A DNA stretch of 64,000 nt from Clostridiales bacterium (lineage in GTDB: Bacteria > Bacillota > Clostridia > Peptostreptococcales > Anaerovoracaceae). The DNA is taken from NCBI GenBank assembly GCA_012841925.1, contig DUTT01000069.1:1-64000 (forward strand), given 5' to 3'. A program made the position numbers and the translations under genes. This document shows, piece by piece, positions 1-64,000 of this stretch. The notes beneath the pieces were generated by a model, which saw only the letters and a list, made by a program, of their open reading frames with translations, searched no databases and was not told where the DNA came from. Numbering within the stretch: position 1 is the first letter of the stretch; the number at the start of each line of letters is the position of its first letter.

Positions 1-293
1 ATCCGTTTCAGCTTGAGTATCCGTCGCTTGGCCAGAATCAGGAAGGTCTCAGAGAGAGGTTGTCGTACGTCGTGCGCTCATTGGCCGCACTGGGCCTGGA
101 CGGGCTGGAGTGCTATTATCCCACTCACGATCAGGACGAGACCGAATTTCTCCTGGCGCTTGCAGACGAATGCGGGCTTCTCGTATCGATCGGGTCGGAT
201 GACCACGGTCCCGGAGCCCGAACGGTCAAGCGTATGCATTCATTTCAGGTCGAGGTGGACGTAAACCGGCTGCGCTGGATCGACGAACTATAG
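1..293 (+). CDS. PHP-domain phosphoesterase, C-terminal fragment
   Basis: The window opens inside this gene; about 97 codons remain, in the frame beginning at base 3. The visible part has the end of a PHP (polymerase and histidinol phosphatase) domain: GLDGLECYYPTHDQDE, then a short helix, then LLVSIGSDDHGPG, where SDDHG supplies the late metal-binding Asp and His typical of the fold. Stand-alone PHP proteins of this type are metal-dependent phosphoesterases, often acting on 3',5'-nucleotides or oligonucleotides, but the substrate cannot be deduced from the tail. A hairpin with a T-run about 85 bases after the stop probably ends its transcript. Family assignment is good; exact function is unknown. 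Confidence 0.75.
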   Translation, partial: PFQLEYPSLGQNQEGLRERLSYVVRSLAALGLDGLECYYPTHDQDETEFLLALADECGLLVSIGSDDHGPGARTVKRMHSFQVEVDVNRLRWIDEL

Positions 294-376
294 GGCCGTC
301 TGGATGCGCGAAAAGCGAAAATCGTGTAATCTTGCGCTGTCGATATGACATCTGCAGGTTGCATGCATCAATCATG

Positions 377-408
377 TGCAATCGCCGAACAGCGGCGGTT
401 GCATTTTT
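377..408 (+). terminator. Rho-independent terminator after the PHP gene
   Basis: An 11-bp stem (377-387 with 393-403, one G-T wobble) closes a 5-base AACAG loop and is followed at once by TTTTT. The T-run lies on the plus strand, so it terminates the PHP gene rather than the minus-strand kinase that ends at 454. Confidence 0.75.
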
Positions 409-410
409 AT

Positions 411-479
411 AGTATGTAATCGCAATGCAGGTACAATGCTAATGCGGCACATTTCACAGTATATAATCGCAATGCAGGT
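411..479. repeat. Two direct copies of a 22-bp sequence, 47-bp period
   Basis: Bases 411-432 and 458-479 share 21 of 22 positions (core TAATCGCAATGCAGGT). The second copy lies inside the last codons of the minus-strand kinase gene, so the duplication reaches into coding sequence. Function unknown; it fits the short tandem duplications seen in other intergenic regions of this window. Confidence 0.7.
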
Positions 480-1065
480 GTGGTTGCATATTCTCGAAGT
501 ACAGATTTTCCAGTGGAATCCAGCGGTTCACGAAGTCATCGATCCGTTCGGCCCCGACACGGGCCAGCAGGCGGCGTTCCTGTTCTTCCGGCTCGATGCG
601 AAGCAGCAGACGCAGATCGTATAGATGGCGCAGCACTTCGTGGAGGCTGTACGACCCTTCGATCACGGTGAGAGGTGCCCAGGGGACCCGGCGTTCGGGG
701 CCGTATGCCATCGCCGTACAGTCAAACGGCCGGTACACGATTTCTTCTCCATGGGCGTTCGACTGCAGAAAAGGTGCGATATCCTTCAGGATACGCTCGT
801 AATGCACATTGCCGCCGGGCGTTGCATATCGCTGCTCCGTCCGGAGTTCCGCCGGGAGAAAGAAGTCGTCCATAGGGATAATTCGCGCGGCGAGGCGGTC
901 GCGAATCTCGTCTGCAAGCGTCGTTTTACCTGATGCGCAGGGTCCGTCGATCGCGAGCACCGTGGACGGGCGCTCTTGGATCATCTGTTGGAGTATGCTA
1001 AACAGCTCTTCCTTGCCGTTTAGCAGCACAGGTACCTTTTCTGTTCTTTTATCTCTTATATGCAT
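454..1065 (-). CDS. Uridine kinase-like P-loop protein
   Basis: A 203-residue protein of the uridine kinase/phosphoribulokinase-like P-loop family. The Walker A motif GPCASGKT lies at residues 41-48, followed by IIPMDDFFL (about 62-70), the usual substrate-side Asp-Asp-Phe element, and by VIEGSYSLH, which resembles the VIEGxYS segment of the family. The likely reaction is ATP-dependent phosphorylation of a nucleoside or related small molecule. It is shorter than canonical Udk and diverges in the lid, so the substrate is uncertain. It is transcribed alone on the minus strand. An AGAGGA element about 10 bases upstream is the probable ribosome binding site. The last 8 codons overlap a duplicated 22-bp sequence (see the repeat at 411-479), so the C-terminus may have been altered recently. 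Confidence 0.75.
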   Translation of the reverse strand: MHIRDKRTEKVPVLLNGKEELFSILQQMIQERPSTVLAIDGPCASGKTTLADEIRDRLAARIIPMDDFFLPAELRTEQRYATPGGNVHYERILKDIAPFLQSNAHGEEIVYRPFDCTAMAYGPERRVPWAPLTVIEGSYSLHEVLRHLYDLRLLLRIEPEEQERRLLARVGAERIDDFVNRWIPLENLYFENMQPHLHCDYIL

Positions 1066-1125
1066 AGGTGTTTATTCCTCTTTTGAGTGCGCTGGGTAGT
1101 GCGACAGATTGCTTTAATGTCATAT

Positions 1126-1291
1126 GAGCAAAAATTGGAGTTATCGTAACGCAACGGCATGATTGGAGGACTATTGGAGCAAAAATTCGAGTTATTCTAT
1201 AATATTTACCTAAAATCTTAAATAACTCAAAATTTTGCACACTCCCCGCCCGGTTTTGCAGCAGTTGTCGGGATAGCTCGAAATTTTGCAC
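1126..1291. repeat. Symmetric inverted array of four 19-bp repeats
   Basis: Four copies of a 19-bp element of the form GNGCAAAAWTTNGAGYTAT: two on the plus strand at 1126-1144 and 1177-1195, two on the minus strand at 1222-1240 and 1273-1291. Start-to-start spacing is 51 bp in both arms and the array is symmetric about 1208.5. The spacers inside the arms are not obviously complementary, so symmetry is confined to the repeats. The inner pair could form a stem of about 20 bp with a few mismatches. A 90-residue minus-strand frame across the region is not credible as a gene. Function unknown. Confidence 0.7.
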
Positions 1292-1321
1292 ATTCATTGC
1301 GGAAATCGCTGTCCACGCCAT

Positions 1322-1450
1322 TATAGCACGGCGAAACCGGATGTCGAGAGTCCCGGTTTCTCTTGATGCCGTTTTATACAGCTGAGTACCACAGATCGTG
1401 GATCTGCGGAACCCTCACTGCGCAGATAATCAATGATATTATAAATATAA
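1322..1450. other. Intergenic stretch with two small hairpins
   Basis: No gene seen. It holds an 8-bp stem (1333-1340 with 1353-1360) and a 6-bp perfect stem with a 3-base loop (CAGATC/GATCTG, 1392-1406). Neither is followed by a clear T-run, so I do not call a terminator. Confidence 0.4.
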
Positions 1451-1479
1451 TTGACATATAATGGCAAATAATGTATAAT
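1451..1479 (+). promoter_or_regulatory. Consensus sigma-A promoter for the YdbC-like gene
   Basis: A perfect TTGACA (1451-1456), 17-bp spacer and perfect TATAAT (1474-1479). The expected start near 1486 leaves a leader of about 107 bases before the ydbC-like start. No riboswitch is recognised in the leader. Confidence 0.85.
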
Positions 1480-1592
1480 ATGGAACAACTGGACAAACTG
1501 CCGTACACAGGAGTGCTCGAAGCTTTAGGGTACAGTGCAGTCCGGGAGGATACAGGCAGAGGGCGGGTTCGTCATGCGAGAAAGGAAACGAC

Positions 1593-1994
1593 ATGAAAGG
1601 TCATGGAGTACGCGAAGCGCAGGCAACAGGTAGAACACAAACAGCAGGAACGGTGCAGTACGCTGGATCGGGGAAGGAATCGAATCGTTTTGAGCCTGCC
1701 GAATTCCCGGATGCAGCCGAGGTGATGGAGGTAGCCAAATCGTATGAGGACAGCAAAGGGGAGGATTTCACCTTTGAAATCACGGAGCACATCGGCGTGT
1801 TGAAGACCAACGCGAGCGGCTGGTCAAAGGAATTCAATGTGGTTTCGTGGAATGGAAATCCCGGTAAATTCGATATCCGCGAGTGGTCGGAAGATCATAA
1901 GAAAATGTCCAAAGGCATTACGCTTACAGATCGTGAGGCTAAAATGCTCCACGGATGGATCGGAAAGCAGAGGCTGCATGCCGAATCGGAGTAG
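1593..1994 (+). CDS. YdbC/PC4-like single-stranded DNA-binding protein
   Basis: A 133-residue protein whose last ~75 residues (FEITEHIGVLKTNASGW, KEFNVVSWNGNPGKFDIR, GITLTDREAKML) match the bacterial YdbC family, structural homologues of the eukaryotic coactivator PC4 that bind single-stranded DNA or RNA through a curved beta sheet. The family domain is about 70 residues; here about 55 polar, Thr/Gln/Gly-rich residues precede it, probably disordered. The start at 1593 has GAAAGGA about 6 bases upstream; an internal ATG at residue 46 (MEVAKSYEDS) would give a family-length protein and cannot be excluded. It is monocistronic behind a perfect consensus promoter, suggesting abundant expression. 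Confidence 0.75.
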   Translation: MKGHGVREAQATGRTQTAGTVQYAGSGKESNRFEPAEFPDAAEVMEVAKSYEDSKGEDFTFEITEHIGVLKTNASGWSKEFNVVSWNGNPGKFDIREWSEDHKKMSKGITLTDREAKMLHGWIGKQRLHAESE

Positions 1995-2137
1995 CAAGCG
2001 GGCAGTGCTGGCATACGGAGTTAGACAGTCACCGACCAAACGCAAGCGAGCAGCGGCAGAGTTGCGAAACTCACAAGCCGACAACTTAATCCGATTATGA
2101 ATCAGCAAATCACAAGCCGGCAATCAATCCGGTTATT
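1994..2137. repeat. Degenerate intergenic tandem duplications
   Basis: GCAAGCGRGCAG occurs at 1994-2005 and 2042-2053 (48-bp period), and an imperfect 27-28 bp copy pair beginning TCACAAGCCG lies at 2071-2098 and 2110-2136 (39-bp period). The region is non-coding; no regulatory role can be assigned. Confidence 0.55.
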
Positions 2138-2161
2138 AGGTCGACAACTCATACAGCTATA

Positions 2162-2200
2162 AGAAAGCGGGCGGAGGAAATAGTTTCCCCGCCCGCTTCT
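2162..2200. terminator. GC-rich hairpin, probable terminator of the YdbC-like gene
   Basis: A 10-bp perfect stem (AAGCGGGCGG 2165-2174 with CCGCCCGCTT 2189-2198), with additional flanking pairing, closes a 14-base loop. Only a weak T-rich tail follows, so termination efficiency is uncertain. Confidence 0.5.
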
Positions 2201-2325
2201 CATATGATACAATAATTCGTAACACTTTATAATGCAGTGAATGCGACGCATCGAAAAGCGGTCGCATCGTTCGCACAGAGAATCAATGCGTGCGGCACTG
2301 CAGCAGGAATACGAAAGGAACAGGG

Positions 2326-3864
2326 ATGAATATCGACTTAAAGCTTGCACCGGGCGAACGGGCGATCCGCGTACAGGCAGATAAGGGCACGATTATAGCG
2401 GAGCTCGCGGAACAGTACCAGGAATATCTGCCGTACGAGATCATCGCCGCCCGGCTCGACAATCACGTCGTCGGCCTGGATACGGCGCTGCAGTGCGACG
2501 CCGAAGTGACGCTGCTCGATATCCGGGATCCCTCGGGGAACCAGGCCTATCAAAACAGCGTGGTCGAACTGTATCTGTTAGCGGTCAAGCGCGTGTTCCC
2601 CGATGCATCGGTCATCATCGCTCACTCGCTGAACCGGGGTATCTTTACAAAGGTCACCGGGCGCCGCGCGTTTACACCGTCTCAGGTGGAGCGCATCAAA
2701 AAAGCGATGATTGCGCTGTCCGAGGAAGACATACCTTTTTCGTCCATCAATCCGGATCTTCTTCTCGTTGCGCCTTCGACAGGCTACATACGGACGTTTG
2801 ATCTGCGCAAATGCCGCAACGGCATCGTGATACTGATTCCCGAAGCCGCACATCCGCAGGGTCTTCCGCCGTACAGGGACGACAAGAAGCTTCACCGGGC
2901 ATTCGAAGAGCAGGAAAAATGGAACGACATGCTCGACGTCCGGTTTATGGAAGATTTGACCCGAAAGATCCAAAGCGGGGAAATCAAGGACCTCATTCGC
3001 ATTTCCGAAGCGCTGCACGAAAAAAATATCGCTAAAATCGCCGACCAGATCGTCCGAAGCGGCAAGCGAATTGTATTGATCGCAGGTCCTTCATCTGCCG
3101 GAAAGACTTCTTTTGCCCACCGCTTGAGCACACAGCTGTGGGTCAACGACCACAAGCCTCTTTATCTTGGGACGGACGATTACTTCCTGAATCGGGACGA
3201 TGTTCCAATCGGGCCTGACGGTGCCAAGGATTTCGAAAATCTGGACGCTGTCGACGTTCAGCTGTTCAACGATCACTTGAACGCCCTTTTAGCGGGAGAA
3301 GAGGTCGATATTCCCCGCTTCGACTTTACGACGGGCGAAAAGGTGTTCGGCGAACGCATTCTGCGCGCAGGCCCGGAGCAGCCGCTCGTCATCGAAGGCA
3401 TTCACGGACTCAACGATTATCTGACCCGCCTGGTGCCGGCAGAAGAGAAGTTTAAGATTTACATCAGTCCGCTGACCCAGCTTCGCATCGACAATCATAA
3501 CCGCATTCCGCTCACCGATATCCGGAAGCTGAGGCGGATCATCCGCGACGCCTCGAAGAGAGGATGGGACGCGCGGCAGACCATCGAGCTGTGGCCGAAG
3601 GTGCGTGCGGGCGAAGATGTAAACATCTTTCCGTTCAGCGACCAGGCCGATGCGATTTTCAATTCGGTTCATATCTACGAGCTTGCTGTGCTCAAGAAAT
3701 ATGCAAAGCCGCTGCTCGAGGAAATCGGCGAAGACGAGGAGACTTACACGGAAGCCCGCCGGCTGCTGCGTCTCCTGGGCTTTGTGGAAATGGTGGAAGA
3801 CGACTCGGTCATCGTAAACAATTCGATCATACGGGAGTTTATCGGAGGCAGCGTCATCGCATAA
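2326..3864 (+). CDS. Nucleoside kinase with ThrRS-like N-terminus (uridine kinase fusion)
   Basis: A 512-residue fusion well known in Firmicutes. Residues 1-66 look like a TGS/ubiquitin-like domain, about 75-200 resemble the second additional (editing-like) domain of threonyl-tRNA synthetase (IIAHSLNRGIFTKVTG, where a synthetase would have metal-binding His), and about 245-460 are a uridine kinase/phosphoribulokinase P-loop domain with Walker A GPSSAGKT at 254-261, YLGTDDYFLNRDD and VIEGIHGLND. It probably phosphorylates a nucleoside with ATP; the role of the synthetase-like half is not established. I chose ATG 2326, preceded by AAAGGA at 2314-2319, over an upstream in-frame GTG at 2290. psuK and psuG follow, consistent with a nucleoside salvage group. 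Confidence 0.85.
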   Translation: MNIDLKLAPGERAIRVQADKGTIIAELAEQYQEYLPYEIIAARLDNHVVGLDTALQCDAEVTLLDIRDPSGNQAYQNSVVELYLLAVKRVFPDASVIIAHSLNRGIFTKVTGRRAFTPSQVERIKKAMIALSEEDIPFSSINPDLLLVAPSTGYIRTFDLRKCRNGIVILIPEAAHPQGLPPYRDDKKLHRAFEEQEKWNDMLDVRFMEDLTRKIQSGEIKDLIRISEALHEKNIAKIADQIVRSGKRIVLIAGPSSAGKTSFAHRLSTQLWVNDHKPLYLGTDDYFLNRDDVPIGPDGAKDFENLDAVDVQLFNDHLNALLAGEEVDIPRFDFTTGEKVFGERILRAGPEQPLVIEGIHGLNDYLTRLVPAEEKFKIYISPLTQLRIDNHNRIPLTDIRKLRRIIRDASKRGWDARQTIELWPKVRAGEDVNIFPFSDQADAIFNSVHIYELAVLKKYAKPLLEEIGEDEETYTEARRLLRLLGFVEMVEDDSVIVNNSIIREFIGGSVIA

Positions 3865-3933
3865 CAGCATTGGCTCTGCGCAGTTTTACGCGATTCAGGA
3901 TCAGGGCAGATTATAGTCATACAGGAGGATAAT

Positions 3934-4839
3934 GTGGAGTGCATCGGTGTGATCGGCGGTATCGCCGCCGACGTGGAAGGACAGCCTTTTGGCATATTGA
4001 GGCCGGCGGATTCAAATCCCGGAACCGTGGAGGTTTCGCACGGAGGAGTCGGGAGAAACATCGCCGAGAACCTGGCGCGCATGGGCGGCAACCGGGTGCT
4101 GTTTTGCTCCGTCCGGGGGGATGACGAGCTCGGGCGCGCAGCGTCCGAATCGCTTGCGCAAGCAGGCGCTGACATCAGCGGTGTGCACGTGATTCCGGAC
4201 TGCAGGACGGCTATTTACATGTCGATCCTGGACAACGACGGAGAGATGGTGCTGGCGGTATCGGACATGAGCGTCCTCGAACGGCTTACGCCGGAGCTCG
4301 TTGACCGGCTCCTCCCGCTTCTTTCGGATGCGTCTGTGATCGTGCTCGATGCCAACCTGCCGGTGCAGACGCTCGAACACTGCGCACATGTGTTTGCGGA
4401 TCGAAAAATTTTCGTGGATCCTGTTTCCGTCGAAAAAGCCAAGCGCATCCGCAGCATTCTTCCGGCATGTACTGCACTGAAACCCAATCGAATTGAAGCT
4501 GAGCAGCTTGTCGGATTCCCAATCCGCAGCGAACGAGATTTGGTCGAGGCAGGGCAGTTCTTCCTGGATCAGGGTGTGCGGATGGTCTTTATTTCGCTCG
4601 GATCAGATGGGCTGTTCTACATGGAGCAAAGCGGCCGGGGACTGCTTGCAGCGGAAGTTATCGACGACATGAGCAGCGTGACCGGGGCGGGCGATGCTGC
4701 ATCGGCTGCCATTGCAGACGGTCTGGCACGCGGTCTTACGGCCGATGAAATCGCACGGCAAGCCAACCGTGCCGCCGGTTTGACGCTTCGGGCGCAACAG
4801 CGCGTCCATCCGGAAATTTCTTCGTTTCGGCTTGGATAA
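3934..4839 (+). CDS. psuK: PfkB-family kinase, probable pseudouridine kinase
   Basis: A 301-residue ribokinase/PfkB fold. The N-terminal signature is SHGGVGRNIAENLARMG (about 35-51); the C-terminal signature is SSVTGAGDA (about 247-255), with GAGD forming the anion hole and Asp254 the probable catalytic base. The family phosphorylates sugars and nucleosides; pseudouridine kinase is inferred because psuG lies immediately downstream, the usual two-gene pathway that converts pseudouridine to uracil and ribose 5-phosphate. The start is GTG 3934, with AGGAGG 5 bases upstream. 69 bases separate it from psuG, so the two are probably co-transcribed. Confidence 0.85.
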   Translation: MECIGVIGGIAADVEGQPFGILRPADSNPGTVEVSHGGVGRNIAENLARMGGNRVLFCSVRGDDELGRAASESLAQAGADISGVHVIPDCRTAIYMSILDNDGEMVLAVSDMSVLERLTPELVDRLLPLLSDASVIVLDANLPVQTLEHCAHVFADRKIFVDPVSVEKAKRIRSILPACTALKPNRIEAEQLVGFPIRSERDLVEAGQFFLDQGVRMVFISLGSDGLFYMEQSGRGLLAAEVIDDMSSVTGAGDAASAAIADGLARGLTADEIARQANRAAGLTLRAQQRVHPEISSFRLG

Positions 4840-4908
4840 TATCGGTTGACGGATGGAGAGCATAATTAAGCAGGTCCGATATCTGCATGAGTGGACAAGG
4901 AGAGCGCA

Positions 4909-5829
4909 ATGGAAGTAAACACATATCTGGATATTTCACCCGAAGTGCAGGCGGCTTTAGACGAAGGAAAGCCGGTTGTCGCACTGGAATCGACGATCAT
5001 CTGCCATGGCATGCCCTATCCTGCGAACGTTGAAACGGCGCTGGCGGTCGAAGATGTCATCCGGAGCAACGGAGCCGTGCCTGCCACGATTGCGGTTATA
5101 GAGGGGCGAATTAAAGCGGGACTGTCGAAATCCCAGATTGAATATCTGGCCACGGCCGGCAATGTCCGCAAGCTCAGCCGGAGAGATTTTCCTTCCGTCG
5201 TGGCTGACCGGGCCGACGGTGCGACGACGGTGGCCGGCACGATGATCGTAAGCGCCATGGCCGGCATCCGCGTCTTTGTGACCGGAGGAATCGGCGGCGT
5301 GCATCGGGGAGCCGGGCAGAGCTTCGACATCTCCGCCGACCTGCAGGAACTTAAGAATACGGATGTGGCCGTCGTCTGCGCGGGCTGCAAGAGCATTCTG
5401 GACATACCGGCGACGCTGGAATATCTGGAGACGGCCGGGGTGCCGGTCATCGTGTACGGGTCCGACGAGTTTCCTGCATTTTACAGCGTATCCAGCGGAT
5501 GCCCGGCACCGATGCGCATCGATACACCGCAAGCGATCGCAGAGATGCTCGCAGTAAAACGGGAACTGGGTCTTGCCGGAGGCGCGCTCGTCGCATGCCC
5601 GGTGCCTGTCGAACACGAAATTCCGGCCGAAGAGATCGACGGCTTTATTCGCGAAGCGCTGGCACAGGCGGAAAAAGAGCATGTCTCGGGCAGCCGGGTA
5701 ACGCCGTATCTGCTGCAGAAAGTGGTCGATCTTACGCAGGGGCGGGCGCTCGCTACGAATCGGGAACTCGTACTCAACAACGCCGGCATCGGAGCCCGGC
5801 TGGCGGTCGGGCTGTGCCGGATCGAATGA
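4909..5829 (+). CDS. psuG: Pseudouridine-5'-phosphate glycosidase
   Basis: A 306-residue protein of the IndA/PsuG family, which cleaves the C-C glycosidic bond of pseudouridine 5'-phosphate to uracil and ribose 5-phosphate (a Mn-dependent reaction in the characterised enzyme). Recognisable conserved blocks are VALESTIICHGMPYPAN, ATIAVIEGRIKAGL, RADGATTVAGTM, FVTGGIGGVHRGA and NNAGIGARLAV at the end. Length is normal. ATG 4909 is preferred because AAGGAGAG lies 4 bases upstream; an in-frame GTG at 4891 has no such site. It completes the pseudouridine catabolic pair with psuK. Confidence 0.95.
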   Translation: MEVNTYLDISPEVQAALDEGKPVVALESTIICHGMPYPANVETALAVEDVIRSNGAVPATIAVIEGRIKAGLSKSQIEYLATAGNVRKLSRRDFPSVVADRADGATTVAGTMIVSAMAGIRVFVTGGIGGVHRGAGQSFDISADLQELKNTDVAVVCAGCKSILDIPATLEYLETAGVPVIVYGSDEFPAFYSVSSGCPAPMRIDTPQAIAEMLAVKRELGLAGGALVACPVPVEHEIPAEEIDGFIREALAQAEKEHVSGSRVTPYLLQKVVDLTQGRALATNRELVLNNAGIGARLAVGLCRIE

Positions 5830-5863
5830 CGGCGGAATGCGGTTGCAAAAGAGCCGTGCACAT

Positions 5864-5895
5864 GTTACCCTGATAACAGGAATTGTTACTGTTAA
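5864..5895 (+). promoter_or_regulatory. Possible PerR/Fur operator upstream of the Fur-family gene
   Basis: An inverted repeat GTTA-6-TAAC (5864-5877) is followed by TTGTTACTGTTAAT (5883-5896), another AT-rich partial dyad. Fur-family regulators commonly autoregulate through such dyads, but this does not match a canonical Per box, so the assignment is tentative. Confidence 0.35.
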
Positions 5896-5907
5896 TGCAG
5901 GAGTGTC

Positions 5908-6342
5908 ATGCGCTATTCGAAGCAGAGAGAATCGATCATGGAAGCCGTGCGGTCGCACGACGGACATCCGACTGCGGATCAGGTTTATAAAACCGTCAGA
6001 CAAAACAATCCGAACATCAGCCTCGGAACCGTCTATCGGAATTTAAACCAGCTCGCAGAGAGCGGGGTGCTCGTTCGCATTCCCGTGTCGGGAAGCCGGG
6101 ATCGGTTCGACCACAACACGCACGCGCACTTTCATGCGCAGTGCACGTCGTGCGGTTCGTTTTTCGATGTACCCTGCGATATCTGCGAAGAGCTGACAGA
6201 CTTGCTCGAACGCATCGAAGCGCGGACCGGCATGACCGTAGCCGCAGAGCGGGTACAATTCCAGAAGATCTGTTCCGGGTGTCAAACCCGGCAGGAGAAC
6301 GTTACAGTCCGGGATCACAAGGAAAAAAGGAGGATCACGTGA
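5908..6342 (+). CDS. Fur-family regulator, PerR-like
   Basis: A 144-residue Fur-family metalloregulator. The winged helix spans about residues 1-80 ([26 protein letters not shown]). The metal-sensing part has [15 protein letters not shown], with the clustered His residues of the regulatory site and the first structural CxxC, and a second CSGC near residue 130 completing the four-Cys zinc site. PerR is favoured over Fur, Zur or Nur because the gene is fused by a 4-base GTGA overlap to rubrerythrin, with desulfoferrodoxin next. It probably represses its own operon and responds to peroxide through metal-catalysed oxidation of a His. The ribosome binding site is GCAGGAG, 4 bases before ATG. Confidence 0.85.
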
Positions 6343-6878
6343 AAGAACTTAAAGGAACAAAGACGTTGGAGAATCTCATGAAGGCTTTTGCCGGAGAGTC
6401 CGAGGCCAGAAACAAATACAACTATTACGCATCCAAGGCCAGATCGGAAGGCTACAATCAGATCGGAGATCTGTTCGACGAGACGGCACTGAACGAAAAA
6501 GAGCACGCGAAACTCTGGTTTAAGCTCGCGCATGGCATCGGTACGACCGAGGAAAACCTGATCGACGCCGCCGAAGGAGAGAACTACGAGTGGACGTCCA
6601 TGTATAAGGAGATGGCCGAGACAGCGAGAGCGGAAGGATTCCCCGAGATTGCCGACAAGATGGACGGCGTAGCCGGTGTCGAAAAAGAACACGAGAAGCG
6701 CTACAGGATACTGGCTGAAAACGTGCGCAGCGGTAAAGTGTTCGAAAAGGACAGCGAAGTCGTGTGGCAGTGCACGAACTGCGGTCACATCTACACGGGT
6801 AAAAAGGCGCTCGACGTGTGCCCCGTGTGCGATCACGACCTTAAATACATGTACGTAAAGAGCGAAACATATAAATAA
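6339..6878 (+). CDS. rbr: Rubrerythrin
   Basis: A 179-residue classical rubrerythrin: an N-terminal four-helix bundle carrying a di-iron site ([41 protein letters not shown] supply the Glu and His ligands) and a C-terminal rubredoxin-like [Fe(SCys)4] domain (CTNCG and CPVC). It reduces hydrogen peroxide to water in the cytoplasm using electrons from rubredoxin-type donors. The start is GTG 6339, preceded by AAAAGGAGG, and overlaps the regulator stop by four bases, so translation is coupled. The longer upstream frame is only the shadow of the regulator gene. Confidence 0.95.
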
Positions 6879-6890
6879 TGCAGATACATG

Positions 6891-6935
6891 CAGCGAACCG
6901 GCTGCACGGTACAGGCGAATACAGCGAATCGGCTG
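6891..6935. repeat. CAGCGAAYCGGCTG duplicated, 31-bp period
   Basis: Copies at 6891-6904 and 6922-6935 lie in the 133-bp gap between rubrerythrin and desulfoferrodoxin. No promoter or terminator is clear in the gap. Confidence 0.45.
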
Positions 6936-7011
6936 TTTCGAAAGGCGGCGACAGTCAGAATCGTCGGCGGGATATACATCCGGTACAATACTGATAAAAA
7001 AGGAGAAAATT

Positions 7012-7386
7012 ATGGAACAGAAATTTTACAGATGTGAAATGTGCGGAAACATCATCACGCACCTCAACGACAGCGGCGTTCGCGTCGTATGCTGCGGTCA
7101 GGAAATGGGCGAGCTCGTCGCTAAAACAGCAGATTCGACGACCGAAAAGCACGTCCCCGTCGTCAAGCAGGACGGCCGGAAAGTCAACGTCGTGGTCGGC
7201 AGCGTAGACCATCCCATGACAGAAGAACACTGGATCCAGTGGATCTGCCTCGTCACGAAGGAAGGCTGCGAAGTCAAGTACCTCAATCCGGGAGATGACC
7301 CCGCCGCCGAGTTTACGCTCAGCGATTCGGACGAGATCGTCGCCGTGTACGAGTACTGCAACCTCCACAGCCTGTGGGTGGCGTAA
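7012..7386 (+). CDS. dfx: Desulfoferrodoxin (superoxide reductase)
   Basis: A 124-residue two-domain desulfoferrodoxin. The N-terminal desulforedoxin-like iron centre uses CEMCG and the adjacent Cys-Cys pair VVCCGQ. The catalytic square-pyramidal Fe(His4Cys) centre is provided by KHVPVV, VDHPMTEEHWIQW and CNLHSLW at the end. It reduces superoxide to hydrogen peroxide without producing oxygen; the peroxide can then be removed by the rubrerythrin encoded just upstream. A strong AAAAAGGAG site precedes ATG. Full length and intact. Confidence 0.95.
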   Translation: MEQKFYRCEMCGNIITHLNDSGVRVVCCGQEMGELVAKTADSTTEKHVPVVKQDGRKVNVVVGSVDHPMTEEHWIQWICLVTKEGCEVKYLNPGDDPAAEFTLSDSDEIVAVYEYCNLHSLWVA

Positions 7387-7420
7387 ACGCAAGGTCAACG
7401 GCAAAAGAGGCAAATAGCGC

Positions 7421-7448
7421 TTGACACCCATACAGACCGTGCTATAAT
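7421..7448 (+). promoter_or_regulatory. Promoter of the T-box leader/trp transporter operon
   Basis: Perfect TTGACA (7421-7426), 16-bp spacer, perfect TATAAT (7443-7448). It drives a leader of roughly 385 bases that contains the T-box. Confidence 0.85.
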
Positions 7449-7469
7449 ACTCACAACAATCACATAGCA

Positions 7470-7759
7470 TAAACCGTTGATGAAGACGAGTAGGCTGTAA
7501 AGCGACCACAAAGAGAGTTCCGGACAGGTGAGAGCGGAGCTGGAAGTTGCAGGTGAATGGACTTCTGAGGGCGGCTTGAAAGAAGGAGACCGGAAAACAG
7601 GTCAGAAACACTTCGAGTAGATGCCGACGGGAACCCACCCGTTATCCATCGGGGCGCATATGATGGTATGCGTAAGCGAGTGGACGGCAACGTCAATTCG
7701 GGTGGTATCGCAGAAGCAAATCGCTTTTGTCCCGCAACAGGGGCAGAAGCGATTTTTTT
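7470..7759 (+). promoter_or_regulatory. T-box riboswitch, tryptophan (UGG) specifier
   Basis: Stem I elements are visible: an AGTA-containing segment near 7488, GAGAG at 7513, GGTGAGAGCG at 7528 and GTGAATGGACTTC at 7553. The TGG at 7558-7560 followed by A sits where the specifier codon is expected. The conserved T-box core TTCGGGTGGTATCGC (7697-7711) carries the UGGN bulge that pairs with the uncharged tRNA acceptor end. It is followed by a terminator hairpin (7718-7759) ending in seven T residues. Uncharged tRNA-Trp should stabilise the antiterminator and switch on the downstream ABC importer. The specifier assignment is by position and agrees independently with the transporter family. Confidence 0.85.
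7718..7759 (+). terminator. T-box-controlled intrinsic terminator
   Basis: AATCGCTTTTGTCCC (7719-7733) pairs with GGGCAGAAGCGATT (7741-7754) around a short loop, followed by T7. This is the competing structure to the T-box antiterminator. Confidence 0.85.
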
Positions 7760-7838
7760 GTATCCCGCTTCTCCGGCAACGAAGCGGCCATCTGCCACCG
7801 AGCTACAGCAATAACATCTATTTTATGGAGGAATCAAA

Positions 7839-8834
7839 ATGAAACAGAGAATGAGAAAAAATGTGACCCTTCTGCTTCTGCTGGCGCTGGTGCTTATGCT
7901 TTCGGCCTGTTCGGGCGGCGGCGAAGAAGTGGACGGACCGAAGATCGGCATCCTGCAGTTTGCACCGCACGCATCGCTTGACAACTGCTACGATGGCATT
8001 ATCCAGGGCCTGGCGGATGCAGGGTACGTGGACGGCAAGACGTGCAGCATCGAATTTATAAACGGCCAGGGCGAAAGCGAGACGAACTCGCTGGCGGCGG
8101 CAAACTTCGTCAACAGCGGCAAGGACATCATCATCGCCATCGCTACACCTTCGGCGATGCCGGCGTATGCCGCAGCAAAAGATGCAGGGATTCCCGTCAT
8201 CTTTTCGGCCGTGTCGGATCCCATCGGAGCAGGACTTGTGCTCGACATCGATGCACCGGGCACCGGCGCCTCCGGTACGAGCGACGGCTTAAACTACGAA
8301 GGGCAGCTCCGCATGATCCGCGCCTTCCAGCCGGATGCGACATCGATCGGCATCCTGTATACGACTTCGGAAGCCAACTCGCTGGCACAGCTTGCTAACT
8401 ATCAGGCGATCGCAGCGGATTTCGGTTTCGAAATCGTAGCGGTCGGCATCACGGATGCATCCGAAGTCGCCTCGGGCGCAGCGTCGCTTGTGGCTTCCGG
8501 GGTGGACTGCATCAACAATCTGACGGACAACAACGTCGTCAACAATTTTGCGATGGTCACGGCAGCGGCAGATCCCGCAGGCATCCCCTGCTACGGGTCC
8601 GAAGAAGAGCAGGTCGCGCGCTACGGATGCGTCGCATCGGAAACCCTGGATTACATTTCGCTGGGCCACATCACAGGCACGATGGCGGCCGAAGTGCTCA
8701 ACGGCGGCGACATCATGACGCTGCCCGTACGCCTGGTCAGCGACTCCGAACCTGTTTATTCGCAGATCAACATGGACAAGTTCGGACTGGAGCTGCCTGA
8801 AGGATATCTGGGCATCCGCGAAAGGAACGAATGA
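7839..8834 (+). CDS. trpX: ABC transporter substrate-binding lipoprotein, TrpX-like
   Basis: A 331-residue extracytoplasmic binding protein of the ABC_sub_bind (TrpX) family. The N-terminus is a lipoprotein signal: basic residues, a Leu-rich core and lipobox LSAC with Cys24 as the lipid attachment site. The mature part begins with a Gly/Glu linker and has the periplasmic-binding fold (KIGILQFAPHASLDN, IIAIATPSAMPAYAAA, SIGILYTTSEANS). In Firmicutes this family with a UGG T-box is predicted to bind tryptophan; that ligand is an inference from the leader. GGAGG precedes ATG. The operon continues with a 4-base overlap into the permease. Confidence 0.85.
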   Translation: MKQRMRKNVTLLLLLALVLMLSACSGGGEEVDGPKIGILQFAPHASLDNCYDGIIQGLADAGYVDGKTCSIEFINGQGESETNSLAAANFVNSGKDIIIAIATPSAMPAYAAAKDAGIPVIFSAVSDPIGAGLVLDIDAPGTGASGTSDGLNYEGQLRMIRAFQPDATSIGILYTTSEANSLAQLANYQAIAADFGFEIVAVGITDASEVASGAASLVASGVDCINNLTDNNVVNNFAMVTAAADPAGIPCYGSEEEQVARYGCVASETLDYISLGHITGTMAAEVLNGGDIMTLPVRLVSDSEPVYSQINMDKFGLELPEGYLGIRERNE

Positions 8835-9745
8835 TGAGCGCAAGCCAGTTTTTAGGGCTGACCGAGGTCGTCCTGCGGGAAGGCTTCATCTACGGGATCA
8901 TGGCCATGGGCGTGTACATCACGTACAAGATTCTGGACTTTCCGGATCTGTCCGTGGACGGGACGTTTCCGCTGGGCGCCTGCCTGGCGGCCGTGCTGAT
9001 CGCAGCAGGGATCAACCCCTGGGTGGTGTGCATCGTCGCATTTGCGGCGGGGGCTGCGGCCGGCTGCGTGACCGGACTGCTGCATGTCAAGCTCGGCATT
9101 ACGGATCTCCTGTCCGGCATCCTCGTGATGACCGCCATGTGGTCGGTCAACCTGATCCTGATGGGCGGTTCGGCAATCAAGCAGTTCTTTAACATGGACA
9201 CGATTTTCAACTCGGGCCCCGTGCAGCTTCTGCCTGCGGGGCTCTATCCCCACCGGCAGCTCATCATGGTGGCGCTCATCGCACTGGCGGTCAAGCTCGC
9301 GCTCGACTGGTACCTCTCGACGAAAAACGGGTTGCTGCTGCGCGCTTCGGGCGATAACAGCCAGTACGTCATCAACCTGGCCAGAGATCCGGGGTCCATG
9401 AAGATCGTGGGCCTTGCGATCGGCAACGGCTGTACGGCGCTTTCCGGTTGTATCCTGGCCCAGCTGAACCAGAATGCGGATATCAACTCCGGCAAGGGCA
9501 TGGTCGTGATGGCGCTCGCGTCTGTGATTATCGGCATCAGCGTATTTCACCGCCTGCGTTTCTTCCGCTTTGTTACCATGGCGATCCTGGGATCGATCCT
9601 GTACAAAGCCTGTCTCATGGCGGCGCTGCAGCTCGGTCTTCCCAACAGCTACTTGAAGCTGCTGATGTCCGTGCTCCTGACGATGGCCATCGTGTCGGAG
9701 CGCGTCAACCGGAAAGGAGAAAAGCATGCTGCAAAACAATCCTGA
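8831..9745 (+). CDS. trpY: ABC transporter permease, TrpY-like
   Basis: A 304-residue membrane protein of the branched-chain amino acid/BPD_transp_2 permease type with about eight to nine hydrophobic segments. Typical early motifs are GFIYGIMAMGVYITYKIL and FPDLSVDGTFPLGA, seen in TrpY/YufP-like permeases. It forms the channel for the TrpX-like binding protein and TrpZ-like ATPase. Two adjacent ATGs (8831 and 8834) are possible; AAAGGA at 8821-8826 fits the second slightly better, changing the protein by one residue. It overlaps the ATPase gene by 20 bases. Confidence 0.85.
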   Translation: MMSASQFLGLTEVVLREGFIYGIMAMGVYITYKILDFPDLSVDGTFPLGACLAAVLIAAGINPWVVCIVAFAAGAAAGCVTGLLHVKLGITDLLSGILVMTAMWSVNLILMGGSAIKQFFNMDTIFNSGPVQLLPAGLYPHRQLIMVALIALAVKLALDWYLSTKNGLLLRASGDNSQYVINLARDPGSMKIVGLAIGNGCTALSGCILAQLNQNADINSGKGMVVMALASVIIGISVFHRLRFFRFVTMAILGSILYKACLMAALQLGLPNSYLKLLMSVLLTMAIVSERVNRKGEKHAAKQS

Positions 9746-10526
9746 ATGCCCCCTCATCCGGCTGGACGACATCCACATGAACTTCAACCCGGGTACAGTG
9801 AACGAAATCGCTGTGTTCGACGGATTCAACTTTGCCATCGAACCGGGTCAGTTCGTATCGATGGTGGGTTCCAACGGCTCCGGCAAGACGACGCTTCTCA
9901 ACGTCATCTGCGGTAGCCTGCACGCCGACCGGGGTGCGATTTATCTCAACGGGAAGAACATCACCGACGTACCGGAGCACCGGCGGGCGGAAAACATCGG
10001 CCGGGTGTTTCAGAATCCGTCCGCAGGGACCTGTCCGAACCTGACGATCATGGAAAACCTGTCGCTGGCCGACACGAAGGGCGGGTCGTTCGGGCCGGGC
10101 AAGGGCGTCAACCGGAAGCGCGAAGACTACTATCGAAGCCGGCTGGAGCTGCTCGGGCTCGGGCTGGAAGACAAGCTGGACATACCGGTCGGCGCACTGT
10201 CGGGCGGGCAGCGGCAGGCGCTTGCGCTGCTGATTGCCACGATGACTCCTATCGATCTGCTGATTCTGGACGAGCATACGGCCGCGCTCGACCCGAGATC
10301 CTCCGAAACGGTCATGGACCTGACGGAACAGCTCATCGGGGAAAAGAAGCTGACCGCGCTCATGGTGACGCACAACCTGCGCTTTGCAGTCGAGTACGGG
10401 AACCGCCTCGTGATGATGCACGAAGGAAAGGCCGTCATCGACACGAAGTCCGGCAACAAGGCTTCGTGCACCGTCGACACGCTGCTCGAGACGTTCAACG
10501 CGATTTCGATCGAGTGTGGAAACTGA
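9726..10526 (+). CDS. trpZ: ABC transporter ATP-binding protein, TrpZ-like
   Basis: A 266-residue ABC ATPase: Walker A GSNGSGKT (48-55), Q-loop region VFQNPSAGT, signature LSGGQRQ (about 159-165), Walker B LLILDEHTAALDP and switch His in MVTHNL. It powers the tryptophan-type importer. The DEH after the Walker B Asp keeps the catalytic Glu. It is the last gene of the T-box operon and is followed within 15 bases by a strong hairpin terminator. Intact and of normal length. Confidence 0.9.
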   Translation: MLQNNPECPLIRLDDIHMNFNPGTVNEIAVFDGFNFAIEPGQFVSMVGSNGSGKTTLLNVICGSLHADRGAIYLNGKNITDVPEHRRAENIGRVFQNPSAGTCPNLTIMENLSLADTKGGSFGPGKGVNRKREDYYRSRLELLGLGLEDKLDIPVGALSGGQRQALALLIATMTPIDLLILDEHTAALDPRSSETVMDLTEQLIGEKKLTALMVTHNLRFAVEYGNRLVMMHEGKAVIDTKSGNKASCTVDTLLETFNAISIECGN

Positions 10527-10540
10527 CAGGAAAATAACCG

Positions 10541-10568
10541 GGAGGCAGCCCACCGGGCTGCCTCTTTG
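10541..10568 (+). terminator. Rho-independent terminator of the trp transporter operon
   Basis: A 10-bp perfect stem GAGGCAGCCC/GGGCTGCCTC (10542-10551 with 10555-10564) with a 3-base loop, followed by TTT. Confidence 0.8.
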
Positions 10569-10616
10569 TGTTATAATTTACCGCGGGACGCCGGAGAGCG
10601 GAACCGTGGAGGAACT

Positions 10617-14863
<4,247 letters not shown>

Positions 14864-14867
14864 CGAC

Positions 14868-15878
14868 ATGGACGATACGGTACTGCAACCGGGTAAACTG
14901 GATGTGGATCTTCTGGAAGATCTCGTGTTTAAAAATGTAAAGCACCGCCGGGAAGAGGTGCTCGTGCGGCCGGGCGTCGGCGAGGACTGCGCTACGCTGG
15001 ATTTCGGTCCGTACGAATGCGTCATGTCCACCGATCCAATCACGGCGGCGATTTCCGATATCGGCCGGCTCGCCGTGCACATCACGTGCAACGACATCGC
15101 CTCCAACGGCGTGGAACCGCTGGGCATCATGCTGGCGGTGATGCTCCCTCCCGGCACGACGGCAGGCGATGTGCGCCGTATCATGGAGCAGGCGGCCGAA
15201 GTGAGCGAGGAGCTCGGGGTCGAGATCATCGGAGGGCATACGGAGATCACACCGGCGGTCAACCGTCCCGTCATCGTCTCTACGGCGGTCGGGCGCGTAC
15301 ACGCCGGAGGATCGCAGCGCGCGACCGGCATGAAGCCCGGCGACTACATCTACATGACGAAGTACGCAGGCCTCGAAGGCAGCGGTATTCTCGCAAGCGA
15401 TTACGGCGATGAGCTGGCAAGCGTGCTGTCCGAAAGCGAACTCGCAGAGGCGCAGGGGTACCTGAAGACGGTCAGCGTCCTCAAGGAAGGCCTTGCGGCA
15501 GGCCGCGTCGGAACAGCGGGCATGCACGACATCACCGAAGGTGGCGTGCTCGGTGCCGTGTGGGAGCTCGCAGAAATTACAGGTGCGGGACTGCTCATAT
15601 ACGAAGAGCGCATCCCGATAACGCAGACCATCCGCAAAATCACGGATTATTTCAACATCGATCCGCTGAGGCTTATATCCTCTGGCAGCATGATGATCAT
15701 CGTCCACCCGGACCGGGTGCAGGCGCTCGAAGAGGCGCTCGCTTCTGTGAACGTGCCGTTTGCGTGCATCGGCAGCGTGCTGGCGGGCTGGGAGGGGCGA
15801 CACATCGTCCGCACAGACGGGAGTACGGAGCTGCTCGATCCCCCTTCGAGCGACGAGCTGTACAAGGTCATACGCTAG
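14868..15878 (+). CDS. AIR synthase-related protein (HypE/PurM-like)
   Basis: A 336-residue PurM/HypE-superfamily protein. The N-terminal half has GVGEDCATLDFG and MSTDPITAAISDIGRLAVH, the ATP/metal loops of the fold; the C-terminal half has GMHDITEGGVLGAVWELAE. HypE proper ends in a Pro-Arg-Ile-Cys type tail carrying the Cys that receives the carbamoyl group; this protein ends in YKVIR with no Cys, and no hyp or hydrogenase genes are near. It is therefore probably one of the uncharacterised AIR synthase-related proteins rather than a hydrogenase maturase. It starts 5 bases after ligA and is likely co-transcribed with pcrA-ligA. Confidence 0.75.
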   Translation: MDDTVLQPGKLDVDLLEDLVFKNVKHRREEVLVRPGVGEDCATLDFGPYECVMSTDPITAAISDIGRLAVHITCNDIASNGVEPLGIMLAVMLPPGTTAGDVRRIMEQAAEVSEELGVEIIGGHTEITPAVNRPVIVSTAVGRVHAGGSQRATGMKPGDYIYMTKYAGLEGSGILASDYGDELASVLSESELAEAQGYLKTVSVLKEGLAAGRVGTAGMHDITEGGVLGAVWELAEITGAGLLIYEERIPITQTIRKITDYFNIDPLRLISSGSMMIIVHPDRVQALEEALASVNVPFACIGSVLAGWEGRHIVRTDGSTELLDPPSSDELYKVIR

Positions 15879-15883
15879 CTTTC

Positions 15884-15912
15884 TTGACGAACGACCGCAC
15901 AGGTCCTATAAT
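15884..15912 (+). promoter_or_regulatory. Promoter of the SRP RNA
   Basis: TTGACG (15884-15889), 17-bp spacer, perfect TATAAT (15907-15912). It starts immediately after the preceding stop codon and points at the SRP RNA about 50 bases downstream. Confidence 0.8.
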
Positions 15913-15959
15913 GATGGGAGTAATTCCACATACGAATTGCCTCGGGATAGCTTCGCCGG

Positions 15960-16050
15960 TTGCGGCACGGGCCCTGCGCAATAAGAATCTGTGAACCTCG
16001 TCAGGTCCGGAAGGAAGCAGCGATAAGCGGAACCTCTTATGTGCCGCAGA
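15960..16050 (+). ncRNA. ffs: Small signal recognition particle RNA (4.5S-type)
   Basis: The invariant SRP domain IV is present: GTCAGGTCCGGAAGGAAGCA around 16000-16019 with the GGAA tetraloop, symmetric internal loop partner on the 3' side, and flanking helices. Terminal pairing TGCGGCAC (15961-15968) with GTGCCGCA (16041-16048) sets the approximate ends. This is the short bacterial form that lacks the Alu domain. It binds Ffh to target membrane proteins. Position just upstream of dnaX is conserved in Firmicutes. Ends are approximate by a few bases. Confidence 0.9.
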
Positions 16051-16114
16051 TCAGTCTGTATCGCGTATCGGCGGGGCTAATCGGAGGCAATTCTTTCTGA
16101 ACGGAAGGGTAATC

Positions 16115-17665
16115 ATGTATCAGGCACTGTACCGGAGCTATCGACCGGAGACATTTCAGGGACTGCTGGGGCAGGATCACATCGTCCGCGTGCTTAAAAA
16201 CCAGCTTGATGCGGGTACGACGGGTCACGCATATCTGTTTTCGGGTACGCGGGGTACCGGCAAGACGTCCACGGCCCGGATCCTGGCCAAGGGATTGAAC
16301 TGTCTGGCGCCTCAGGGAGAGCGGCCGTGCGGAGAGTGCGCCGTGTGCCGGGAAATCGCCGCTGGCGTGTTCGTCGATGTAATCGAAATCGATGCGGCGT
16401 CGAACAACGGCGTCGAAAACATCCGGGAGCTGCGCGAGAGCGTCAACTATCCGCCGGCGGTCGGACGCAAGAAAATCTACGTCATCGACGAGGCGCACAT
16501 GCTGTCCCAGGCGGCGGCAAACGCTCTGCTCAAGACGCTGGAGGAACCGCCGGCCAACATCGTGTTCATCCTGGCGACGACCGAGCCGCAAAAGTTGCCG
16601 TCTACGATTCTTTCCCGCTGCCTGCGGCTGGACTTTCACCGCGTGTCCGAAAAGGTCATCCTGGAGCGCTTTATCGAAATCTGCGACGAACTCGGAGTCG
16701 AGGCCGAGCCGGATGCGCTGGCGCTCATCGCTTCGAATGCGGACGGCTCCGTTCGGGACGGGCTGTCGCTTCTGGATCGCTGCATCGCCGGTGCCGGAGT
16801 CGTAACGCGCGAGCGCGTCCTGGAATTCCTGGGTATGTGCGGGCAGGAAGTATTTTTAGATTTGACCGGCATGGTGCTGGACCACCAGGTGGGCGAAGCA
16901 CTGCTGCTTCTGGATGGAGCGCTTGCTCAGGGCAAGGATGTCAATCAGTTTGCGCGTGACTGGGTCGAGCATTTTCGCCACCTGCTGGTCGTCAAATACG
17001 TGAGCAACCCGCAGGCGATGCTGAACATGTCGCTGGAAAACATCAAACGCCTGCAGCAGCAGGCGGAGCGCATTACGCTCGATAAGATCAAAGACAGCAT
17101 CATCGAGCTGTCGGAAGCGCTGTCGGAGGCGAAGTGGTCCACGAGGCCGAGGGTCATCGTGGAGCTTGCGATCGTACGGCTCGCTTCGGCGGGGTACGCG
17201 CAGGTGCGGCCGGTGCTACAAGAGACAGAGAAGCCGGATATGCCGGTTGCCGTCCGCCCGAAGCCGACCGGGCCTGCAGCACCGGTTCGCGATGTGCCGC
17301 AGGCAGAACCCGAAGCGTTGATTGCCGGTCCGCCTCAATCGGAGTCCATGGAACCGATTGCCAATCCGCAGCGAATTGAACCCGAGCCTCAGCCGGTGGC
17401 ACACACCGGCGAGCTGTCGTGCGAAGAGCTGTGGAATCGCGTGATGCAGGACGAGCGGATTTCGAAGATGGCCAGGACGTGCGGAAGCGTGCTCGCGGAA
17501 ATTACAGACCACCTGTTTACGGTAGAGGTCTCAAACAGCATTCAGGAAGAACAGTTTAAAAAAGAAGAAAAGCAGCTGGTCGAAGTCGTCGAGGAGTACA
17601 CGGGCAGGAAGCGCCGATTGCAGCTTCTGCTCAACGATGCGGAGACGCAGGAATCGTTTTTATAG
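16115..17665 (+). CDS. dnaX: DNA polymerase III subunit gamma/tau
   Basis: A 516-residue clamp-loader ATPase: Walker A GTRGTGKT (44-51), four zinc-binding Cys at 63, 72, 75 and 78, Walker B YVIDEAH (122-128), sensor 1 LATTEPQKL and the SRC Arg-finger motif LSRC. A Pro/Glu/Ala-rich linker (about 370-430) leads to a C-terminal tau-like region. It loads the sliding clamp and organises the replisome. No obvious slippery A-run that would suggest a programmed gamma frameshift was seen. It heads the conserved dnaX-ybaB-recR group. Confidence 0.95.
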   Translation: MYQALYRSYRPETFQGLLGQDHIVRVLKNQLDAGTTGHAYLFSGTRGTGKTSTARILAKGLNCLAPQGERPCGECAVCREIAAGVFVDVIEIDAASNNGVENIRELRESVNYPPAVGRKKIYVIDEAHMLSQAAANALLKTLEEPPANIVFILATTEPQKLPSTILSRCLRLDFHRVSEKVILERFIEICDELGVEAEPDALALIASNADGSVRDGLSLLDRCIAGAGVVTRERVLEFLGMCGQEVFLDLTGMVLDHQVGEALLLLDGALAQGKDVNQFARDWVEHFRHLLVVKYVSNPQAMLNMSLENIKRLQQQAERITLDKIKDSIIELSEALSEAKWSTRPRVIVELAIVRLASAGYAQVRPVLQETEKPDMPVAVRPKPTGPAAPVRDVPQAEPEALIAGPPQSESMEPIANPQRIEPEPQPVAHTGELSCEELWNRVMQDERISKMARTCGSVLAEITDHLFTVEVSNSIQEEQFKKEEKQLVEVVEEYTGRKRRLQLLLNDAETQESFL

Positions 17666-17686
17666 AAACACAGAGAAAGGGTAAAG

Positions 17687-18049
17687 ATGGGCAGAGGGAT
17701 GAGGGCCGGGAAAAAGTCCGGCGGCAAAGCGAAAAAAGATAACATGCAGGCGCAGATGGCGCAGCTGCAGGCCATGCAAAAGCAGATGGAGGCCGCGCAG
17801 GCCGAAATCGAAGAAAAGCAGGCCGAGGCGACGGCAGGCGGCGGAGCCGTGAGCGTGACCGTCAACGGGAAACACGAAATCGTAAATATTTCAATCCGTC
17901 CGGACGCCTGCGATCCCGACGACGTGGAGATGCTCGAAGATTTGATTTTAGTGGCAGCCAACGAAGCATTCCGGCAGATCGAGGAAATCAGTCAGTCCGA
18001 AATGAGCAAAGTGACCGGTGGCATGGGCCTGCCTCCCGGCATGTTTTAG
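17687..18049 (+). CDS. YbaB/EbfC-family nucleoid-associated protein
   Basis: A 120-residue YbaB/EbfC protein. After a basic Gly/Lys-rich N-terminus, residues 18-47 form an extended Met/Gln/Glu helix ([20 protein letters not shown]), followed by the family strands [16 protein letters not shown] and the motif [11 protein letters not shown]. The family forms dimers that bind DNA and is almost always next to dnaX and recR, as here. The [16 protein letters not shown] start is longer than usual but has a good AGAAAGGG site upstream. Confidence 0.92.
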
Positions 18050-18061
18050 GCGGAGGAGAAG

Positions 18062-18661
18062 ATGAAGCATTATGCTAAGCCTCTCGCCCGGCTGATCGGG
18101 GAGCTGGCCAGGCTGCCCGGCATTGGAAACAAGAGCGCGCAGAGACTGGCGTTTCATATCCTGTCCCTGCCCGAAGCCGAAGCGCTCGCGCTGTCGGAAG
18201 CCATCGCAGAAGCCAAAGCCGGCATGCGCTACTGCTCCGTATGCGGAAATCTGACGGATCTGGACCCCTGCAGGGTCTGCTCCGACCCGTCCAGAGACGG
18301 CGGCACAGTCTGCGTCGTGGAGAGTCCGCGCGACGTTTCCGCGATGGAACGGATCAAGGAGTACCGAGGGCAGTACCACGTGCTGCACGGTGCGATTTCT
18401 CCGATGGACGGAATCGGCCCCGAGGAGATCAACCTCAAGTCGCTGATCATCCGCCTGCAGGAAAACGATGTCCGGGAAGTTATTCTCGCGACGAATCCGA
18501 ACATCGAGGGCGAAGCGACGGCGATGTACATCGCGAGACTCGTGAAGCCGTCCGGAATTAAGGTGACGCGGATTGCGCACGGCATCCCCGTCGGAGGCGA
18601 TCTGGAGTACACGGACGAGGTGACGCTTTCCATGGCGATGGAGGGTCGCAGAGAGCTGTAG
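18062..18661 (+). CDS. recR: Recombination protein RecR
   Basis: A 199-residue RecR: N-terminal helix-hairpin-helix ([18 protein letters not shown]), a Cys4 zinc finger (CSVCGNLTD and CRVC), a Toprim domain ([15 protein letters not shown], with the acidic [14 protein letters not shown]) and the C-terminal [17 protein letters not shown] segment. It acts with RecF/RecO to load RecA at gaps. It lies 12 bases after ybaB with GGAGGAG upstream. Full length. Confidence 0.97.
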
Positions 18662-18705
18662 CGCAGAACAAAGCGAGGATAGAGCAAAAGAGGAAAGGAG
18701 CGCAC

Positions 18706-20064
18706 ATGAAGCTTTTGATTCAAGGCGGACGCATCATCGACGGAGCGCAGCAGATCGATCGCATTGCGAATCTGGTCGTTGCAGACGGTCGGATTGCGGG
18801 CATCACGGACGAGGATGTCGAAGCCGACTGCACGATCGATGCGAAAGGACTCATCGTCAGCCCGGGGTTTATCGATATGCACATGCACGAGGATCCGTTT
18901 GACGAGGAGCAGGGGAGACCGAAAAGCGACATTGCCCGGTCCATGGCGCTCATGGGTGTCACGACGTGCATGGGCGGCAACTGCGGCGAAAACGTCTACG
19001 CACCCGATCTCTACCTCGACGCGCTCGACCGGTTCGGCAGCTGCGTCAATCAGGGACTGTTTGCCGGTCACACGTATGTGCGCTGCGCCAGCGGCGGCAC
19101 TGACAAGTATGCGCCGGTGGATGCCGACACGCTTTCGCGCATGCAAACGCTTACGACAGAGCTGCTCGACGCAGGGTGTATGGGCGTGTCGTTCGGTGTC
19201 AAATATATCCCCGGAACGACGTGGGAGGAGATCGTCCGGCTCGCTTCGCTGTGCAAAGCGGATGACCGGCTCGTCGCCTCGCACGTGCGCAACGATGTGG
19301 GTCGTGTGTTCGACGCGGTGGCGGAGATGGCGGAGCTTGCGCGCGAAACGGGGGTGCGCGTGCAGATCTCGCACGTGGGCAGCATGGGCGGATACGGACA
19401 GATGGAGCGTTTGCTTCGCGACGTGGACCGCTATCGCAGCCAGGGTATCGACATGGCGTGCGACTGCTATCCCTACGATGCCTTCAGCACGACGATCGGC
19501 GCGACGACGTACGACGAGGGTTTTCTCGACGAGTATCAGGCGGACTACGACAGCGTCCAGCTTGTGGACGGTACGTACGGCGGGGCGCGATGCACGAAGG
19601 AAATTTTCGACTGGGCCCGCGAACACGAGCCCTGGGCGAAGACCATCGGATACTTTATGAAGCCCGAAGACATCGAGCTGGCGCTCAGGCACCCGCACGT
19701 CCTTTTAGCGAGCGACGGTCTGCGCAGCGGCGCCAAAGGCCATCCGAGAGCGGCGGGGTCGTTCCCGAGGCTCATAAGTGCCTATGTCAAGACGGGTAAA
19801 CTGCCGCTTGCGGAGGCGCTGTCTAAGATGACCCACCGGCCGGCGGAGCGTCTGAGTCTGGAAAAGAAAGGCAACTTCCGCATTGGATCGGACGCTGACA
19901 TTACGATTTTCGACCTCGACCGCATCGAAGACCGGGCGACGTACGACGAACCTTCGCTTGCTCCTGCGGGAATTGCTTATGTGTTGATTGCGGGCAGCAC
20001 CGCTGTGCAGGACGGAGAGCTCGTGGATGAAACGCTCGGGAAGTCCGTGCGTTTTGGAGAATAG
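18706..20064 (+). CDS. N-acyl-D-amino-acid deacylase (D-aminoacylase)-like amidohydrolase
   Basis: A 452-residue amidohydrolase of the D-aminoacylase subfamily. Metal ligands are recognisable: HMHED near residue 63, the Cys of GGNCGEN near 90 (this subfamily uses a Cys ligand), ASHVRND and VQISHVG supplying the later His residues, and ASDG near 344 supplying the catalytic Asp. The C-terminal FRIGSDADITIFD completes the small beta domain. The family hydrolyses N-acyl-D-amino acids or related D-amino-acid derivatives; the exact substrate is unknown. AAAGGAG precedes ATG. It is followed after 12 bases by a serine hydrolase, and the run continues to lgt, so a role in turnover of D-amino-acid-containing cell-wall fragments is a reasonable inference. 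Confidence 0.85.
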   Translation: MKLLIQGGRIIDGAQQIDRIANLVVADGRIAGITDEDVEADCTIDAKGLIVSPGFIDMHMHEDPFDEEQGRPKSDIARSMALMGVTTCMGGNCGENVYAPDLYLDALDRFGSCVNQGLFAGHTYVRCASGGTDKYAPVDADTLSRMQTLTTELLDAGCMGVSFGVKYIPGTTWEEIVRLASLCKADDRLVASHVRNDVGRVFDAVAEMAELARETGVRVQISHVGSMGGYGQMERLLRDVDRYRSQGIDMACDCYPYDAFSTTIGATTYDEGFLDEYQADYDSVQLVDGTYGGARCTKEIFDWAREHEPWAKTIGYFMKPEDIELALRHPHVLLASDGLRSGAKGHPRAAGSFPRLISAYVKTGKLPLAEALSKMTHRPAERLSLEKKGNFRIGSDADITIFDLDRIEDRATYDEPSLAPAGIAYVLIAGSTAVQDGELVDETLGKSVRFGE

Positions 20065-20076
20065 CGGGGAGATAAA

Positions 20077-20847
20077 ATGAAAAATTCACTGTTGGAGCGC
20101 ATCGCATCCCTGCCGGGGCACAACGGCATGTACTTTAAGAATCTGGTGACAGGGGAGACGATCGAATACCATTCGACCGATTCGTTCGGTCCTGCATCGG
20201 TCATCAAACTACCGGTCTTTATGCACATCGCACGGCTGATGAGCCGGGGTGACATCGGCCCGAACGAGACCATCCGGTGCCGTCACGAAGACAAGATGGG
20301 CGGATGCGGGGCGCTGCGCGCCTTTACGGACGAGCCGGACGTATCGATTGCGACGCTGTGCGAGCTGATGATCACCATCTCGGATAATTCGGCTACGAAC
20401 CTGCTGATAAACAGAATCGGTATCGAAGAGCTGGCCTTGGTGTTTAAGGACATGGGGCTCTCGGTGACGAAGCTCCACCGGGTGATGTTCGACAGCGAAG
20501 CCGCTGCGCGCGGCATTGAAAACGAGGCGGCTCCCCGGGAGATGGGCATGCTGCTCGAGCAGGTGTATCGCCGGGAGTTCGAGGACGAGGAGACGTCGGC
20601 CTACATTGAGGAAGTTCTGCTGAAGCAGCAGATCAATCACAAAATACCGGGCATCATCGGAGCGTCGGTATCTGTGGCTCACAAGACCGGTGAGGACGAC
20701 GGAATCTCCAACGATGTGAGCATCGTGTATGCGCCGGAGCCGTTCGTGCTGTGCTTTATGGGCAACGAGACGTTTGTACCGGACTTCGAAGCGTTTATGC
20801 GCCAGGCATCGTACGACTTGTACGTGGCCTGTGGAGGCAGCCTGTGA
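20077..20847 (+). CDS. Class A beta-lactamase-fold serine hydrolase, cytoplasmic, no Glu166 motif
   Basis: A 256-residue protein with the penicillin-recognising fold: S41-V-I-K44 as the SxxK nucleophile, S102-D103-N104 as SDN, and K203-T204-G205 as KTG. The omega-loop ExxLN motif that carries the deacylating Glu of true class A beta-lactamases is absent; the matching region reads LHRVMFDSEAAARGIENEAAPREM. There is also no signal peptide. It is therefore unlikely to confer beta-lactam resistance and is more likely a cytoplasmic peptidase, esterase or amidase of the beta-lactamase2 family. Position between a D-aminoacylase-like gene and lgt supports a substrate with D-amino acids. The stop overlaps the lgt start by one base. 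Confidence 0.8.
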   Translation: MKNSLLERIASLPGHNGMYFKNLVTGETIEYHSTDSFGPASVIKLPVFMHIARLMSRGDIGPNETIRCRHEDKMGGCGALRAFTDEPDVSIATLCELMITISDNSATNLLINRIGIEELALVFKDMGLSVTKLHRVMFDSEAAARGIENEAAPREMGMLLEQVYRREFEDEETSAYIEEVLLKQQINHKIPGIIGASVSVAHKTGEDDGISNDVSIVYAPEPFVLCFMGNETFVPDFEAFMRQASYDLYVACGGSL

Positions 20848-21584
20848 TGACTTCTCCGGGCCGCATCGCATTCTCCGTATTCGGCCTGGATGTGATGTGG
20901 TATGGTATTATGATCGCTTCGGCGATGACGGCTGCCGTGGGGCTTGCTGCCTTTCGCGCTCCGTCGCACGAGCTGGATCGCGAGCGCATTTTGGATCTGG
21001 CTCTCTGGATCGTACCGGTAGGTGCAATCGGCGCCAGACTTTACTATGTGCTCTTCCATTGGCAGTATTATGCGGTCCGGCCTTTGGAAATTCTCAACTT
21101 TCGATCCGGCGGACTGGCGATCCACGGAGGGCTGATTGCAGGCATCGCCATCGGCATCGTGCTTGCCCGCCGCTGGAAACTCGATGTGCCGCGACATCTG
21201 GATCTCGCTGCGCCGTCGATTGCGCTGGGGCAGGCCATCGGCCGCTGGGGGAATTTCTTTAACAGCGAAGCGCACGGGCGGCCTACCGATGTCCCCTGGG
21301 CGGTCATCGTGGACGGTGTCGCCGTGCACCCTACGTTTTTATACGAATCGATCTGGTGTCTGTTCTTGTGCATCGCTTTGATCGCATACGAACGATCGGG
21401 GCGGAAAGAGTTTAGCGGTCACATATTTCTGTTGTATGCGGCCCTGTACTCGGTCGAACGTTTTTTCGTGGAAGGGTTGCGTACGGACAGCCTCATGATC
21501 GGTCCGCTTCGTCAGGCGCAGGTCCTGAGCGCAGCGGTCATCGCTTTGTGTATCGTCGTATACAGGTACGTGGTGAAAAGATGA
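20847..21584 (+). CDS. lgt: Prolipoprotein diacylglyceryl transferase
   Basis: A 245-residue polytopic membrane enzyme that transfers diacylglycerol from phosphatidylglycerol to the lipobox Cys. Conserved motifs are HGGLIAG, the Lgt signature GRWGNFFNSEAHG and HPTFLYESIW, with RFFVEGLRTDSL late in the protein. Seven hydrophobic stretches are visible. ATG 20847 shares its first A with the TGA of the preceding gene and has GGAGG 9 bases upstream; the longer upstream frame overlaps the hydrolase and is rejected. At least one client, the TrpX-like lipoprotein, is in this window. Confidence 0.95.
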   Translation: MTSPGRIAFSVFGLDVMWYGIMIASAMTAAVGLAAFRAPSHELDRERILDLALWIVPVGAIGARLYYVLFHWQYYAVRPLEILNFRSGGLAIHGGLIAGIAIGIVLARRWKLDVPRHLDLAAPSIALGQAIGRWGNFFNSEAHGRPTDVPWAVIVDGVAVHPTFLYESIWCLFLCIALIAYERSGRKEFSGHIFLLYAALYSVERFFVEGLRTDSLMIGPLRQAQVLSAAVIALCIVVYRYVVKR

Positions 21585-22144
21585 AACACGATTACGAGCA
21601 GATTTTTAAGCGCGATCCGGAAAGCGGAAAGATTGTCATCGAGATTTCGTTGAACGACTACCTGGAGTTCTTTCACGAATGGGACAATGCGGTGTTCAAG
21701 AAGCGAGACATGCATCCGGAGCTGGCCGAATTTCTGGAAGAGTGCTCCAGGGATATTCCGCCCAAAGAAGCGCTCGACGTCCGTTTCTACCTCGCAGACG
21801 AACCCCGCGATCCGCAGAAGGAAGAGGTGATCCGGTCGAGCTACCGCAACTATTTCGATGCGGCGCTTTCGTTCGAAGAGGGCGAAGTAAAACGCACGGT
21901 GTACGGTTCGGGCGCGATGCTGCTCATCGCGCTCACTCTGCTGTCGGTCTACACGCTGCTGGCAAGCCGCTCTGCAGGCACGGTCATCGCATCCGCTCTT
22001 CTGGAGAGCTTGCTCATCGGTGGCTGGGTCCTTACGTGGGAAGCATTCCACCGGGTGGCCATCGACATGATACAGCCGCTCCGCCGCAAGAAGATGAATA
22101 AGCGCCTGCAGGGAGCTGCGATCAGCTTTCGGTACAGCGTATAA
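21581..22144 (+). CDS. Uncharacterised two-TM membrane protein
   Basis: I do not recognise a named family. The 187-residue protein has a charged N-terminal domain of about 110 residues rich in Glu, Asp and Phe (DYLEFFHEWDNAVF, LEECSRDIPPKEALDVRFYL), then two hydrophobic segments (about 112-130 and 134-150), then a basic C-terminus (LRRKKMNKRLQ). It looks like a small integral membrane protein with a cytoplasmic N-domain. ATG 21581 overlaps the lgt stop by 4 bases (ATGA), so translation is coupled to lgt, and the operon ends in a strong terminator 16 bases later. Confidence 0.7.
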   Translation: MKHDYEQIFKRDPESGKIVIEISLNDYLEFFHEWDNAVFKKRDMHPELAEFLEECSRDIPPKEALDVRFYLADEPRDPQKEEVIRSSYRNYFDAALSFEEGEVKRTVYGSGAMLLIALTLLSVYTLLASRSAGTVIASALLESLLIGGWVLTWEAFHRVAIDMIQPLRRKKMNKRLQGAAISFRYSV

Positions 22145-22159
22145 CAAATCGGCCTATAA

Positions 22160-22197
22160 TAAAAACTGCAGGATAGCGTTCCTGCAGTTTTTGTTTT
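22160..22197. terminator. Strong bidirectional terminator between convergent operons
   Basis: A 13-bp perfect stem AAAAACTGCAGGA/TCCTGCAGTTTTT (22161-22173 with 22180-22192), 6-base loop, flanked by A-run and T-run. It serves the dnaX-lgt run on the plus strand and lysA on the minus strand. Confidence 0.9.
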
Positions 22198-22243
22198 CAG
22201 CGAGATCTCGCGGCTGTTAGGTGTTTTAAGTCCTCAAGGCCGC

Positions 22244-23545
22244 TTACAGTTCGTTTTCGACAATCTGTTCCAGCGTCTGCGGTTTGCGGATCAGTTTCAG
22301 CGATCCGTCGGCGGCAGCCAGCACTTCCGGCGCCTGCGTGTGCGAGTTGTAGTTGAACGGCGTCATAGCGGCGCAGTAGGCACCGGCGCCTCCGATGACG
22401 ACGAGGTCGCCGATTTCGGGCTCGGCCATCGTCCGCTCGACGATGTTTTGTCCGCTATCCAGGCACTGGGAGTCTCCGCTTTCGCAGCACCGGCCCACGA
22501 TGATACCTTCGTAGTCGATGTTCGAAAGATCGAATTCCGAAGAGCGCAGTTTCCCGTCTTTAGTGATGATGTAAAACGGATGCTCCGATCCGTAGGTCAG
22601 CGGTCGCGCGTTGATCTCCATGCCGCCGTCCGTCACGATAAAGTTGAAGCCGTCGCTGCCGGTCCGCTTCTTGTCTTTGACTTCTGTGACAGCATAGCCG
22701 GCATTCGCCACGATGAACGTACCCGGCTCGATCTCCATCATAAGCTTGCGGCCCGTGCGCTCGTAAAATGCCTCTATCTTTTCTTTTGCATAGTTTCCAA
22801 GGTCTTCAATGTCGGCGTACGTATCGTTCGGCATGCGGGCTTCTTTGAGGCCTCCGCCGAAGCTGACCGTTTCGCAGTCGGGAAAATGCTCCTCGATGAT
22901 GCTGAGTTCGAGGTCGATGTTGCTCCTCCACACTTCCGGATCGCCGCCGGATCCGATGTGAACGTGCACCTCCGTAAAGCGCACACCTTTTTCCTTCGCG
23001 AGCGCCAGCGCTTTGCCCAGATCTTCGCGATGCACGCCGAAGCAGGAGTATTTGTCGCCGGTGTTGCGCGTCACGTTTTCGCCCGATCCGACGCCCGGAT
23101 GGACGCGCATGGACAAATCCATGCCGTGCTTGCGCGCGAAGTCGGCGATGAGCTCGAGCTGCCTCATGGAGCAGACGTTGTAGAGCATGCCTTTTTTCAT
23201 CAGATCTTCCAGATCTGTGCGCTCTTCGCCGGCGGGGACCTCCTGCGTCGTAAGAAATATTTTTTCCGGCACGATGCCTGCCAGAACGGCGCGCTTGGCT
23301 TCGTTGAGCGAGCTGGCGTCGATGAGGAGCCCCTGACGGTCGATAATCTGCAGCAGCGTCCGGTTCGAGTTTGCTTTCATCGCATAGCGGACGTGAATCC
23401 CGTACGCATTGGGCATGGCCAGCGCCGCTTTGCAGCGTTCGACGATGAGCGCTTCGTCGTATACGTACAGCGGAGTCCCGTAGAGCTGCGCTGCTTTTGA
23501 GAAGGAAGCGGGTTCCATCTTAGAAAAATTGTTCAATGTATGCAT
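22244..23545 (-). CDS. lysA: Diaminopimelate decarboxylase-like PLP enzyme
   Basis: A 433-residue fold-type III PLP decarboxylase. The PLP Lys is in RYAMKANSN (about residue 58); VHVHIGSGGD and SFGGGLKEAR bind phosphate; EIEPGTFIVANAG follows, and the second half of the active site appears as GRCCESGD and GAYCAAMTPFNYNSHTQAPEVL. These fit LysA, which converts meso-diaminopimelate to L-lysine, though related decarboxylases share the motifs. The N-terminal start has a weak ribosome binding site; a second Met at residue 10 is possible. Monocistronic behind its own promoter. Confidence 0.82.
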   Translation of the reverse strand: MHTLNNFSKMEPASFSKAAQLYGTPLYVYDEALIVERCKAALAMPNAYGIHVRYAMKANSNRTLLQIIDRQGLLIDASSLNEAKRAVLAGIVPEKIFLTTQEVPAGEERTDLEDLMKKGMLYNVCSMRQLELIADFARKHGMDLSMRVHPGVGSGENVTRNTGDKYSCFGVHREDLGKALALAKEKGVRFTEVHVHIGSGGDPEVWRSNIDLELSIIEEHFPDCETVSFGGGLKEARMPNDTYADIEDLGNYAKEKIEAFYERTGRKLMMEIEPGTFIVANAGYAVTEVKDKKRTGSDGFNFIVTDGGMEINARPLTYGSEHPFYIITKDGKLRSSEFDLSNIDYEGIIVGRCCESGDSQCLDSGQNIVERTMAEPEIGDLVVIGGAGAYCAAMTPFNYNSHTQAPEVLAAADGSLKLIRKPQTLEQIVENEL

Positions 23546-23595
23546 GTTTTTCTCACTTTCAGCTGGATCGCACGATAACGTTGGCTGTTTGATTC

Positions 23596-23624
23596 ATTAT
23601 ACCGCATGCAGATGGGTGAAACAA
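23596..23624 (-). promoter_or_regulatory. Promoter of lysA
   Basis: Reading the minus strand: TTGTTT (23619-23624), 17-bp spacer, perfect TATAAT (23596-23601). Located about 50 bases upstream of the start codon. Confidence 0.6.
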
Positions 23625-23630
23625 TATGAC

Positions 23631-24860
23631 TTATTCCCGCGGACTCTGCGCGTCGCGCGCACGAAACAGGTCACCGGCGACAACCGGCCAGGGGCAGTTG
23701 ATCGAAACGGTGCGCATCGGCACGTTGGCTACATCGAGTGTCTGCCCACATTCGTCCCGGATGACTTCGACTGTAAACGCGCGGCCTGTGTGCCCGGGCG
23801 AAACGACTTCCAGCGTGTCTCCGGGAGCGATGCGGTTGCGCGTTTCGATGAGCGCGGTCCCGTTCGGCGAATCTGCTGCAGCCTGTGCGACAAAGCGCCA
23901 GTCCTGAATCAACCCGACGGTTTCGGTGCCCGACACTGCCGGATCGCCGAGATAAAATCCGCTGATGTACGGTCGGTGGCTGATCGTGTCGAGTTCGCGC
24001 TGCAACTCTTCGAGCGGCGCCGTGCCGTCGATCGCCATGCGGTAGGCGTTTACAACGATGCCGACCGAATAGGGCGTGCGCATGCGTCCTTCTATTTTGT
24101 AGCAGGAAACGCCGGCGTCGCGCAGGCGATCCAAAAACGGCAGACAGCATAATTCGCCGGAGCTGAGGATCGTCGTTCCCCGCTCATCTTCGAACACAGG
24201 AAAGGACTCGCCCGGCCTCTTTTCTTCGGTCAGGCTGTAATACCAGCGGCACGATTGCGTGCAGTCGCCGCGGTTGGCGCTGCGTCCGGTCAGATACGAG
24301 CTGATGAGGCAGCGGCCGGAGTAGGCCATGCACATCGCTCCGTGGACAAACGCTTCCAGTTGAAGATCGGCCGGTGTGTTCTTCCGGATCGCTGAAATCT
24401 GCTCGATGGACAGCTCCCGGGCGAGCACGATGCGCCGTACGCCCATGTCGTAGTAGACGCGGGCCGCTTCGCTGCTCATGCAGTTGGCCTGCGTGCTCAG
24501 ATGGATCTCAAGTTCCGGTACAGCGCGCCGGATGGCGGCAATCGCTCCGATGTCCGAAACGATGAGCGCATCGGCGCCCATCGCTTGAAGTTTTTTGGCA
24601 TAAGGTACGAGATCCGCGAAGTCTCCGTCGTAGACGAAGCTGTTGACGGCGACATACAGTTTTTTCTTCCGGGCGTGTGCCAGCCCGATAACGCGAGCAA
24701 GTTCCGCTTCGTCCATGCCAGCCGACTCTGCGCGCAACTGAAGCATCGGCCCCCCGCAGTACAGAGCGTCAGCGCCGTACCGCAGAGCGGTGCGCGCAGC
24801 TTCTTCGCTTCCGGCGGGCGCCAGCAGCTCCGGCTGATTGTCTGGTGTATCTTTACGCAT
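23631..24860 (-). CDS. Peptidase U32 family protein (tRNA/rRNA hydroxylation type)
   Basis: A 409-residue U32 protein: ELLAPAGSEEAARTALRYGADALYCGG at the start, STQANCMSS, the family signature EAFVHGAMCMAYSGRC and the Cys-rich NRGDCTQSCRWYY that forms an iron-sulfur-type site in the hydroxylation enzymes. Characterised relatives are collagenase-annotated proteins and RlhA/TrhP, which hydroxylate 23S rRNA or tRNA wobble uridine using prephenate. RNA hydroxylation is the more likely role; paralogues prevent a firm symbol. The C-terminal beta-barrel (about 320-409) is present. Own promoter, divergent from the SDR gene. Confidence 0.85.
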   Translation of the reverse strand: MRKDTPDNQPELLAPAGSEEAARTALRYGADALYCGGPMLQLRAESAGMDEAELARVIGLAHARKKKLYVAVNSFVYDGDFADLVPYAKKLQAMGADALIVSDIGAIAAIRRAVPELEIHLSTQANCMSSEAARVYYDMGVRRIVLARELSIEQISAIRKNTPADLQLEAFVHGAMCMAYSGRCLISSYLTGRSANRGDCTQSCRWYYSLTEEKRPGESFPVFEDERGTTILSSGELCCLPFLDRLRDAGVSCYKIEGRMRTPYSVGIVVNAYRMAIDGTAPLEELQRELDTISHRPYISGFYLGDPAVSGTETVGLIQDWRFVAQAAADSPNGTALIETRNRIAPGDTLEVVSPGHTGRAFTVEVIRDECGQTLDVANVPMRTVSINCPWPVVAGDLFRARDAQSPRE

Positions 24861-24887
24861 ACCTTCAATCTCCCCTCTTCGCAGCGT

Positions 24888-24915
24888 ATCATATCACAGC
24901 AAAACGCGTTTGCAA
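24888..24915 (-). promoter_or_regulatory. Promoter of the U32 gene
   Basis: On the minus strand TTGCAA (24910-24915), 16-bp spacer, TATGAT (24888-24893). It lies back-to-back with a plus-strand promoter at 24926. Confidence 0.6.
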
Positions 24916-24925
24916 AGGAGCCGCG

Positions 24926-24954
24926 TTGACGCTTTCTGCGTACCGGTGTACACT
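24926..24954 (+). promoter_or_regulatory. Promoter of the SDR gene pair
   Basis: TTGACG (24926-24931), 17-bp spacer, TACACT (24949-24954), 39 bases before the first SDR start codon. Confidence 0.6.
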
Positions 24955-24992
24955 AAAAAGCGTAGCTGAATCAGACATGTGGGAGGAGTGGC

Positions 24993-25715
24993 ATGAAAGG
25001 AAAAGTCGCTGTCGTCACCGGAGCCGCAAAGGGCATCGGGAAAGCCATCGCACTGGAGCTCGCGTCGCGCGGAGCGCGCGTGTATGCAAACGGGCGCACG
25101 GAGGAAAGCCTTACAGATTTGCTCGTAGAAGCCGCCGACCGCTCGCTGGACATCGTCGCTCTACCGTTTGACGTAGCAAACGAAGTCGAAGTTGAGCGCG
25201 CGATGGGCAAAGTCGGTTCGATGCACTATCTGGTGAACAACGCGGGCATCTGTCCGTATCTGAAATTCGAAGAATTAAAAGAAGAGCACTGGGATGCGGT
25301 GTTCGCTGTCAACGTCAAAGGCACCTACTTCTGCACGCGCCACGCGCTGGCACATCTCGTCGCCCCGGGCGGCAGCATCGTCAACATTTCGTCGGGCGCA
25401 GGGAAGACGGGCGGCGCGTTTGTGAGCATGCCCTACGGCACATCGAAGGCGGCCATCAACAACATGACCATCGCATTCGCGAAGCTGCTCGCCCCGAAGG
25501 GCATCCGCGTCAACGCCGTGTCGCCCGGATTTGTGAGCACGCGCATACTGGACGAGATGCCGGTCGACCAGGTGGCGATCGCACAGGATATTCCGCTCGG
25601 GAGAATCGGTGTACCGGGTGACATTGCTCCGCTCGTCCGCTTTGTGCTGTCGGATGAAGCCGCATTTTTGACGGGCCAGATCATCGAAATCAACGGTGGC
25701 GATGTAATGTATTGA
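24993..25715 (+). CDS. Short-chain dehydrogenase/reductase, first of a pair
   Basis: A 240-residue classical SDR. Cofactor site TGAAKGIGKA (9-18), NNAG near residue 82, catalytic Ser in NISSGAG and YGTSK active-site Tyr/Lys near 150, and the SPGFVSTRI segment. Such enzymes oxidise or reduce secondary alcohols or ketones, often sugar acids, steroids or acyl carriers, with NAD(P)(H); the substrate is unknown. GGGAGGAG precedes ATG. A second SDR follows after 83 bases, so the pair may act in one pathway. Confidence 0.85.
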   Translation: MKGKVAVVTGAAKGIGKAIALELASRGARVYANGRTEESLTDLLVEAADRSLDIVALPFDVANEVEVERAMGKVGSMHYLVNNAGICPYLKFEELKEEHWDAVFAVNVKGTYFCTRHALAHLVAPGGSIVNISSGAGKTGGAFVSMPYGTSKAAINNMTIAFAKLLAPKGIRVNAVSPGFVSTRILDEMPVDQVAIAQDIPLGRIGVPGDIAPLVRFVLSDEAAFLTGQIIEINGGDVMY

Positions 25716-25752
25716 GGTCGGATGCACATCGTGCACAAAGACAGATCAGATG

Positions 25753-25780
25753 CGCACACCGGTGCGAGTGTGCATCTGCA
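25753..25780. other. Hairpin between the two SDR genes
   Basis: GATGCGCAC and GTGTGCATC flank a 10-base centre and form a near-perfect 9-bp stem, but no T-run follows. It could be an mRNA processing or attenuation element, or simply a stable spacer. Confidence 0.4.
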
Positions 25781-25798
25781 TAAAACAGGAGGCATAAC

Positions 25799-26545
25799 AT
25801 GAACAACGAACGAAAAGTAGCGGTGGTGACAGGCGGTGCGACGGGCATCGGGAAGGGCTGTGTGCTGAAGTTTCTCGAGCACGGCTACCGGGTTGCCGCC
25901 ACGGGACGCCGACAGGAGAAGCTGGATGAGCTGGTGCGCGAAGCGGGAAGCGAGAATTTGATCTGCATCCAGAGCGATGTCTCCGTCCAGGACGAAGTCG
26001 TACGCGTTATCGATCGCGCCGCGGCGAAATGGGGACGCATCGATGCCATGGTCAACAACGCCGGCATCTGCACGAGCATTCCGTTTCTCGACATGACGGC
26101 GGAACAGTACGACGAAGTGATCCGGACCAATCAGTACGGATGCTTTTTCGGGATGCAGGCTGCAGCCAGGAAAATGATCGAGCTGGATATTGCAGGAGTA
26201 ATCGTAAACGTGACCAGCGTGTTTTACGAAGTGGCGAGTCCTAAAATCATCCACTACCACGCCAGCAAGGGGGCGATTGCAACCATGACGAAGTCGGCGG
26301 CACTTGAGCTGGCGCCGTACGGAATCCGCGTGCTTGCCGTGGCACCCGGCGTCATCGACACGCCGATGCTGGACATCGACAAACAGCGGGGTACGTGGGA
26401 GGAGATTCAGACCAAGCACATGCGAAACAAAGCGCTGTCGACGGAAGAAGTCGCGGACGTGATGGTGTTTTTGTGTTCCGAAAAGGCAAATGGAGTCAAC
26501 GGCTGCGTCGTGCCCATCGACGACGGTCTTTTAAGCAAGTATTGA
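25799..26545 (+). CDS. Short-chain dehydrogenase/reductase, second of a pair
   Basis: A 248-residue classical SDR with TGGATGIGKG (cofactor loop), NNAGIC near residue 87, NVTSV catalytic Ser, YHASKG Tyr/Lys and APGVIDTPM. It resembles the glucose-1-dehydrogenase/3-oxoacyl reductase-like group more than its neighbour does, but the substrate is not deducible. Only moderate identity to the upstream SDR is visible, so this is not a recent duplication. The gene is followed by a strong terminator, ending the two-gene operon. The ribosome binding site is AGGAGG, 6 bases before ATG. Confidence 0.85.
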   Translation: MNNERKVAVVTGGATGIGKGCVLKFLEHGYRVAATGRRQEKLDELVREAGSENLICIQSDVSVQDEVVRVIDRAAAKWGRIDAMVNNAGICTSIPFLDMTAEQYDEVIRTNQYGCFFGMQAAARKMIELDIAGVIVNVTSVFYEVASPKIIHYHASKGAIATMTKSAALELAPYGIRVLAVAPGVIDTPMLDIDKQRGTWEEIQTKHMRNKALSTEEVADVMVFLCSEKANGVNGCVVPIDDGLLSKY

Positions 26546-26565
26546 TAGGTCGCATTCTGCTGAAT

Positions 26566-26607
26566 CAAAAAGCCGCAGTGTCTGTACGAACTGCGGCTTT
26601 TATATTT
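26566..26607. terminator. Bidirectional terminator after the SDR pair
   Basis: AAAAGCCGCAG (26567-26577) pairs perfectly with CTGCGGCTTTT (26591-26601); A-run and T-run flank the stem. It can also serve the convergent M20 gene. Confidence 0.85.
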
Positions 26608-26649
26608 CTATATGCGATTCGCCCCACTCGCTTTGTATGCAACACGGAC

Positions 26650-27873
26650 CTATCGCTTAAAATCCGCAGCGATATCCGCCAGCAGCCGGTCGTCGCCGAA
26701 CACCTTCAGTACCTGCAGGCCGATGATTTTCGCGCCGGTTGCAAGCGCGCTTCTTCCGGCCTCTCCGCCGGCGTATTGTGCAAACGCCTGCGTATGCAGC
26801 TCGGTACCAGAGGGCGCAATCTGCAGACAAGGGTGGAAGGTAGGGCAGACATAGCTCACATTGCCTGCGTCCGTCGACGCAAACGGCCGGTCGGGATCGG
26901 AATCGAGTGAAAGCCCCAGTTCGGAAAAGACGTCTGCAAGAGCAGCGAGGCCTGGCGTGTTTCTCTTCAGATCGTCGTAGGAGCGGACGGAGGGAGCGAT
27001 GCTGCATTCCGTCTGCGTCGCGATGGCGGCGCCTTTTGCACAGTCGTCCACCAGTTTCTGTACGGAAGCCGCGTATCCCTTATCCAGCGCCCGCACGAAC
27101 AGCTCGCAGACAGCGCGCTCCGGCACGGTGTTTGGAATCGTTCCGCCCTCGCGGATGATGCCGTGCATGCGCACATCCGGCTGCACGTGCTGGCGCAGCA
27201 TATCGACGGCGTGGAGGAAGAGCTGCGCGCCGTTGAGCGCGTTGCGGCCTTCCCAGGGCGATGCCGCCGCATGAGCGGGCGCACCGGTAAACGTATAGTA
27301 GTTTCCGCGGAGTGCGAGGCACACGGGCGAAAGCACGTTGCCGTTGTACACGTGCACCATCATCGCCATGTCCGCATCGGCGAACAGGCCGTGCTCGATG
27401 AGCGGTACTTTGCCGCCGCCGCGCTCTTCCGCCGGCGTGCCGATGATGCGCACATCGAGGTCCAGCGCATCCTGCAGCGGGCGCAGCGCAAGGGCTGCCA
27501 GCAGGCTGATGCCGGCGCTCACGTTGTGGCCGCACGCGTGCCCGATGTCGGGGAGAGCATCGTATTCGACCATGATCGCCAGCTGCCGACCGCGCTTCCT
27601 TCCATTGCTCTTCTCATCGTTCTTTTCGCCGCACTGTGCGCCGGACGAGGCGGCAAACGCCGTCGCTTCGCCTCCGACGGGCAGTTCGACGCAGTAGCCG
27701 TTTGCTTCGAGAAAAGCGGCGATTTTTTTTGAAGACTCAAATTCCAGACCCGATGTCTCCGGGTTCTGGAACAGCCAGTCGGACAGCGCCCGCACAGAGG
27801 GTTCGTGCCGGTCGATCTCTTCGAACAGTGCTGCTTTCTTTTCTTCGTATCCTGTTACAGTCCTTTGTTCCAT
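26650..27873 (-). CDS. M20-family amidohydrolase/peptidase (ACY1L2/AbgB-like)
   Basis: A 407-residue M20 metallohydrolase. The zinc site shows MVEYDALPDIGHACGHN (His and Cys-Gly-His block), PAEERGGGK with the catalytic Glu and a metal Glu, MMVHVYNG, and the lid-domain HAAASPWEGRNALNG typical of the ACY1L2/AbgB branch. It cleaves an N-acyl or aminoacyl amide; p-aminobenzoyl-glutamate or a dipeptide are possible. I chose ATG 27873, preceded by CAGGGGG on the minus strand; the longer frame extends into rnhB. It overlaps rnhB by 19 bases and is the last gene of the NYN-rnhB-M20 operon. Confidence 0.82.
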   Translation of the reverse strand: MEQRTVTGYEEKKAALFEEIDRHEPSVRALSDWLFQNPETSGLEFESSKKIAAFLEANGYCVELPVGGEATAFAASSGAQCGEKNDEKSNGRKRGRQLAIMVEYDALPDIGHACGHNVSAGISLLAALALRPLQDALDLDVRIIGTPAEERGGGKVPLIEHGLFADADMAMMVHVYNGNVLSPVCLALRGNYYTFTGAPAHAAASPWEGRNALNGAQLFLHAVDMLRQHVQPDVRMHGIIREGGTIPNTVPERAVCELFVRALDKGYAASVQKLVDDCAKGAAIATQTECSIAPSVRSYDDLKRNTPGLAALADVFSELGLSLDSDPDRPFASTDAGNVSYVCPTFHPCLQIAPSGTELHTQAFAQYAGGEAGRSALATGAKIIGLQVLKVFGDDRLLADIAADFKR

Positions 27874-28523
27874 GCGTTTCCCCCTGCAAAGTAGTTTTGT
27901 AAAAAGCTGCGCCGGTGAACGGGGCAGGGTCCAAGCGCATCCAGTCCGTCGTAATGCGCCTTTGTTCCGTATCCTTTGTTGCTCCCGAATGCGTAGCCGG
28001 GATAGAGCGTATCGTAGTCCTGCATCTTTTCGTCGCGGGCGACCTTCGCGAGGATGGAAGCTGCGGCGATGCTCACGGAGCGGCTGTCGCCTTTGACGAT
28101 GGCCGTCTGCGGAATCGCCAGCTCCGGCAGCGACAGTGCATCGATCAGCACGTGCTCCGGCCGGACGCTCAGACCGTTGATCGCTAGCGTCATGGCGCGC
28201 TTCGTCGCCTGAAGGATGTTGATGTCGTCGATCACGGCATTGTCGCACCACCCGATGGACCAGGCGACAGCGTGTTCGCGGATACGCTCGGCGAGCATTT
28301 CCCGTCTGCGCGGCGTCAGCTTCTTGGAGTCGTCGATTCCTTCTGCGTTAAAATCGAGCGGCAGGATGACCGCCGCTGCAGTCACGGGGCCTGCCAGAGG
28401 CCCTCGCCCCACTTCATCTACGCCGGCAATCAAAGAAGCGCCGGTTTTGCGCAGCGCTTCTTCATAGCGGTGCAGATCCTGCACCTGCCGGGTTGATTGC
28501 ATCGGCCTGTCCGTTATTGTCAT
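27855..28523 (-). CDS. rnhB: Ribonuclease HII
   Basis: A 222-residue type 2 RNase H: AGVDEVGRGPLAGPV carries Asp36 and Glu37, LIDAL carries Asp128, and the C-terminal SNKGYGTKAHYDGLDALGPCPVHRRSF is the conserved substrate-strand block. It removes ribonucleotides and RNA primers from DNA. The extreme N-terminus (first 8 residues) may be replaced by a start at Met8. It begins one base after the NYN gene stop. Confidence 0.95.
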   Translation of the reverse strand: MTITDRPMQSTRQVQDLHRYEEALRKTGASLIAGVDEVGRGPLAGPVTAAAVILPLDFNAEGIDDSKKLTPRRREMLAERIREHAVAWSIGWCDNAVIDDINILQATKRAMTLAINGLSVRPEHVLIDALSLPELAIPQTAIVKGDSRSVSIAAASILAKVARDEKMQDYDTLYPGYAFGSNKGYGTKAHYDGLDALGPCPVHRRSFLQNYFAGGNAWNKGL

Positions 28524-28524
28524 G

Positions 28525-29427
28525 CTATTCCCGCTCCGGCGACAGCTCCCGCAGGAACACCTGCCACACGCTGGAGTTCTCGTTGCGGATCGACTTCATT
28601 TCGAAACCCTTCAGGGATTTTAGGAAAGGCGTCAGCTTCGGGAAGCCGTAGTTGCGGACGTCGAAGTCCGGATACCGCTTCAGCAGGCGATTCCCCAAAT
28701 CGCTGATGGACACCCATCCGTCCTCGTCGGAGTTTTCCGAGATGATCGTCGCGATGGCGGACCGGATGGTCTCCAGGCTCGTTACCTCGGCGCTCAGGTA
28801 GTCGTCCTCGTCTTCGACGGGGAGAATGCCCGCGTCCTGCGGCTTCATCTTTTCGCTCTTGGTATCCTTCGTCTCCTTTGCAGGCGCCTTCGCCTTCGTC
28901 TCGGCTTTCGCCGGTGCCTTGGCTGCTTTGGCCGCCTGGGTTTTGGCCCTCTGCGCGGCTTTCGCTTTCGCCGCGTTTACTTTGGCATCTCCGGAAAGGA
29001 TGTCGAGATACTTGAACTTGTTGCACGCCGAAATAAAAGCCTTCGGCGTCTTCTGCTCGCCCATGCCCACGACCATCATGCCCGATTCCCGCAGTCGCGA
29101 GGCGAGGCGGGTAAAGTCGCTGTCGCTCGTAACGAGGCAGAATCCTTCGACGTTGCCGGAATACAGGATGTCCATGGCATCGATAATCATCGCGGAGTCC
29201 GTGGCATTTTTACCGGTCGTATATCCGTACTGCTGGATCGGTGTGACCGAATGCTCCAGCAGGACTTTTTTCCAGGGAGCGAGTGACGGTTTTGTCCAGT
29301 CGCCGTAAATGCGCTTGTACGTCGCTTCTCCATCGTTTGAAATCTCATCGAGAATGATCTTTATATATTTGTCCGAGATGTTGTCCGCGTCGATGAGGAC
29401 GGCGAACCTCCGGTCGCTGGGTGTCAT
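28525..29427 (-). CDS. NYN-domain (LabA-like) protein with OST-HTH/LOTUS domain
   Basis: A 300-residue protein in three parts. Residues 5-145 are a NYN/PIN-like nuclease domain: FAVLIDADNIS (Asp13, Asp15), NATDSAMIIDAMD and VTSDSDFTRLASRLRE supply the acidic metal-binding set. Residues 150-195 are an Ala/Lys-rich linker. Residues 215-290 resemble an OST-HTH/LOTUS domain (WVSISDLGNRLLKRYPDFDVRNYG), which binds RNA in other proteins. The architecture suggests RNA cleavage or binding. ATG 29427 follows TAGGAGGG; the upstream part of the frame is not needed. First gene of the minus-strand operon with rnhB. Confidence 0.85.
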   Translation of the reverse strand: MTPSDRRFAVLIDADNISDKYIKIILDEISNDGEATYKRIYGDWTKPSLAPWKKVLLEHSVTPIQQYGYTTGKNATDSAMIIDAMDILYSGNVEGFCLVTSDSDFTRLASRLRESGMMVVGMGEQKTPKAFISACNKFKYLDILSGDAKVNAAKAKAAQRAKTQAAKAAKAPAKAETKAKAPAKETKDTKSEKMKPQDAGILPVEDEDDYLSAEVTSLETIRSAIATIISENSDEDGWVSISDLGNRLLKRYPDFDVRNYGFPKLTPFLKSLKGFEMKSIRNENSSVWQVFLRELSPERE

Positions 29428-29479
29428 GCTCCCTCCTAACGGTTGCGTAAGCGGTTGGAAACGGAATTTTCTCGCAAAT

Positions 29480-29508
29480 ATCATATCACGAACAGTTCGG
29501 GATTGCAA
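29480..29508 (-). promoter_or_regulatory. Promoter of the NYN-rnhB-M20 operon
   Basis: On the minus strand TTGCAA (29503-29508), 17-bp spacer, TATGAT (29480-29485), 53 bases before the NYN start codon. Confidence 0.65.
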
Positions 29509-29542
29509 AACAAAGCCACACGCGACGGCGGTCGCACGCGGC

Positions 29543-29653
29543 AGTGGAGGGCCAGTGGATGTACGTTAAGAAAAGTGGAGTGATATCCCAAAAATAAGCA
29601 GAAATTGCTTGCATATGGGCGCGAAGTGGTCTATAGTGGAGACAAGAAAGTGC
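29543..29653 (+). promoter_or_regulatory. mraZ promoter with AGTGG direct repeats (candidate MraZ boxes)
   Basis: TTGCAT (29609-29614), 17-bp spacer, TATAGT (29632-29637). AGTGG occurs at 29543, 29554, 29574, 29625 and 29635 and AAAGTGC at 29647; the pair 29625/29635 is spaced by exactly 10 bp and overlaps the -10. MraZ proteins characterised elsewhere bind G-rich or AAAGTG-type direct repeats with 10-bp period in their own promoters, so this is a plausible autoregulatory operator. Confidence 0.6.
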
Positions 29654-29667
29654 AGGAGGAACCGACC

Positions 29668-30099
29668 TTGTTGATGGGGGTGTATCAAAACTCCATAGAC
29701 GCAAAAAGCCGGCTGATTGTCCCCGCGAAATTTCGCGAGGAGCTCGGCTTTAAATGCGTGCTGACCCGGGGTCTGGATCAGTGCCTCGTCATCTATCCGA
29801 TGCAGACGTGGGCGGAGCAGCAGGAAAAGCTGGCAACGCTTCCGCGCTCGGACGAAATGGCACGGGCGTTCCTGCGCTACATGTACGCAAACGCGGTCGA
29901 GTGCGAGATCGATAAACAGGGACGCATCACGGTGCCGCAGTATCTGCGCGACATCGCCGACATCGAAAAGGATCTCGTGACCATCGGCATGCTGGACCGC
30001 GTTGAGCTCTGGGCGAAAGAGGTATACGACGATTCTGAAATCGGCGGCAGGCTGTCGCCGGAGGACTTCAAGAAAATCGGCGAAACCTATCAGGTGTAG
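29668..30099 (+). CDS. mraZ: Transcriptional regulator MraZ
   Basis: A 143-residue MraZ with two SpoVT/AbrB-like halves: MGVYQNSIDAKSRLIVPAKFRE and VECEIDKQGRITVPQYLRD, each with the DxxxR motif. I place the start at TTG 29668, because AGGAGG (29654-29659) is 8 bases upstream and this gives the usual MLMG N-terminus and 143-residue length; ATG 29674 would be 14 bases from that site. MraZ binds repeats upstream of the dcw cluster and represses it. rsmH follows after 4 bases. Confidence 0.93.
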   Translation: MLMGVYQNSIDAKSRLIVPAKFREELGFKCVLTRGLDQCLVIYPMQTWAEQQEKLATLPRSDEMARAFLRYMYANAVECEIDKQGRITVPQYLRDIADIEKDLVTIGMLDRVELWAKEVYDDSEIGGRLSPEDFKKIGETYQV

Positions 30100-30103
30100 C
30101 GAC

Positions 30104-31039
30104 ATGGTATACAGTCACACACCGGTACTATACGACGAGGTGCTGCGCCATCTGGCGATCCGCCCGAAGGGCACATATGTGGACGGCACGCTCGGAGGCG
30201 CAGGACATGCGCTTGGAATCTGCGAAGCGCTGTCGTGGGACGGACACTTCGTCGGCGTGGATCAGGATCCCGCCGCTCTGGAAGCCGCTTCGGCCCGGCT
30301 GGAAAAGACGACGTGCAGGAAGAGCCTCGTTCGCGGAAACTATTCTTCGCTGAGACAGATTCTTGACAGCCTGAACATCGATAAAGTCGACGGCATCCTG
30401 CTGGACCTCGGAGTCTCCTCTTTTCAACTCGACACGCCGTCCCGGGGATTTTCCTACATGCACGATGCCCCGCTGGACATGCGCATGGATCCGGAAAATC
30501 CGCTGACGGCAGCGCATATCGTCAACGACTACGACGAGAGCCGCATCCGGGACATCATCCGGGAGTTCGGGGAAGAGCGGTACGCCAGCCGGATTGCGCA
30601 GCGGATTGCGGGAGCGCGCACCGAAAAGCGCATCGAAACGACGTACGAACTCGTCGATATCATCAAATCCGCTATTCCGGCCGCCGCAAGGAGGGAAGGA
30701 CCTCACCCGGCGAAGCGCACGTTTCAGGCCATCCGCATCGAAGTCAACGACGAGCTGTACCACCTTGAAAGGGCTCTGGGAGATGCGACCGACGCACTGG
30801 CAAGCGGAGGGCGGCTGGCGGTCATCACCTTTCATTCGCTCGAAGACCGCATCGTAAAACAGCACGTGCAAAGCAGACTTCATCCCTGCACCTGTCCGCC
30901 CGGACTGCCGGTCTGCGTCTGCGAAAAGAAAAGCGATATCAAAAAAGTGACGGGCAAGCCCATCCAGGCTGACCTGGAGGAAGTCGAACACAATCCGAGA
31001 GCGAGAAGCGCCAAGCTTCGCGTCATCGAAAAACTATAG
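30104..31039 (+). CDS. rsmH: 16S rRNA (cytosine1402-N4)-methyltransferase
   Basis: A 311-residue RsmH/MraW: HTPVLYDEVLRHL start, SAM-binding DGTLGGAGHA and GVDQDPAAL, LLDLGVSSFQLD, RGFSYMHDAPLDMRMD, HPAKRTFQAIRIEVNDEL and VITFHSLEDRIVK. It methylates N4 of C1402 in 16S rRNA. ATG 30104 begins 4 bases after mraZ. The Cys-rich LHPCTCPPGLPVCVC segment near the C-terminus is typical of Gram-positive RsmH. Intact. Confidence 0.97.
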   Translation: MVYSHTPVLYDEVLRHLAIRPKGTYVDGTLGGAGHALGICEALSWDGHFVGVDQDPAALEAASARLEKTTCRKSLVRGNYSSLRQILDSLNIDKVDGILLDLGVSSFQLDTPSRGFSYMHDAPLDMRMDPENPLTAAHIVNDYDESRIRDIIREFGEERYASRIAQRIAGARTEKRIETTYELVDIIKSAIPAAARREGPHPAKRTFQAIRIEVNDELYHLERALGDATDALASGGRLAVITFHSLEDRIVKQHVQSRLHPCTCPPGLPVCVCEKKSDIKKVTGKPIQADLEEVEHNPRARSAKLRVIEKL

Positions 31040-31053
31040 AAAGGATCGGGATC

Positions 31054-31491
31054 ATGACATCAGCAGAACGAAGCAGGGCCTACACCTCCGAATACATACG
31101 TTTTGACCAGAACGTGTTCCCGGCCAGGGAAAAGCCGGCTGCGGCGCCTGCTCAGCGGTCGGTTCCGCTCGGGACGTTCCAGCGTATACAGGCGTTTTTT
31201 CTCCTGCTGCTGTGCGGCTTTGTCCTCATCGGTCTCATCGGCGTCAATGCGTTTTCGTCCAAGCTGCAGTACGACATCAACACGTTGAACCGCAGCGTTC
31301 TGTCGATCGAACGGGCCGTGCAGAATCTGGAAGTGGAAATTCAGACGGCGACGAGCATTGCGACGGTCGAAGCGAAAGCCAGGTCGATGGGCATGGTATA
31401 TCCCACATTTCAGGAGATGGTCTATCTGGACGGCTGCGGCGGTGTCCAGGGGGACTTTGCGCTGGCGCTCTGCGAGTCGGCGTACGAATAA
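31054..31491 (+). CDS. ftsL: FtsL-like septum protein
   Basis: A 145-residue bitopic protein in the ftsL position. It has a cytoplasmic N-terminus of about 45 residues, one strong TM segment (AFFLLLLCGFVLIGLIGV, about 50-68), then an extracytoplasmic heptad-like region (INTLNRSVLSIERAVQNLEVEIQ) that would form the FtsL/DivIC coiled coil. Sequence similarity is weak, as usual for FtsL; assignment rests on topology and on the position between rsmH and ftsI. It probably works with DivIB and DivIC to recruit FtsW/FtsI. Confidence 0.8.
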   Translation: MTSAERSRAYTSEYIRFDQNVFPAREKPAAAPAQRSVPLGTFQRIQAFFLLLLCGFVLIGLIGVNAFSSKLQYDINTLNRSVLSIERAVQNLEVEIQTATSIATVEAKARSMGMVYPTFQEMVYLDGCGGVQGDFALALCESAYE

Positions 31492-31496
31492 CCGGC

Positions 31497-33506
31497 ATGA
31501 GAGTCGCTGAGCCGGGCAACAAAAATAGAAGCAGGCTGGTATTCCTGTTTGGAATTGCCTGTTTTCTTTTTTTGCTACTCGCGTTCCGGCTCGGCTGGCA
31601 CATGATTATACGCGGTCCTGAATACGCGCAGATGGCGACGGATCAGCAGACGAAAGACAGCACCATCCAGGCGGTCCGCGGAGCGATTCGCGACCGCAAC
31701 GGGCGCGACCTGGCGATCAGCGCCGCGACGAATACCGTCTGGGTCCGCACGGATTCCGTTCGCGGCAACGGAAGCACGGACGAGGAAATCGAGGCGAATC
31801 TGATCCGCCAGACCCGCATTCTCGCAGAGTACCTGCAGATGGAGGAGGAAGCGGTCCGCAGCGTTCTGACCTCTGAGCGCAAGCTGTTGAGAGTTGCTAA
31901 ATATGTCGACATGGATGTCGCCACGGCCATCCGGGCAGAAAAGCTGGCCGGCATCGAGATTACCGAAGATGTCAAGCGCTCCTATCCCATGGGGGCGTTC
32001 GCGAGCCATGTGCTGGGCGGGACGACGGATGACCAGTCCGGACTTGCCGGCATCGAGCTCGCGTACAACCGGTATCTCGCAGGGGTCGACGGCCGGTGGA
32101 TCACACATAAGGATAACACGGGCAACAGCCTGTCGTACGGAACGGAACGCTACTACCAGCCGCGCGACGGCTATTCCGTAATTCTGACGCTGGATGCCAG
32201 CATCCAGCACATCGTTGAAACGGCTCTGATCCAGGCTCAGGAGCAGACGAAGGCCGACCGGGTGATGTGCGTGCTCATGGACCCCAAAACATGCGGAATC
32301 CTGGCGATGGCCGAAATCCCGGAATTCGACCCGAATAACCCCAGGGTGCCGATCGACGAAGAAGAAGCGGCTTACGTAGCGTCGCTTCCGGGGGAAGAGC
32401 AGGTGGCGTACTGGAACCGCATGTGGCGCAACTTCTGCGTCAGCGATGCGTACGAACCGGGATCGACCTTCAAGCTCATCACGGCAGGCATCGTGCTGGA
32501 CGAAGCAGTTACAAATCTGCGCGAAACATTTTTGTGCACCGGTACGTATCCCGTCGCCGATGCCGTTCTCAAGTGCTGGTATTATCCGCTTTCGCACGGA
32601 TGGCAGACGCTGACGCAGGCCGTCCAGAACTCGTGCAACCCGGTGATGATCCAGCTCGTGCAGCGCGTCGGGCTCAAAGCGTACTACGAGGGGCTGGAGC
32701 GATTCGGGCTCATGGAAAAAACCGGTGTGGATTTTCCCGGAGAAGGGTATAATATACTCCAGAAGAGAGAAACCGCCGGACCGGTCGGGTTGGCGACGAT
32801 GGCGTACGGGCAGGGCATCGCCGTGACGCCGGTCGGTCTGCTGACGGCTGTTTCGGCGTATGCAAACGGCGGGTTGCTGATGAAGCCCCGCTTCGTGCAG
32901 TCGCTCATCGATGCGGACGGCCAAACGGTCGAGCAGTACGAGCCCGAAATTGTGAGGCGGGCCGTATCGCAGCAGACGGCCGACGACATGCTCGCCATCA
33001 TGGAGTCCGTCGTTTTAGACGGCGGCGGGGGAACCGCCCGCGTCCCGGGATACCGCATCGGCGGGAAGACAGGGACGGCGAACAAACCCGAAGGCGGCGG
33101 CTATTCCAAAACGGATGTATACGGATCGTTTATCGGCCTTGCGCCCATCGATGACCCTCGCATCGCCATCCTGGTGATCGTCGATACGCCTAAAGGGGTG
33201 CTGTACGGAAGTCAGACGGCCGCGCCGGCGGCCAAAATCATCCTGGAAGAAGTTTTTCGCTATCTCGATATTCAGCCTTCGTACACCGCAGCCGAGGAAA
33301 AAGCGATTCGGTCCGGGAAGGCGGAAGTGCCCAATGTGGTCGGGCAGAGCATCTCGGATGCCATCGGCATGCTGGGCGGCCGTTCGCTGGGGTACAGCCT
33401 CGCACCGAAAACCGATCTTCTGGAAGACCTCATCGTCATCGACCAATATCCCCGGGCGGGTGCGCTCATCGACATGAACACGAATGTGACGCTGTATTAC
33501 GAGTAG
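31497..33506 (+). CDS. ftsI: Division-specific transpeptidase FtsI/PBP2B-like with PASTA domain
   Basis: A 669-residue class B penicillin-binding protein: one N-terminal TM (about 15-34), a dimerisation/pedestal domain, and a transpeptidase domain with SxxK at S323-T-F-K326, SxN in NSCNP and KTGT in GGKTGTAN. A single C-terminal PASTA domain (AEVPNVVGQSISDAIGML) is typical of Firmicute PBP2B/SpoVD. It cross-links septal peptidoglycan with FtsW. I chose ATG 31497, just after the FtsL stop; no strong ribosome binding site is visible, so coupling to ftsL is likely. A sporulation-specific SpoVD role cannot be excluded. Confidence 0.9.
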   Translation: MRVAEPGNKNRSRLVFLFGIACFLFLLLAFRLGWHMIIRGPEYAQMATDQQTKDSTIQAVRGAIRDRNGRDLAISAATNTVWVRTDSVRGNGSTDEEIEANLIRQTRILAEYLQMEEEAVRSVLTSERKLLRVAKYVDMDVATAIRAEKLAGIEITEDVKRSYPMGAFASHVLGGTTDDQSGLAGIELAYNRYLAGVDGRWITHKDNTGNSLSYGTERYYQPRDGYSVILTLDASIQHIVETALIQAQEQTKADRVMCVLMDPKTCGILAMAEIPEFDPNNPRVPIDEEEAAYVASLPGEEQVAYWNRMWRNFCVSDAYEPGSTFKLITAGIVLDEAVTNLRETFLCTGTYPVADAVLKCWYYPLSHGWQTLTQAVQNSCNPVMIQLVQRVGLKAYYEGLERFGLMEKTGVDFPGEGYNILQKRETAGPVGLATMAYGQGIAVTPVGLLTAVSAYANGGLLMKPRFVQSLIDADGQTVEQYEPEIVRRAVSQQTADDMLAIMESVVLDGGGGTARVPGYRIGGKTGTANKPEGGGYSKTDVYGSFIGLAPIDDPRIAILVIVDTPKGVLYGSQTAAPAAKIILEEVFRYLDIQPSYTAAEEKAIRSGKAEVPNVVGQSISDAIGMLGGRSLGYSLAPKTDLLEDLIVIDQYPRAGALIDMNTNVTLYYE

Positions 33507-33521
33507 TCCTGGAGCCGGATC

Positions 33522-34937
33522 GTGGAGAGAACAAGCGTACAATTTATCGCCGCTGCATGCGGCGGACAGGTATACGGACAGACGGACGCCTCCATCGACG
33601 GCGTCGTCATCGATTCGCGCCTTGCCAGAGAAGGCGCGATGTTCGTCGCCTACATCGGGCCGAATCGCGACGGTCACGACTTTGTCCGCCAGGCGTTTGA
33701 TCTGGGCTGCCGCGTCTTTTTTATTTCGAGAAGCGAGCGCATTCCGGAGCTTCTTTCGTACGGCAGCGATGTATGCGTCATCCGGACGGCCCACACGGAA
33801 CAGGATCTCGTGCGCACAGCCGAAGCGTATCTCGCGCAGTTTTCTCTGCACCGCGTGGCGCTGACGGGGAGCGTCGGCAAGACGACGACGAAGGAGATGA
33901 CGGCGGCTGTGCTGGCGCAGAAATATCGCACCATCTACACGGAAGGCAACCTCAACACGACGCTCGGCCAGTGTCTGACGGCATTTCGGGCCGGTGCGGA
34001 CACGCAAGCCATCGTGTTTGAGATGGGCATGGACCGGCCAGGTGAAATCGAAAGCTACTGCCGCTGGATCCGCCCGCACATTGCGATGATTACAAACGCC
34101 GGGACGGCGCACATGGAATACCTCGGTTCGCGCGAAGCGATTGCGAGGGAAAAGCTGCAGATCGCCTCGCATCTGGGGTGCGACGATGTGCTGATTTTCA
34201 ACTGTGACAGCCCGTTTCTCTCCGCAGATGAAGTCGATTCGGCGCTGGGTGACTGCTGCAGACTCCGGCCGGTGGGAACGGGACCGCAGGCGGCCGTTCG
34301 GGTGGAATCCGTCCAACGGGACGGACACGGCATCCGCTTTACGCTGTCTGCCGGAACCGGGTATCCGTTTATACTGCCCATCCCGGGGCGCCACAATGCG
34401 TTGAACGCGGCGCTGGCGGTAGCGTGCGGGCTGGAGCTCGGCGTTTCGATGGAGCAGGCGGCACAGGCGCTGGCAGATGTCCGGCCGGCTGACCGCAGGC
34501 TCTGCGTGGAGGAAGCGGCAGGTATCACGCTCATCGATGATTCGTACAATGCCGGTCCCGATTCCATGCGGGCGGCTCTGGACGTCCTGGCGGAGACGGA
34601 CGGCACGCGCCGGATTGCCGTGCTTGCGGACATTCTGGAGCTCGGCCGCATGAGAGAAGAAGGGCACCTGGCCGTAGGGCGCGCCGTCGCAGAGACGTCG
34701 CCTGATGTGCTCGTCGCAGTCGGTTCGGACGCATCGTATTATGTCGCCGGTGCCAGGCAGGAGGGCTTTTCGGGACATTCCACCCACCTCAGCGAACCGT
34801 CCGAAGCGCTTTCGTGGCTGCTTCCACAGCTTTCGGAAGGCGACGTTATCCTCGTTAAAGGCTCGAATTCAACCGGGATTTCGGCAGTTGCCGCCGGTGT
34901 ACGGGCATACATCAGAGAAAAGGAGGCGGAGCGATGA
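33522..34937 (+). CDS. murF: UDP-MurNAc-tripeptide:D-alanyl-D-alanine ligase
   Basis: A 471-residue Mur ligase: N-terminal MurF-type domain (VVIDSRLAREGAMFVAYIG), central ATPase with GSVGKTTTKEM and EMGMDRPGEI, NAGTAHMEYLGS, and C-terminal DDSYNAGPDSM. It adds D-Ala-D-Ala to the UDP-MurNAc-tripeptide in the cytoplasm. The N-terminal substrate loop and DSYNA motif favour MurF over MurE. The start is GTG 33522 with GGAG 7 bases upstream; an ATGA overlap links it to mraY. No murE lies between ftsI and murF. Confidence 0.92.
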   Translation: MERTSVQFIAAACGGQVYGQTDASIDGVVIDSRLAREGAMFVAYIGPNRDGHDFVRQAFDLGCRVFFISRSERIPELLSYGSDVCVIRTAHTEQDLVRTAEAYLAQFSLHRVALTGSVGKTTTKEMTAAVLAQKYRTIYTEGNLNTTLGQCLTAFRAGADTQAIVFEMGMDRPGEIESYCRWIRPHIAMITNAGTAHMEYLGSREAIAREKLQIASHLGCDDVLIFNCDSPFLSADEVDSALGDCCRLRPVGTGPQAAVRVESVQRDGHGIRFTLSAGTGYPFILPIPGRHNALNAALAVACGLELGVSMEQAAQALADVRPADRRLCVEEAAGITLIDDSYNAGPDSMRAALDVLAETDGTRRIAVLADILELGRMREEGHLAVGRAVAETSPDVLVAVGSDASYYVAGARQEGFSGHSTHLSEPSEALSWLLPQLSEGDVILVKGSNSTGISAVAAGVRAYIREKEAER

Positions 34938-35893
34938 GCTGGTCAGCGGTCATCTGGGCGGCGGTCATAGCGATCGGCACCGCAGCGATCTCCATCCCCG
35001 TGCTGATTCCTCTGCTGCGCCGCATGGGCGCGGGCCAGAGCATCCGGGAGGAAGGCCCGAAAGAACACATGAGCAAATCGGGCACACCGACGATGGGCGG
35101 TGTAGCCATCCTGCTGGCGGTCGTCGTATCCGTCGCAACCACGGCGGGCTGGGATCGCCGAATCGCTCTCATGCTATTTTGGATGCTCGGCTACGGAGCC
35201 ATCGGATTCGCAGACGACATCCTCATCCTGCGCCGGAGGCAGAACCTCGGGCTCACGGCCAGGCAGAAACTGGCCCTTCAGATCCTCGTGGCCGGCGCCG
35301 GTGCCTTCCTCCAGAACCGGCTTAGCGGCGGAGATACGTCGATGTACATCCCTCTGCTTCGGATACACGCAGATCTGGGGGTTTTCTACGGGCCGCTCAT
35401 CGCTTTTGCGGCGGTGGCGATGGCCAATGCCGTCAACCTGACGGACGGTCTGGACGGACTGGCTTCGGGCATCACTTCGATCGTATCGGTCTGTCTCGTC
35501 GTAATCGGGATGGGGCTCGGACATTTTTACGGCGCCGTGTTTTCCGCCGCCGTATTCGGCGCCTGCCTCGGGTTTTTGCTGTACAACCGACATCCGGCTT
35601 CTCTGTTTATGGGAGACACCGGCTCGCTGGCGCTCGGCGGTGCGCTGGCCGGGGCAGCGGTGTCGATGGATGTTGTGCTGCTGCTGCCTTTGATCGGCGG
35701 CGTATACGTGGCTGAGGCGGTATCTGTAATCGTGCAGGTCTACGTGTTCCAGACGCAAAACGGCAGGCGGTTTTTTCGCATGTCTCCGCTGCATCATCAC
35801 TTTGAGCTCGGCGGCTGGAGCGAAGACAAAGTCGTCGCGGTGTTCTGCGGAGCTACGCTCGTGCTGTGCGCGCTGGGCGTGGCGGCCATGTGA
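34934..35893 (+). CDS. mraY: Phospho-N-acetylmuramoyl-pentapeptide transferase
   Basis: A 319-residue polytopic enzyme with about ten TM segments that makes lipid I from UDP-MurNAc-pentapeptide and undecaprenyl phosphate. Diagnostic motifs are HMSKSGTPTMGG, FADDILI with the Mg-binding Asp pair, NAVNLTDGLDGLA and the C-terminal MSPLHHHFELGGW loop. It overlaps murF by 4 bases. Intact and normal in length. Confidence 0.96.
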   Translation: MSWSAVIWAAVIAIGTAAISIPVLIPLLRRMGAGQSIREEGPKEHMSKSGTPTMGGVAILLAVVVSVATTAGWDRRIALMLFWMLGYGAIGFADDILILRRRQNLGLTARQKLALQILVAGAGAFLQNRLSGGDTSMYIPLLRIHADLGVFYGPLIAFAAVAMANAVNLTDGLDGLASGITSIVSVCLVVIGMGLGHFYGAVFSAAVFGACLGFLLYNRHPASLFMGDTGSLALGGALAGAAVSMDVVLLLPLIGGVYVAEAVSVIVQVYVFQTQNGRRFFRMSPLHHHFELGGWSEDKVVAVFCGATLVLCALGVAAM

Positions 35894-35905
35894 GTGAGGG
35901 TTTCG

Positions 35906-37294
35906 ATGAGTGAATATGCACATAAAAATATACTGATCGCAGGTCTGGGCACATCCGGCACGGCGGCAGCCCGTCTGCTGGCCGGCAGAGGCGGAGCGCT
36001 GTTTGCATGGGATTCAAAAGAAAGCACCGCTCTTCCGCAGGAGGATCTTGAGGAGCTCGGACATCTCGGCGTATCCTGCCTGTTTGCAGACGAAGGGCTC
36101 GCTGCGCTTCCGGCGTCGATCGACCTGGCGGTTACAAGCCCCGGTCTGTCGTCCGACGCGCCGGTGCTCGCGCGCGCAAAGGCTGCGGGTGCGGAGATCA
36201 TCGGCGAGCTGGAACTGGCGTACCGGTGCAGCCGCTGTCCGTTTATCGGCATCACGGGCACGAACGGAAAGACGACGGTCACGTCGCTGATCGGCGACAT
36301 GTTCCGGCTCGCCGGTCTGCCGCATGCCGTTGCAGGAAACATCGGTCGCGCAGCGTCCGATGCCGTGCTGCACGAAACGGGCGAGGAAACGATGATCGTG
36401 GAAGTTTCGAGCTTTCAACTGGAGACGATTGTGCAATTCCGTCCGCGCATTTCGGTGATGCTCAACATCGCGCCGGATCACATGGACCGTCACGGAACGC
36501 TGGAAGAATACGCGAGGGTTAAATTCCGGATGTTCGAAAACCAGAAAGAAAACGATGCGTGCGTGTACAATGCAGACGATGTGCTGTGCGCGCGCATTCC
36601 GGATACCGGTCTTGCCGCCCGGGCATTCCCGTTTTCGACGTCGCCGCTTGCGGGCGGCGGAGCGTTTGTCCGAGGAAGCCGCATGGCCCTGACGGACGGA
36701 GCATCGCTTTCGATCGATCTGGGCTCGGTCCGGGATTTAAAACTGCCGGGCTCGCACAACGTGAGCAACGCGCTTGCGGCTGCGGCCGCCGCCTACATCG
36801 CCGGCGTGCCTGTGCGCGCCATCCGCGAATCGCTGCGCACGTTCTCCGGCCTTCCGCACCGGATTGAACACGTCGCCGACATCGACGGTGTTTCGTACAT
36901 CGACGACTCAAAGGGCACGAATCCGGCGGCATCCGTGCGCGCCATCCAGGCCGTGAGCCGTCCGATCGTCCTCATCGCGGGAGGATACGAAAAACAGGCG
37001 GACTTCGGAGAATACACCGATGCGTTTCCTGGCCGCGTGCGCCACGTGCTCCTGATGGGAGCAACAGCGGAGCGCATCGCAGAAAGCGCTCAGAAAAGCG
37101 GGTTCAGCAAAGAATATATCCATCGCTGTGCCGACATGGAGCAGTGCGTGCGGGAAGCGGCAAAGCTCGCCCGCCCGGGCGATGCGGTCCTGCTGTCGCC
37201 GGCGTGCGCAAGCTGGGGACAGTATGCGAATTTTGAAGAGCGGGGGCGCCACTTTGCATCCCTCGTGCTGAGTTTGGATAAATCCCATGACTGA
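35906..37294 (+). CDS. murD: UDP-MurNAc-L-alanine:D-glutamate ligase
   Basis: A 462-residue Mur ligase: N-terminal Rossmann-like domain (ILIAGLGTSGTAAARLL), ATPase P-loop GITGTNGKTTVTSL, EVSSFQLE, NIAPDHMDRHG, and C-terminal GLPHRIEHVADIDGVSYIDDSKGTNP. The KGTNP and SSFQL blocks are MurD-specific. It adds D-Glu in the cytoplasm. ATG 35906 follows TGAGGG; an upstream in-frame GTG (35894) directly after the mraY stop has no site of its own and is less likely. Confidence 0.95.
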   Translation: MSEYAHKNILIAGLGTSGTAAARLLAGRGGALFAWDSKESTALPQEDLEELGHLGVSCLFADEGLAALPASIDLAVTSPGLSSDAPVLARAKAAGAEIIGELELAYRCSRCPFIGITGTNGKTTVTSLIGDMFRLAGLPHAVAGNIGRAASDAVLHETGEETMIVEVSSFQLETIVQFRPRISVMLNIAPDHMDRHGTLEEYARVKFRMFENQKENDACVYNADDVLCARIPDTGLAARAFPFSTSPLAGGGAFVRGSRMALTDGASLSIDLGSVRDLKLPGSHNVSNALAAAAAAYIAGVPVRAIRESLRTFSGLPHRIEHVADIDGVSYIDDSKGTNPAASVRAIQAVSRPIVLIAGGYEKQADFGEYTDAFPGRVRHVLLMGATAERIAESAQKSGFSKEYIHRCADMEQCVREAAKLARPGDAVLLSPACASWGQYANFEERGRHFASLVLSLDKSHD

Positions 37295-37305
37295 AAGCAG
37301 TGATC

Positions 37306-38433
37306 ATGAGTGCAAAAGCCGCAAGACAATTGAAGCAGGGAGATTTTATGCTCGTGCTGCTGGTGCTGGCACTGTCGCTGTTCGGCGTAGCCATGGTCTT
37401 CAGCGCCAGCTATTACAACGCGCTGAGCAAGTTTGGAAATCCATATAAGTATCTGACGGAAGCGACGACCTGGGTGCTGATTGGCTGGGTCGGATTTGCA
37501 TTCTTTTCCGTTCTTGATTATCATTATCTGAAGTTGCTGGCCTGGCCGCTGATCTGCATCGGACTCGTGCTGCTTGCCCTGATATTTACACCGCTCGGAC
37601 TGACGCTGAACAACGCGACGCGCTGGCTCAACTTTAAATACTTTACCGTGATGCCCGGCGAGGTCATCAAATTCTGCCTCATCGTGTTCGTCGCGACGTT
37701 TCTCTCCGAGGATCCGTCGCGCGCCCAGCGCCTTACGAAGGGCGTGCTTCCCATGCTGGGACTCGGGGGCCTGTGCTTCGTGCTCATCTACAAGCAGCCG
37801 AACCTGTCGACGGCAGGCCTGGTGCTTCTGCTTGTAATCGGCATGTTGTATGTCGCAGGCCTTCCGCGCATCTGGGTGACGGTCGCGGCCATAAGCGGTG
37901 CGGCGCTCGCTGTGCTCGCCGTTGTGGCGCCCGGAGGCGAATACCGGATGCAGCGCGTGCGCGGTTTTTTAAACCCGTTCCTGGACCCTCTGGATTCGGG
38001 ATATCAGGCAGCCCAGTCTCTGCTTGCGCTCGGGTCCGGAGGCGTGTTCGGCGCAGGCCCGGGCCGCAGCATCCAGAAGACGCTGTACCTGCCGGAACCT
38101 CAAAACGACTTTATCCTGGCGATCATCGGCGAAGAAATCGGATTTGTCGGCGTCCTCGGCCTGATGCTCCTCTACATTGCGCTCATCTGGCGCTGCTGCC
38201 ACATCGCCGTGCGCGCCAAAGACTTTTTCGGCATGATGCTGGCCTCGGGGATTACGATCATCCTCAGCCTGCAGGTGCTGATGAACATCGCGGTCGTGAC
38301 CGCCTCGTTCCCGCCGACCGGTGTCACGCTTCCGTTTATCAGCCTGGGCGGCAACGCCATGGTCGTATTTTTGTCCATGATGGGCATCATGACGAACATC
38401 GCCGGACAGGCGCTGCCGTCGAAAACGCTGTGA
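37306..38433 (+). CDS. ftsW: Lipid II glycosyltransferase FtsW (SEDS family)
   Basis: A 375-residue SEDS protein with about ten TM segments. Recognisable are NNATRWLNF, MPGEVIKFCLIVF, YKQPNLSTAGL (functional Asp/Glu-type positions replaced by Asn in this loop), YQAAQSLLALGSGGVFGAGPGRS, LPEPQNDFILAIIGEEIGFVG and PPTGVTLPFISLGG. It polymerises septal glycan with its partner FtsI. The start could be GTG 37300 or ATG 37306; the latter has GAAAG at a better distance. An FtsW role rather than RodA is inferred from position between murD and murG. Confidence 0.93.
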   Translation: MSAKAARQLKQGDFMLVLLVLALSLFGVAMVFSASYYNALSKFGNPYKYLTEATTWVLIGWVGFAFFSVLDYHYLKLLAWPLICIGLVLLALIFTPLGLTLNNATRWLNFKYFTVMPGEVIKFCLIVFVATFLSEDPSRAQRLTKGVLPMLGLGGLCFVLIYKQPNLSTAGLVLLLVIGMLYVAGLPRIWVTVAAISGAALAVLAVVAPGGEYRMQRVRGFLNPFLDPLDSGYQAAQSLLALGSGGVFGAGPGRSIQKTLYLPEPQNDFILAIIGEEIGFVGVLGLMLLYIALIWRCCHIAVRAKDFFGMMLASGITIILSLQVLMNIAVVTASFPPTGVTLPFISLGGNAMVVFLSMMGIMTNIAGQALPSKTL

Positions 38434-38441
38434 GGTACCCC

Positions 38442-39557
38442 ATGAGAATCCTGTTTACGTGCGGAGGCACGGGCGGCCACATCTATCCGGCCATCGCCAT
38501 CGCAGATAAAATCAGGCGCAGACATCCGGAAGCGCACATCCTGTTCGTCGGGTCTGAGCGCGGCATGGAAAACACCATCGTGCCGGCGGAGGGCTACGAC
38601 ATCGAGCGCATCCCGGCAAGCGGCTTCAACCGGCGCAGATTGCTCGCTAATATCGGCACGCTGCGAAACGCGATGCGCGGCAGTGCGCGCGCGCGCGATA
38701 TCCTGGACCGGTTCCGCCCGGACCGCGTCGTCGGGACCGGCGGCTACGTAACCGCACCGGTGATTCGCGAAGCGGCAAAACGGGGCATCCCCGCCTACAT
38801 CCACGAGCAGAACGCGCTTCCAGGCATGGCCAACCGCATGCTGGAGCGCTATGCCGAAAAGGTGTTCGTCAGCTATCCCGATTCGGTGCAGGCGTTCCGC
38901 AGCAGGGAGAAGATTGTCGTGACCGGCAATCCGGTGCGCAGGGAGTTCGTATCGGCGGGGCTGGTCGATCATCGTCCGGCATTAGGATTTTCCGGAACGG
39001 ATTTTGTGGTGCTCGCATTCGGCGGGAGCCTGGGCGCCCATGTGTTGAACGAAGAAATTCTGAAGATGGTCCCGCGCCTGCCGGCGGCGGAAATCAAGCT
39101 GATCTTCGTGACAGGCAAGCGCTACTACGGCGAAGTCGCGCAGGCGCTTTCCGGGCTGCCGGGCCGGGAGCTTGTGACGCTCATCGCCTACGCCGAAAAC
39201 ATGCCGGCGCTTTTATCGGTGGCCGATCTGGTGATCAGCCGGGCGGGAGCTCTGGCGCTGGCGGAAATCGCCGTGTGCGGAAAGCCGGGTATCCTCGTGC
39301 CTTCACCGAACGTCACAAACGACCATCAGAACCACAATGCCGCCGCCTTCGAAAACGCCGGAGCGGCTATCGTAATCCGCGAAAGCGAGTTCGATGCAGA
39401 CAGCTCCAGGCTTGCCGACCGCGTGCTGCGGCTTAAAAACAGCAAAGAAAAACTGAACGCGATGGCGCAGGCCGCCTTTGCGCTCGGCCGCGCCGATGCG
39501 GCGGACATCATCTACGAAGAACTGAATCTGGAATCGATTCAACCGGGGCAGGAATGA
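38442..39557 (+). CDS. murG: Lipid I GlcNAc transferase MurG
   Basis: A 371-residue GT-B glycosyltransferase that converts lipid I to lipid II on the inner face of the membrane. Motifs: CGGTGGHIYPAIAIA (loop 1), GTGGYVTAPV, IHEQNALPGMANR, AFGGSLGA and RAGALALAEIAVCGKPGILVPSP with the acceptor/UDP-GlcNAc contacts. ATG 38442 is the only start consistent with the conserved MRILFTCGGTGG; the large upstream frame is a shadow of ftsW. An ATGA overlap leads to divIB. Confidence 0.97.
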   Translation: MRILFTCGGTGGHIYPAIAIADKIRRRHPEAHILFVGSERGMENTIVPAEGYDIERIPASGFNRRRLLANIGTLRNAMRGSARARDILDRFRPDRVVGTGGYVTAPVIREAAKRGIPAYIHEQNALPGMANRMLERYAEKVFVSYPDSVQAFRSREKIVVTGNPVRREFVSAGLVDHRPALGFSGTDFVVLAFGGSLGAHVLNEEILKMVPRLPAAEIKLIFVTGKRYYGEVAQALSGLPGRELVTLIAYAENMPALLSVADLVISRAGALALAEIAVCGKPGILVPSPNVTNDHQNHNAAAFENAGAAIVIRESEFDADSSRLADRVLRLKNSKEKLNAMAQAAFALGRADAADIIYEELNLESIQPGQE

Positions 39558-40306
39558 ACGAGAACGCAACAGGAACGAGCGAGAAGAAAAAGAAAAGAAA
39601 AAAGAAGAGGTATTTTCTCAAATTTACCATTGTCTGCGTTCTGTGTTACGGTGCGTATCAGTTTTTGATGTCCGATTCCTTTAACGTCACCAGTATCGAA
39701 ATCAACGGCAACGAATACTATACGCGGGCACAGCTCATCCAGATGGCGGAGGTGCGCACCGGAAAAAACATGTTCGAGTTCGACTTGTCGGCCATCCGCG
39801 ACCGGCTGCTCGAAGACCCGTACATTAAAAATGTCAAGATCCGCAGGATTCCCATGGGCAAGCTGCGCTTCGACGTGACCGAGCGCGTGGAGTACACGGC
39901 CGTTCCCTACGGAGAGAGCTACGTGCTGCTGGACGTCGAGGGGACCGTGCTGCGCGTATCGGAAGATCTGCCGGCGCTCCCGCTGCTTTTAGGCATGTCG
40001 CTTGTGGAGATGACGCCGGGCAACGCGCTCGTCGTCGAACAGGCCTATCTGCTTACGGATACGCTGGCGCTGCTGGAAGTGATGGGCGAATACCAGGTCT
40101 ATTTTAAGAAAGTGGACTTTTCGACGGTCATGGTCAAAGCCTATATCTACGATACGCTGTACTGCGAAGGTGCGCCGGGGAACATCCGGGAGAATATGGG
40201 CAGCGTCGAAAAGCTGCTGTACGAGCTGTATCAGCAGGATATTACGCACGGTGTAATCAAGGTCGGAAAAGACAATTATCTGTCGTTTAGCCCCCAGATT
40301 GAGTAG
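39554..40306 (+). CDS. divIB: Cell division protein DivIB/FtsQ
   Basis: A 250-residue bitopic division protein. A very basic N-terminus (EKKKKRKKKRYF) precedes one TM segment (about 22-40), then a POTRA domain (FNVTSIEINGNEYYTRAQLIQMAEVRTGKNMF) and the beta domain (RRIPMGKLRFDVTERVEYTAVPY). It scaffolds FtsL and DivIC outside the membrane. It follows murG directly; the murC and murB genes usually found near here are missing. Confidence 0.92.
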   Translation: MNENATGTSEKKKKRKKKRYFLKFTIVCVLCYGAYQFLMSDSFNVTSIEINGNEYYTRAQLIQMAEVRTGKNMFEFDLSAIRDRLLEDPYIKNVKIRRIPMGKLRFDVTERVEYTAVPYGESYVLLDVEGTVLRVSEDLPALPLLLGMSLVEMTPGNALVVEQAYLLTDTLALLEVMGEYQVYFKKVDFSTVMVKAYIYDTLYCEGAPGNIRENMGSVEKLLYELYQQDITHGVIKVGKDNYLSFSPQIE

Positions 40307-40348
40307 GGGTGAAAAATCGGAATAAACGCAATATTTTCGTGCAACTTG

Positions 40349-40378
40349 TTGTCGGATGTGTTACTATACCTATATATT
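40349..40378 (+). promoter_or_regulatory. Possible ftsZ promoter
   Basis: TTGTCG (40349-40354) followed by TATATA/TATATT at 40371-40378, spacing 16 or 18 bp. The 102-bp gap between divIB and ftsZ would allow separate expression. Confidence 0.45.
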
Positions 40379-40408
40379 GTGTATGCGAGGAGTACAGGAG
40401 GCTATATC

Positions 40409-41563
40409 ATGTCCCCAATGCTGCAATTTGAAACCCCTTTGGATACGCCGGCGAAGATCAAAGTCGTCGGTATCGGAGGTGCCGGCTGCAACGCCGTAAA
40501 CCGGATGATCGATTCAAATCTGCAAGGGATCAACTTCATCGCGGTCAACACGGACCGCCAGGCTCTGAATACGTCAAAAGCGGAAACGAAGATTCAGATC
40601 GGCGAAAAGCTGACGCGGGGGCTGGGTGCAGGCGGCAACCCCGAGATCGGGCAGCGCTCTGCGGAGGAAAGCCTGGAGACGCTGGAAAAATTCCTGAAAG
40701 ACAGCGACATGGTGTTTATCACGGCCGGCATGGGCGGCGGCACGGGGACCGGAGCGGCTCCCATCATCGCCAAGGCAGCCAAGATGGCCGGAGCGCTTAC
40801 GGTTGGCGTTGTAACCAAACCGTTTACGTTCGAAGGGAAGAAACGCAGGGAACACGCGGAGCTGGGCATTCGCTTCCTTAAAAACTACGTCGACTCGCTC
40901 GTCGTCGTCCCCAACGATAAACTGCTGCAGATTGCCGATAAGAGTACGAGCATGCTGCAGGCGTTTCTCATGGCCGACGAAGTGTTGAAGCAGGGCGTCG
41001 ACGGCATCTCAAGCCTCATCGGGGATGCGGGCATCATCAACCTGGACTTTGCAGATGTCAAAACCGTGATGAGCGACCGGGGCATCGCCCACATGGGCGT
41101 CGGCCGCGCCGGCGGCGAGAGCCGCGTCGAAGAGGCAATGCGCACCGCGGTGGAAAGCCCGCTTCTGGAGACCTCCCTCAAGGGTGCGAGAGCGGTGCTG
41201 CTCAACGTGATGGGCGGATACGACCTGGGTATGCTCGAAGTAAACGAAGCCGCCGATTACATCGCACGCGAAGCCGACGAAGATGCCATCATCATCTTCG
41301 GTGCGTCTGTCAAGGAAGAGATGAACGACGAGATTTCCGTAACGGTCATCGCAACCGGATTCGAAGATGTGATGGGCCGGCGGGCAGTCAAAGCCGAAGA
41401 CGGCGACGGAGAGATTTCCGAGGACGAGTTCGACGAACTGGAGCGAGAAGGAAATGCCGAGTTCGACCCGCCGGGCGAGCGACATCCGGAGGGCGACGAG
41501 CCCTATAACCCCAAGAACGATTTCCCGATCCCATCCTTCCTGAGCAAGGAGATAAAATTCTAG
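40409..41563 (+). CDS. ftsZ: Cell division GTPase FtsZ
   Basis: A 384-residue Fts[13 protein letters not shown] (22-33), tubulin signature [10 protein letters not shown] (107-116), T7 synergy-loop [11 protein letters not shown], a Glu/Asp-rich linker from about 325 and a conserved C-terminal peptide FPIPSFL that docks FtsA/SepF-type anchors. It polymerises with GTP to form the Z ring. CAGGAGG precedes ATG 40409; the longer upstream frame contains the promoter region. A strong terminator follows, ending the dcw cluster. Confidence 0.98.
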
Positions 41564-41575
41564 CAGCAGATAGAT

Positions 41576-41604
41576 CGAAGCCGGTGGGTCACCGGCTTTT
41601 TTTC
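41576..41604 (+). terminator. Terminator after ftsZ
   Basis: A 9-bp perfect stem AAGCCGGTG/CACCGGCTT (41578-41586 with 41590-41598), 3-base loop and a run of seven T residues. Confidence 0.9.
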
Positions 41605-41623
41605 TGCAAGGCAGGGTATACGC

Positions 41624-42445
41624 GTGTTTATAACGTCACAAAACAATCCAACGGTGCGGCTGGCGGCGTCGCTGTCTGCGAAAAAACAGCGCGAAACGAC
41701 GGGGCTGTACATTGTGGAGGGACCCAATATCATCCGGGAGGCGCTTGCGCAGGGCTGCGCACTCCAGACGCTGTTTTTCTCGGACGAAATGGCGGCAGAC
41801 GCCCGTGTGCTTGAGCTTGCAGAGATACGGCGAATGGCAGCGGAGTCGGCAGCGCCGCCGGATATCGTTACGCTCGGACGGGACGCGTTTAAGCGAATCG
41901 CGCAGACCGAGACGTCGCAGGGCGTTGCAGGCATCGCAAAAAAGAGGTACAGTACTGAACAGGATGTGTTTCGCTGCGCAGGAGCCAACGCGCTTGTGCT
42001 CGATCGGATTCAGGATCCGGGCAACCTGGGTACCCTTCTTCGCACAGCCGAAGCCGCCGGATTTTCCGGAGCGCTCCTCATGAAGGGCTGCGGCGATGCG
42101 TACGGCCCCAAGGCGGTGAGGGCGGCATCGGGGACGCTGTTTCGCCTGCCGCTGTTACAGGTCGATACGGCGCAGGAAGCGATCCGGCTCCTGAGGTCGC
42201 ACGGTAAGCGCATCTATGCGGCCGATGCAGGCGCACCGGTCGACTATTACGACTGCGATATCGCCCGGGATGCGGCGATCGTAATCGGCAACGAAGGAAA
42301 CGGAATCTCGAAGGAGTGGGCGCGCTGCGCCGATGTGCGCCTGTCCATCCCCATGGCCGGGCAGGCCGAATCTCTGAACGCCGCACTGGCGGGCGGAATC
42401 ATCATGTACGAAGCATACCGGCAAAAGCGGACCGATATGAAATAA
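41624..42445 (+). CDS. SpoU/TrmH-family RNA 2'-O-methyltransferase
   Basis: A 273-residue SPOUT methyltransferase. An N-terminal L30e-like RNA-binding domain (NNPTVRLAASLSAKKQRETTG, LYIVEGPNIIREAL) is followed by the knotted SAM-binding domain with motifs LVLDRIQDPGNLGTLLRTAEAAGF, IVIGNEGNGIS and IPMAGQAESLNAALAGGI. It 2'-O-methylates a ribose in rRNA or tRNA; the target is unknown. It lies upstream of pheST, a common Clostridia arrangement. The start is GTG 41624. It stops 23 bases before pheS. Confidence 0.92.
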   Translation: MFITSQNNPTVRLAASLSAKKQRETTGLYIVEGPNIIREALAQGCALQTLFFSDEMAADARVLELAEIRRMAAESAAPPDIVTLGRDAFKRIAQTETSQGVAGIAKKRYSTEQDVFRCAGANALVLDRIQDPGNLGTLLRTAEAAGFSGALLMKGCGDAYGPKAVRAASGTLFRLPLLQVDTAQEAIRLLRSHGKRIYAADAGAPVDYYDCDIARDAAIVIGNEGNGISKEWARCADVRLSIPMAGQAESLNAALAGGIIMYEAYRQKRTDMK

Positions 42446-42468
42446 AGACGACGGAGGCAGAGCAGGAA

Positions 42469-43491
42469 ATGATCGAAAAACTAAAGCAGACAATGGAACA
42501 GGCCGGGAAGGAGATGGACGAAGCGGCATCTTTAGCCGAAGCGGAAGCGCTGCGCGTTCGCTATCTCGGCAAAAAGGGCGTCGTGACGGAAATCCTGCGC
42601 GGCATGGGCAAGCTGGATCCCGAGGAGCGTAAGACGCTCGGACAAGCGGCCAATGCGGCGAGAGGAGAGCTTGAGGAACGCTTGAACGCAAAAATGGAGG
42701 CATTTCGACTTCAGGAGAAACAGGCCGGACTTGCGAGCCAGACCATCGACGTTACCGAGCCCGGCATCGCCATGCCGCCCGGTGCACGGCACGTGCTGAG
42801 CATTGCGACGGACGAGATTATCCGCGTGTTTGCGGGCATGGGGTTCTCCGTGTCAGAAGGCCCCGAAGTCGACACGGTCTTCAACAACTTCGATGCGCTC
42901 AACGCTCCGAAAAATCATCCGTCCAGGGATATGACCGACACATTTTATATATCGGACGACGTATTGCTGCGCACGCAGACATCGCCGGTGCAGATCCGCA
43001 CGCTGCTGTCACAAAAACCGCCGATAAAAATCATCGCTCCGGGGCGCTGTTTCCGGTGCGATACGCCGGATGCCACACACTCACCCATGTTCCAGCAGGT
43101 CGAAGGCCTTGCGGTGGACGAAGGCATCGCCATGAGCGACTTAAAAGGCGTGCTGGACCGGTTTGCCAAAAGCCTGTTCGGGTCGGATGCGCGCACACGG
43201 TTCAGGCCGCACCATTTCCCGTTTACAGAACCCTCTGCCGAAATGGATGTATCCTGCTTTAAATGCGGGGGCGCCGGCTGCCGCGTGTGCAAGGACACCG
43301 GCTGGATCGAGATCCTGGGCTGCGGCATGGTGCATCCCAACGTGCTGGCTGTCGGAGGCGTCGACACAGAGCGCTATACGGGCTTTGCGTTCGGCATGGG
43401 CGTCGAGCGGATTGCCATGCTCAAGTACGAAATCGACGACATCCGTCTGATGTACGAAAACGACATCCGGTTTATCCGGCAGTTTCTATAG
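42469..43491 (+). CDS. pheS: Phenylalanyl-tRNA synthetase alpha subunit
   Basis: A 340-residue class II synthetase subunit with an N-terminal coiled-coil arm (about 1-85), motif 2 (IIAPGRCFRCDTPDATHSPMFQQVEG) and motif 3 (YTGFAFGMGVERIAMLKY). It forms the (alpha-beta)2 enzyme with PheT and carries the aminoacylation site. ATG 42469 is preferred: GGAGG lies 11 bases upstream with a second AGGA nearer. The frame's upstream part overlaps the methyltransferase. No T-box is visible upstream, unlike many Firmicute pheS genes. Confidence 0.96.
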   Translation: MIEKLKQTMEQAGKEMDEAASLAEAEALRVRYLGKKGVVTEILRGMGKLDPEERKTLGQAANAARGELEERLNAKMEAFRLQEKQAGLASQTIDVTEPGIAMPPGARHVLSIATDEIIRVFAGMGFSVSEGPEVDTVFNNFDALNAPKNHPSRDMTDTFYISDDVLLRTQTSPVQIRTLLSQKPPIKIIAPGRCFRCDTPDATHSPMFQQVEGLAVDEGIAMSDLKGVLDRFAKSLFGSDARTRFRPHHFPFTEPSAEMDVSCFKCGGAGCRVCKDTGWIEILGCGMVHPNVLAVGGVDTERYTGFAFGMGVERIAMLKYEIDDIRLMYENDIRFIRQFL

Positions 43492-43503
43492 GAGGGTGGG
43501 AAA

Positions 43504-45945
43504 ATGTTAGTACCTGTTTCATGGTTGAAAGCATATACGGAACTCGATGTGCCGATGGATGTCTTCTGCGAGCGGATGGTGATGTCCGGCTCCAACATAG
43601 AAGCCGTTGAGGAAAAAGGCGCTGAGTTTGAAAACGTGCGGATCGGGCGCGTGCTCCGCGTCGAACCGCATCCGAACGCAGATCGTCTCGTCGTCGTGTA
43701 CGTCGACGTAGGAACAGACGAACCGGTACAGATCTGTACCGGGGCGCCGAACGTCGTCGAAGGCGCATTCGTTCCGGTCGCGCTGGATGGGAGCCGCATC
43801 CCGGGCCCGCTCCACGGCCAGGAAAAAGTGGAAGGCGGCGTCGTTCTGAAAGCCGGAGAGCTGCGCGGCGTGCTGTCGAACGGCATGTTGTGCGATTTCT
43901 CCGAACTGGGATTTGCAGACAGCGTCATTCCGGTCAAATACCGCGACGGTATCTGGATCATCGACGGCGAATACGAACCGGGTTCAGATCTGGTGAAGAC
44001 GCTCGGACTCGACGAAACAGTCATCGAATTCGAGATTACCCCCAATCGTCCGGACTGCCTGTCCATGGTCGGCATGGCGCGCGAAGCCGCGGCCGTATTC
44101 GGTCACAGGCTGCGCATGCCGGAGACGGACTGCGTCCGCGTGTCCGATGAGCTGAGCAGCGACCATATAAAAATCTCCATCGAGAATCCCGAACTGTGCA
44201 GGCGTTACGCCGGCCGGGTCGTCAAAGATGTGCGCATCGGCGCCTCGCCGTGGTGGCTGCAGCACCGGCTTATGTCCGCCGGCATGAGGCCGATCAACAA
44301 CATCGTCGATATCACGAACTACGTGATGCTCGAATACGGACAGCCCATCCACGCGTTCGATCTGCGGCACATCCGGGGCGGCGAAATCCGCGTGAGCACC
44401 GCTGCAAACGGGGAGAAGTTTACGACGCTGGACGGTCAGGAGCGCACGATGACGGGCGATATGCTGATGATCCGCGACGCGGAAGGTTCCATCGCCATCG
44501 CCGGTGTGATGGGCGGGCTGGATTCTGAGATCCGAAGCGATACGAGCACCATTCTCGTCGAGTCAGCGAATTTTTCGGGTGACAGCGTCCGCCAGACGTC
44601 CAAAAAGCTGGGGCTGCGCACGGAAGCCTCGTCGCGGTTCGAAAAGGGAATCGACCCCAATCTGGCCGGACAGGCGTGTGACCGCGTGTGCCATCTGATC
44701 GAACAGCTCGGAGCAGGCACGGTGCTCAGCGGTACAGTGGATGTCTATCCGAGCCCCAGGCTGCCTGTGCCGTGCGACATCCGGCCGGAGCGCATCGCAC
44801 GCATCATCGGCATCGACCTTTCCGAAGAGGAGATCGAAAGCTACCTGAATGCGCTGGAGATGACGACGGAACACGCAGACGGCAAGCTGCGCGTTACGCC
44901 GCCGACCGTTCGTCAGGATCTGACGGCCGAGATCGATTATGTCGAAGAAGTGGCCCGCATGCACGGCTATGACCGCCTGCCGATGACGATGCCGAAAAGT
45001 AACGTCGAATCGCTTCGCACGCAGCGCCAGATGATTCGCGACGAAGCGAAGACGGTGCTTGCGGGGCAGGGCGTCAACGAGATACAGACCTACAGCTTTG
45101 TGAGCCCGAAGAGCGTCGATCGCATCGGACTTGCACCGGAGGACCCTGCGAAGCGCTTCGTGCAGCTTCTGAATCCGCTCGGTGAGGATACATCCGTGAT
45201 GCGCACGGTACTTCTTCCTAACATGCTGGATGTGTTCGTGCGCAATACGTCGCGCAGCGTCGAGGCGATGCGCGCCTATGAGCTTGGGAACACGTTTCTT
45301 TCGGAGGCTTCGGCGGAGGCTTCGGATTCCGGGCTTCCATGCGAGCGCGAATCGCTTTGCATCGCCGTGTTCGGAGAGGACGAGAGCTTCTTTACGCTCA
45401 AAGGCATTATCGAGCAGGTTCTCGCTGTGCTCGGCGTCGGTCCGCTGGACTTCGAAGCCGAGAGCCGGGCTGCCGCATACCATCCGGGGCGCTGCGCCCG
45501 CATTTCCTGCGGAGGAAAACTCCTCGGGCTGATGGGACAGGTGAATCCGGCCGTCCAGGAAACATACGATCTGGCGCGACCCGTGTATGCAGCCGAGCTG
45601 TCGTTTGAGGATGTATATTGCCTCGTCGACCTGGAGAAAAAGTACCGTCCGCTGCCGAAGTATCCGGCGATGAAGCGCGACTTTGCACTCGTCGTTACGG
45701 AAGAGGTGCGGGTGGCCGATATCGAGCGGGAGATTCGCGCGCAGGCAGGTGAGCTGCTGGAGTCCGTGCAGCTGTTCGACATCTACCGCGGAGGGCAGGT
45801 ACCCAAAGGCAGCAAGAGCATTGCGTTTTCTCTGACATACCGGGCAGGAGACCGCACGCTCAAAGAAGCCGAAGTCAACGAGATCAACGAGCGCGTGCTG
45901 ACCGCCCTCAAGCAGAAGCACCGGGCGGTGCTGCGCGAGATGTAA
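43504..45945 (+). CDS. pheT: Phenylalanyl-tRNA synthetase beta subunit
   Basis: An 813-residue PheT: tRNA-binding (EMAP-like) OB domain at 40-150 (VVVYVDVGTDEPVQICTGAPN), B3/4 editing domain (SVRQTSKKLGLRTEASSRFEKG), B5 domain, a class II-like core (EIDYVEEVARMHGYDRL) and the C-terminal ferredoxin-fold anticodon-binding domain (KYPAMKRDFALVV, SIAFSLTYRAGDRTL). Length is normal. Starts 12 bases after pheS with a good GGAGGG. Confidence 0.97.
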   Translation: MLVPVSWLKAYTELDVPMDVFCERMVMSGSNIEAVEEKGAEFENVRIGRVLRVEPHPNADRLVVVYVDVGTDEPVQICTGAPNVVEGAFVPVALDGSRIPGPLHGQEKVEGGVVLKAGELRGVLSNGMLCDFSELGFADSVIPVKYRDGIWIIDGEYEPGSDLVKTLGLDETVIEFEITPNRPDCLSMVGMAREAAAVFGHRLRMPETDCVRVSDELSSDHIKISIENPELCRRYAGRVVKDVRIGASPWWLQHRLMSAGMRPINNIVDITNYVMLEYGQPIHAFDLRHIRGGEIRVSTAANGEKFTTLDGQERTMTGDMLMIRDAEGSIAIAGVMGGLDSEIRSDTSTILVESANFSGDSVRQTSKKLGLRTEASSRFEKGIDPNLAGQACDRVCHLIEQLGAGTVLSGTVDVYPSPRLPVPCDIRPERIARIIGIDLSEEEIESYLNALEMTTEHADGKLRVTPPTVRQDLTAEIDYVEEVARMHGYDRLPMTMPKSNVESLRTQRQMIRDEAKTVLAGQGVNEIQTYSFVSPKSVDRIGLAPEDPAKRFVQLLNPLGEDTSVMRTVLLPNMLDVFVRNTSRSVEAMRAYELGNTFLSEASAEASDSGLPCERESLCIAVFGEDESFFTLKGIIEQVLAVLGVGPLDFEAESRAAAYHPGRCARISCGGKLLGLMGQVNPAVQETYDLARPVYAAELSFEDVYCLVDLEKKYRPLPKYPAMKRDFALVVTEEVRVADIEREIRAQAGELLESVQLFDIYRGGQVPKGSKSIAFSLTYRAGDRTLKEAEVNEINERVLTALKQKHRAVLREM

Positions 45946-46000
45946 CCGGTAGACTGTAACCGTTATCGTCGATCGACGTTTATGTGCAAGGGAGAAGACC

Positions 46001-46630
46001 ATGAGTGGAACAAACGAAAAAAACACAGTGGCCGTGCGGATATTCGGACAGGAATATTCGATCTCAGGCAACATGCCCAGGGAGCACATCATCCGCATTG
46101 CAGATCACGTGGACGGCAAGATGGGCGAGGTCGCCGATGTGCTTCCCGCAGGGCCGATGTCGCAGGTGGCGGTGCTCGCCGCTGTCAACGTGACGGGCGA
46201 GTACTTTATGCAGGAAGATCTGCTGGCCCAGCTGCGGCAGCAGAACCAGCAGCTGGAGAAGGATGCGCAGCACTATGTGCAGCTGTGGGATGAAGTAAAG
46301 CGGAGCTTTGCCCAGTACAAAGAGGAGATGGCCGGCAGCATCGAGCAGAAGGAGCGGGCCGTGCGGGAGCAGCGGGAAAAAGAGGCCGAACTCGCACAGC
46401 TCCGCGAGGAGCTGGCGGAGCTGAAGAGGGGCAACGAGACGCTCCGCGCCCGCGTGGAACAGCTGACGGCAGATGCCAGCCGGCAGGATCACTCGGAGGA
46501 AGAAAATATCGCGATGATTAAGGAGCTCGAAATGAAGTGCCGCGACATCGAGAGCAGCTTTTTCGATATCCAGATGGAAAACATCAACCTGAAGAGCGAA
46601 CTGGAGAGCTACCGCAAGAGTGGACAGTAA
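46001..46630 (+). CDS. zapA: ZapA-like cell division protein with extended coiled coil
   Basis: A 209-residue protein. Residues 8-75 match ZapA (VAVRIFGQEYSISGNMPREHIIRIADHVDGKM, VAVLAAVNVTGEY), which binds FtsZ and promotes ring bundling. After this the protein continues as a Glu/Gln/Lys-rich coiled coil from about 75 to the end, so it is roughly twice the length of a basic ZapA. It overlaps the start of mutS2 by 11 bases. Confidence 0.88.
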   Translation: MSGTNEKNTVAVRIFGQEYSISGNMPREHIIRIADHVDGKMGEVADVLPAGPMSQVAVLAAVNVTGEYFMQEDLLAQLRQQNQQLEKDAQHYVQLWDEVKRSFAQYKEEMAGSIEQKERAVREQREKEAELAQLREELAELKRGNETLRARVEQLTADASRQDHSEEENIAMIKELEMKCRDIESSFFDIQMENINLKSELESYRKSGQ

Positions 46631-49034
46631 ACGAGCGGAAAACAGCGTCATCGACGCGAGAACACAGCGCGTACTCGAGCTCGATAAGATCATCGGCATG
46701 CTCCGGGAAAAAGCCTCTTCTGTTTTGACGCGCGCGCGCATCGATGCTCTTACGCCCTCTCAGTACCGGGCGGAGGTCGAAGCAGCGCTTGCCGAAACGG
46801 ACGAAGCCGTACAGGTGATCGAGAGAAAAGGCGTGCCGCCGTTTGGCAACTTCTACGACATCGGCGGGTGCGTGCATCTGGCGGCCCGGGAAGGCATGCT
46901 GACGCTCAAACAGCTCTTGGAAGTCGCCTACAATCTGACGTCTGCGCGCAGGACGGCGGCGTTTTTGAACGGGGATGTGGAGCATCTGCCCGGGATCGCC
47001 GGGCTTGCGAGCGCCATCACCGTTCTTACGGATCTCGAGGAGGACATCAAGCGCTGCATTCTTTCGGAAGATGAGATCGCAGACAGCGCAAGCCCGGAGC
47101 TCCGGCGCCTGCGCCGGGCCATCGCCTTGAAAGGCGATGCGATCCGCGCGAAGATCCAGAGCATCGTCAGTTCGGCGGATAACCGCGCATTTCTGCAGGA
47201 TGCGCTTGTCACGCTGCGGCAGGGCCGCTACGTCATCCCGGTTAAGCAGGAACACAAAGCCCGCCTGCCGGGCATCGTTCACGACCAGTCGGCTTCGGGG
47301 GCTACGGTGTTCATCGAGCCGCAGACGATCGTCAACATGAACAACGAACTGCGGGAGCTGGAACTCGAAGAGAGCAAGGAAGTGCTCCGCATCATCAAGG
47401 AGTTCTCTGCCCGGGTCGGCAGTTACGAGCTGGCGATTGCGGGCAATCAGGACATCCTGACGCAGCTCGACTTTATGTTTTCGAAAGGACGCCTGGCGCA
47501 CAGCATGCACGCAGTGCGGCCCGCCATCAACGACCGCTCGCTCGTCCGCATCCGCAAAGGCCGCCATCCGCTCATCGATCCCGGGAAAGTCGTCCCGGTG
47601 GATGTGGGCATCGGAAGCACCTACGATACGCTGGTGATCACCGGGCCGAACACGGGAGGAAAGACCGTTACGCTCAAGACGGTGGGGCTCCTGTGCCTGA
47701 TGGCGCAGTCCGGCCTGTTCGTGCCCGCAGAAGAAGGCACGGAGCTGCCGGTGTTCCTCCGGGTGTTTGCCGACATCGGCGATGAGCAGAGCATCGAGCA
47801 GAGTCTGTCGACGTTCAGCTCGCACATGAACAACATCGTGGGTATCGTCCGGGGCGCCGGTGAGCGCACGCTCGTGCTGCTCGACGAACTCGGCGCCGGA
47901 ACGGATCCGACGGAAGGTGCGGCGCTTGCCATGGCCATTCTGGATCACCTGTACGGACAGGGCGCGACGACGCTGGCGACGACGCACTACACCGAGCTCA
48001 AGAAATATGCGCTGGCGACACACGGCGTACAAAACGCGTCGATGGAGTTCGACGTCCGGACGCTGTCGCCCACGTTCCGCCTGACCATCGGGTTGCCCGG
48101 CAAGTCCAATGCGTTCGAAATCGCACAGAAACTGGGACTGCCGGAGCATATGATCGTCCATGCGCGCACGCTTCTGGAGCGCGGCGACATTCAGTTCGAA
48201 GACGTGCTCGCCTCCATCGAGGAGGAGAAGAAGCAGGCGGAAGCCGACCGGGATGAAGCGATTCTGCTCAAGCTGTCGATTAAACAGCAGCAGGCGCAGC
48301 TCGACCGCGCGCAGAAGCTGCTGGACGAGCAGAAAGAGCGCATCATCGAAGACGCCCGCGAGGAAGCCCGCAGCATGATACGCGAGGCGCGCGACGCCGT
48401 GTCCGAAGCGCAGAAGGACATCGATCGCACGCGGATCGCCTCAGGCTCCGCAGGCGGGGATGGAGAGGGGCGGCGGGCGCTCGAGATGCGAAAGCGGTCG
48501 CTCGGCGAAAAGGAAAAGAAGTTCCGGCGGAAGGCCGCAGTCGTCGAAAATCCGGAACCGCCGAGCCCCGAAGACATCCGGCCCGGCATCCGCGTCAACG
48601 TCCTGTCCGTCGACCAGAAGGGCAGCGTTCTCACCGAGCCGGACGATAAAGGCAACCTGATGGTGCAGGTCGGTCTGCTGAAGCTGTCGGTCAATCTGGC
48701 CGATGTCGCGCTCGTGCAGGAAAACGTCACCGACCGGGAACGCGAGGCGAAGAAGTACTCCCGGCTGCACCAGCAGAAAGCGATGGCCATCGCTACGTCG
48801 GTCAACGTGATCGGAAAAAACCTCGACGAAGCGGAGATGGAGGTAGACAAATACCTCGACGATGCGTTTCTCGCAGGGCTTGCTCAAGTGCAGATCATAC
48901 ACGGTCGCGGCGAGGGCATCCTGCGCGACGGACTGCGGACGATGCTGAGGCGGCACCGCCACGTCAAATCGTTCCGGCCGGCTACGTATCAGGAAGGCGG
49001 CGAAGCGATCACGGTCGTTTCGCTGAAACAATAA
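46620..49034 (+). CDS. mutS2: Endonuclease MutS2
   Basis: An 804-residue MutS2: N-terminal core, ATPase with Walker A GPNTGGKT near 342, LLDELGAGTDPTEGAALA (Walker B/signature), TTHYTELK, a long helical region (about 520-620, IEEEKKQAEADRDEAILLK) and a C-terminal Smr domain with IIHGRGEGILRDGLRTML. In Firmicutes MutS2 is linked to suppression of recombination and, more recently, to sensing collided ribosomes. The start is GTG 46620 inside zapA; no strong ribosome binding site is visible, suggesting coupling. Confidence 0.95.
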   Translation: MDSKRAENSVIDARTQRVLELDKIIGMLREKASSVLTRARIDALTPSQYRAEVEAALAETDEAVQVIERKGVPPFGNFYDIGGCVHLAAREGMLTLKQLLEVAYNLTSARRTAAFLNGDVEHLPGIAGLASAITVLTDLEEDIKRCILSEDEIADSASPELRRLRRAIALKGDAIRAKIQSIVSSADNRAFLQDALVTLRQGRYVIPVKQEHKARLPGIVHDQSASGATVFIEPQTIVNMNNELRELELEESKEVLRIIKEFSARVGSYELAIAGNQDILTQLDFMFSKGRLAHSMHAVRPAINDRSLVRIRKGRHPLIDPGKVVPVDVGIGSTYDTLVITGPNTGGKTVTLKTVGLLCLMAQSGLFVPAEEGTELPVFLRVFADIGDEQSIEQSLSTFSSHMNNIVGIVRGAGERTLVLLDELGAGTDPTEGAALAMAILDHLYGQGATTLATTHYTELKKYALATHGVQNASMEFDVRTLSPTFRLTIGLPGKSNAFEIAQKLGLPEHMIVHARTLLERGDIQFEDVLASIEEEKKQAEADRDEAILLKLSIKQQQAQLDRAQKLLDEQKERIIEDAREEARSMIREARDAVSEAQKDIDRTRIASGSAGGDGEGRRALEMRKRSLGEKEKKFRRKAAVVENPEPPSPEDIRPGIRVNVLSVDQKGSVLTEPDDKGNLMVQVGLLKLSVNLADVALVQENVTDREREAKKYSRLHQQKAMAIATSVNVIGKNLDEAEMEVDKYLDDAFLAGLAQVQIIHGRGEGILRDGLRTMLRRHRHVKSFRPATYQEGGEAITVVSLKQ

Positions 49035-49086
49035 AAGCGAAGGGCGTTGGCCGCTTTGCAGAAAACAAACAAAATCAGGAGGAACC

Positions 49087-50802
49087 ATGGTTAATATCAA
49101 AAGAGAAATCGCAGGCATCCTGCAGGCGCACATCGGTGAGCTCGGTGTCGACGGCATCGAGGCGATGATCGAAATTCCACAGGACCCGTCGATGGGAGAC
49201 TATGCGTTCCCGTGTTTTCGCCTGGCTAAGATGCTTCGCAAAGCACCTGCGGCCATCGCAGCAGAGCTTGCGGAGGCCATAGCGGGCGACGAGCTGTATG
49301 TGAGCGTCGAAGCGGTGAATGCGTACGTCAACATGCGCGTCGACCCCGGATACGTCGCGCGTACCGTGCTGACTGCCGTGTGCGAAGAGGGTGTAGGGTT
49401 CGGGCGGAGCGATATCGGCGCAGGGCGCCCCGTCATCGTGGAGTTCAGCTCGCCCAACATCGCCAAACCGTTCCACATCGGTCACATCCGAACGACGGTC
49501 ATCGGCAATTCCATCAACAAGATCTTCGATTTTCTGGGGTACCGGACGATCCGAATCAACCACCTCGGCGATTACGGCACGCAGTTCGGGAAAATGATTG
49601 TCGCCTACAGGCGCTGGGGCAACCGCGCGGACGTCGAGGCAGCACCCATCAACACGCTGCTGGGCTATTATGTAAAATTCCACGAAGAAGCGGAGAAGGA
49701 TCCGAAGCTCGATGACGAAGCCAGAGAGGCGTTTGTGAAGCTCGAGCAGGGAGCGGCGGAAGAGACGGAGCTGTGGCAGTGGTTCCGCGACGAGAGCCTG
49801 CGGGAGTTTGAGCGAGTATACGAGATGCTCGACATCGAGTTCGATTCGTATGCAGGAGAAAGTTTCTACTCTGACAAGATGCAGGCTGTGCTCGAAGAGA
49901 TGGAGGAAAAGGGACTCCTGCAGGATTCGAGAGGTGCCCGGATCGTCGACCTCGAGCCGTACGGCATGCCGCCGGCTCTCATCACAAAGAGCGACGGCTC
50001 GACGCTGTACATTACACGCGACATTGCAGCGGCCATCTATCGCAAAAAGACCTATGATTTCTATAAAAACATCTACGTCGTCGGGGCGCAGCAGGATCTG
50101 CACTTCCAGCAGTGGATCAAGATTCTCGACCTGATGGGCTACGAGTGGTCGGATTCGTGCATCCACGTCAACTTCGGCACCGTGAGCCTCGAAGAGGGCA
50201 CGCTGTCGACGCGACGCGGCCGGGTCGTATTTCTGGAGGATGTGCTGAACCGGGCCATCGAACAGACGCGGCAGGTCATCCGCGACAAAAATGTCAACAC
50301 CGACGACATCGAGGAGACAGCGAAGATCGTCGGCATCGGCGCCGTCATCTTCCAGGAGCTGTCCAGCGGGAGAATCAAGGATTACACGTTCTCCTGGGAC
50401 AAGGTCCTCAACTTCGACGGCGAGACGGGTCCCTATGTGCAGTACACGCACGCGCGGGCGGCCAGCGTGTTGAGAAACGGCGAATTTACCATCCCCGTTC
50501 CGGGTTCGATCGACGGGATGGACCTGTCGCACATCGCCGGTGACAGCGCATTTGCGCTGCTCAAGGAGATTTACGGATTCCCCGAAGCGGTGCTCGCCGC
50601 GGGTGACAAGTACGAACCGTCTGTCGTTACACGCCACATCGTAAACATCGCACAGGCGTTCAATAAGTTTTACCACGACGAGCACATCCTCGTCGACGAT
50701 GCAAAAGAGCGGGAGGCCAAGCTGCTGCTGACGTACGCAGCGAAGCAGACGATCGCAAACGGCCTGGGCCTGCTGGGCATCAAGGCACCGGAGAAAATGT
50801 AA
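49087..50802 (+). CDS. argS: Arginyl-tRNA synthetase
   Basis: A 571-residue class I synthetase: N-terminal Arg-tRNA additional domain (1-85), class I signature FSSPNIAKPFHIGHIR (H130-I-G-H133), YLGTQFGKM-like region HLGDYGTQFGKM, core motif MSTRRG-equivalent LSTRRGRVVFLEDVL, and a C-terminal DALR anticodon-binding domain (YTHARAASVLR, VVTRHIVNIAQAFNKFYHD). AGGAGG precedes ATG. The stop overlaps the next start by one base. Confidence 0.97.
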   Translation: MVNIKREIAGILQAHIGELGVDGIEAMIEIPQDPSMGDYAFPCFRLAKMLRKAPAAIAAELAEAIAGDELYVSVEAVNAYVNMRVDPGYVARTVLTAVCEEGVGFGRSDIGAGRPVIVEFSSPNIAKPFHIGHIRTTVIGNSINKIFDFLGYRTIRINHLGDYGTQFGKMIVAYRRWGNRADVEAAPINTLLGYYVKFHEEAEKDPKLDDEAREAFVKLEQGAAEETELWQWFRDESLREFERVYEMLDIEFDSYAGESFYSDKMQAVLEEMEEKGLLQDSRGARIVDLEPYGMPPALITKSDGSTLYITRDIAAAIYRKKTYDFYKNIYVVGAQQDLHFQQWIKILDLMGYEWSDSCIHVNFGTVSLEEGTLSTRRGRVVFLEDVLNRAIEQTRQVIRDKNVNTDDIEETAKIVGIGAVIFQELSSGRIKDYTFSWDKVLNFDGETGPYVQYTHARAASVLRNGEFTIPVPGSIDGMDLSHIAGDSAFALLKEIYGFPEAVLAAGDKYEPSVVTRHIVNIAQAFNKFYHDEHILVDDAKEREAKLLLTYAAKQTIANGLGLLGIKAPEKM

Positions 50803-51674
50803 TGAGATACGAAGGAATGATCTACAGACCCCCCAGCGAAGCGAGGAGCCTCATCGTGCAGGTGACGGTCGGCTGTTCGCACAACGAATGCACGTTCTGC
50901 TCCATGTACAGAGCCAAACAATTCCGCATCCGCCCGCTCGAGGAAATTCGAGAAGACCTCGTGCATGCAAGCCGGCTGTACGGGGCCGTCGACCGCATTT
51001 TCCTGGCGGATGGCGATGCGCTGTGTCTGTCGACGGATAAGCTTCTGGCGATCCTGCAGATCATACGGGATGTGTTCCCGGACTTGAGCCGCGTGGGCAT
51101 CTACGGCTCGGCGCGCGATGTGCTGCGCAAGGAGCTGCGCGAACTCGTTCAGCTGCGGGAAGCGGGGCTTGGCATCGTGTACATCGGTGCGGAGACGGGC
51201 AGTCCGCAGATTTTAGAGATGATTAAGAAAAATGCGACGCGCGAAGAGCTCATCGAAGCGGTGCAGCGTATCGAAGAATCGGGTTTGCGCGCTTCGGTCA
51301 CGTTCATCTCCGGCATCGGCGGGCGGCCGCTGTGGAAAGAGCACGCAGAGATGACGGCCAGCATGATCAGCGAAATGCAGCCGTACTACGCAAGCGTGCT
51401 GACGCTGATGGTCGAACCGGATGCGCCGCTGTACAGGGACATCCAGGAAGGGCGCTTCGAGCTTCTGACGCCGATGGAAGTGATGGACGAGATGGAATGC
51501 CTGCTTTCGAACATCCACGTGGAGAAAAAATGCGTGTTCCGAAGCAATCACGCATCGAACTACCTGTCGCTCAAGGGCGACCTGCCCGACGATAAAGAGC
51601 GGATGCTCGCGCAGATCCGCGCCGCCAAGAAAGACGCGTCCCTGCTCAAAGAAGAGTATTTCAGAGCGCTGTAA
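50802..51674 (+). CDS. Radical SAM protein with CX4CX2C cluster motif
   Basis: A 290-residue radical SAM protein. The [4Fe-4S] ligands are C25, C30 and C33 in TVGCSHNECTFCSMYRAK, a CX4CX2C spacing instead of the usual CX3CX2C; this GCSHNxCTFC variant recurs in one uncharacterised Clostridial family. GSARDVLR, GIVYIGAETGSPQILE and SVTFISGIGG correspond to later SAM-binding strands. Substrate unknown. It begins on the last base of the argS stop codon and is followed after 47 bases by a second radical SAM gene. Confidence 0.85.
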   Translation: MRYEGMIYRPPSEARSLIVQVTVGCSHNECTFCSMYRAKQFRIRPLEEIREDLVHASRLYGAVDRIFLADGDALCLSTDKLLAILQIIRDVFPDLSRVGIYGSARDVLRKELRELVQLREAGLGIVYIGAETGSPQILEMIKKNATREELIEAVQRIEESGLRASVTFISGIGGRPLWKEHAEMTASMISEMQPYYASVLTLMVEPDAPLYRDIQEGRFELLTPMEVMDEMECLLSNIHVEKKCVFRSNHASNYLSLKGDLPDDKERMLAQIRAAKKDASLLKEEYFRAL

Positions 51675-51721
51675 TCATCCGCACAGGCTGATGCGATACC
51701 CGGAGGGAGGGTCATGCGGTC

Positions 51722-53245
51722 ATGAAAATCCTATTGACCACGCTCAACTCCAAATACATACACTCCAATCTGGCGCTGCGCTATCTGTACGCGGCGGCTG
51801 GTTCGCATCGCGATCAGATGGAAATCGACGAGTATACGATCAACCACAGCGACGACTACATCTTTACGGAGCTGATGCGGAAGGACAGCCGGCTGTTCTG
51901 CTTTTCCTGCTACATCTGGAACATCGAGCGCACGCTGTACCTGGCGCAGATGCTGAAGCAGGCCAGACCGAATGTCCACATCCTGCTCGGCGGGCCGGAA
52001 GTCAGCTACGAAGACGAGGAGTACCTGTTCCGTCACCCGTACATCGATTTTGTGATCCAGGGGGAAGGCGAGGGCGCTTTCTTTTCGTTTTTGGAGCAGT
52101 ACGCCGCGACCGTGCCTGACTACGGGCAGTCGCCGGGTCTGCTGTATCGAAGCGGGGGTCTCGTGCGAAGAAACGAGCCTCACCCGCCGCTCAAGTTCGA
52201 AACCGTGCCGAATCCGTATGCGTTTCTGCCGGCCGAAGACGACAAGGTGTTGTACTATGAGGCGTCGCGCGGCTGCCCGTACAAGTGCGCCTACTGCCTG
52301 TCGTGCATCGACAACCACGTGCGCGTGCTGCCGGTCGAGCGCGTCAAAGAGGATCTGAAATACTTTATCTACAAGCGGGTGAAGCAGGTCAAATTCGTGG
52401 ACCGGACGTTCAACTTCGACGAGCGGCGCAGCCTGGAACTGATGCGCTACATCGTCGAGACGGACAACGGCATCACGAATTATCACTTCGAGATGTGCGG
52501 CGAACTGCTTACAGACGAGCACTACGCGGTGCTCGCATCGGCCCGCCCGGGGCTGTTTCGCTTCGAGATCGGCGTGCAGTCCACCAATCCTGCGACGCTT
52601 GAAGCCATCCGTCGCAGGGGTGACATCGACCTCATCGCCAGGGCGATTCACCGCATCAAAGAAATCGGCGGCGTCGAGCTGCATCTCGATCTGATCGCCG
52701 GTCTTCCCTACGAGGATTATCACCTGTTCCGGCGCTCGTTTAACGATGTGTACGGACTTGGGGTCGATATGCTGCAGGTGGGATTTTTGAAGCTGCTCAA
52801 GGGGACTCCCCTGCGCGACGAAGCGGCGCGCTACGGGTACGTGTTCCGCCAGCAGGCGCCGTACGAAGTGATCACGAACAGCTATATTTCCGCCGACGGC
52901 CTCGTGCGCATCAAGATGATTGAAGAGCTGGTCGGCCTGTATCACAACCGGGGCGGATTTGAAAAGACGCTCGCAAGAGTGCTGAGCGACAGCAGCAATG
53001 CGTTTGATTTCTACGAAGCGTTCGCCCTGTGGTACTACGATGCGGGGCATCAGAAACGCAATCACAGAAAAGAAGATCTGTACCGCATCCTGCGCGCATT
53101 TCTGCTGCGCTGGGCGCCGGCTGCCGCGGGGGAAACGCTCGACCGCACGCTCATAGCCGATCTTGCTGACGCTACAAACAAAGATGTCGCCCTGCGGTTC
53201 GAAAGCGAAGGCTGGGAGCTGCCCAAGAGAGGCGGCACGCGCTGA
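51722..53245 (+). CDS. B12-binding domain radical SAM protein with C-terminal DUF4080-like region
   Basis: A 507-residue protein in three parts. Residues 1-135 are a Rossmann-like B12-binding-type domain (MKILLTTLNSKYIHSNLALRYLY, VHILLGGPEVSYE, FVIQGEGEGAF). Residues 175-370 form the radical SAM barrel with C185, C189 and C192 (RGCPYKCAYC), VDRTFNFDERRS and FEIGVQSTNP. The last ~110 residues match the DUF4080-type tail (ALWYYDAGHQKRN). It may be a methyltransferase- or methylthiotransferase-like enzyme, but no target is established. There is no DxHxxG motif, so cobalamin may bind base-on or not at all. No terminator is obvious downstream. Confidence 0.85.
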   Translation: MKILLTTLNSKYIHSNLALRYLYAAAGSHRDQMEIDEYTINHSDDYIFTELMRKDSRLFCFSCYIWNIERTLYLAQMLKQARPNVHILLGGPEVSYEDEEYLFRHPYIDFVIQGEGEGAFFSFLEQYAATVPDYGQSPGLLYRSGGLVRRNEPHPPLKFETVPNPYAFLPAEDDKVLYYEASRGCPYKCAYCLSCIDNHVRVLPVERVKEDLKYFIYKRVKQVKFVDRTFNFDERRSLELMRYIVETDNGITNYHFEMCGELLTDEHYAVLASARPGLFRFEIGVQSTNPATLEAIRRRGDIDLIARAIHRIKEIGGVELHLDLIAGLPYEDYHLFRRSFNDVYGLGVDMLQVGFLKLLKGTPLRDEAARYGYVFRQQAPYEVITNSYISADGLVRIKMIEELVGLYHNRGGFEKTLARVLSDSSNAFDFYEAFALWYYDAGHQKRNHRKEDLYRILRAFLLRWAPAAAGETLDRTLIADLADATNKDVALRFESEGWELPKRGGTR

Positions 53246-53431
53246 GGTTTTTCGGTGTATCAGCCGCAGATGGATGCCTGATGAACAGATATAGCTGAAG
53301 CATCCAGATCCCTGCCTGTCGTAAATGGATCGTCGTCGCTAATTCCTTGCAGACAAATGCCAGCTTAAGATGCAGGCTATAGCGGACGTAGATAAGTTAA
53401 TCGAGTATCAATACTATAAAAGGAGATTACC

Positions 53432-54439
53432 GTGGAACAGCCACTCGATATGATGGACCGGGACGATCGGATTGCCCCTTACCTGAAGCACTTGCTGGAG
53501 GCCTTATTGTTCGATTCGTTTTCCGAAGAATATCTGAGCCGTGAGAGCCTGGAGTTTATGGTCGGCGTGCCGATCCCCATCCAGAAAGAAGACCTGTCCG
53601 CATTTCTCGAAGGCGTGATTCCACTGATCCGGCTGGCGGACAACATGGCGCTCGTGACCGGTGTCGACCCGGCGTTTCCTTCGGCGGGTGCCTACATGCG
53701 CTTCCTCGCCCGTTTTTTTGACGAGAACCTGCCCAATGTGCTCGCCGACCTCGGTGCACAGCATTTGCACAGCGCGGACTATGCAAAGTCCGCAGCGTAT
53801 TTCAGGTGCGCGCTGGTGCTTGATTCCTCTCATCAGACGGCTTTGTTCGGCTACGCCTGCGCCTGCCGCGAATGGTATCTATCGCTGGAGGCAGAGGACA
53901 GCGCCGAGCAGATCCAGGCTCTTAAGGATGAAGCGCTGGAGTTTTACGAACTCTGCAATGCGCTATACCCGGAACTGGCCGCTCCCTACTACTTCCTCGG
54001 CTACGCGTATTTGAACCTCGGAATGTACACGAAAGCCAAACTCGTGTGGGAGGAGTTTTTGAAGCTGGAATCTGAAGAAGAGGAGCGGCAGGAAATCGAG
54101 GAACGACTCGAGCAGCTCGAGGATCCCGTGCGCATCGAAGAAGGTATCAACTTCTTGCTGGCAGGGAAGCTCAACGAAGGACTTGCCATCCTGGAGCCTT
54201 ATGCCGAGACCGAAACGGCCAGCTGGTGGCCGCTGCACTACTACCTGGCGTCTGCCTATCGGGCGCTCGGTCACGATACCGAGGCGATCGAAGGCTTCCA
54301 CAAAGTGCTGGAACTCGCGCCGTCGCACATCGACAGCACCATGCAGCTTGCAGAGCTGTACGAGCAAAAAGGCGACGACGAAAAGGCCGAAAAGTACTTC
54401 CGTAAAGTGCACATCCTGCATCAGAACCGCGAGGACTGA
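53432..54439 (+). CDS. TPR-repeat protein of unknown function
   Basis: A 335-residue protein without a signal peptide. Residues 1-100 are a helical domain I cannot assign. From about 108 onward there are at least four tetratricopeptide-type helical pairs: HSADYAKSAAYFRCALVLDS, APYYFLGYAYLNLGMYTKAK, LHYYLASAYRALGHDTEAIE and AELYEQKGDDEKAEKYFRK. A Glu-rich stretch (SEEEERQEIEERLEQLED) interrupts them. TPR arrays mediate protein-protein contact; the partner is unknown. The start is GTG with AAAAGGAG upstream; TACTAT at 53412-53417 could be a -10. Monocistronic, just before the tRNA cluster. Confidence 0.75.
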   Translation: MEQPLDMMDRDDRIAPYLKHLLEALLFDSFSEEYLSRESLEFMVGVPIPIQKEDLSAFLEGVIPLIRLADNMALVTGVDPAFPSAGAYMRFLARFFDENLPNVLADLGAQHLHSADYAKSAAYFRCALVLDSSHQTALFGYACACREWYLSLEAEDSAEQIQALKDEALEFYELCNALYPELAAPYYFLGYAYLNLGMYTKAKLVWEEFLKLESEEEERQEIEERLEQLEDPVRIEEGINFLLAGKLNEGLAILEPYAETETASWWPLHYYLASAYRALGHDTEAIEGFHKVLELAPSHIDSTMQLAELYEQKGDDEKAEKYFRKVHILHQNRED

Positions 54440-54508
54440 GTCAGGCCATCGGCATGCATGCAGTTTAGCGCGTCGCAATTCGGCGGCGCGTATCGTCCTC
54501 CAAAAGGA

Positions 54509-54610
54509 GTGCAACCTGCGCGCAGTGTGGGGTTCGAAAGCAGGGCATAGTTCGAAGCCAGAAGATAGAAATGCAATCTGCTGGCAGTGTGGCGCACGAA
54601 AGCAAAGTAC
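54509..54610. repeat. Degenerate duplication with 62-bp period upstream of the tRNA cluster
   Basis: RTGCAAYCTGC..GCAGTGTGG..CGAAAGCA occurs at about 54509-54548 and 54571-54610. Non-coding; resembles the other intergenic duplications of this window. Confidence 0.5.
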
Positions 54611-54622
54611 ACAAATAATGTG

Positions 54623-54652
54623 TTGACAAGGTCGCTCTATCTGTTGTATTAT
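54623..54652 (+). promoter_or_regulatory. Promoter of the tRNA cluster
   Basis: TTGACA (54623-54628), 18-bp spacer, TATTAT (54647-54652), 26 bases before the first tRNA. Confidence 0.75.
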
Positions 54653-54677
54653 ATAACTTGTCGTAAACGGGTGACAT

Positions 54678-54752
54678 TCCAAGGTAGCTCAATGGTGGAG
54701 CACTCGGCTGTTAACCGATAGGTTGTGGGTTCGAGTCCCACCCTTGGAGCCA
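54678..54752 (+). tRNA. tRNA-Asn (GTT)
   Basis: Full cloverleaf: acceptor TCCAAGG/CCTTGGA, D-arm GCTC..GAGC, anticodon loop CTGTTAA with GTT at 54710-54712, T-arm GTGGG TTCGAGT CCCAC, discriminator G and encoded CCA (54750-54752). Confidence 0.97.
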
Positions 54753-54822
54753 AAAGCGTCCAGGGCCCCGATCGGGGCCCGGACGTGGCAAGACCTGAGA
54801 TCCGGTCGAATGCGAAGGCAAT

Positions 54823-54909
54823 GCCGGGATGGCGGAATTGGCAGACGCACAGGACTTAAAATCCTGCGATAGCAATATCGTACCGGTTCGATCCCGGTTC
54901 TCGGCACCA
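54823..54909 (+). tRNA. tRNA-Leu (TAA)
   Basis: A class II tRNA with long variable arm: acceptor GCCGGGA/TCTCGGC, anticodon loop CTTAAAA with TAA at 54857-54859, T-arm with GGTTCGATCCC, discriminator A and encoded CCA. Confidence 0.97.
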
Positions 54910-54934
54910 TCACCACTTTATTCGACAACATCGA

Positions 54935-55010
<76 letters not shown>

Positions 55011-55018
55011 GAAGTAGT

Positions 55019-55058
55019 TGGCAAGTTCTCATTGCGAGAACTTGCCATCTTTCTTTTT
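55019..55058 (+). terminator. Terminator of the tRNA cluster
   Basis: An 11-bp perfect stem GGCAAGTTCTC/GAGAACTTGCC (55020-55030 with 55036-55046), 5-base loop, followed by TCTTTCTTTTTTC. Confidence 0.9.
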
Positions 55059-55126
55059 TCAGCGGCCACGGTACGACGCTTGCAAAGGCTGGCACCTCAA
55101 CCGACGGATAACGACTCCTAAGCCGA

Positions 55127-55220
55127 AAGGCGATATTGCAGCACGAGTCTATAGCTGCAAGGAGATGTTGTATCGTGAAGCTATAGCAATAAGGCGATGC
55201 TGCAGCATAAAAGTCGCAAT
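55127..55220. repeat. Three degenerate 30-32 bp tandem units
   Basis: Units at 55127-55158, 55159-55190 and 55191-55220 each begin AAGGMGAT and contain GCWGYA and CTATAGC-type words. Neither spacer-like uniqueness nor exact repeat identity is seen, so this is not a CRISPR array. Function unknown. Confidence 0.55.
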
Positions 55221-55270
55221 AAAATAGCAAAATTTACGATTATGAGTGAAATTTCTTAGCGTCACGGAAA

Positions 55271-55305
55271 GATAATAGACATATTTCGCAAATGTGTCTA
55301 TTATC
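55271..55305. other. 16-bp AT-rich hairpin
   Basis: GATAATAGACATATTT pairs with AAATGTGTCTATTATC around a 3-base CGC loop; 15 of 16 positions pair. No T-run follows. Could be an operator dyad, a processing site or a remnant of a mobile sequence. Confidence 0.55.
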
Positions 55306-55497
55306 TCGATGAAAATGCCAGATAATGTCAAACGATTCACACAAAAGCGAAGATTTTGTCATTATTTCCGCAAAACGCAAAATCGCCACATCGATGATCA
55401 GGTTTTTGGAATTGATTGTGCGAAGCGGAAAACCTTTCGCGAAAACCTTTCGTTCGGTAACCTGATTACGCAGAACGACTCTTCGTGGCTTCGTTTC
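55306..55497. other. AT-richer non-coding stretch before the TraX-like gene
   Basis: No gene seen. AAAACCTTTCG occurs twice (55429-55439, 55442-55452; 13-bp period) inside an 8-bp inverted repeat ATCAGGTT/AACCTGAT (55397-55404 and 55459-55466). Confidence 0.4.
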
Positions 55498-55526
55498 TTG
55501 TCATTATCAAGTGGATTGATTACACT
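55498..55526 (+). promoter_or_regulatory. Promoter of the TraX-like gene
   Basis: TTGTCA (55498-55503), 17-bp spacer, TACACT (55521-55526), about 88 bases before the start codon. Confidence 0.55.
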
Positions 55527-55613
55527 GTAGCGGGCCTGGCGCTGTTTGCTTAGGCGGGTAGGATGGATCTTACAGAGATCCGGCACTGTGCAACTTCAAA
55601 ACTGGAGAAATAT

Positions 55614-56342
55614 ATGAAACTCAAAGTAATTAACCGCGATACACTAAAAATACTGGCGATGGCGTTTATGCTGCTCGACCACATGTGGGCGACGGTCATT
55701 CCGGGGAATCAGTGGATGACGTTCGTCGGGCGGATGGCATTCCCTATATTTGCCTTCCAGATTGCAGAAGGGTTTGTTTACACATCGGATTTCAGCAAGT
55801 ACGCAAAGCGTCTGCTCGTGTTTGCCATCGTGGCCGAAGTGCCGTTCAATCTTTTTTATAGCAGCTCACTGCTGTATCCGTTTCATCAAAACGTGTTGCT
55901 CACGCTGCTGCTGGGGCTCTTAGCCATTCGGTTTTTGGACAACTTCGCAAAAGAGAGGACGCCTAAAAATGGCGCGCTGGCTGTGATCGTGCTGCTGGGC
56001 ACCACGCTTGCTGCGTCGCTTGGCATGACGGATTACGGTGCGACAGGCGTCTGGACGGTGGTGCTGTTCTATCTGACCAAAGACCGACCGTATTCGTGGC
56101 TGCTTCAGCTGGCCGGCATGTATCTGCTCAATGTGCAATTTTTCAGCGGGATGTATATCCCGGTGGAGCTGTTCGGAAAGGTGTACGAGTTCCAGACGCA
56201 GGGCTTTGCGATTCTTTCGCTCGTCCCGATCCATCTGTACAACGGCAAAAAAGGGAGCGGGAGCAAAGTGTTACAGTACGGCATGTATGTGTTTTATCCG
56301 CTACACATGTTTATTTTGTATCTCATTCACAGTAATATGTAA
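55614..56342 (+). CDS. TraX-family membrane protein
   Basis: A 242-residue polytopic protein with about seven to eight hydrophobic segments. The N-terminal TLKILAMAFMLLDHMWA and the FVGRMAFPIFAFQIAEGF block match the TraX family, first known for acetylating F pilin but widespread in Firmicutes with unknown substrates; it is related to acyltransferase-3-like enzymes, and His17 of the LLDHM motif (DNA about 55680) is a likely catalytic residue by analogy. CTGGAG precedes ATG 55614. It stands alone between non-coding regions. Confidence 0.85.
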   Translation: MKLKVINRDTLKILAMAFMLLDHMWATVIPGNQWMTFVGRMAFPIFAFQIAEGFVYTSDFSKYAKRLLVFAIVAEVPFNLFYSSSLLYPFHQNVLLTLLLGLLAIRFLDNFAKERTPKNGALAVIVLLGTTLAASLGMTDYGATGVWTVVLFYLTKDRPYSWLLQLAGMYLLNVQFFSGMYIPVELFGKVYEFQTQGFAILSLVPIHLYNGKKGSGSKVLQYGMYVFYPLHMFILYLIHSNM

Positions 56343-56395
56343 TTAATCTGTCGTCCAGATGCTTTTCGCATGGCGCAGAGATGTGTGAATCATAC

Positions 56396-56479
56396 GTTCT
56401 CCAACTGTGTGCATCTCATCGCCGTGTATGCATTCTCCAACTGCACGCCCTCTGTGCGGAGTACACATTTCTCCACTTG
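56396..56479. repeat. Three copies of TTCTCCAACTG at ~36-bp period
   Basis: KTTCTCCAACTG at 56396-56407 and 56432-56443 and the diverged TTTCTCCACTTG near 56468-56479. It lies in the 347-bp gap between the TraX-like gene and the sensor kinase; nothing else but a degenerate GCGMCBGGCTGTTTT pair near 56500-56540 is seen, and no clear promoter. Confidence 0.55.
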
Positions 56480-56689
56480 AACATAAAGTCGAATATGACG
56501 CGCGACCGGGCTGTTTTCCTTGCTAAGTCGCGCTGTTTTGATTAAACTTAGCGTAGAAGCTTGTGAGGCTGGTTGAACGTATTCAGCTGAATTGCAGAAG
56601 GTTCCGGTGGGCTGAATGCATCCGGCCGAACTGTATCGGGAGTCGATACCGGCACGATAGTATCCGTAGGAGAGCAGAGGATCAATGAG

Positions 56690-59600
56690 ATGACAAAACG
56701 AAAAAGAAGAGCGATCGTCATTTCGATTCTTGTGTTCGCCGGCACGATTGTAGGGATGTTGCATATCAACCGCAGCCCTGACATGTCGAATGTGCGGGCT
56801 GTCGGCGGTATGCTGGAATTGCAGACGGGCGAAGCGGGCGAGGTTGCGCCCATACTGCTCGACGGGGAGTGGGAGCTCTATCCGGGCGTGCTCATCGATC
56901 CGGGCAGGCTTGACGGTGACTTGAACGAATCCGACGGTGACACGACGGAACTGCAGCAGAGCGGGCAGACAGGGGTAGCGGACCCCTTCGCGGCTCACCG
57001 CGATATCCGCACGCTGATTCAGGTTCCCGGACCCTGGGATAATGCGCTGCCGAACGGCGGACCGTCCGGATCGGGGACATACCGCCTCCTGATTACCGTG
57101 CCCGAAGAAGGAGCGTACGGCATCAAAACCGGCACGATCCGGACGTCTGCGCGCATCTATGCGAACGGCAACCTGCTCACTTCGATTGGAACGCCGTCGA
57201 CGGACTACGCGACCTACGAACTCGGCAGCAGACCGCAGACGGTGTATGTGACGAGCGACCAGAGGCACATCGAACTCGTCATCCACGTATCGAGTTACGA
57301 CTACCGGGCAGGCGGCATCCTTAAACCGATCCGCTTCGGAGCGGCCGAAATTATCGACAGGCAGGACAACCAAAGCCGTGCCGTGGACAGCGTCGCAGTC
57401 ATCATCTGCCTGGCGTTTGCACTGCATTCATTTTTCAGCTGGCTACAGCGAAAGAATGATCGCTTCCTGTTACACGCAGCAATTGTAGGCTTGTTTCTCG
57501 CACTGTACCTGTCGACGCTCGGCGAACAGCTTCTCGGACTCATCTACCATTACGATTACTATATGCGTCTGCGGATCCAGATTTTCTGCATGCCGACGAT
57601 TGCAATGCAGCTTCTGCTGTTTACAAAGAATCTTCTGCCGGGACACGGCAACCGGTTTGCACTCCGCGCCAATCTCTGGTATCTCGCAGCGCTCGTGCTC
57701 TTTGTGCTCAACAAGCCAAGCAGCAGCATGTTCATCCCCATCGGCGTATCGCAGCTCCTCATCAGCATCGGCATGGTCGTCACATTTGTACATATCGCAT
57801 GGATCATGTTCCGCTCTATGGGCGACAACGAGGACTCCTCCGACTATCTGGTTGTCATCTTCGCGTCGCTGTTTTCGTACTGGACCGTGATGCTCCTAAA
57901 AATGCTGTTCGAGATGAATACCGGTAAAATTCCAGATATCATGATCGTGCTCACGTCGTTTGTGGTGTCGCTCATGGCCGGCGACCGCTTGCAGGCCGAC
58001 CGCAGGCGTGCCCAGGCGCTGTCCGAGGAACTGCTCGCCAGCGACCACATGAAGAACGACTTCCTGGCTGCGACGTCACAGGAGCTCCGGACACCGCTGC
58101 ACGATGTGATCGACTTGTCGCGCCGACTGCTCGAGGGGCAGAAGGGCCCTCTGAATCAGGAACAGCAGGAGGATTTGTACCTCATCCTCAACGAGAGTTT
58201 CCGACTGTCCGGTCTCGTTGACGATCTGTCAGACGCCACGCCGCTGGCCGACTCGCAGCTTCCGCTCAACTGCAAAGCCTTTCGCGCACAGGACGTGTGC
58301 CGCTCGCTCGTGGAGGAGATGCAGCTTCTGACGGGTGACGAACATTCCGTCGTTCTCACGTGCGACATCGAGGATGATTTCCCGGAAATCTACGCCGATG
58401 CGGAGCGGTTTAAGCAGATTGTTTTTCACTTGCTGCACAATGCGGTCAAGTTTACAGATCAGGGCCATGTCGCCATCCGTGCGGCGGTGCGCGACGGCAT
58501 GGCTGAGTGTTCCGTGGAGGATACGGGGCGGGGCATCCCCAAAGCGCATATAAACAGGGTGTTTGACAGTCTGTATCGCTACGGAGAGGAAGAGGACGGT
58601 CACGGGCTCGGCCTGGGACTTACGATTGCGCGCCGCCTCGTCGAACAGCACGGCGGGACGATCCGCGTGCAGTCCGAAGAGGGCCGCGGATCCGTGTTTT
58701 CGTTTACGGTGCCACTTTACCAACCGGAAGAAACGTCCCAAAAGGCGTCCCCAAAAGACGCTGCATCCGGAACCGCAGCGTCCGGCATGTATGTTATTTA
58801 CGGATCGCCTGCAGAAGCCGTCACGATACAGACCATTCAGGAGCAGGCGTCCACACAGACCGGCCCCGTCATCCTCGTCGTCGACAGCGAAGCGACCAGT
58901 CGGAGCGTGCTGCTCGACCTGCTCGCTCCGGAAGGCTATCGCCTGTTGTTTACAGGAGATACCGACGACCTGCTGCTACAGATTAAGAGACACGACGTCG
59001 ACCTGGTGATCCTGGATTTGATGCAGCCCGATGTCGAAGGCGTGCTGCTGTGCGAGGCCATCCGTCAGGAGTATGCGATGGCCGAGCTGCCGGTGCTGAT
59101 GTTCACCTCCTCCGGCCGACGCCGCGACCTGGCGCGCTCGTTCCAGTGCGGCGCTAACGATTATGTCAAAAAACCGGCAGACGCTGCGGAACTGAAGTCG
59201 CGCGTGGCCTCCCTGCTGCAGATGAAGCTCTCCGCGCGGGAAGCGCTGGAAAAGGAATTGCACTATTTTTACTACGAGATATCGCCACACTTTTTATACA
59301 ATACGCTCAACACGATCATCGGCCTCAGCTACAGCGACGGCGAGGCGGCCCGGTCCGCGCTCACGAGCCTGGGGACGTATCTGAGGGGCAAGATGGAATA
59401 CTACAGTCACAACAGCCTGATTGCGATGAGCGAAGAGCTCGAGCTGGTGGAAGCTTACCTCGACATCGAAAAGCTTCGCTTCGGCGATCGCCTGCAGACG
59501 GAGATGGACATCGAAGAAGTCGCTCTCTCGGTGCCTCCGCTGTTTTTGCAGCCACTGGTGGAAAATGCAGTCCGTCACGGTATGGCAGACGGGCGGAATC

Positions 59601-59839
59601 TTTGCGTTCGGATTACCGTGCATCGCAAGGGGAACGGTCTGTGCGTCATCACGGTGGAGGATAACGGTCCCGGTATGACAAAAGAACAGCAGAGCCGGCT
59701 GATGGACGGCGACAGCGAGGGCCTGGGTTTCGCCAATGTGTTGCGTCGGATCCGGCTGATTCCGGGGGCTGCCATGCGCATTGAAAGCGAACCGGGGCAG
59801 GGGAGCCGGATCATCATCGAACTGAAGGAGGGACGCTGA
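56690..59839 (+). CDS. Hybrid sensor kinase: 7TMR-DISM, HisKA-like (His to Gln), HATPase, receiver, His_kinase, HATPase
   Basis: A 1049-residue membrane sensor. TM at about 7-25; an extracytoplasmic 7TMR-DISM-type ligand domain (about 60-225, [21 protein letters not shown]); a seven-TM block (about 235-440); a first kinase module whose H-box reads SQELRTPL, with Gln464 (CAG) in place of the phospho-accepting His, and HATPase motifs NAVKFT, DTGRGIP and [10 protein letters not shown]; a receiver domain with Asp776 (VILDLM) and Lys828 (VKKP); then a LytS-type His_kinase module with His867 in [10 protein letters not shown] and a second HATPase ([17 protein letters not shown]). Phosphotransfer probably starts at His867; the first module may be a pseudokinase or ATP sensor. 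The gene overlaps the response regulator by one base, so they form a pair. Confidence 0.88.
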
Positions 59840-60954
59840 TGCGAGTCATCCTGGCAGACGACGAACGGCTGGCGCTCGATGTCCTGGAACGATTGCTCGG
59901 CGTCCACGGCGATGTGGATATCGTCGGCCTGTATACCGATCCTGCGCTTCTGCTCGAAGAATTCGAAGAGAAAAAGCCTGACGTCGCTTTTCTCGATATA
60001 GAAATGGGCTCGACGAGCGGTCTGGAGCTCGGCAACGAACTGCTGAGCCGGTGCAACCGTCTGGAAATCGTGTTCGTTACCGCTTACGCGCACTACGCGA
60101 TCGAAGCGTTCGACCTCAACGCCATCGATTATCTTCTAAAGCCGGTGCGACCGAAGCGACTCGCCGAAACGATCGCACGGCTTCAGCAGAGCATCCAAAT
60201 GTTTTCGGACTCTGTGGCGGAAGGTGATGCCGGCAAGGCAGATGAGCGGCTTTACGTTCGCAGCTTCGGGGGATTCGAAGTGCTGTCTCCTTCGGGCCAG
60301 CCGCTTGAATGGCGGACGCAAAAGACCCGCGAACTGATGGCCTACCTTTGGTTTTTCGGCGGCCAGCCGATGGACAAGGTGCAGATCGTGGAAGCGCTGT
60401 TCCCTGATAAGGCTCACGAACAGGGGCGGACGCTTTTGCACACGACGGTCTACCAGTTGAGGCGAAGTCTGAGCAGCGCCGGGTTTCCGAACGGTGTGCA
60501 GTATCGCAACGATCGCTACTGGCTCGACATCCCCCTCGAAAGCGACGTGGATGCGCTTGCCTCCATTGCGGAGAAGCCGCAGCTCACCGAGGACGATGTC
60601 CGTAAGGTGCTCGAGCTCTACCGGGGTGAGTTTCTGCAGGAAGGCTACCCGTGGCTCGGTCACGAACAATTCCGCTACAACCTCGATATCTATCGTGCGC
60701 TCGCAGGCTACCTGGAGCAGGGCGGCTCAGCCAATCCCGAGATCCTCGAGTCGGTGCTCCGGCTTTTGTACGAAATGGACCCGTTCTCTGACGCGACGGC
60801 TTCCATCGTAATTCGGACGCTGGGCGAGCAGGGAAGACGGCGTGCCCTGGAGTTTTTTTATCGCCATTACGCCGACAGTCTGAAGAAAGAAATCGGCGTC
60901 GACCCTTCTAAAGAATGTGTAACTCTCTACGAAAAGTACATGGTATCTGACTGA
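59839..60954 (+). CDS. SARP-like response regulator (receiver, winged helix, BTAD)
   Basis: A 371-residue regulator. Residues 1-120 are a receiver with the acidic pair in ADDE, Asp53 in FLDIE and Lys101 in LLKPV. Residues about 140-225 form an OmpR/SARP-type winged helix (FGGFEVLSPSGQPLEWRTQKTRELMAYLW, TLLHTTVYQLRRSL). The rest is a bacterial transcriptional activation domain of helical TPR-like repeats (YRGEFLQEGYPWLGHEQFRYNL, FYRHYADSLKKEIGVDPS). It is cognate to the upstream kinase. SARP-type regulators bind short direct repeats 11 bp apart just upstream of the -10; such repeats precede the next gene. Confidence 0.88.
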   Translation: MRVILADDERLALDVLERLLGVHGDVDIVGLYTDPALLLEEFEEKKPDVAFLDIEMGSTSGLELGNELLSRCNRLEIVFVTAYAHYAIEAFDLNAIDYLLKPVRPKRLAETIARLQQSIQMFSDSVAEGDAGKADERLYVRSFGGFEVLSPSGQPLEWRTQKTRELMAYLWFFGGQPMDKVQIVEALFPDKAHEQGRTLLHTTVYQLRRSLSSAGFPNGVQYRNDRYWLDIPLESDVDALASIAEKPQLTEDDVRKVLELYRGEFLQEGYPWLGHEQFRYNLDIYRALAGYLEQGGSANPEILESVLRLLYEMDPFSDATASIVIRTLGEQGRRRALEFFYRHYADSLKKEIGVDPSKECVTLYEKYMVSD

Positions 60955-60970
60955 AAATCCTAAAATAAGT

Positions 60971-60983
60971 GTAACCTTGTTAC
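60971..60983. other. Perfect GTAAC-3-GTTAC dyad
   Basis: A 5-bp inverted repeat with a CTT centre, 17 bases after the regulator stop. It is too small for a terminator; a protein-binding site is possible. Confidence 0.35.
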
Positions 60984-61025
60984 GAAACATGAAAATCTTC
61001 GCAAATAACGGCTACTTTGCGTGAT

Positions 61026-61060
61026 TTGTTCAGCAATTGTTCAGAGGAGTTTCCTATAAT
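61026..61060 (+). promoter_or_regulatory. Promoter of the surface-protein gene with SARP-like direct repeats
   Basis: TATAAT at 61055-61060 has no recognisable -35. Instead TTGTTCAG is repeated at 61026-61033 and 61037-61044, period 11 bp; extended to 11-mers, 9 of 11 positions agree. The second repeat ends 10 bases before the -10. This is the geometry of promoters activated by SARP-family regulators, and a SARP-like regulator is encoded immediately upstream. Confidence 0.6.
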
Positions 61061-61142
61061 AAAGCAGTTGGACTATATGCATCGAACGGACTTGGAGTGT
61101 CCGCGATTCAAAATAAAAATCCAGGAGACCCAGGAGGTTGTT

Positions 61143-64000
61143 ATGAACAAGTCTATGAAAAAAGTGACCGCGCTCGTGCTGACGCTGGCTTTGGTGATGG
61201 GAGTGGTGGTATTTCCAACATATAGTGCGGGAGGTGTCGATAAAACGACCTTAATCAGTCCTGCCTATGTGAAGGAAATTAAAGTTACTCAAAACGGAGT
61301 AAACGTTCCTGATGGGGGTAATATTGCATACGATGATGATATAAGAGTAAAGCTGGAATTCGGAGTTCCGGTGATTGGGGATGACGGATTAGATCTAAGT
61401 GTAGACGGTAATAACGATGCCACTTTCGTACAACACGGCGATTGGATGAGAATTAAAATCGCAGAGGGTTTTAAGATTGTGTCAGGCACAGGGCCATATG
61501 CATTGGAACATGGTTCCGGTCTCGACAAAAGAGTCGTTGGAACGCTTAACTTCGTAACAGAAGGCTCTGGTATCAATGCCCAGATATTCGCAGAAATTGA
61601 TTTTGATGGCGACACGGAAGTTTTCGACGGATCGGAGGGTTGGCATTCAATTATATGTGACTTTAATGTAACGCTTAAATACAATGGGGTCGGACAAGGG
61701 ACGACTGATATAACATATGATGTGGAAATTATTGACAAAGCCTACAAAGTGCCGGTTCCGAAGCAGCCAGAAGGCTACTCTGGAGAAAAGAAAGGCGAAA
61801 TCAGCGGCACGATAAGCGGAGATACCATAACGTGGTCCGTGGAGCTCAGATCTCTGGATTCAAGTTTTAATCCGACTCCTTTTGCAGCAGGAACAACTTT
61901 TTATGACAATTTAAGCTCGGTGGGCGCATATGTGCCCGACTCATTTAGGGTAGGTTTGTTGCCTGATGGAAGCGGCGCTGTAGCTCCCGTAGCACCTAAT
62001 CCTGTTGCAGAGTACTCAGGGAATATATTGACCTTTGATTTAGAGGGACAGCCGGGGATTGTGTATGTCTTTTTTGAGACAAAAATTTCTAATACAGACT
62101 ACTATAATCCTGGTGGGGGTGTCATCACCAATAAGGCTCAAATTCAAAAAGATTCGACTATAGAAGTAGAAATGGAAGATACAGTCTCGTTTAATTTTGG
62201 ATGGATAAAAAAAGAAGGGGCCGTTCATAATTACGATCATAAAACAAATAAAGGTGAAATATGGTGGACCATAACCGCGAACCAACAGGGACTATCTTTG
62301 ACCAATGCTATAATCACAGATATTTTACCTACCGGGCTTGAGTTTTTGTCGGCTGAGTGGAACACTTTCGATGGAACTAATTGGAACCTAGCTGGAACTT
62401 TCCCCACACAGCCTCCCGGGGATAACTATAATTTGGGGAACATCAATACTCCGGTGCAGCTGATAATTAAAACAAAAGTTGATGATGTAAGTTATAATAT
62501 CGGCCATGAAGTGCAGTATTTCACGAATGATGCCACGATAATCTGGGATGAGTATGACGGAACAGGGGCTGGGGCAGGCACAGGGGGGAAGACCGTAGGA
62601 ATCGGTCTCAATCCTATCAACAAGAAGGCTGGCTCCTATGATGTTCTGACACACACAATACCGTGGACGGTGACAATAAAAGAATCTGATGTAAACGTAG
62701 ATCTTTATGTGCTCGAATTATTGGTTTACGGGTCGGCTACGCTCAATTTAAATACAATTACTGGGTCCCTTACTTGGGCCGAGGGAACCTCGATAGCGCC
62801 CAGACTGACGATGGATTGGGATACGCTCAAGGGGCTGAGTCCGACACCGACGCAGACGTTGAATCAACGGTACGAGAGCAGTAGTTTTGCTGCAGTTTCA
62901 GCTACAGACGACCTTGCACATGTGATTTACACTTTGTACGATGGTGCTGATGCTGTGGCTGATGTTTTACTTGTCGCCAAAAGTGATGGTGATGGGATAG
63001 ATGTATCTACTAATTCTCAAAGTTTCTCCTTTACTACAAAGGTGACGAATCCAGATATTTACGCGGGGAATACGTCAAAAGCCATACCGAATACGGCTGT
63101 GCTTTTCAGTGCGAATAAGTATATCAACAGGTCTACTGCCTATGCGCAATATGATGGCAAGATGCTGGTCAAAGACATGCTCAAAAGGAATGACGCCCTG
63201 CTCAATTCATCTGACGAAGTTACAGACAAAAATGGCACTGCGGCAAGCGTTACGCAGGGGTATAACTATGAAGATCATTCCGTGGTCTTTAGGCTCCATA
63301 TAAATGCGAATGGTTTGGATCTAACGAACGATATAACGGCAGATCCTGCAAAGTCAGTCGGTGATGTTGTTCTTGAGGACATACTTCCGAAAGGATGGGA
63401 TTTTATACCTGTTGAACCCGGCAAGAATTTCCTGTTATACGAAGGAACTGGGGGAACAGACGGAAAAGTAACTGCAGTGACCGAAATACTGAGCCCAGTG
63501 TTCGTGTCCGCTGCCTTCACTGCGCTGAATCCGCCAACTGAGCAGTCGGGCAAGGTCGAGTTTACTTTTACCACGTTGGATAAACCTTACGTTATCCTGC
63601 TGAGGGCAGAGCCTTCCGATGGCACGATTGAAGACTATTTTAAGGAAAATGGGACGTATAACCTTAAGAATACGGCAACGCTGAAAGGGGAAAATGGTCT
63701 GTCAGAATTGAAGCATGAGCAGTCTGTTCGAGTCATCAGCGACGTGCTTAAAAAAGAGCGGGATATATCTATAGCGGGTCTTGTAACATGGACAGTTGAA
63801 TATCGCCCCAATAATATCGGTGATAAAAACATCGGCGCTAAGATTACAGACGTTCTGCCCGATGGAATCGATCTTAGGACAGACGCATCCGGTAATCTTG
63901 TCGTGACTGAAAGTAGCGGGGACAATATCGAAGTTTGGGAGATGACTTTAAACATTGATGGCACTTATACTCCTAAGGCTCCTAAAGAAGATGTAGCAGC
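61143..64000 (+). CDS. Large secreted repeat-domain surface protein (DUF11/adhesin-like), 5' part
   Basis: I read this frame without a stop from ATG 61143 to the window end: 952 codons plus two bases. AGGAGG stands just upstream. A signal peptide (MNKSMKK, hydrophobic core ALVLTLALVMGVVVFP, cleavage near TYSA-GG) is followed by beta-rich repeats. The phrase ITDILPTGLEFL (near 62330), LEDILPKGWDFI (near 63380) and ITDVLPDGIDL (near 63850), each with a following NTA/NKA strand, is the hallmark of DUF11/isopeptide-type adhesin domains. The start of the gene has neighbour-like codon use, but most of it is clearly AT-richer (AAT, ATA, TTA codons), suggesting transfer. Any sortase or anchoring signal lies beyond 64000. 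Probably cell-wall attached. Confidence 0.85.
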   Translation, partial: MNKSMKKVTALVLTLALVMGVVVFPTYSAGGVDKTTLISPAYVKEIKVTQNGVNVPDGGNIAYDDDIRVKLEFGVPVIGDDGLDLSVDGNNDATFVQHGDWMRIKIAEGFKIVSGTGPYALEHGSGLDKRVVGTLNFVTEGSGINAQIFAEIDFDGDTEVFDGSEGWHSIICDFNVTLKYNGVGQGTTDITYDVEIIDKAYKVPVPKQPEGYSGEKKGEISGTISGDTITWSVELRSLDSSFNPTPFAAGTTFYDNLSSVGAYVPDSFRVGLLPDGSGAVAPVAPNPVAEYSGNILTFDLEGQPGIVYVFFETKISNTDYYNPGGGVITNKAQIQKDSTIEVEMEDTVSFNFGWIKKEGAVHNYDHKTNKGEIWWTITANQQGLSLTNAIITDILPTGLEFLSAEWNTFDGTNWNLAGTFPTQPPGDNYNLGNINTPVQLIIKTKVDDVSYNIGHEVQYFTNDATIIWDEYDGTGAGAGTGGKTVGIGLNPINKKAGSYDVLTHTIPWTVTIKESDVNVDLYVLELLVYGSATLNLNTITGSLTWAEGTSIAPRLTMDWDTLKGLSPTPTQTLNQRYESSSFAAVSATDDLAHVIYTLYDGADAVADVLLVAKSDGDGIDVSTNSQSFSFTTKVTNPDIYAGNTSKAIPNTAVLFSANKYINRSTAYAQYDGKMLVKDMLKRNDALLNSSDEVTDKNGTAASVTQGYNYEDHSVVFRLHINANGLDLTNDITADPAKSVGDVVLEDILPKGWDFIPVEPGKNFLLYEGTGGTDGKVTAVTEILSPVFVSAAFTALNPPTEQSGKVEFTFTTLDKPYVILLRAEPSDGTIEDYFKENGTYNLKNTATLKGENGLSELKHEQSVRVISDVLKKERDISIAGLVTWTVEYRPNNIGDKNIGAKITDVLPDGIDLRTDASGNLVVTESSGDNIEVWEMTLNIDGTYTPKAPKEDVA

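Follow-up and report, generated by a model that had tools for sequence, protein, structure and literature searches.

The window, by which we mean the whole 64,000-nucleotide stretch that was analysed, contains on its forward strand a kinase, a regulator and a surface-protein gene. The kinase gene (56690..59839) encodes a hybrid sensor histidine kinase of 1049 aa, in which Pfam recognised a weak 7TMR-DISM_7TM domain, HisKA, HATPase_c, a receiver, a LytS-type His_kinase domain and a second ATPase. The start of the regulator gene (59839..60954) overlaps the kinase stop by one base, which implies that the two are co-expressed. Its product, a response regulator of 371 aa, consists of a LytTR-like receiver, an OmpR-type winged helix (wHTH) and a BTAD, as judged from Pfam, profiles, an AlphaFold model and Foldseek. 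The preliminary description had paired a receiver-winged helix-BTAD protein with a giant hybrid kinase, and Pfam confirmed both proteins. The receiver residues D53 and K101 are invariant in 16 relatives, and the protein has the hallmarks of a two-component response regulator, namely a receiver with a phosphorylatable aspartate and a kinase gene that overlaps it upstream. The recognition helix (residues 193-213, HEQGRTLLHTTVYQLRRSLSS) is encoded at 60415..60477 and the wing, a beta hairpin (residues 217-231), at 60487..60531; the AlphaFold model and co-variation were used to place both, together with the alignment to AfsR in the case of the helix. A scan of the genome's contigs for regulators with exact peptide patterns returned distant receivers only.

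The third gene (61143..64000, running past the window end) encodes an LPXTG surface protein of 1672 aa in all, with a signal peptide, SpaA, DUF7601 and DUF5979 domains and an LPKTG anchor. Its G+C content is 0.44-0.45 (window 61000-64000) versus 0.55-0.60 in the kinase and regulator genes (57000-61000), which suggests that the surface protein is of separate origin or has been exchanged. The genome had been described as Clostridia-like, and this fits the distribution of Spo0A: 31 of 61 relatives possess it, and Bacillus subtilis is the sole one of 14 control genomes to do so; given that distribution, an assignment to the Bacillota, Clostridia-like, is reasonable.

The gap of 188 nt between the regulator and surface-protein genes holds two copies of the octamer TTGTTCAG, at 61026..61033 and 61037..61044 on the forward strand, 11 bp from start to start and separated by 3 bp. 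A perfect TATAAT (61055..61060, same strand) begins 10 bp past the second copy, and the stretch with both copies and this element reads gatTTGTTCAGcaaTTGTTCAGaggagtttccTATAATaa. On the basis of sequence and comparison, the copies are predicted to be the half-sites of an operator, the first of which covers the usual -35 position. The -10 element itself was read from the sequence and supported by a hexamer check and a promoter scan, and it stands without a -35: hexamers at spacers of 15-19 match TTGACA at only 0-3 of six positions, and the scan of 60880-61180 did not find a two-hexamer promoter. The octamer pair, its spacing and the isolated -10 are thus in the sequence exactly as first described. 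A ribosome-binding site, AGGAGG (61132..61137, forward strand), can be read directly. Since no terminator was found between the regulator and surface-protein genes, read-through could add expression. A perfect 5-bp inverted repeat (GTAAC-ctt-GTTAC, 60971-60983) lies past the end of the regulator gene, ahead of the direct repeats. An 11-bp site upstream of the kinase gene, which would point to autoregulation, was looked for and not found.

A family of two copies in a single intergenic gap often arises by chance, and the octamer on its own shows no enrichment, with 3 occurrences in the window versus 1.43 expected, so that the pair could be a chance duplication near a constitutive promoter. However, when the 188-nt gap was put through 20,000 dinucleotide shuffles, a perfect 8-mer pair of period 11 appeared in only 0.22% of them, and in 0 of 20,000 once a perfect TATAAT 8-12 bp downstream was included. 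Together with the independent recurrence of the same spacing at many loci, described below, these frequencies leave chance a negligible probability. The exact pair is unique in the whole 1.61-Mb assembly. A search of that assembly for other genomic targets, allowing 3 mismatches, gave six hits, which is the chance level according to a reversed-pattern control; the hits that were inspected lacked a -10.

Homologous loci were collected solely on the basis of protein similarity, with either the whole regulator or its wHTH-BTAD half as the query, and the DNA after each regulator stop was inspected for repeats. Most of the loci fetched first contained two tandem copies, 11 bp apart from start to start and followed by a -10, in various spellings (elsewhere TTTGTGAG, TTTGCGAG, TTTGGGAG, TTGTTTAT, TTTGTCAG, TTGGTAAG and TTGTTGAG); the repeats vary between loci, yet match within each pair. 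A perfect 7-mer repeat at period 11 was present at 24 of 70 distinct regulator loci, compared with 0-9 of 70 at other periods from 7 to 30 and with 1 such repeat at period 11 in the regulator coding sequence as control. When a -10 was required as well, 32 of the 70 loci qualified at period 11; shuffled sequences did so in 1.4% of cases, reversed sequence gave 2, and periods other than 11 gave 0-4. In a wider set, the regulator gene is closely followed by a pair of 11-bp period and a -10 at 46 of 103 loci, whereas such sites occur at 1 of 16 control loci of other response regulators. The half-sites, registered by their own profile, yield the consensus TT(G/T)(G/T)TNAG. Of the 46 sites, 33 lie 10 bp and 10 lie 11 bp from the -10; this distance was not used in registering the half-sites, although a window of 8-12 bp was applied in calling the sites. 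More than half of the homologous loci, in the 70-locus and 103-locus sets alike, have no site that passes the threshold right after the regulator, and many of these may have distant targets. The comparison of related genomes that the preliminary description proposed has thus been made, and dozens of relatives that keep the regulator share both the repeats and their spacing from the -10. The arrangement of kinase, regulator and repeats is thus general: it recurs in dozens of bacteria that belong to this phylum but are only distantly related.

Some members of this collection deserve separate mention. Locus L128 (G376:C19) has three tandem 11-bp copies, GAAATTGTTTA, GAAATTGTTGA and GAAATTGTTGA, followed by TATAAT, which recalls the threefold sites that some SARPs have. 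At L126 and L129, too, a perfect 11-bp pair and a -10 lie behind a BTAD protein, here encoded in a long open frame (672 and 1091 aa, respectively). A changed genetic code was considered for the regulator of genome G001, because of in-frame stops in the alignment, and was rejected; the frame ends inside the BTAD region, and is read as having a shortened or shifted end.

The genes behind the repeats commonly encode exported proteins. By a simple hydropathy rule, the first downstream protein has a hydrophobic start resembling a signal peptide in 25 of 39 scored loci. At about eight other loci a receiver-like protein of 115-130 aa comes first, often followed by an exported giant. This degenerate receiver-like protein, behind the repeat promoter at L105 (6340-6735), L107, L097, L145, L148, L099, L229 and L089, is possibly a feedback element or a phosphate sink. 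Among the exceptions are L108, an ABC-transporter locus, and L180, where the locus is radical-SAM maturase-like, so that surface proteins are the common target, but not the sole one. At L180 (G195:C4) a TTTGTCAG pair follows the regulator, and the maturase-like gene cluster lies downstream in place of a surface protein.

Repeats missing from relatives that keep the three genes had been named in advance as evidence against the proposal; they are present, at the surface- or exported-protein gene, in relatives with the order kinase-regulator-target (L087, L091, L092 and L061/L094). In L092 (G188), 2.4 kb separate the regulator from the surface-protein homolog, and the pair (CTTGTGAG, TTTGTGAG, then 10 bp and TACAAT) is found at the surface-protein gene, away from the regulator. 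At L086 (G097), where a surface-protein homolog occurs without an adjoining kinase-regulator pair, there is no site within 700 bp upstream.

The relation between regulator and repeat was analysed by comparing, pair by pair, the similarity of 12-residue regulator windows with that of the repeats, restricted to pairs less than 45% identical. Among the windows that span receiver, wHTH and BTAD, residues 217-231, which form the wing, lead with a max-corrected p of 0.001. Next to it, residues 193-204, with which the recognition helix starts, reach a pointwise p of 0.0005 and a corrected value of 0.07, so that this window fails, on its own, the correction for all windows; the helix window 196-207 alone is weak (rho 0.06, reached in 79 of 1000 permutations). 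At the level of single columns, residues 199 and 198 follow half-site position 6 most closely, 206 and 202 likewise rank high for it, and residue 206 is near the top of the columns for position 4. T202 and Q206 align with T88 and R92 of AfsR, which contact the base pair at -36 and T-38, respectively (PMC10936776); when TTCA is used to superpose the repeats on the afs box, -38 and -36 fall on half-site positions 4 and 6. An LHTT or FHTT helix, combined with a TGTTCAG or TGTTTAG repeat, recurs in three further regulators that are 29-36% identical to the one in the window. The co-variation holds below 70% and below 50% identity, whereas the enrichment in the helix is no longer significant below 40% (25 sequences), and the co-variation is partly confounded by relatedness. 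On these comparisons, the spelling of the repeat appears to track the wing and the recognition helix with which the regulator is expected to contact DNA.

Another regulator, a global one of the OmpR family (WalR/VicR, PhoP or similar), might bind the repeats instead, as such proteins likewise use direct repeats of 11-bp period. The WalR box is TGTWAH-N5-TGTWAH, and TGTTCA-N5-TGTTCA in the window corresponds to it with one mismatch per half; moreover, the wHTH is common to SARP and PhoB-type domains, and the sites of AfsR and PhoP overlap in Streptomyces (PMC10972967). Membership of the WalR/VicR regulon was nevertheless rejected, as both halves have a C where the consensus needs an A. Six genomes contain two such loci each, and the repeats differ between the two (e.g. 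TTTGGGAG versus TGGTTTAG in G044), which is a strong argument against a single global binder. Besides, the sites were found via homology of the regulator and co-vary with the regulator next to them, and the loci of other response regulators gave just the 1 in 16 noted above. A WalR or PhoP reading was rejected on account of the paralogue spelling and the co-variation, and a global OmpR-family binder of any kind is highly improbable. The position of the repeats alone would also be compatible with steric blocking, i.e. the adjoining regulator could repress, its bound copies covering the spacer and the -35 position. However, a promoter without a -35 should need an activator, the corresponding SARP geometry activates in the case of AfsR (PMC10936776), and the regulator carries a BTAD, the part of AfsR that touches sigma and the alpha C-terminal domain. 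We therefore regard repression as very unlikely.

We consider it very probable, from sequence and analogy, that the TTGTTCAG copies are the operator of the adjoining regulator, which replaces the -35 and gives the surface-protein promoter an output set by the kinase. Each 11-bp repeat would take up one regulator molecule, so that two of them come to lie next to each other on a single face of the helix. They would stand in for the missing -35 by keeping sigma region 4 of RNA polymerase over a good -10, as AfsR does at the afsS promoter, making the surface-protein promoter dependent on the regulator. The hybrid kinase would phosphorylate the receiver on some signal and so set the output. Binding, activation, phosphorelay and signal are what we infer here; the afsS-like geometry, combined with an AfsR-like BTAD and winged helix, leads us to read the site as an activator-dependent promoter. 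The recurrence of the repeats, the placement of the sites, the co-variation and the SARP-type fold support the earlier proposal that the regulator switches on the surface protein. It seems rather likely, in addition, that this is a phylum-wide class, in which a receiver-linked SARP-domain regulator uses a private pair of 11-bp repeats to switch on a neighboring, usually exported giant, and in which the spelling co-evolves with the recognition helix and the wing, allowing a single genome to keep several insulated copies.

Almost all known SARP-domain activators come from the antibiotic clusters of actinomycetes. The present loci would provide the receiver-linked members in another phylum with a defined candidate operator, promoter geometry and target, and suggest that the SARP-style replacement of the -35 is general. 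The roughly 46 natural regulator-operator pairs could help to derive a code for DNA recognition and to build insulated promoter parts. The searchable literature contains no description of the surface-protein target class; likewise, we did not find an operator or target of a Firmicutes REC-SARP described there, and relevant work may lie beyond the literature covered.

The preliminary description called the regulator SARP-like, and its effector half indeed matches AfsR and EmbR in sequence and fold. Pfam detects the BTAD in the window regulator, whereas Trans_reg_C stays above E 0.001 there, yet is significant in the relative L105. A profile of 16 relatives matches EmbR (E 3e-19) and AfsR (E 2e-16) over wHTH and BTAD, the single sequence of L105 matches AfsR, and Foldseek aligned the AlphaFold model with AfsR (8hvr_I) over 254 columns (rmsd 3.2, TM 0.76 by target length). 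The winged helix is followed by a BTA domain, and the 11-bp direct repeats lie close upstream of the -10, over the -35 position; both features are those of the SARP domain. By sequence and model, then, the protein is best described as a two-component member of the SARP-domain kind. A classical cluster-situated Streptomyces SARP is ruled out by the N-terminal receiver and the LPXTG surface-protein neighbor. The same domain order occurs in the REC-wHTH-BTAD response regulators, which databases name the 'SAPR family' (COG3947); neither an operator nor a target of this family turned up in the literature searched. EmbR of Mycobacterium tuberculosis (PDB 2FEZ) shares the wHTH and BTAD across the effector half, but carries a C-terminal FHA domain where the window regulator has an N-terminal receiver.

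Finally, AfsR of Streptomyces coelicolor, which acts at the afs box of the afsS promoter, shares the wHTH and BTA domain. SARP sites are direct repeats of 11-bp period near the -10 that overlap the -35 position, and the afs box consists of two 11-bp direct repeats of which the first 8 bp are contacted and the last 3 are free (PMC10936776). The window has the same 8+3 bp unit, with the upstream unit over the -35. The afsS -35, TTCAGC (-38 to -33), has its counterpart in a TTCAGC that in the window likewise lies 20 bp before TATAAT, taking the afsS -10 as -12 to -7, as implied by PMC10936776. Of the two aligned contact residues, T88 is conserved as T202, whereas R92 is replaced by Q206. AfsR has NOD and TPR domains and no receiver, in contrast to the N-terminal receiver of the window regulator, and its target afsS serves antibiotic regulation, whereas the predicted target in the window is a surface protein.
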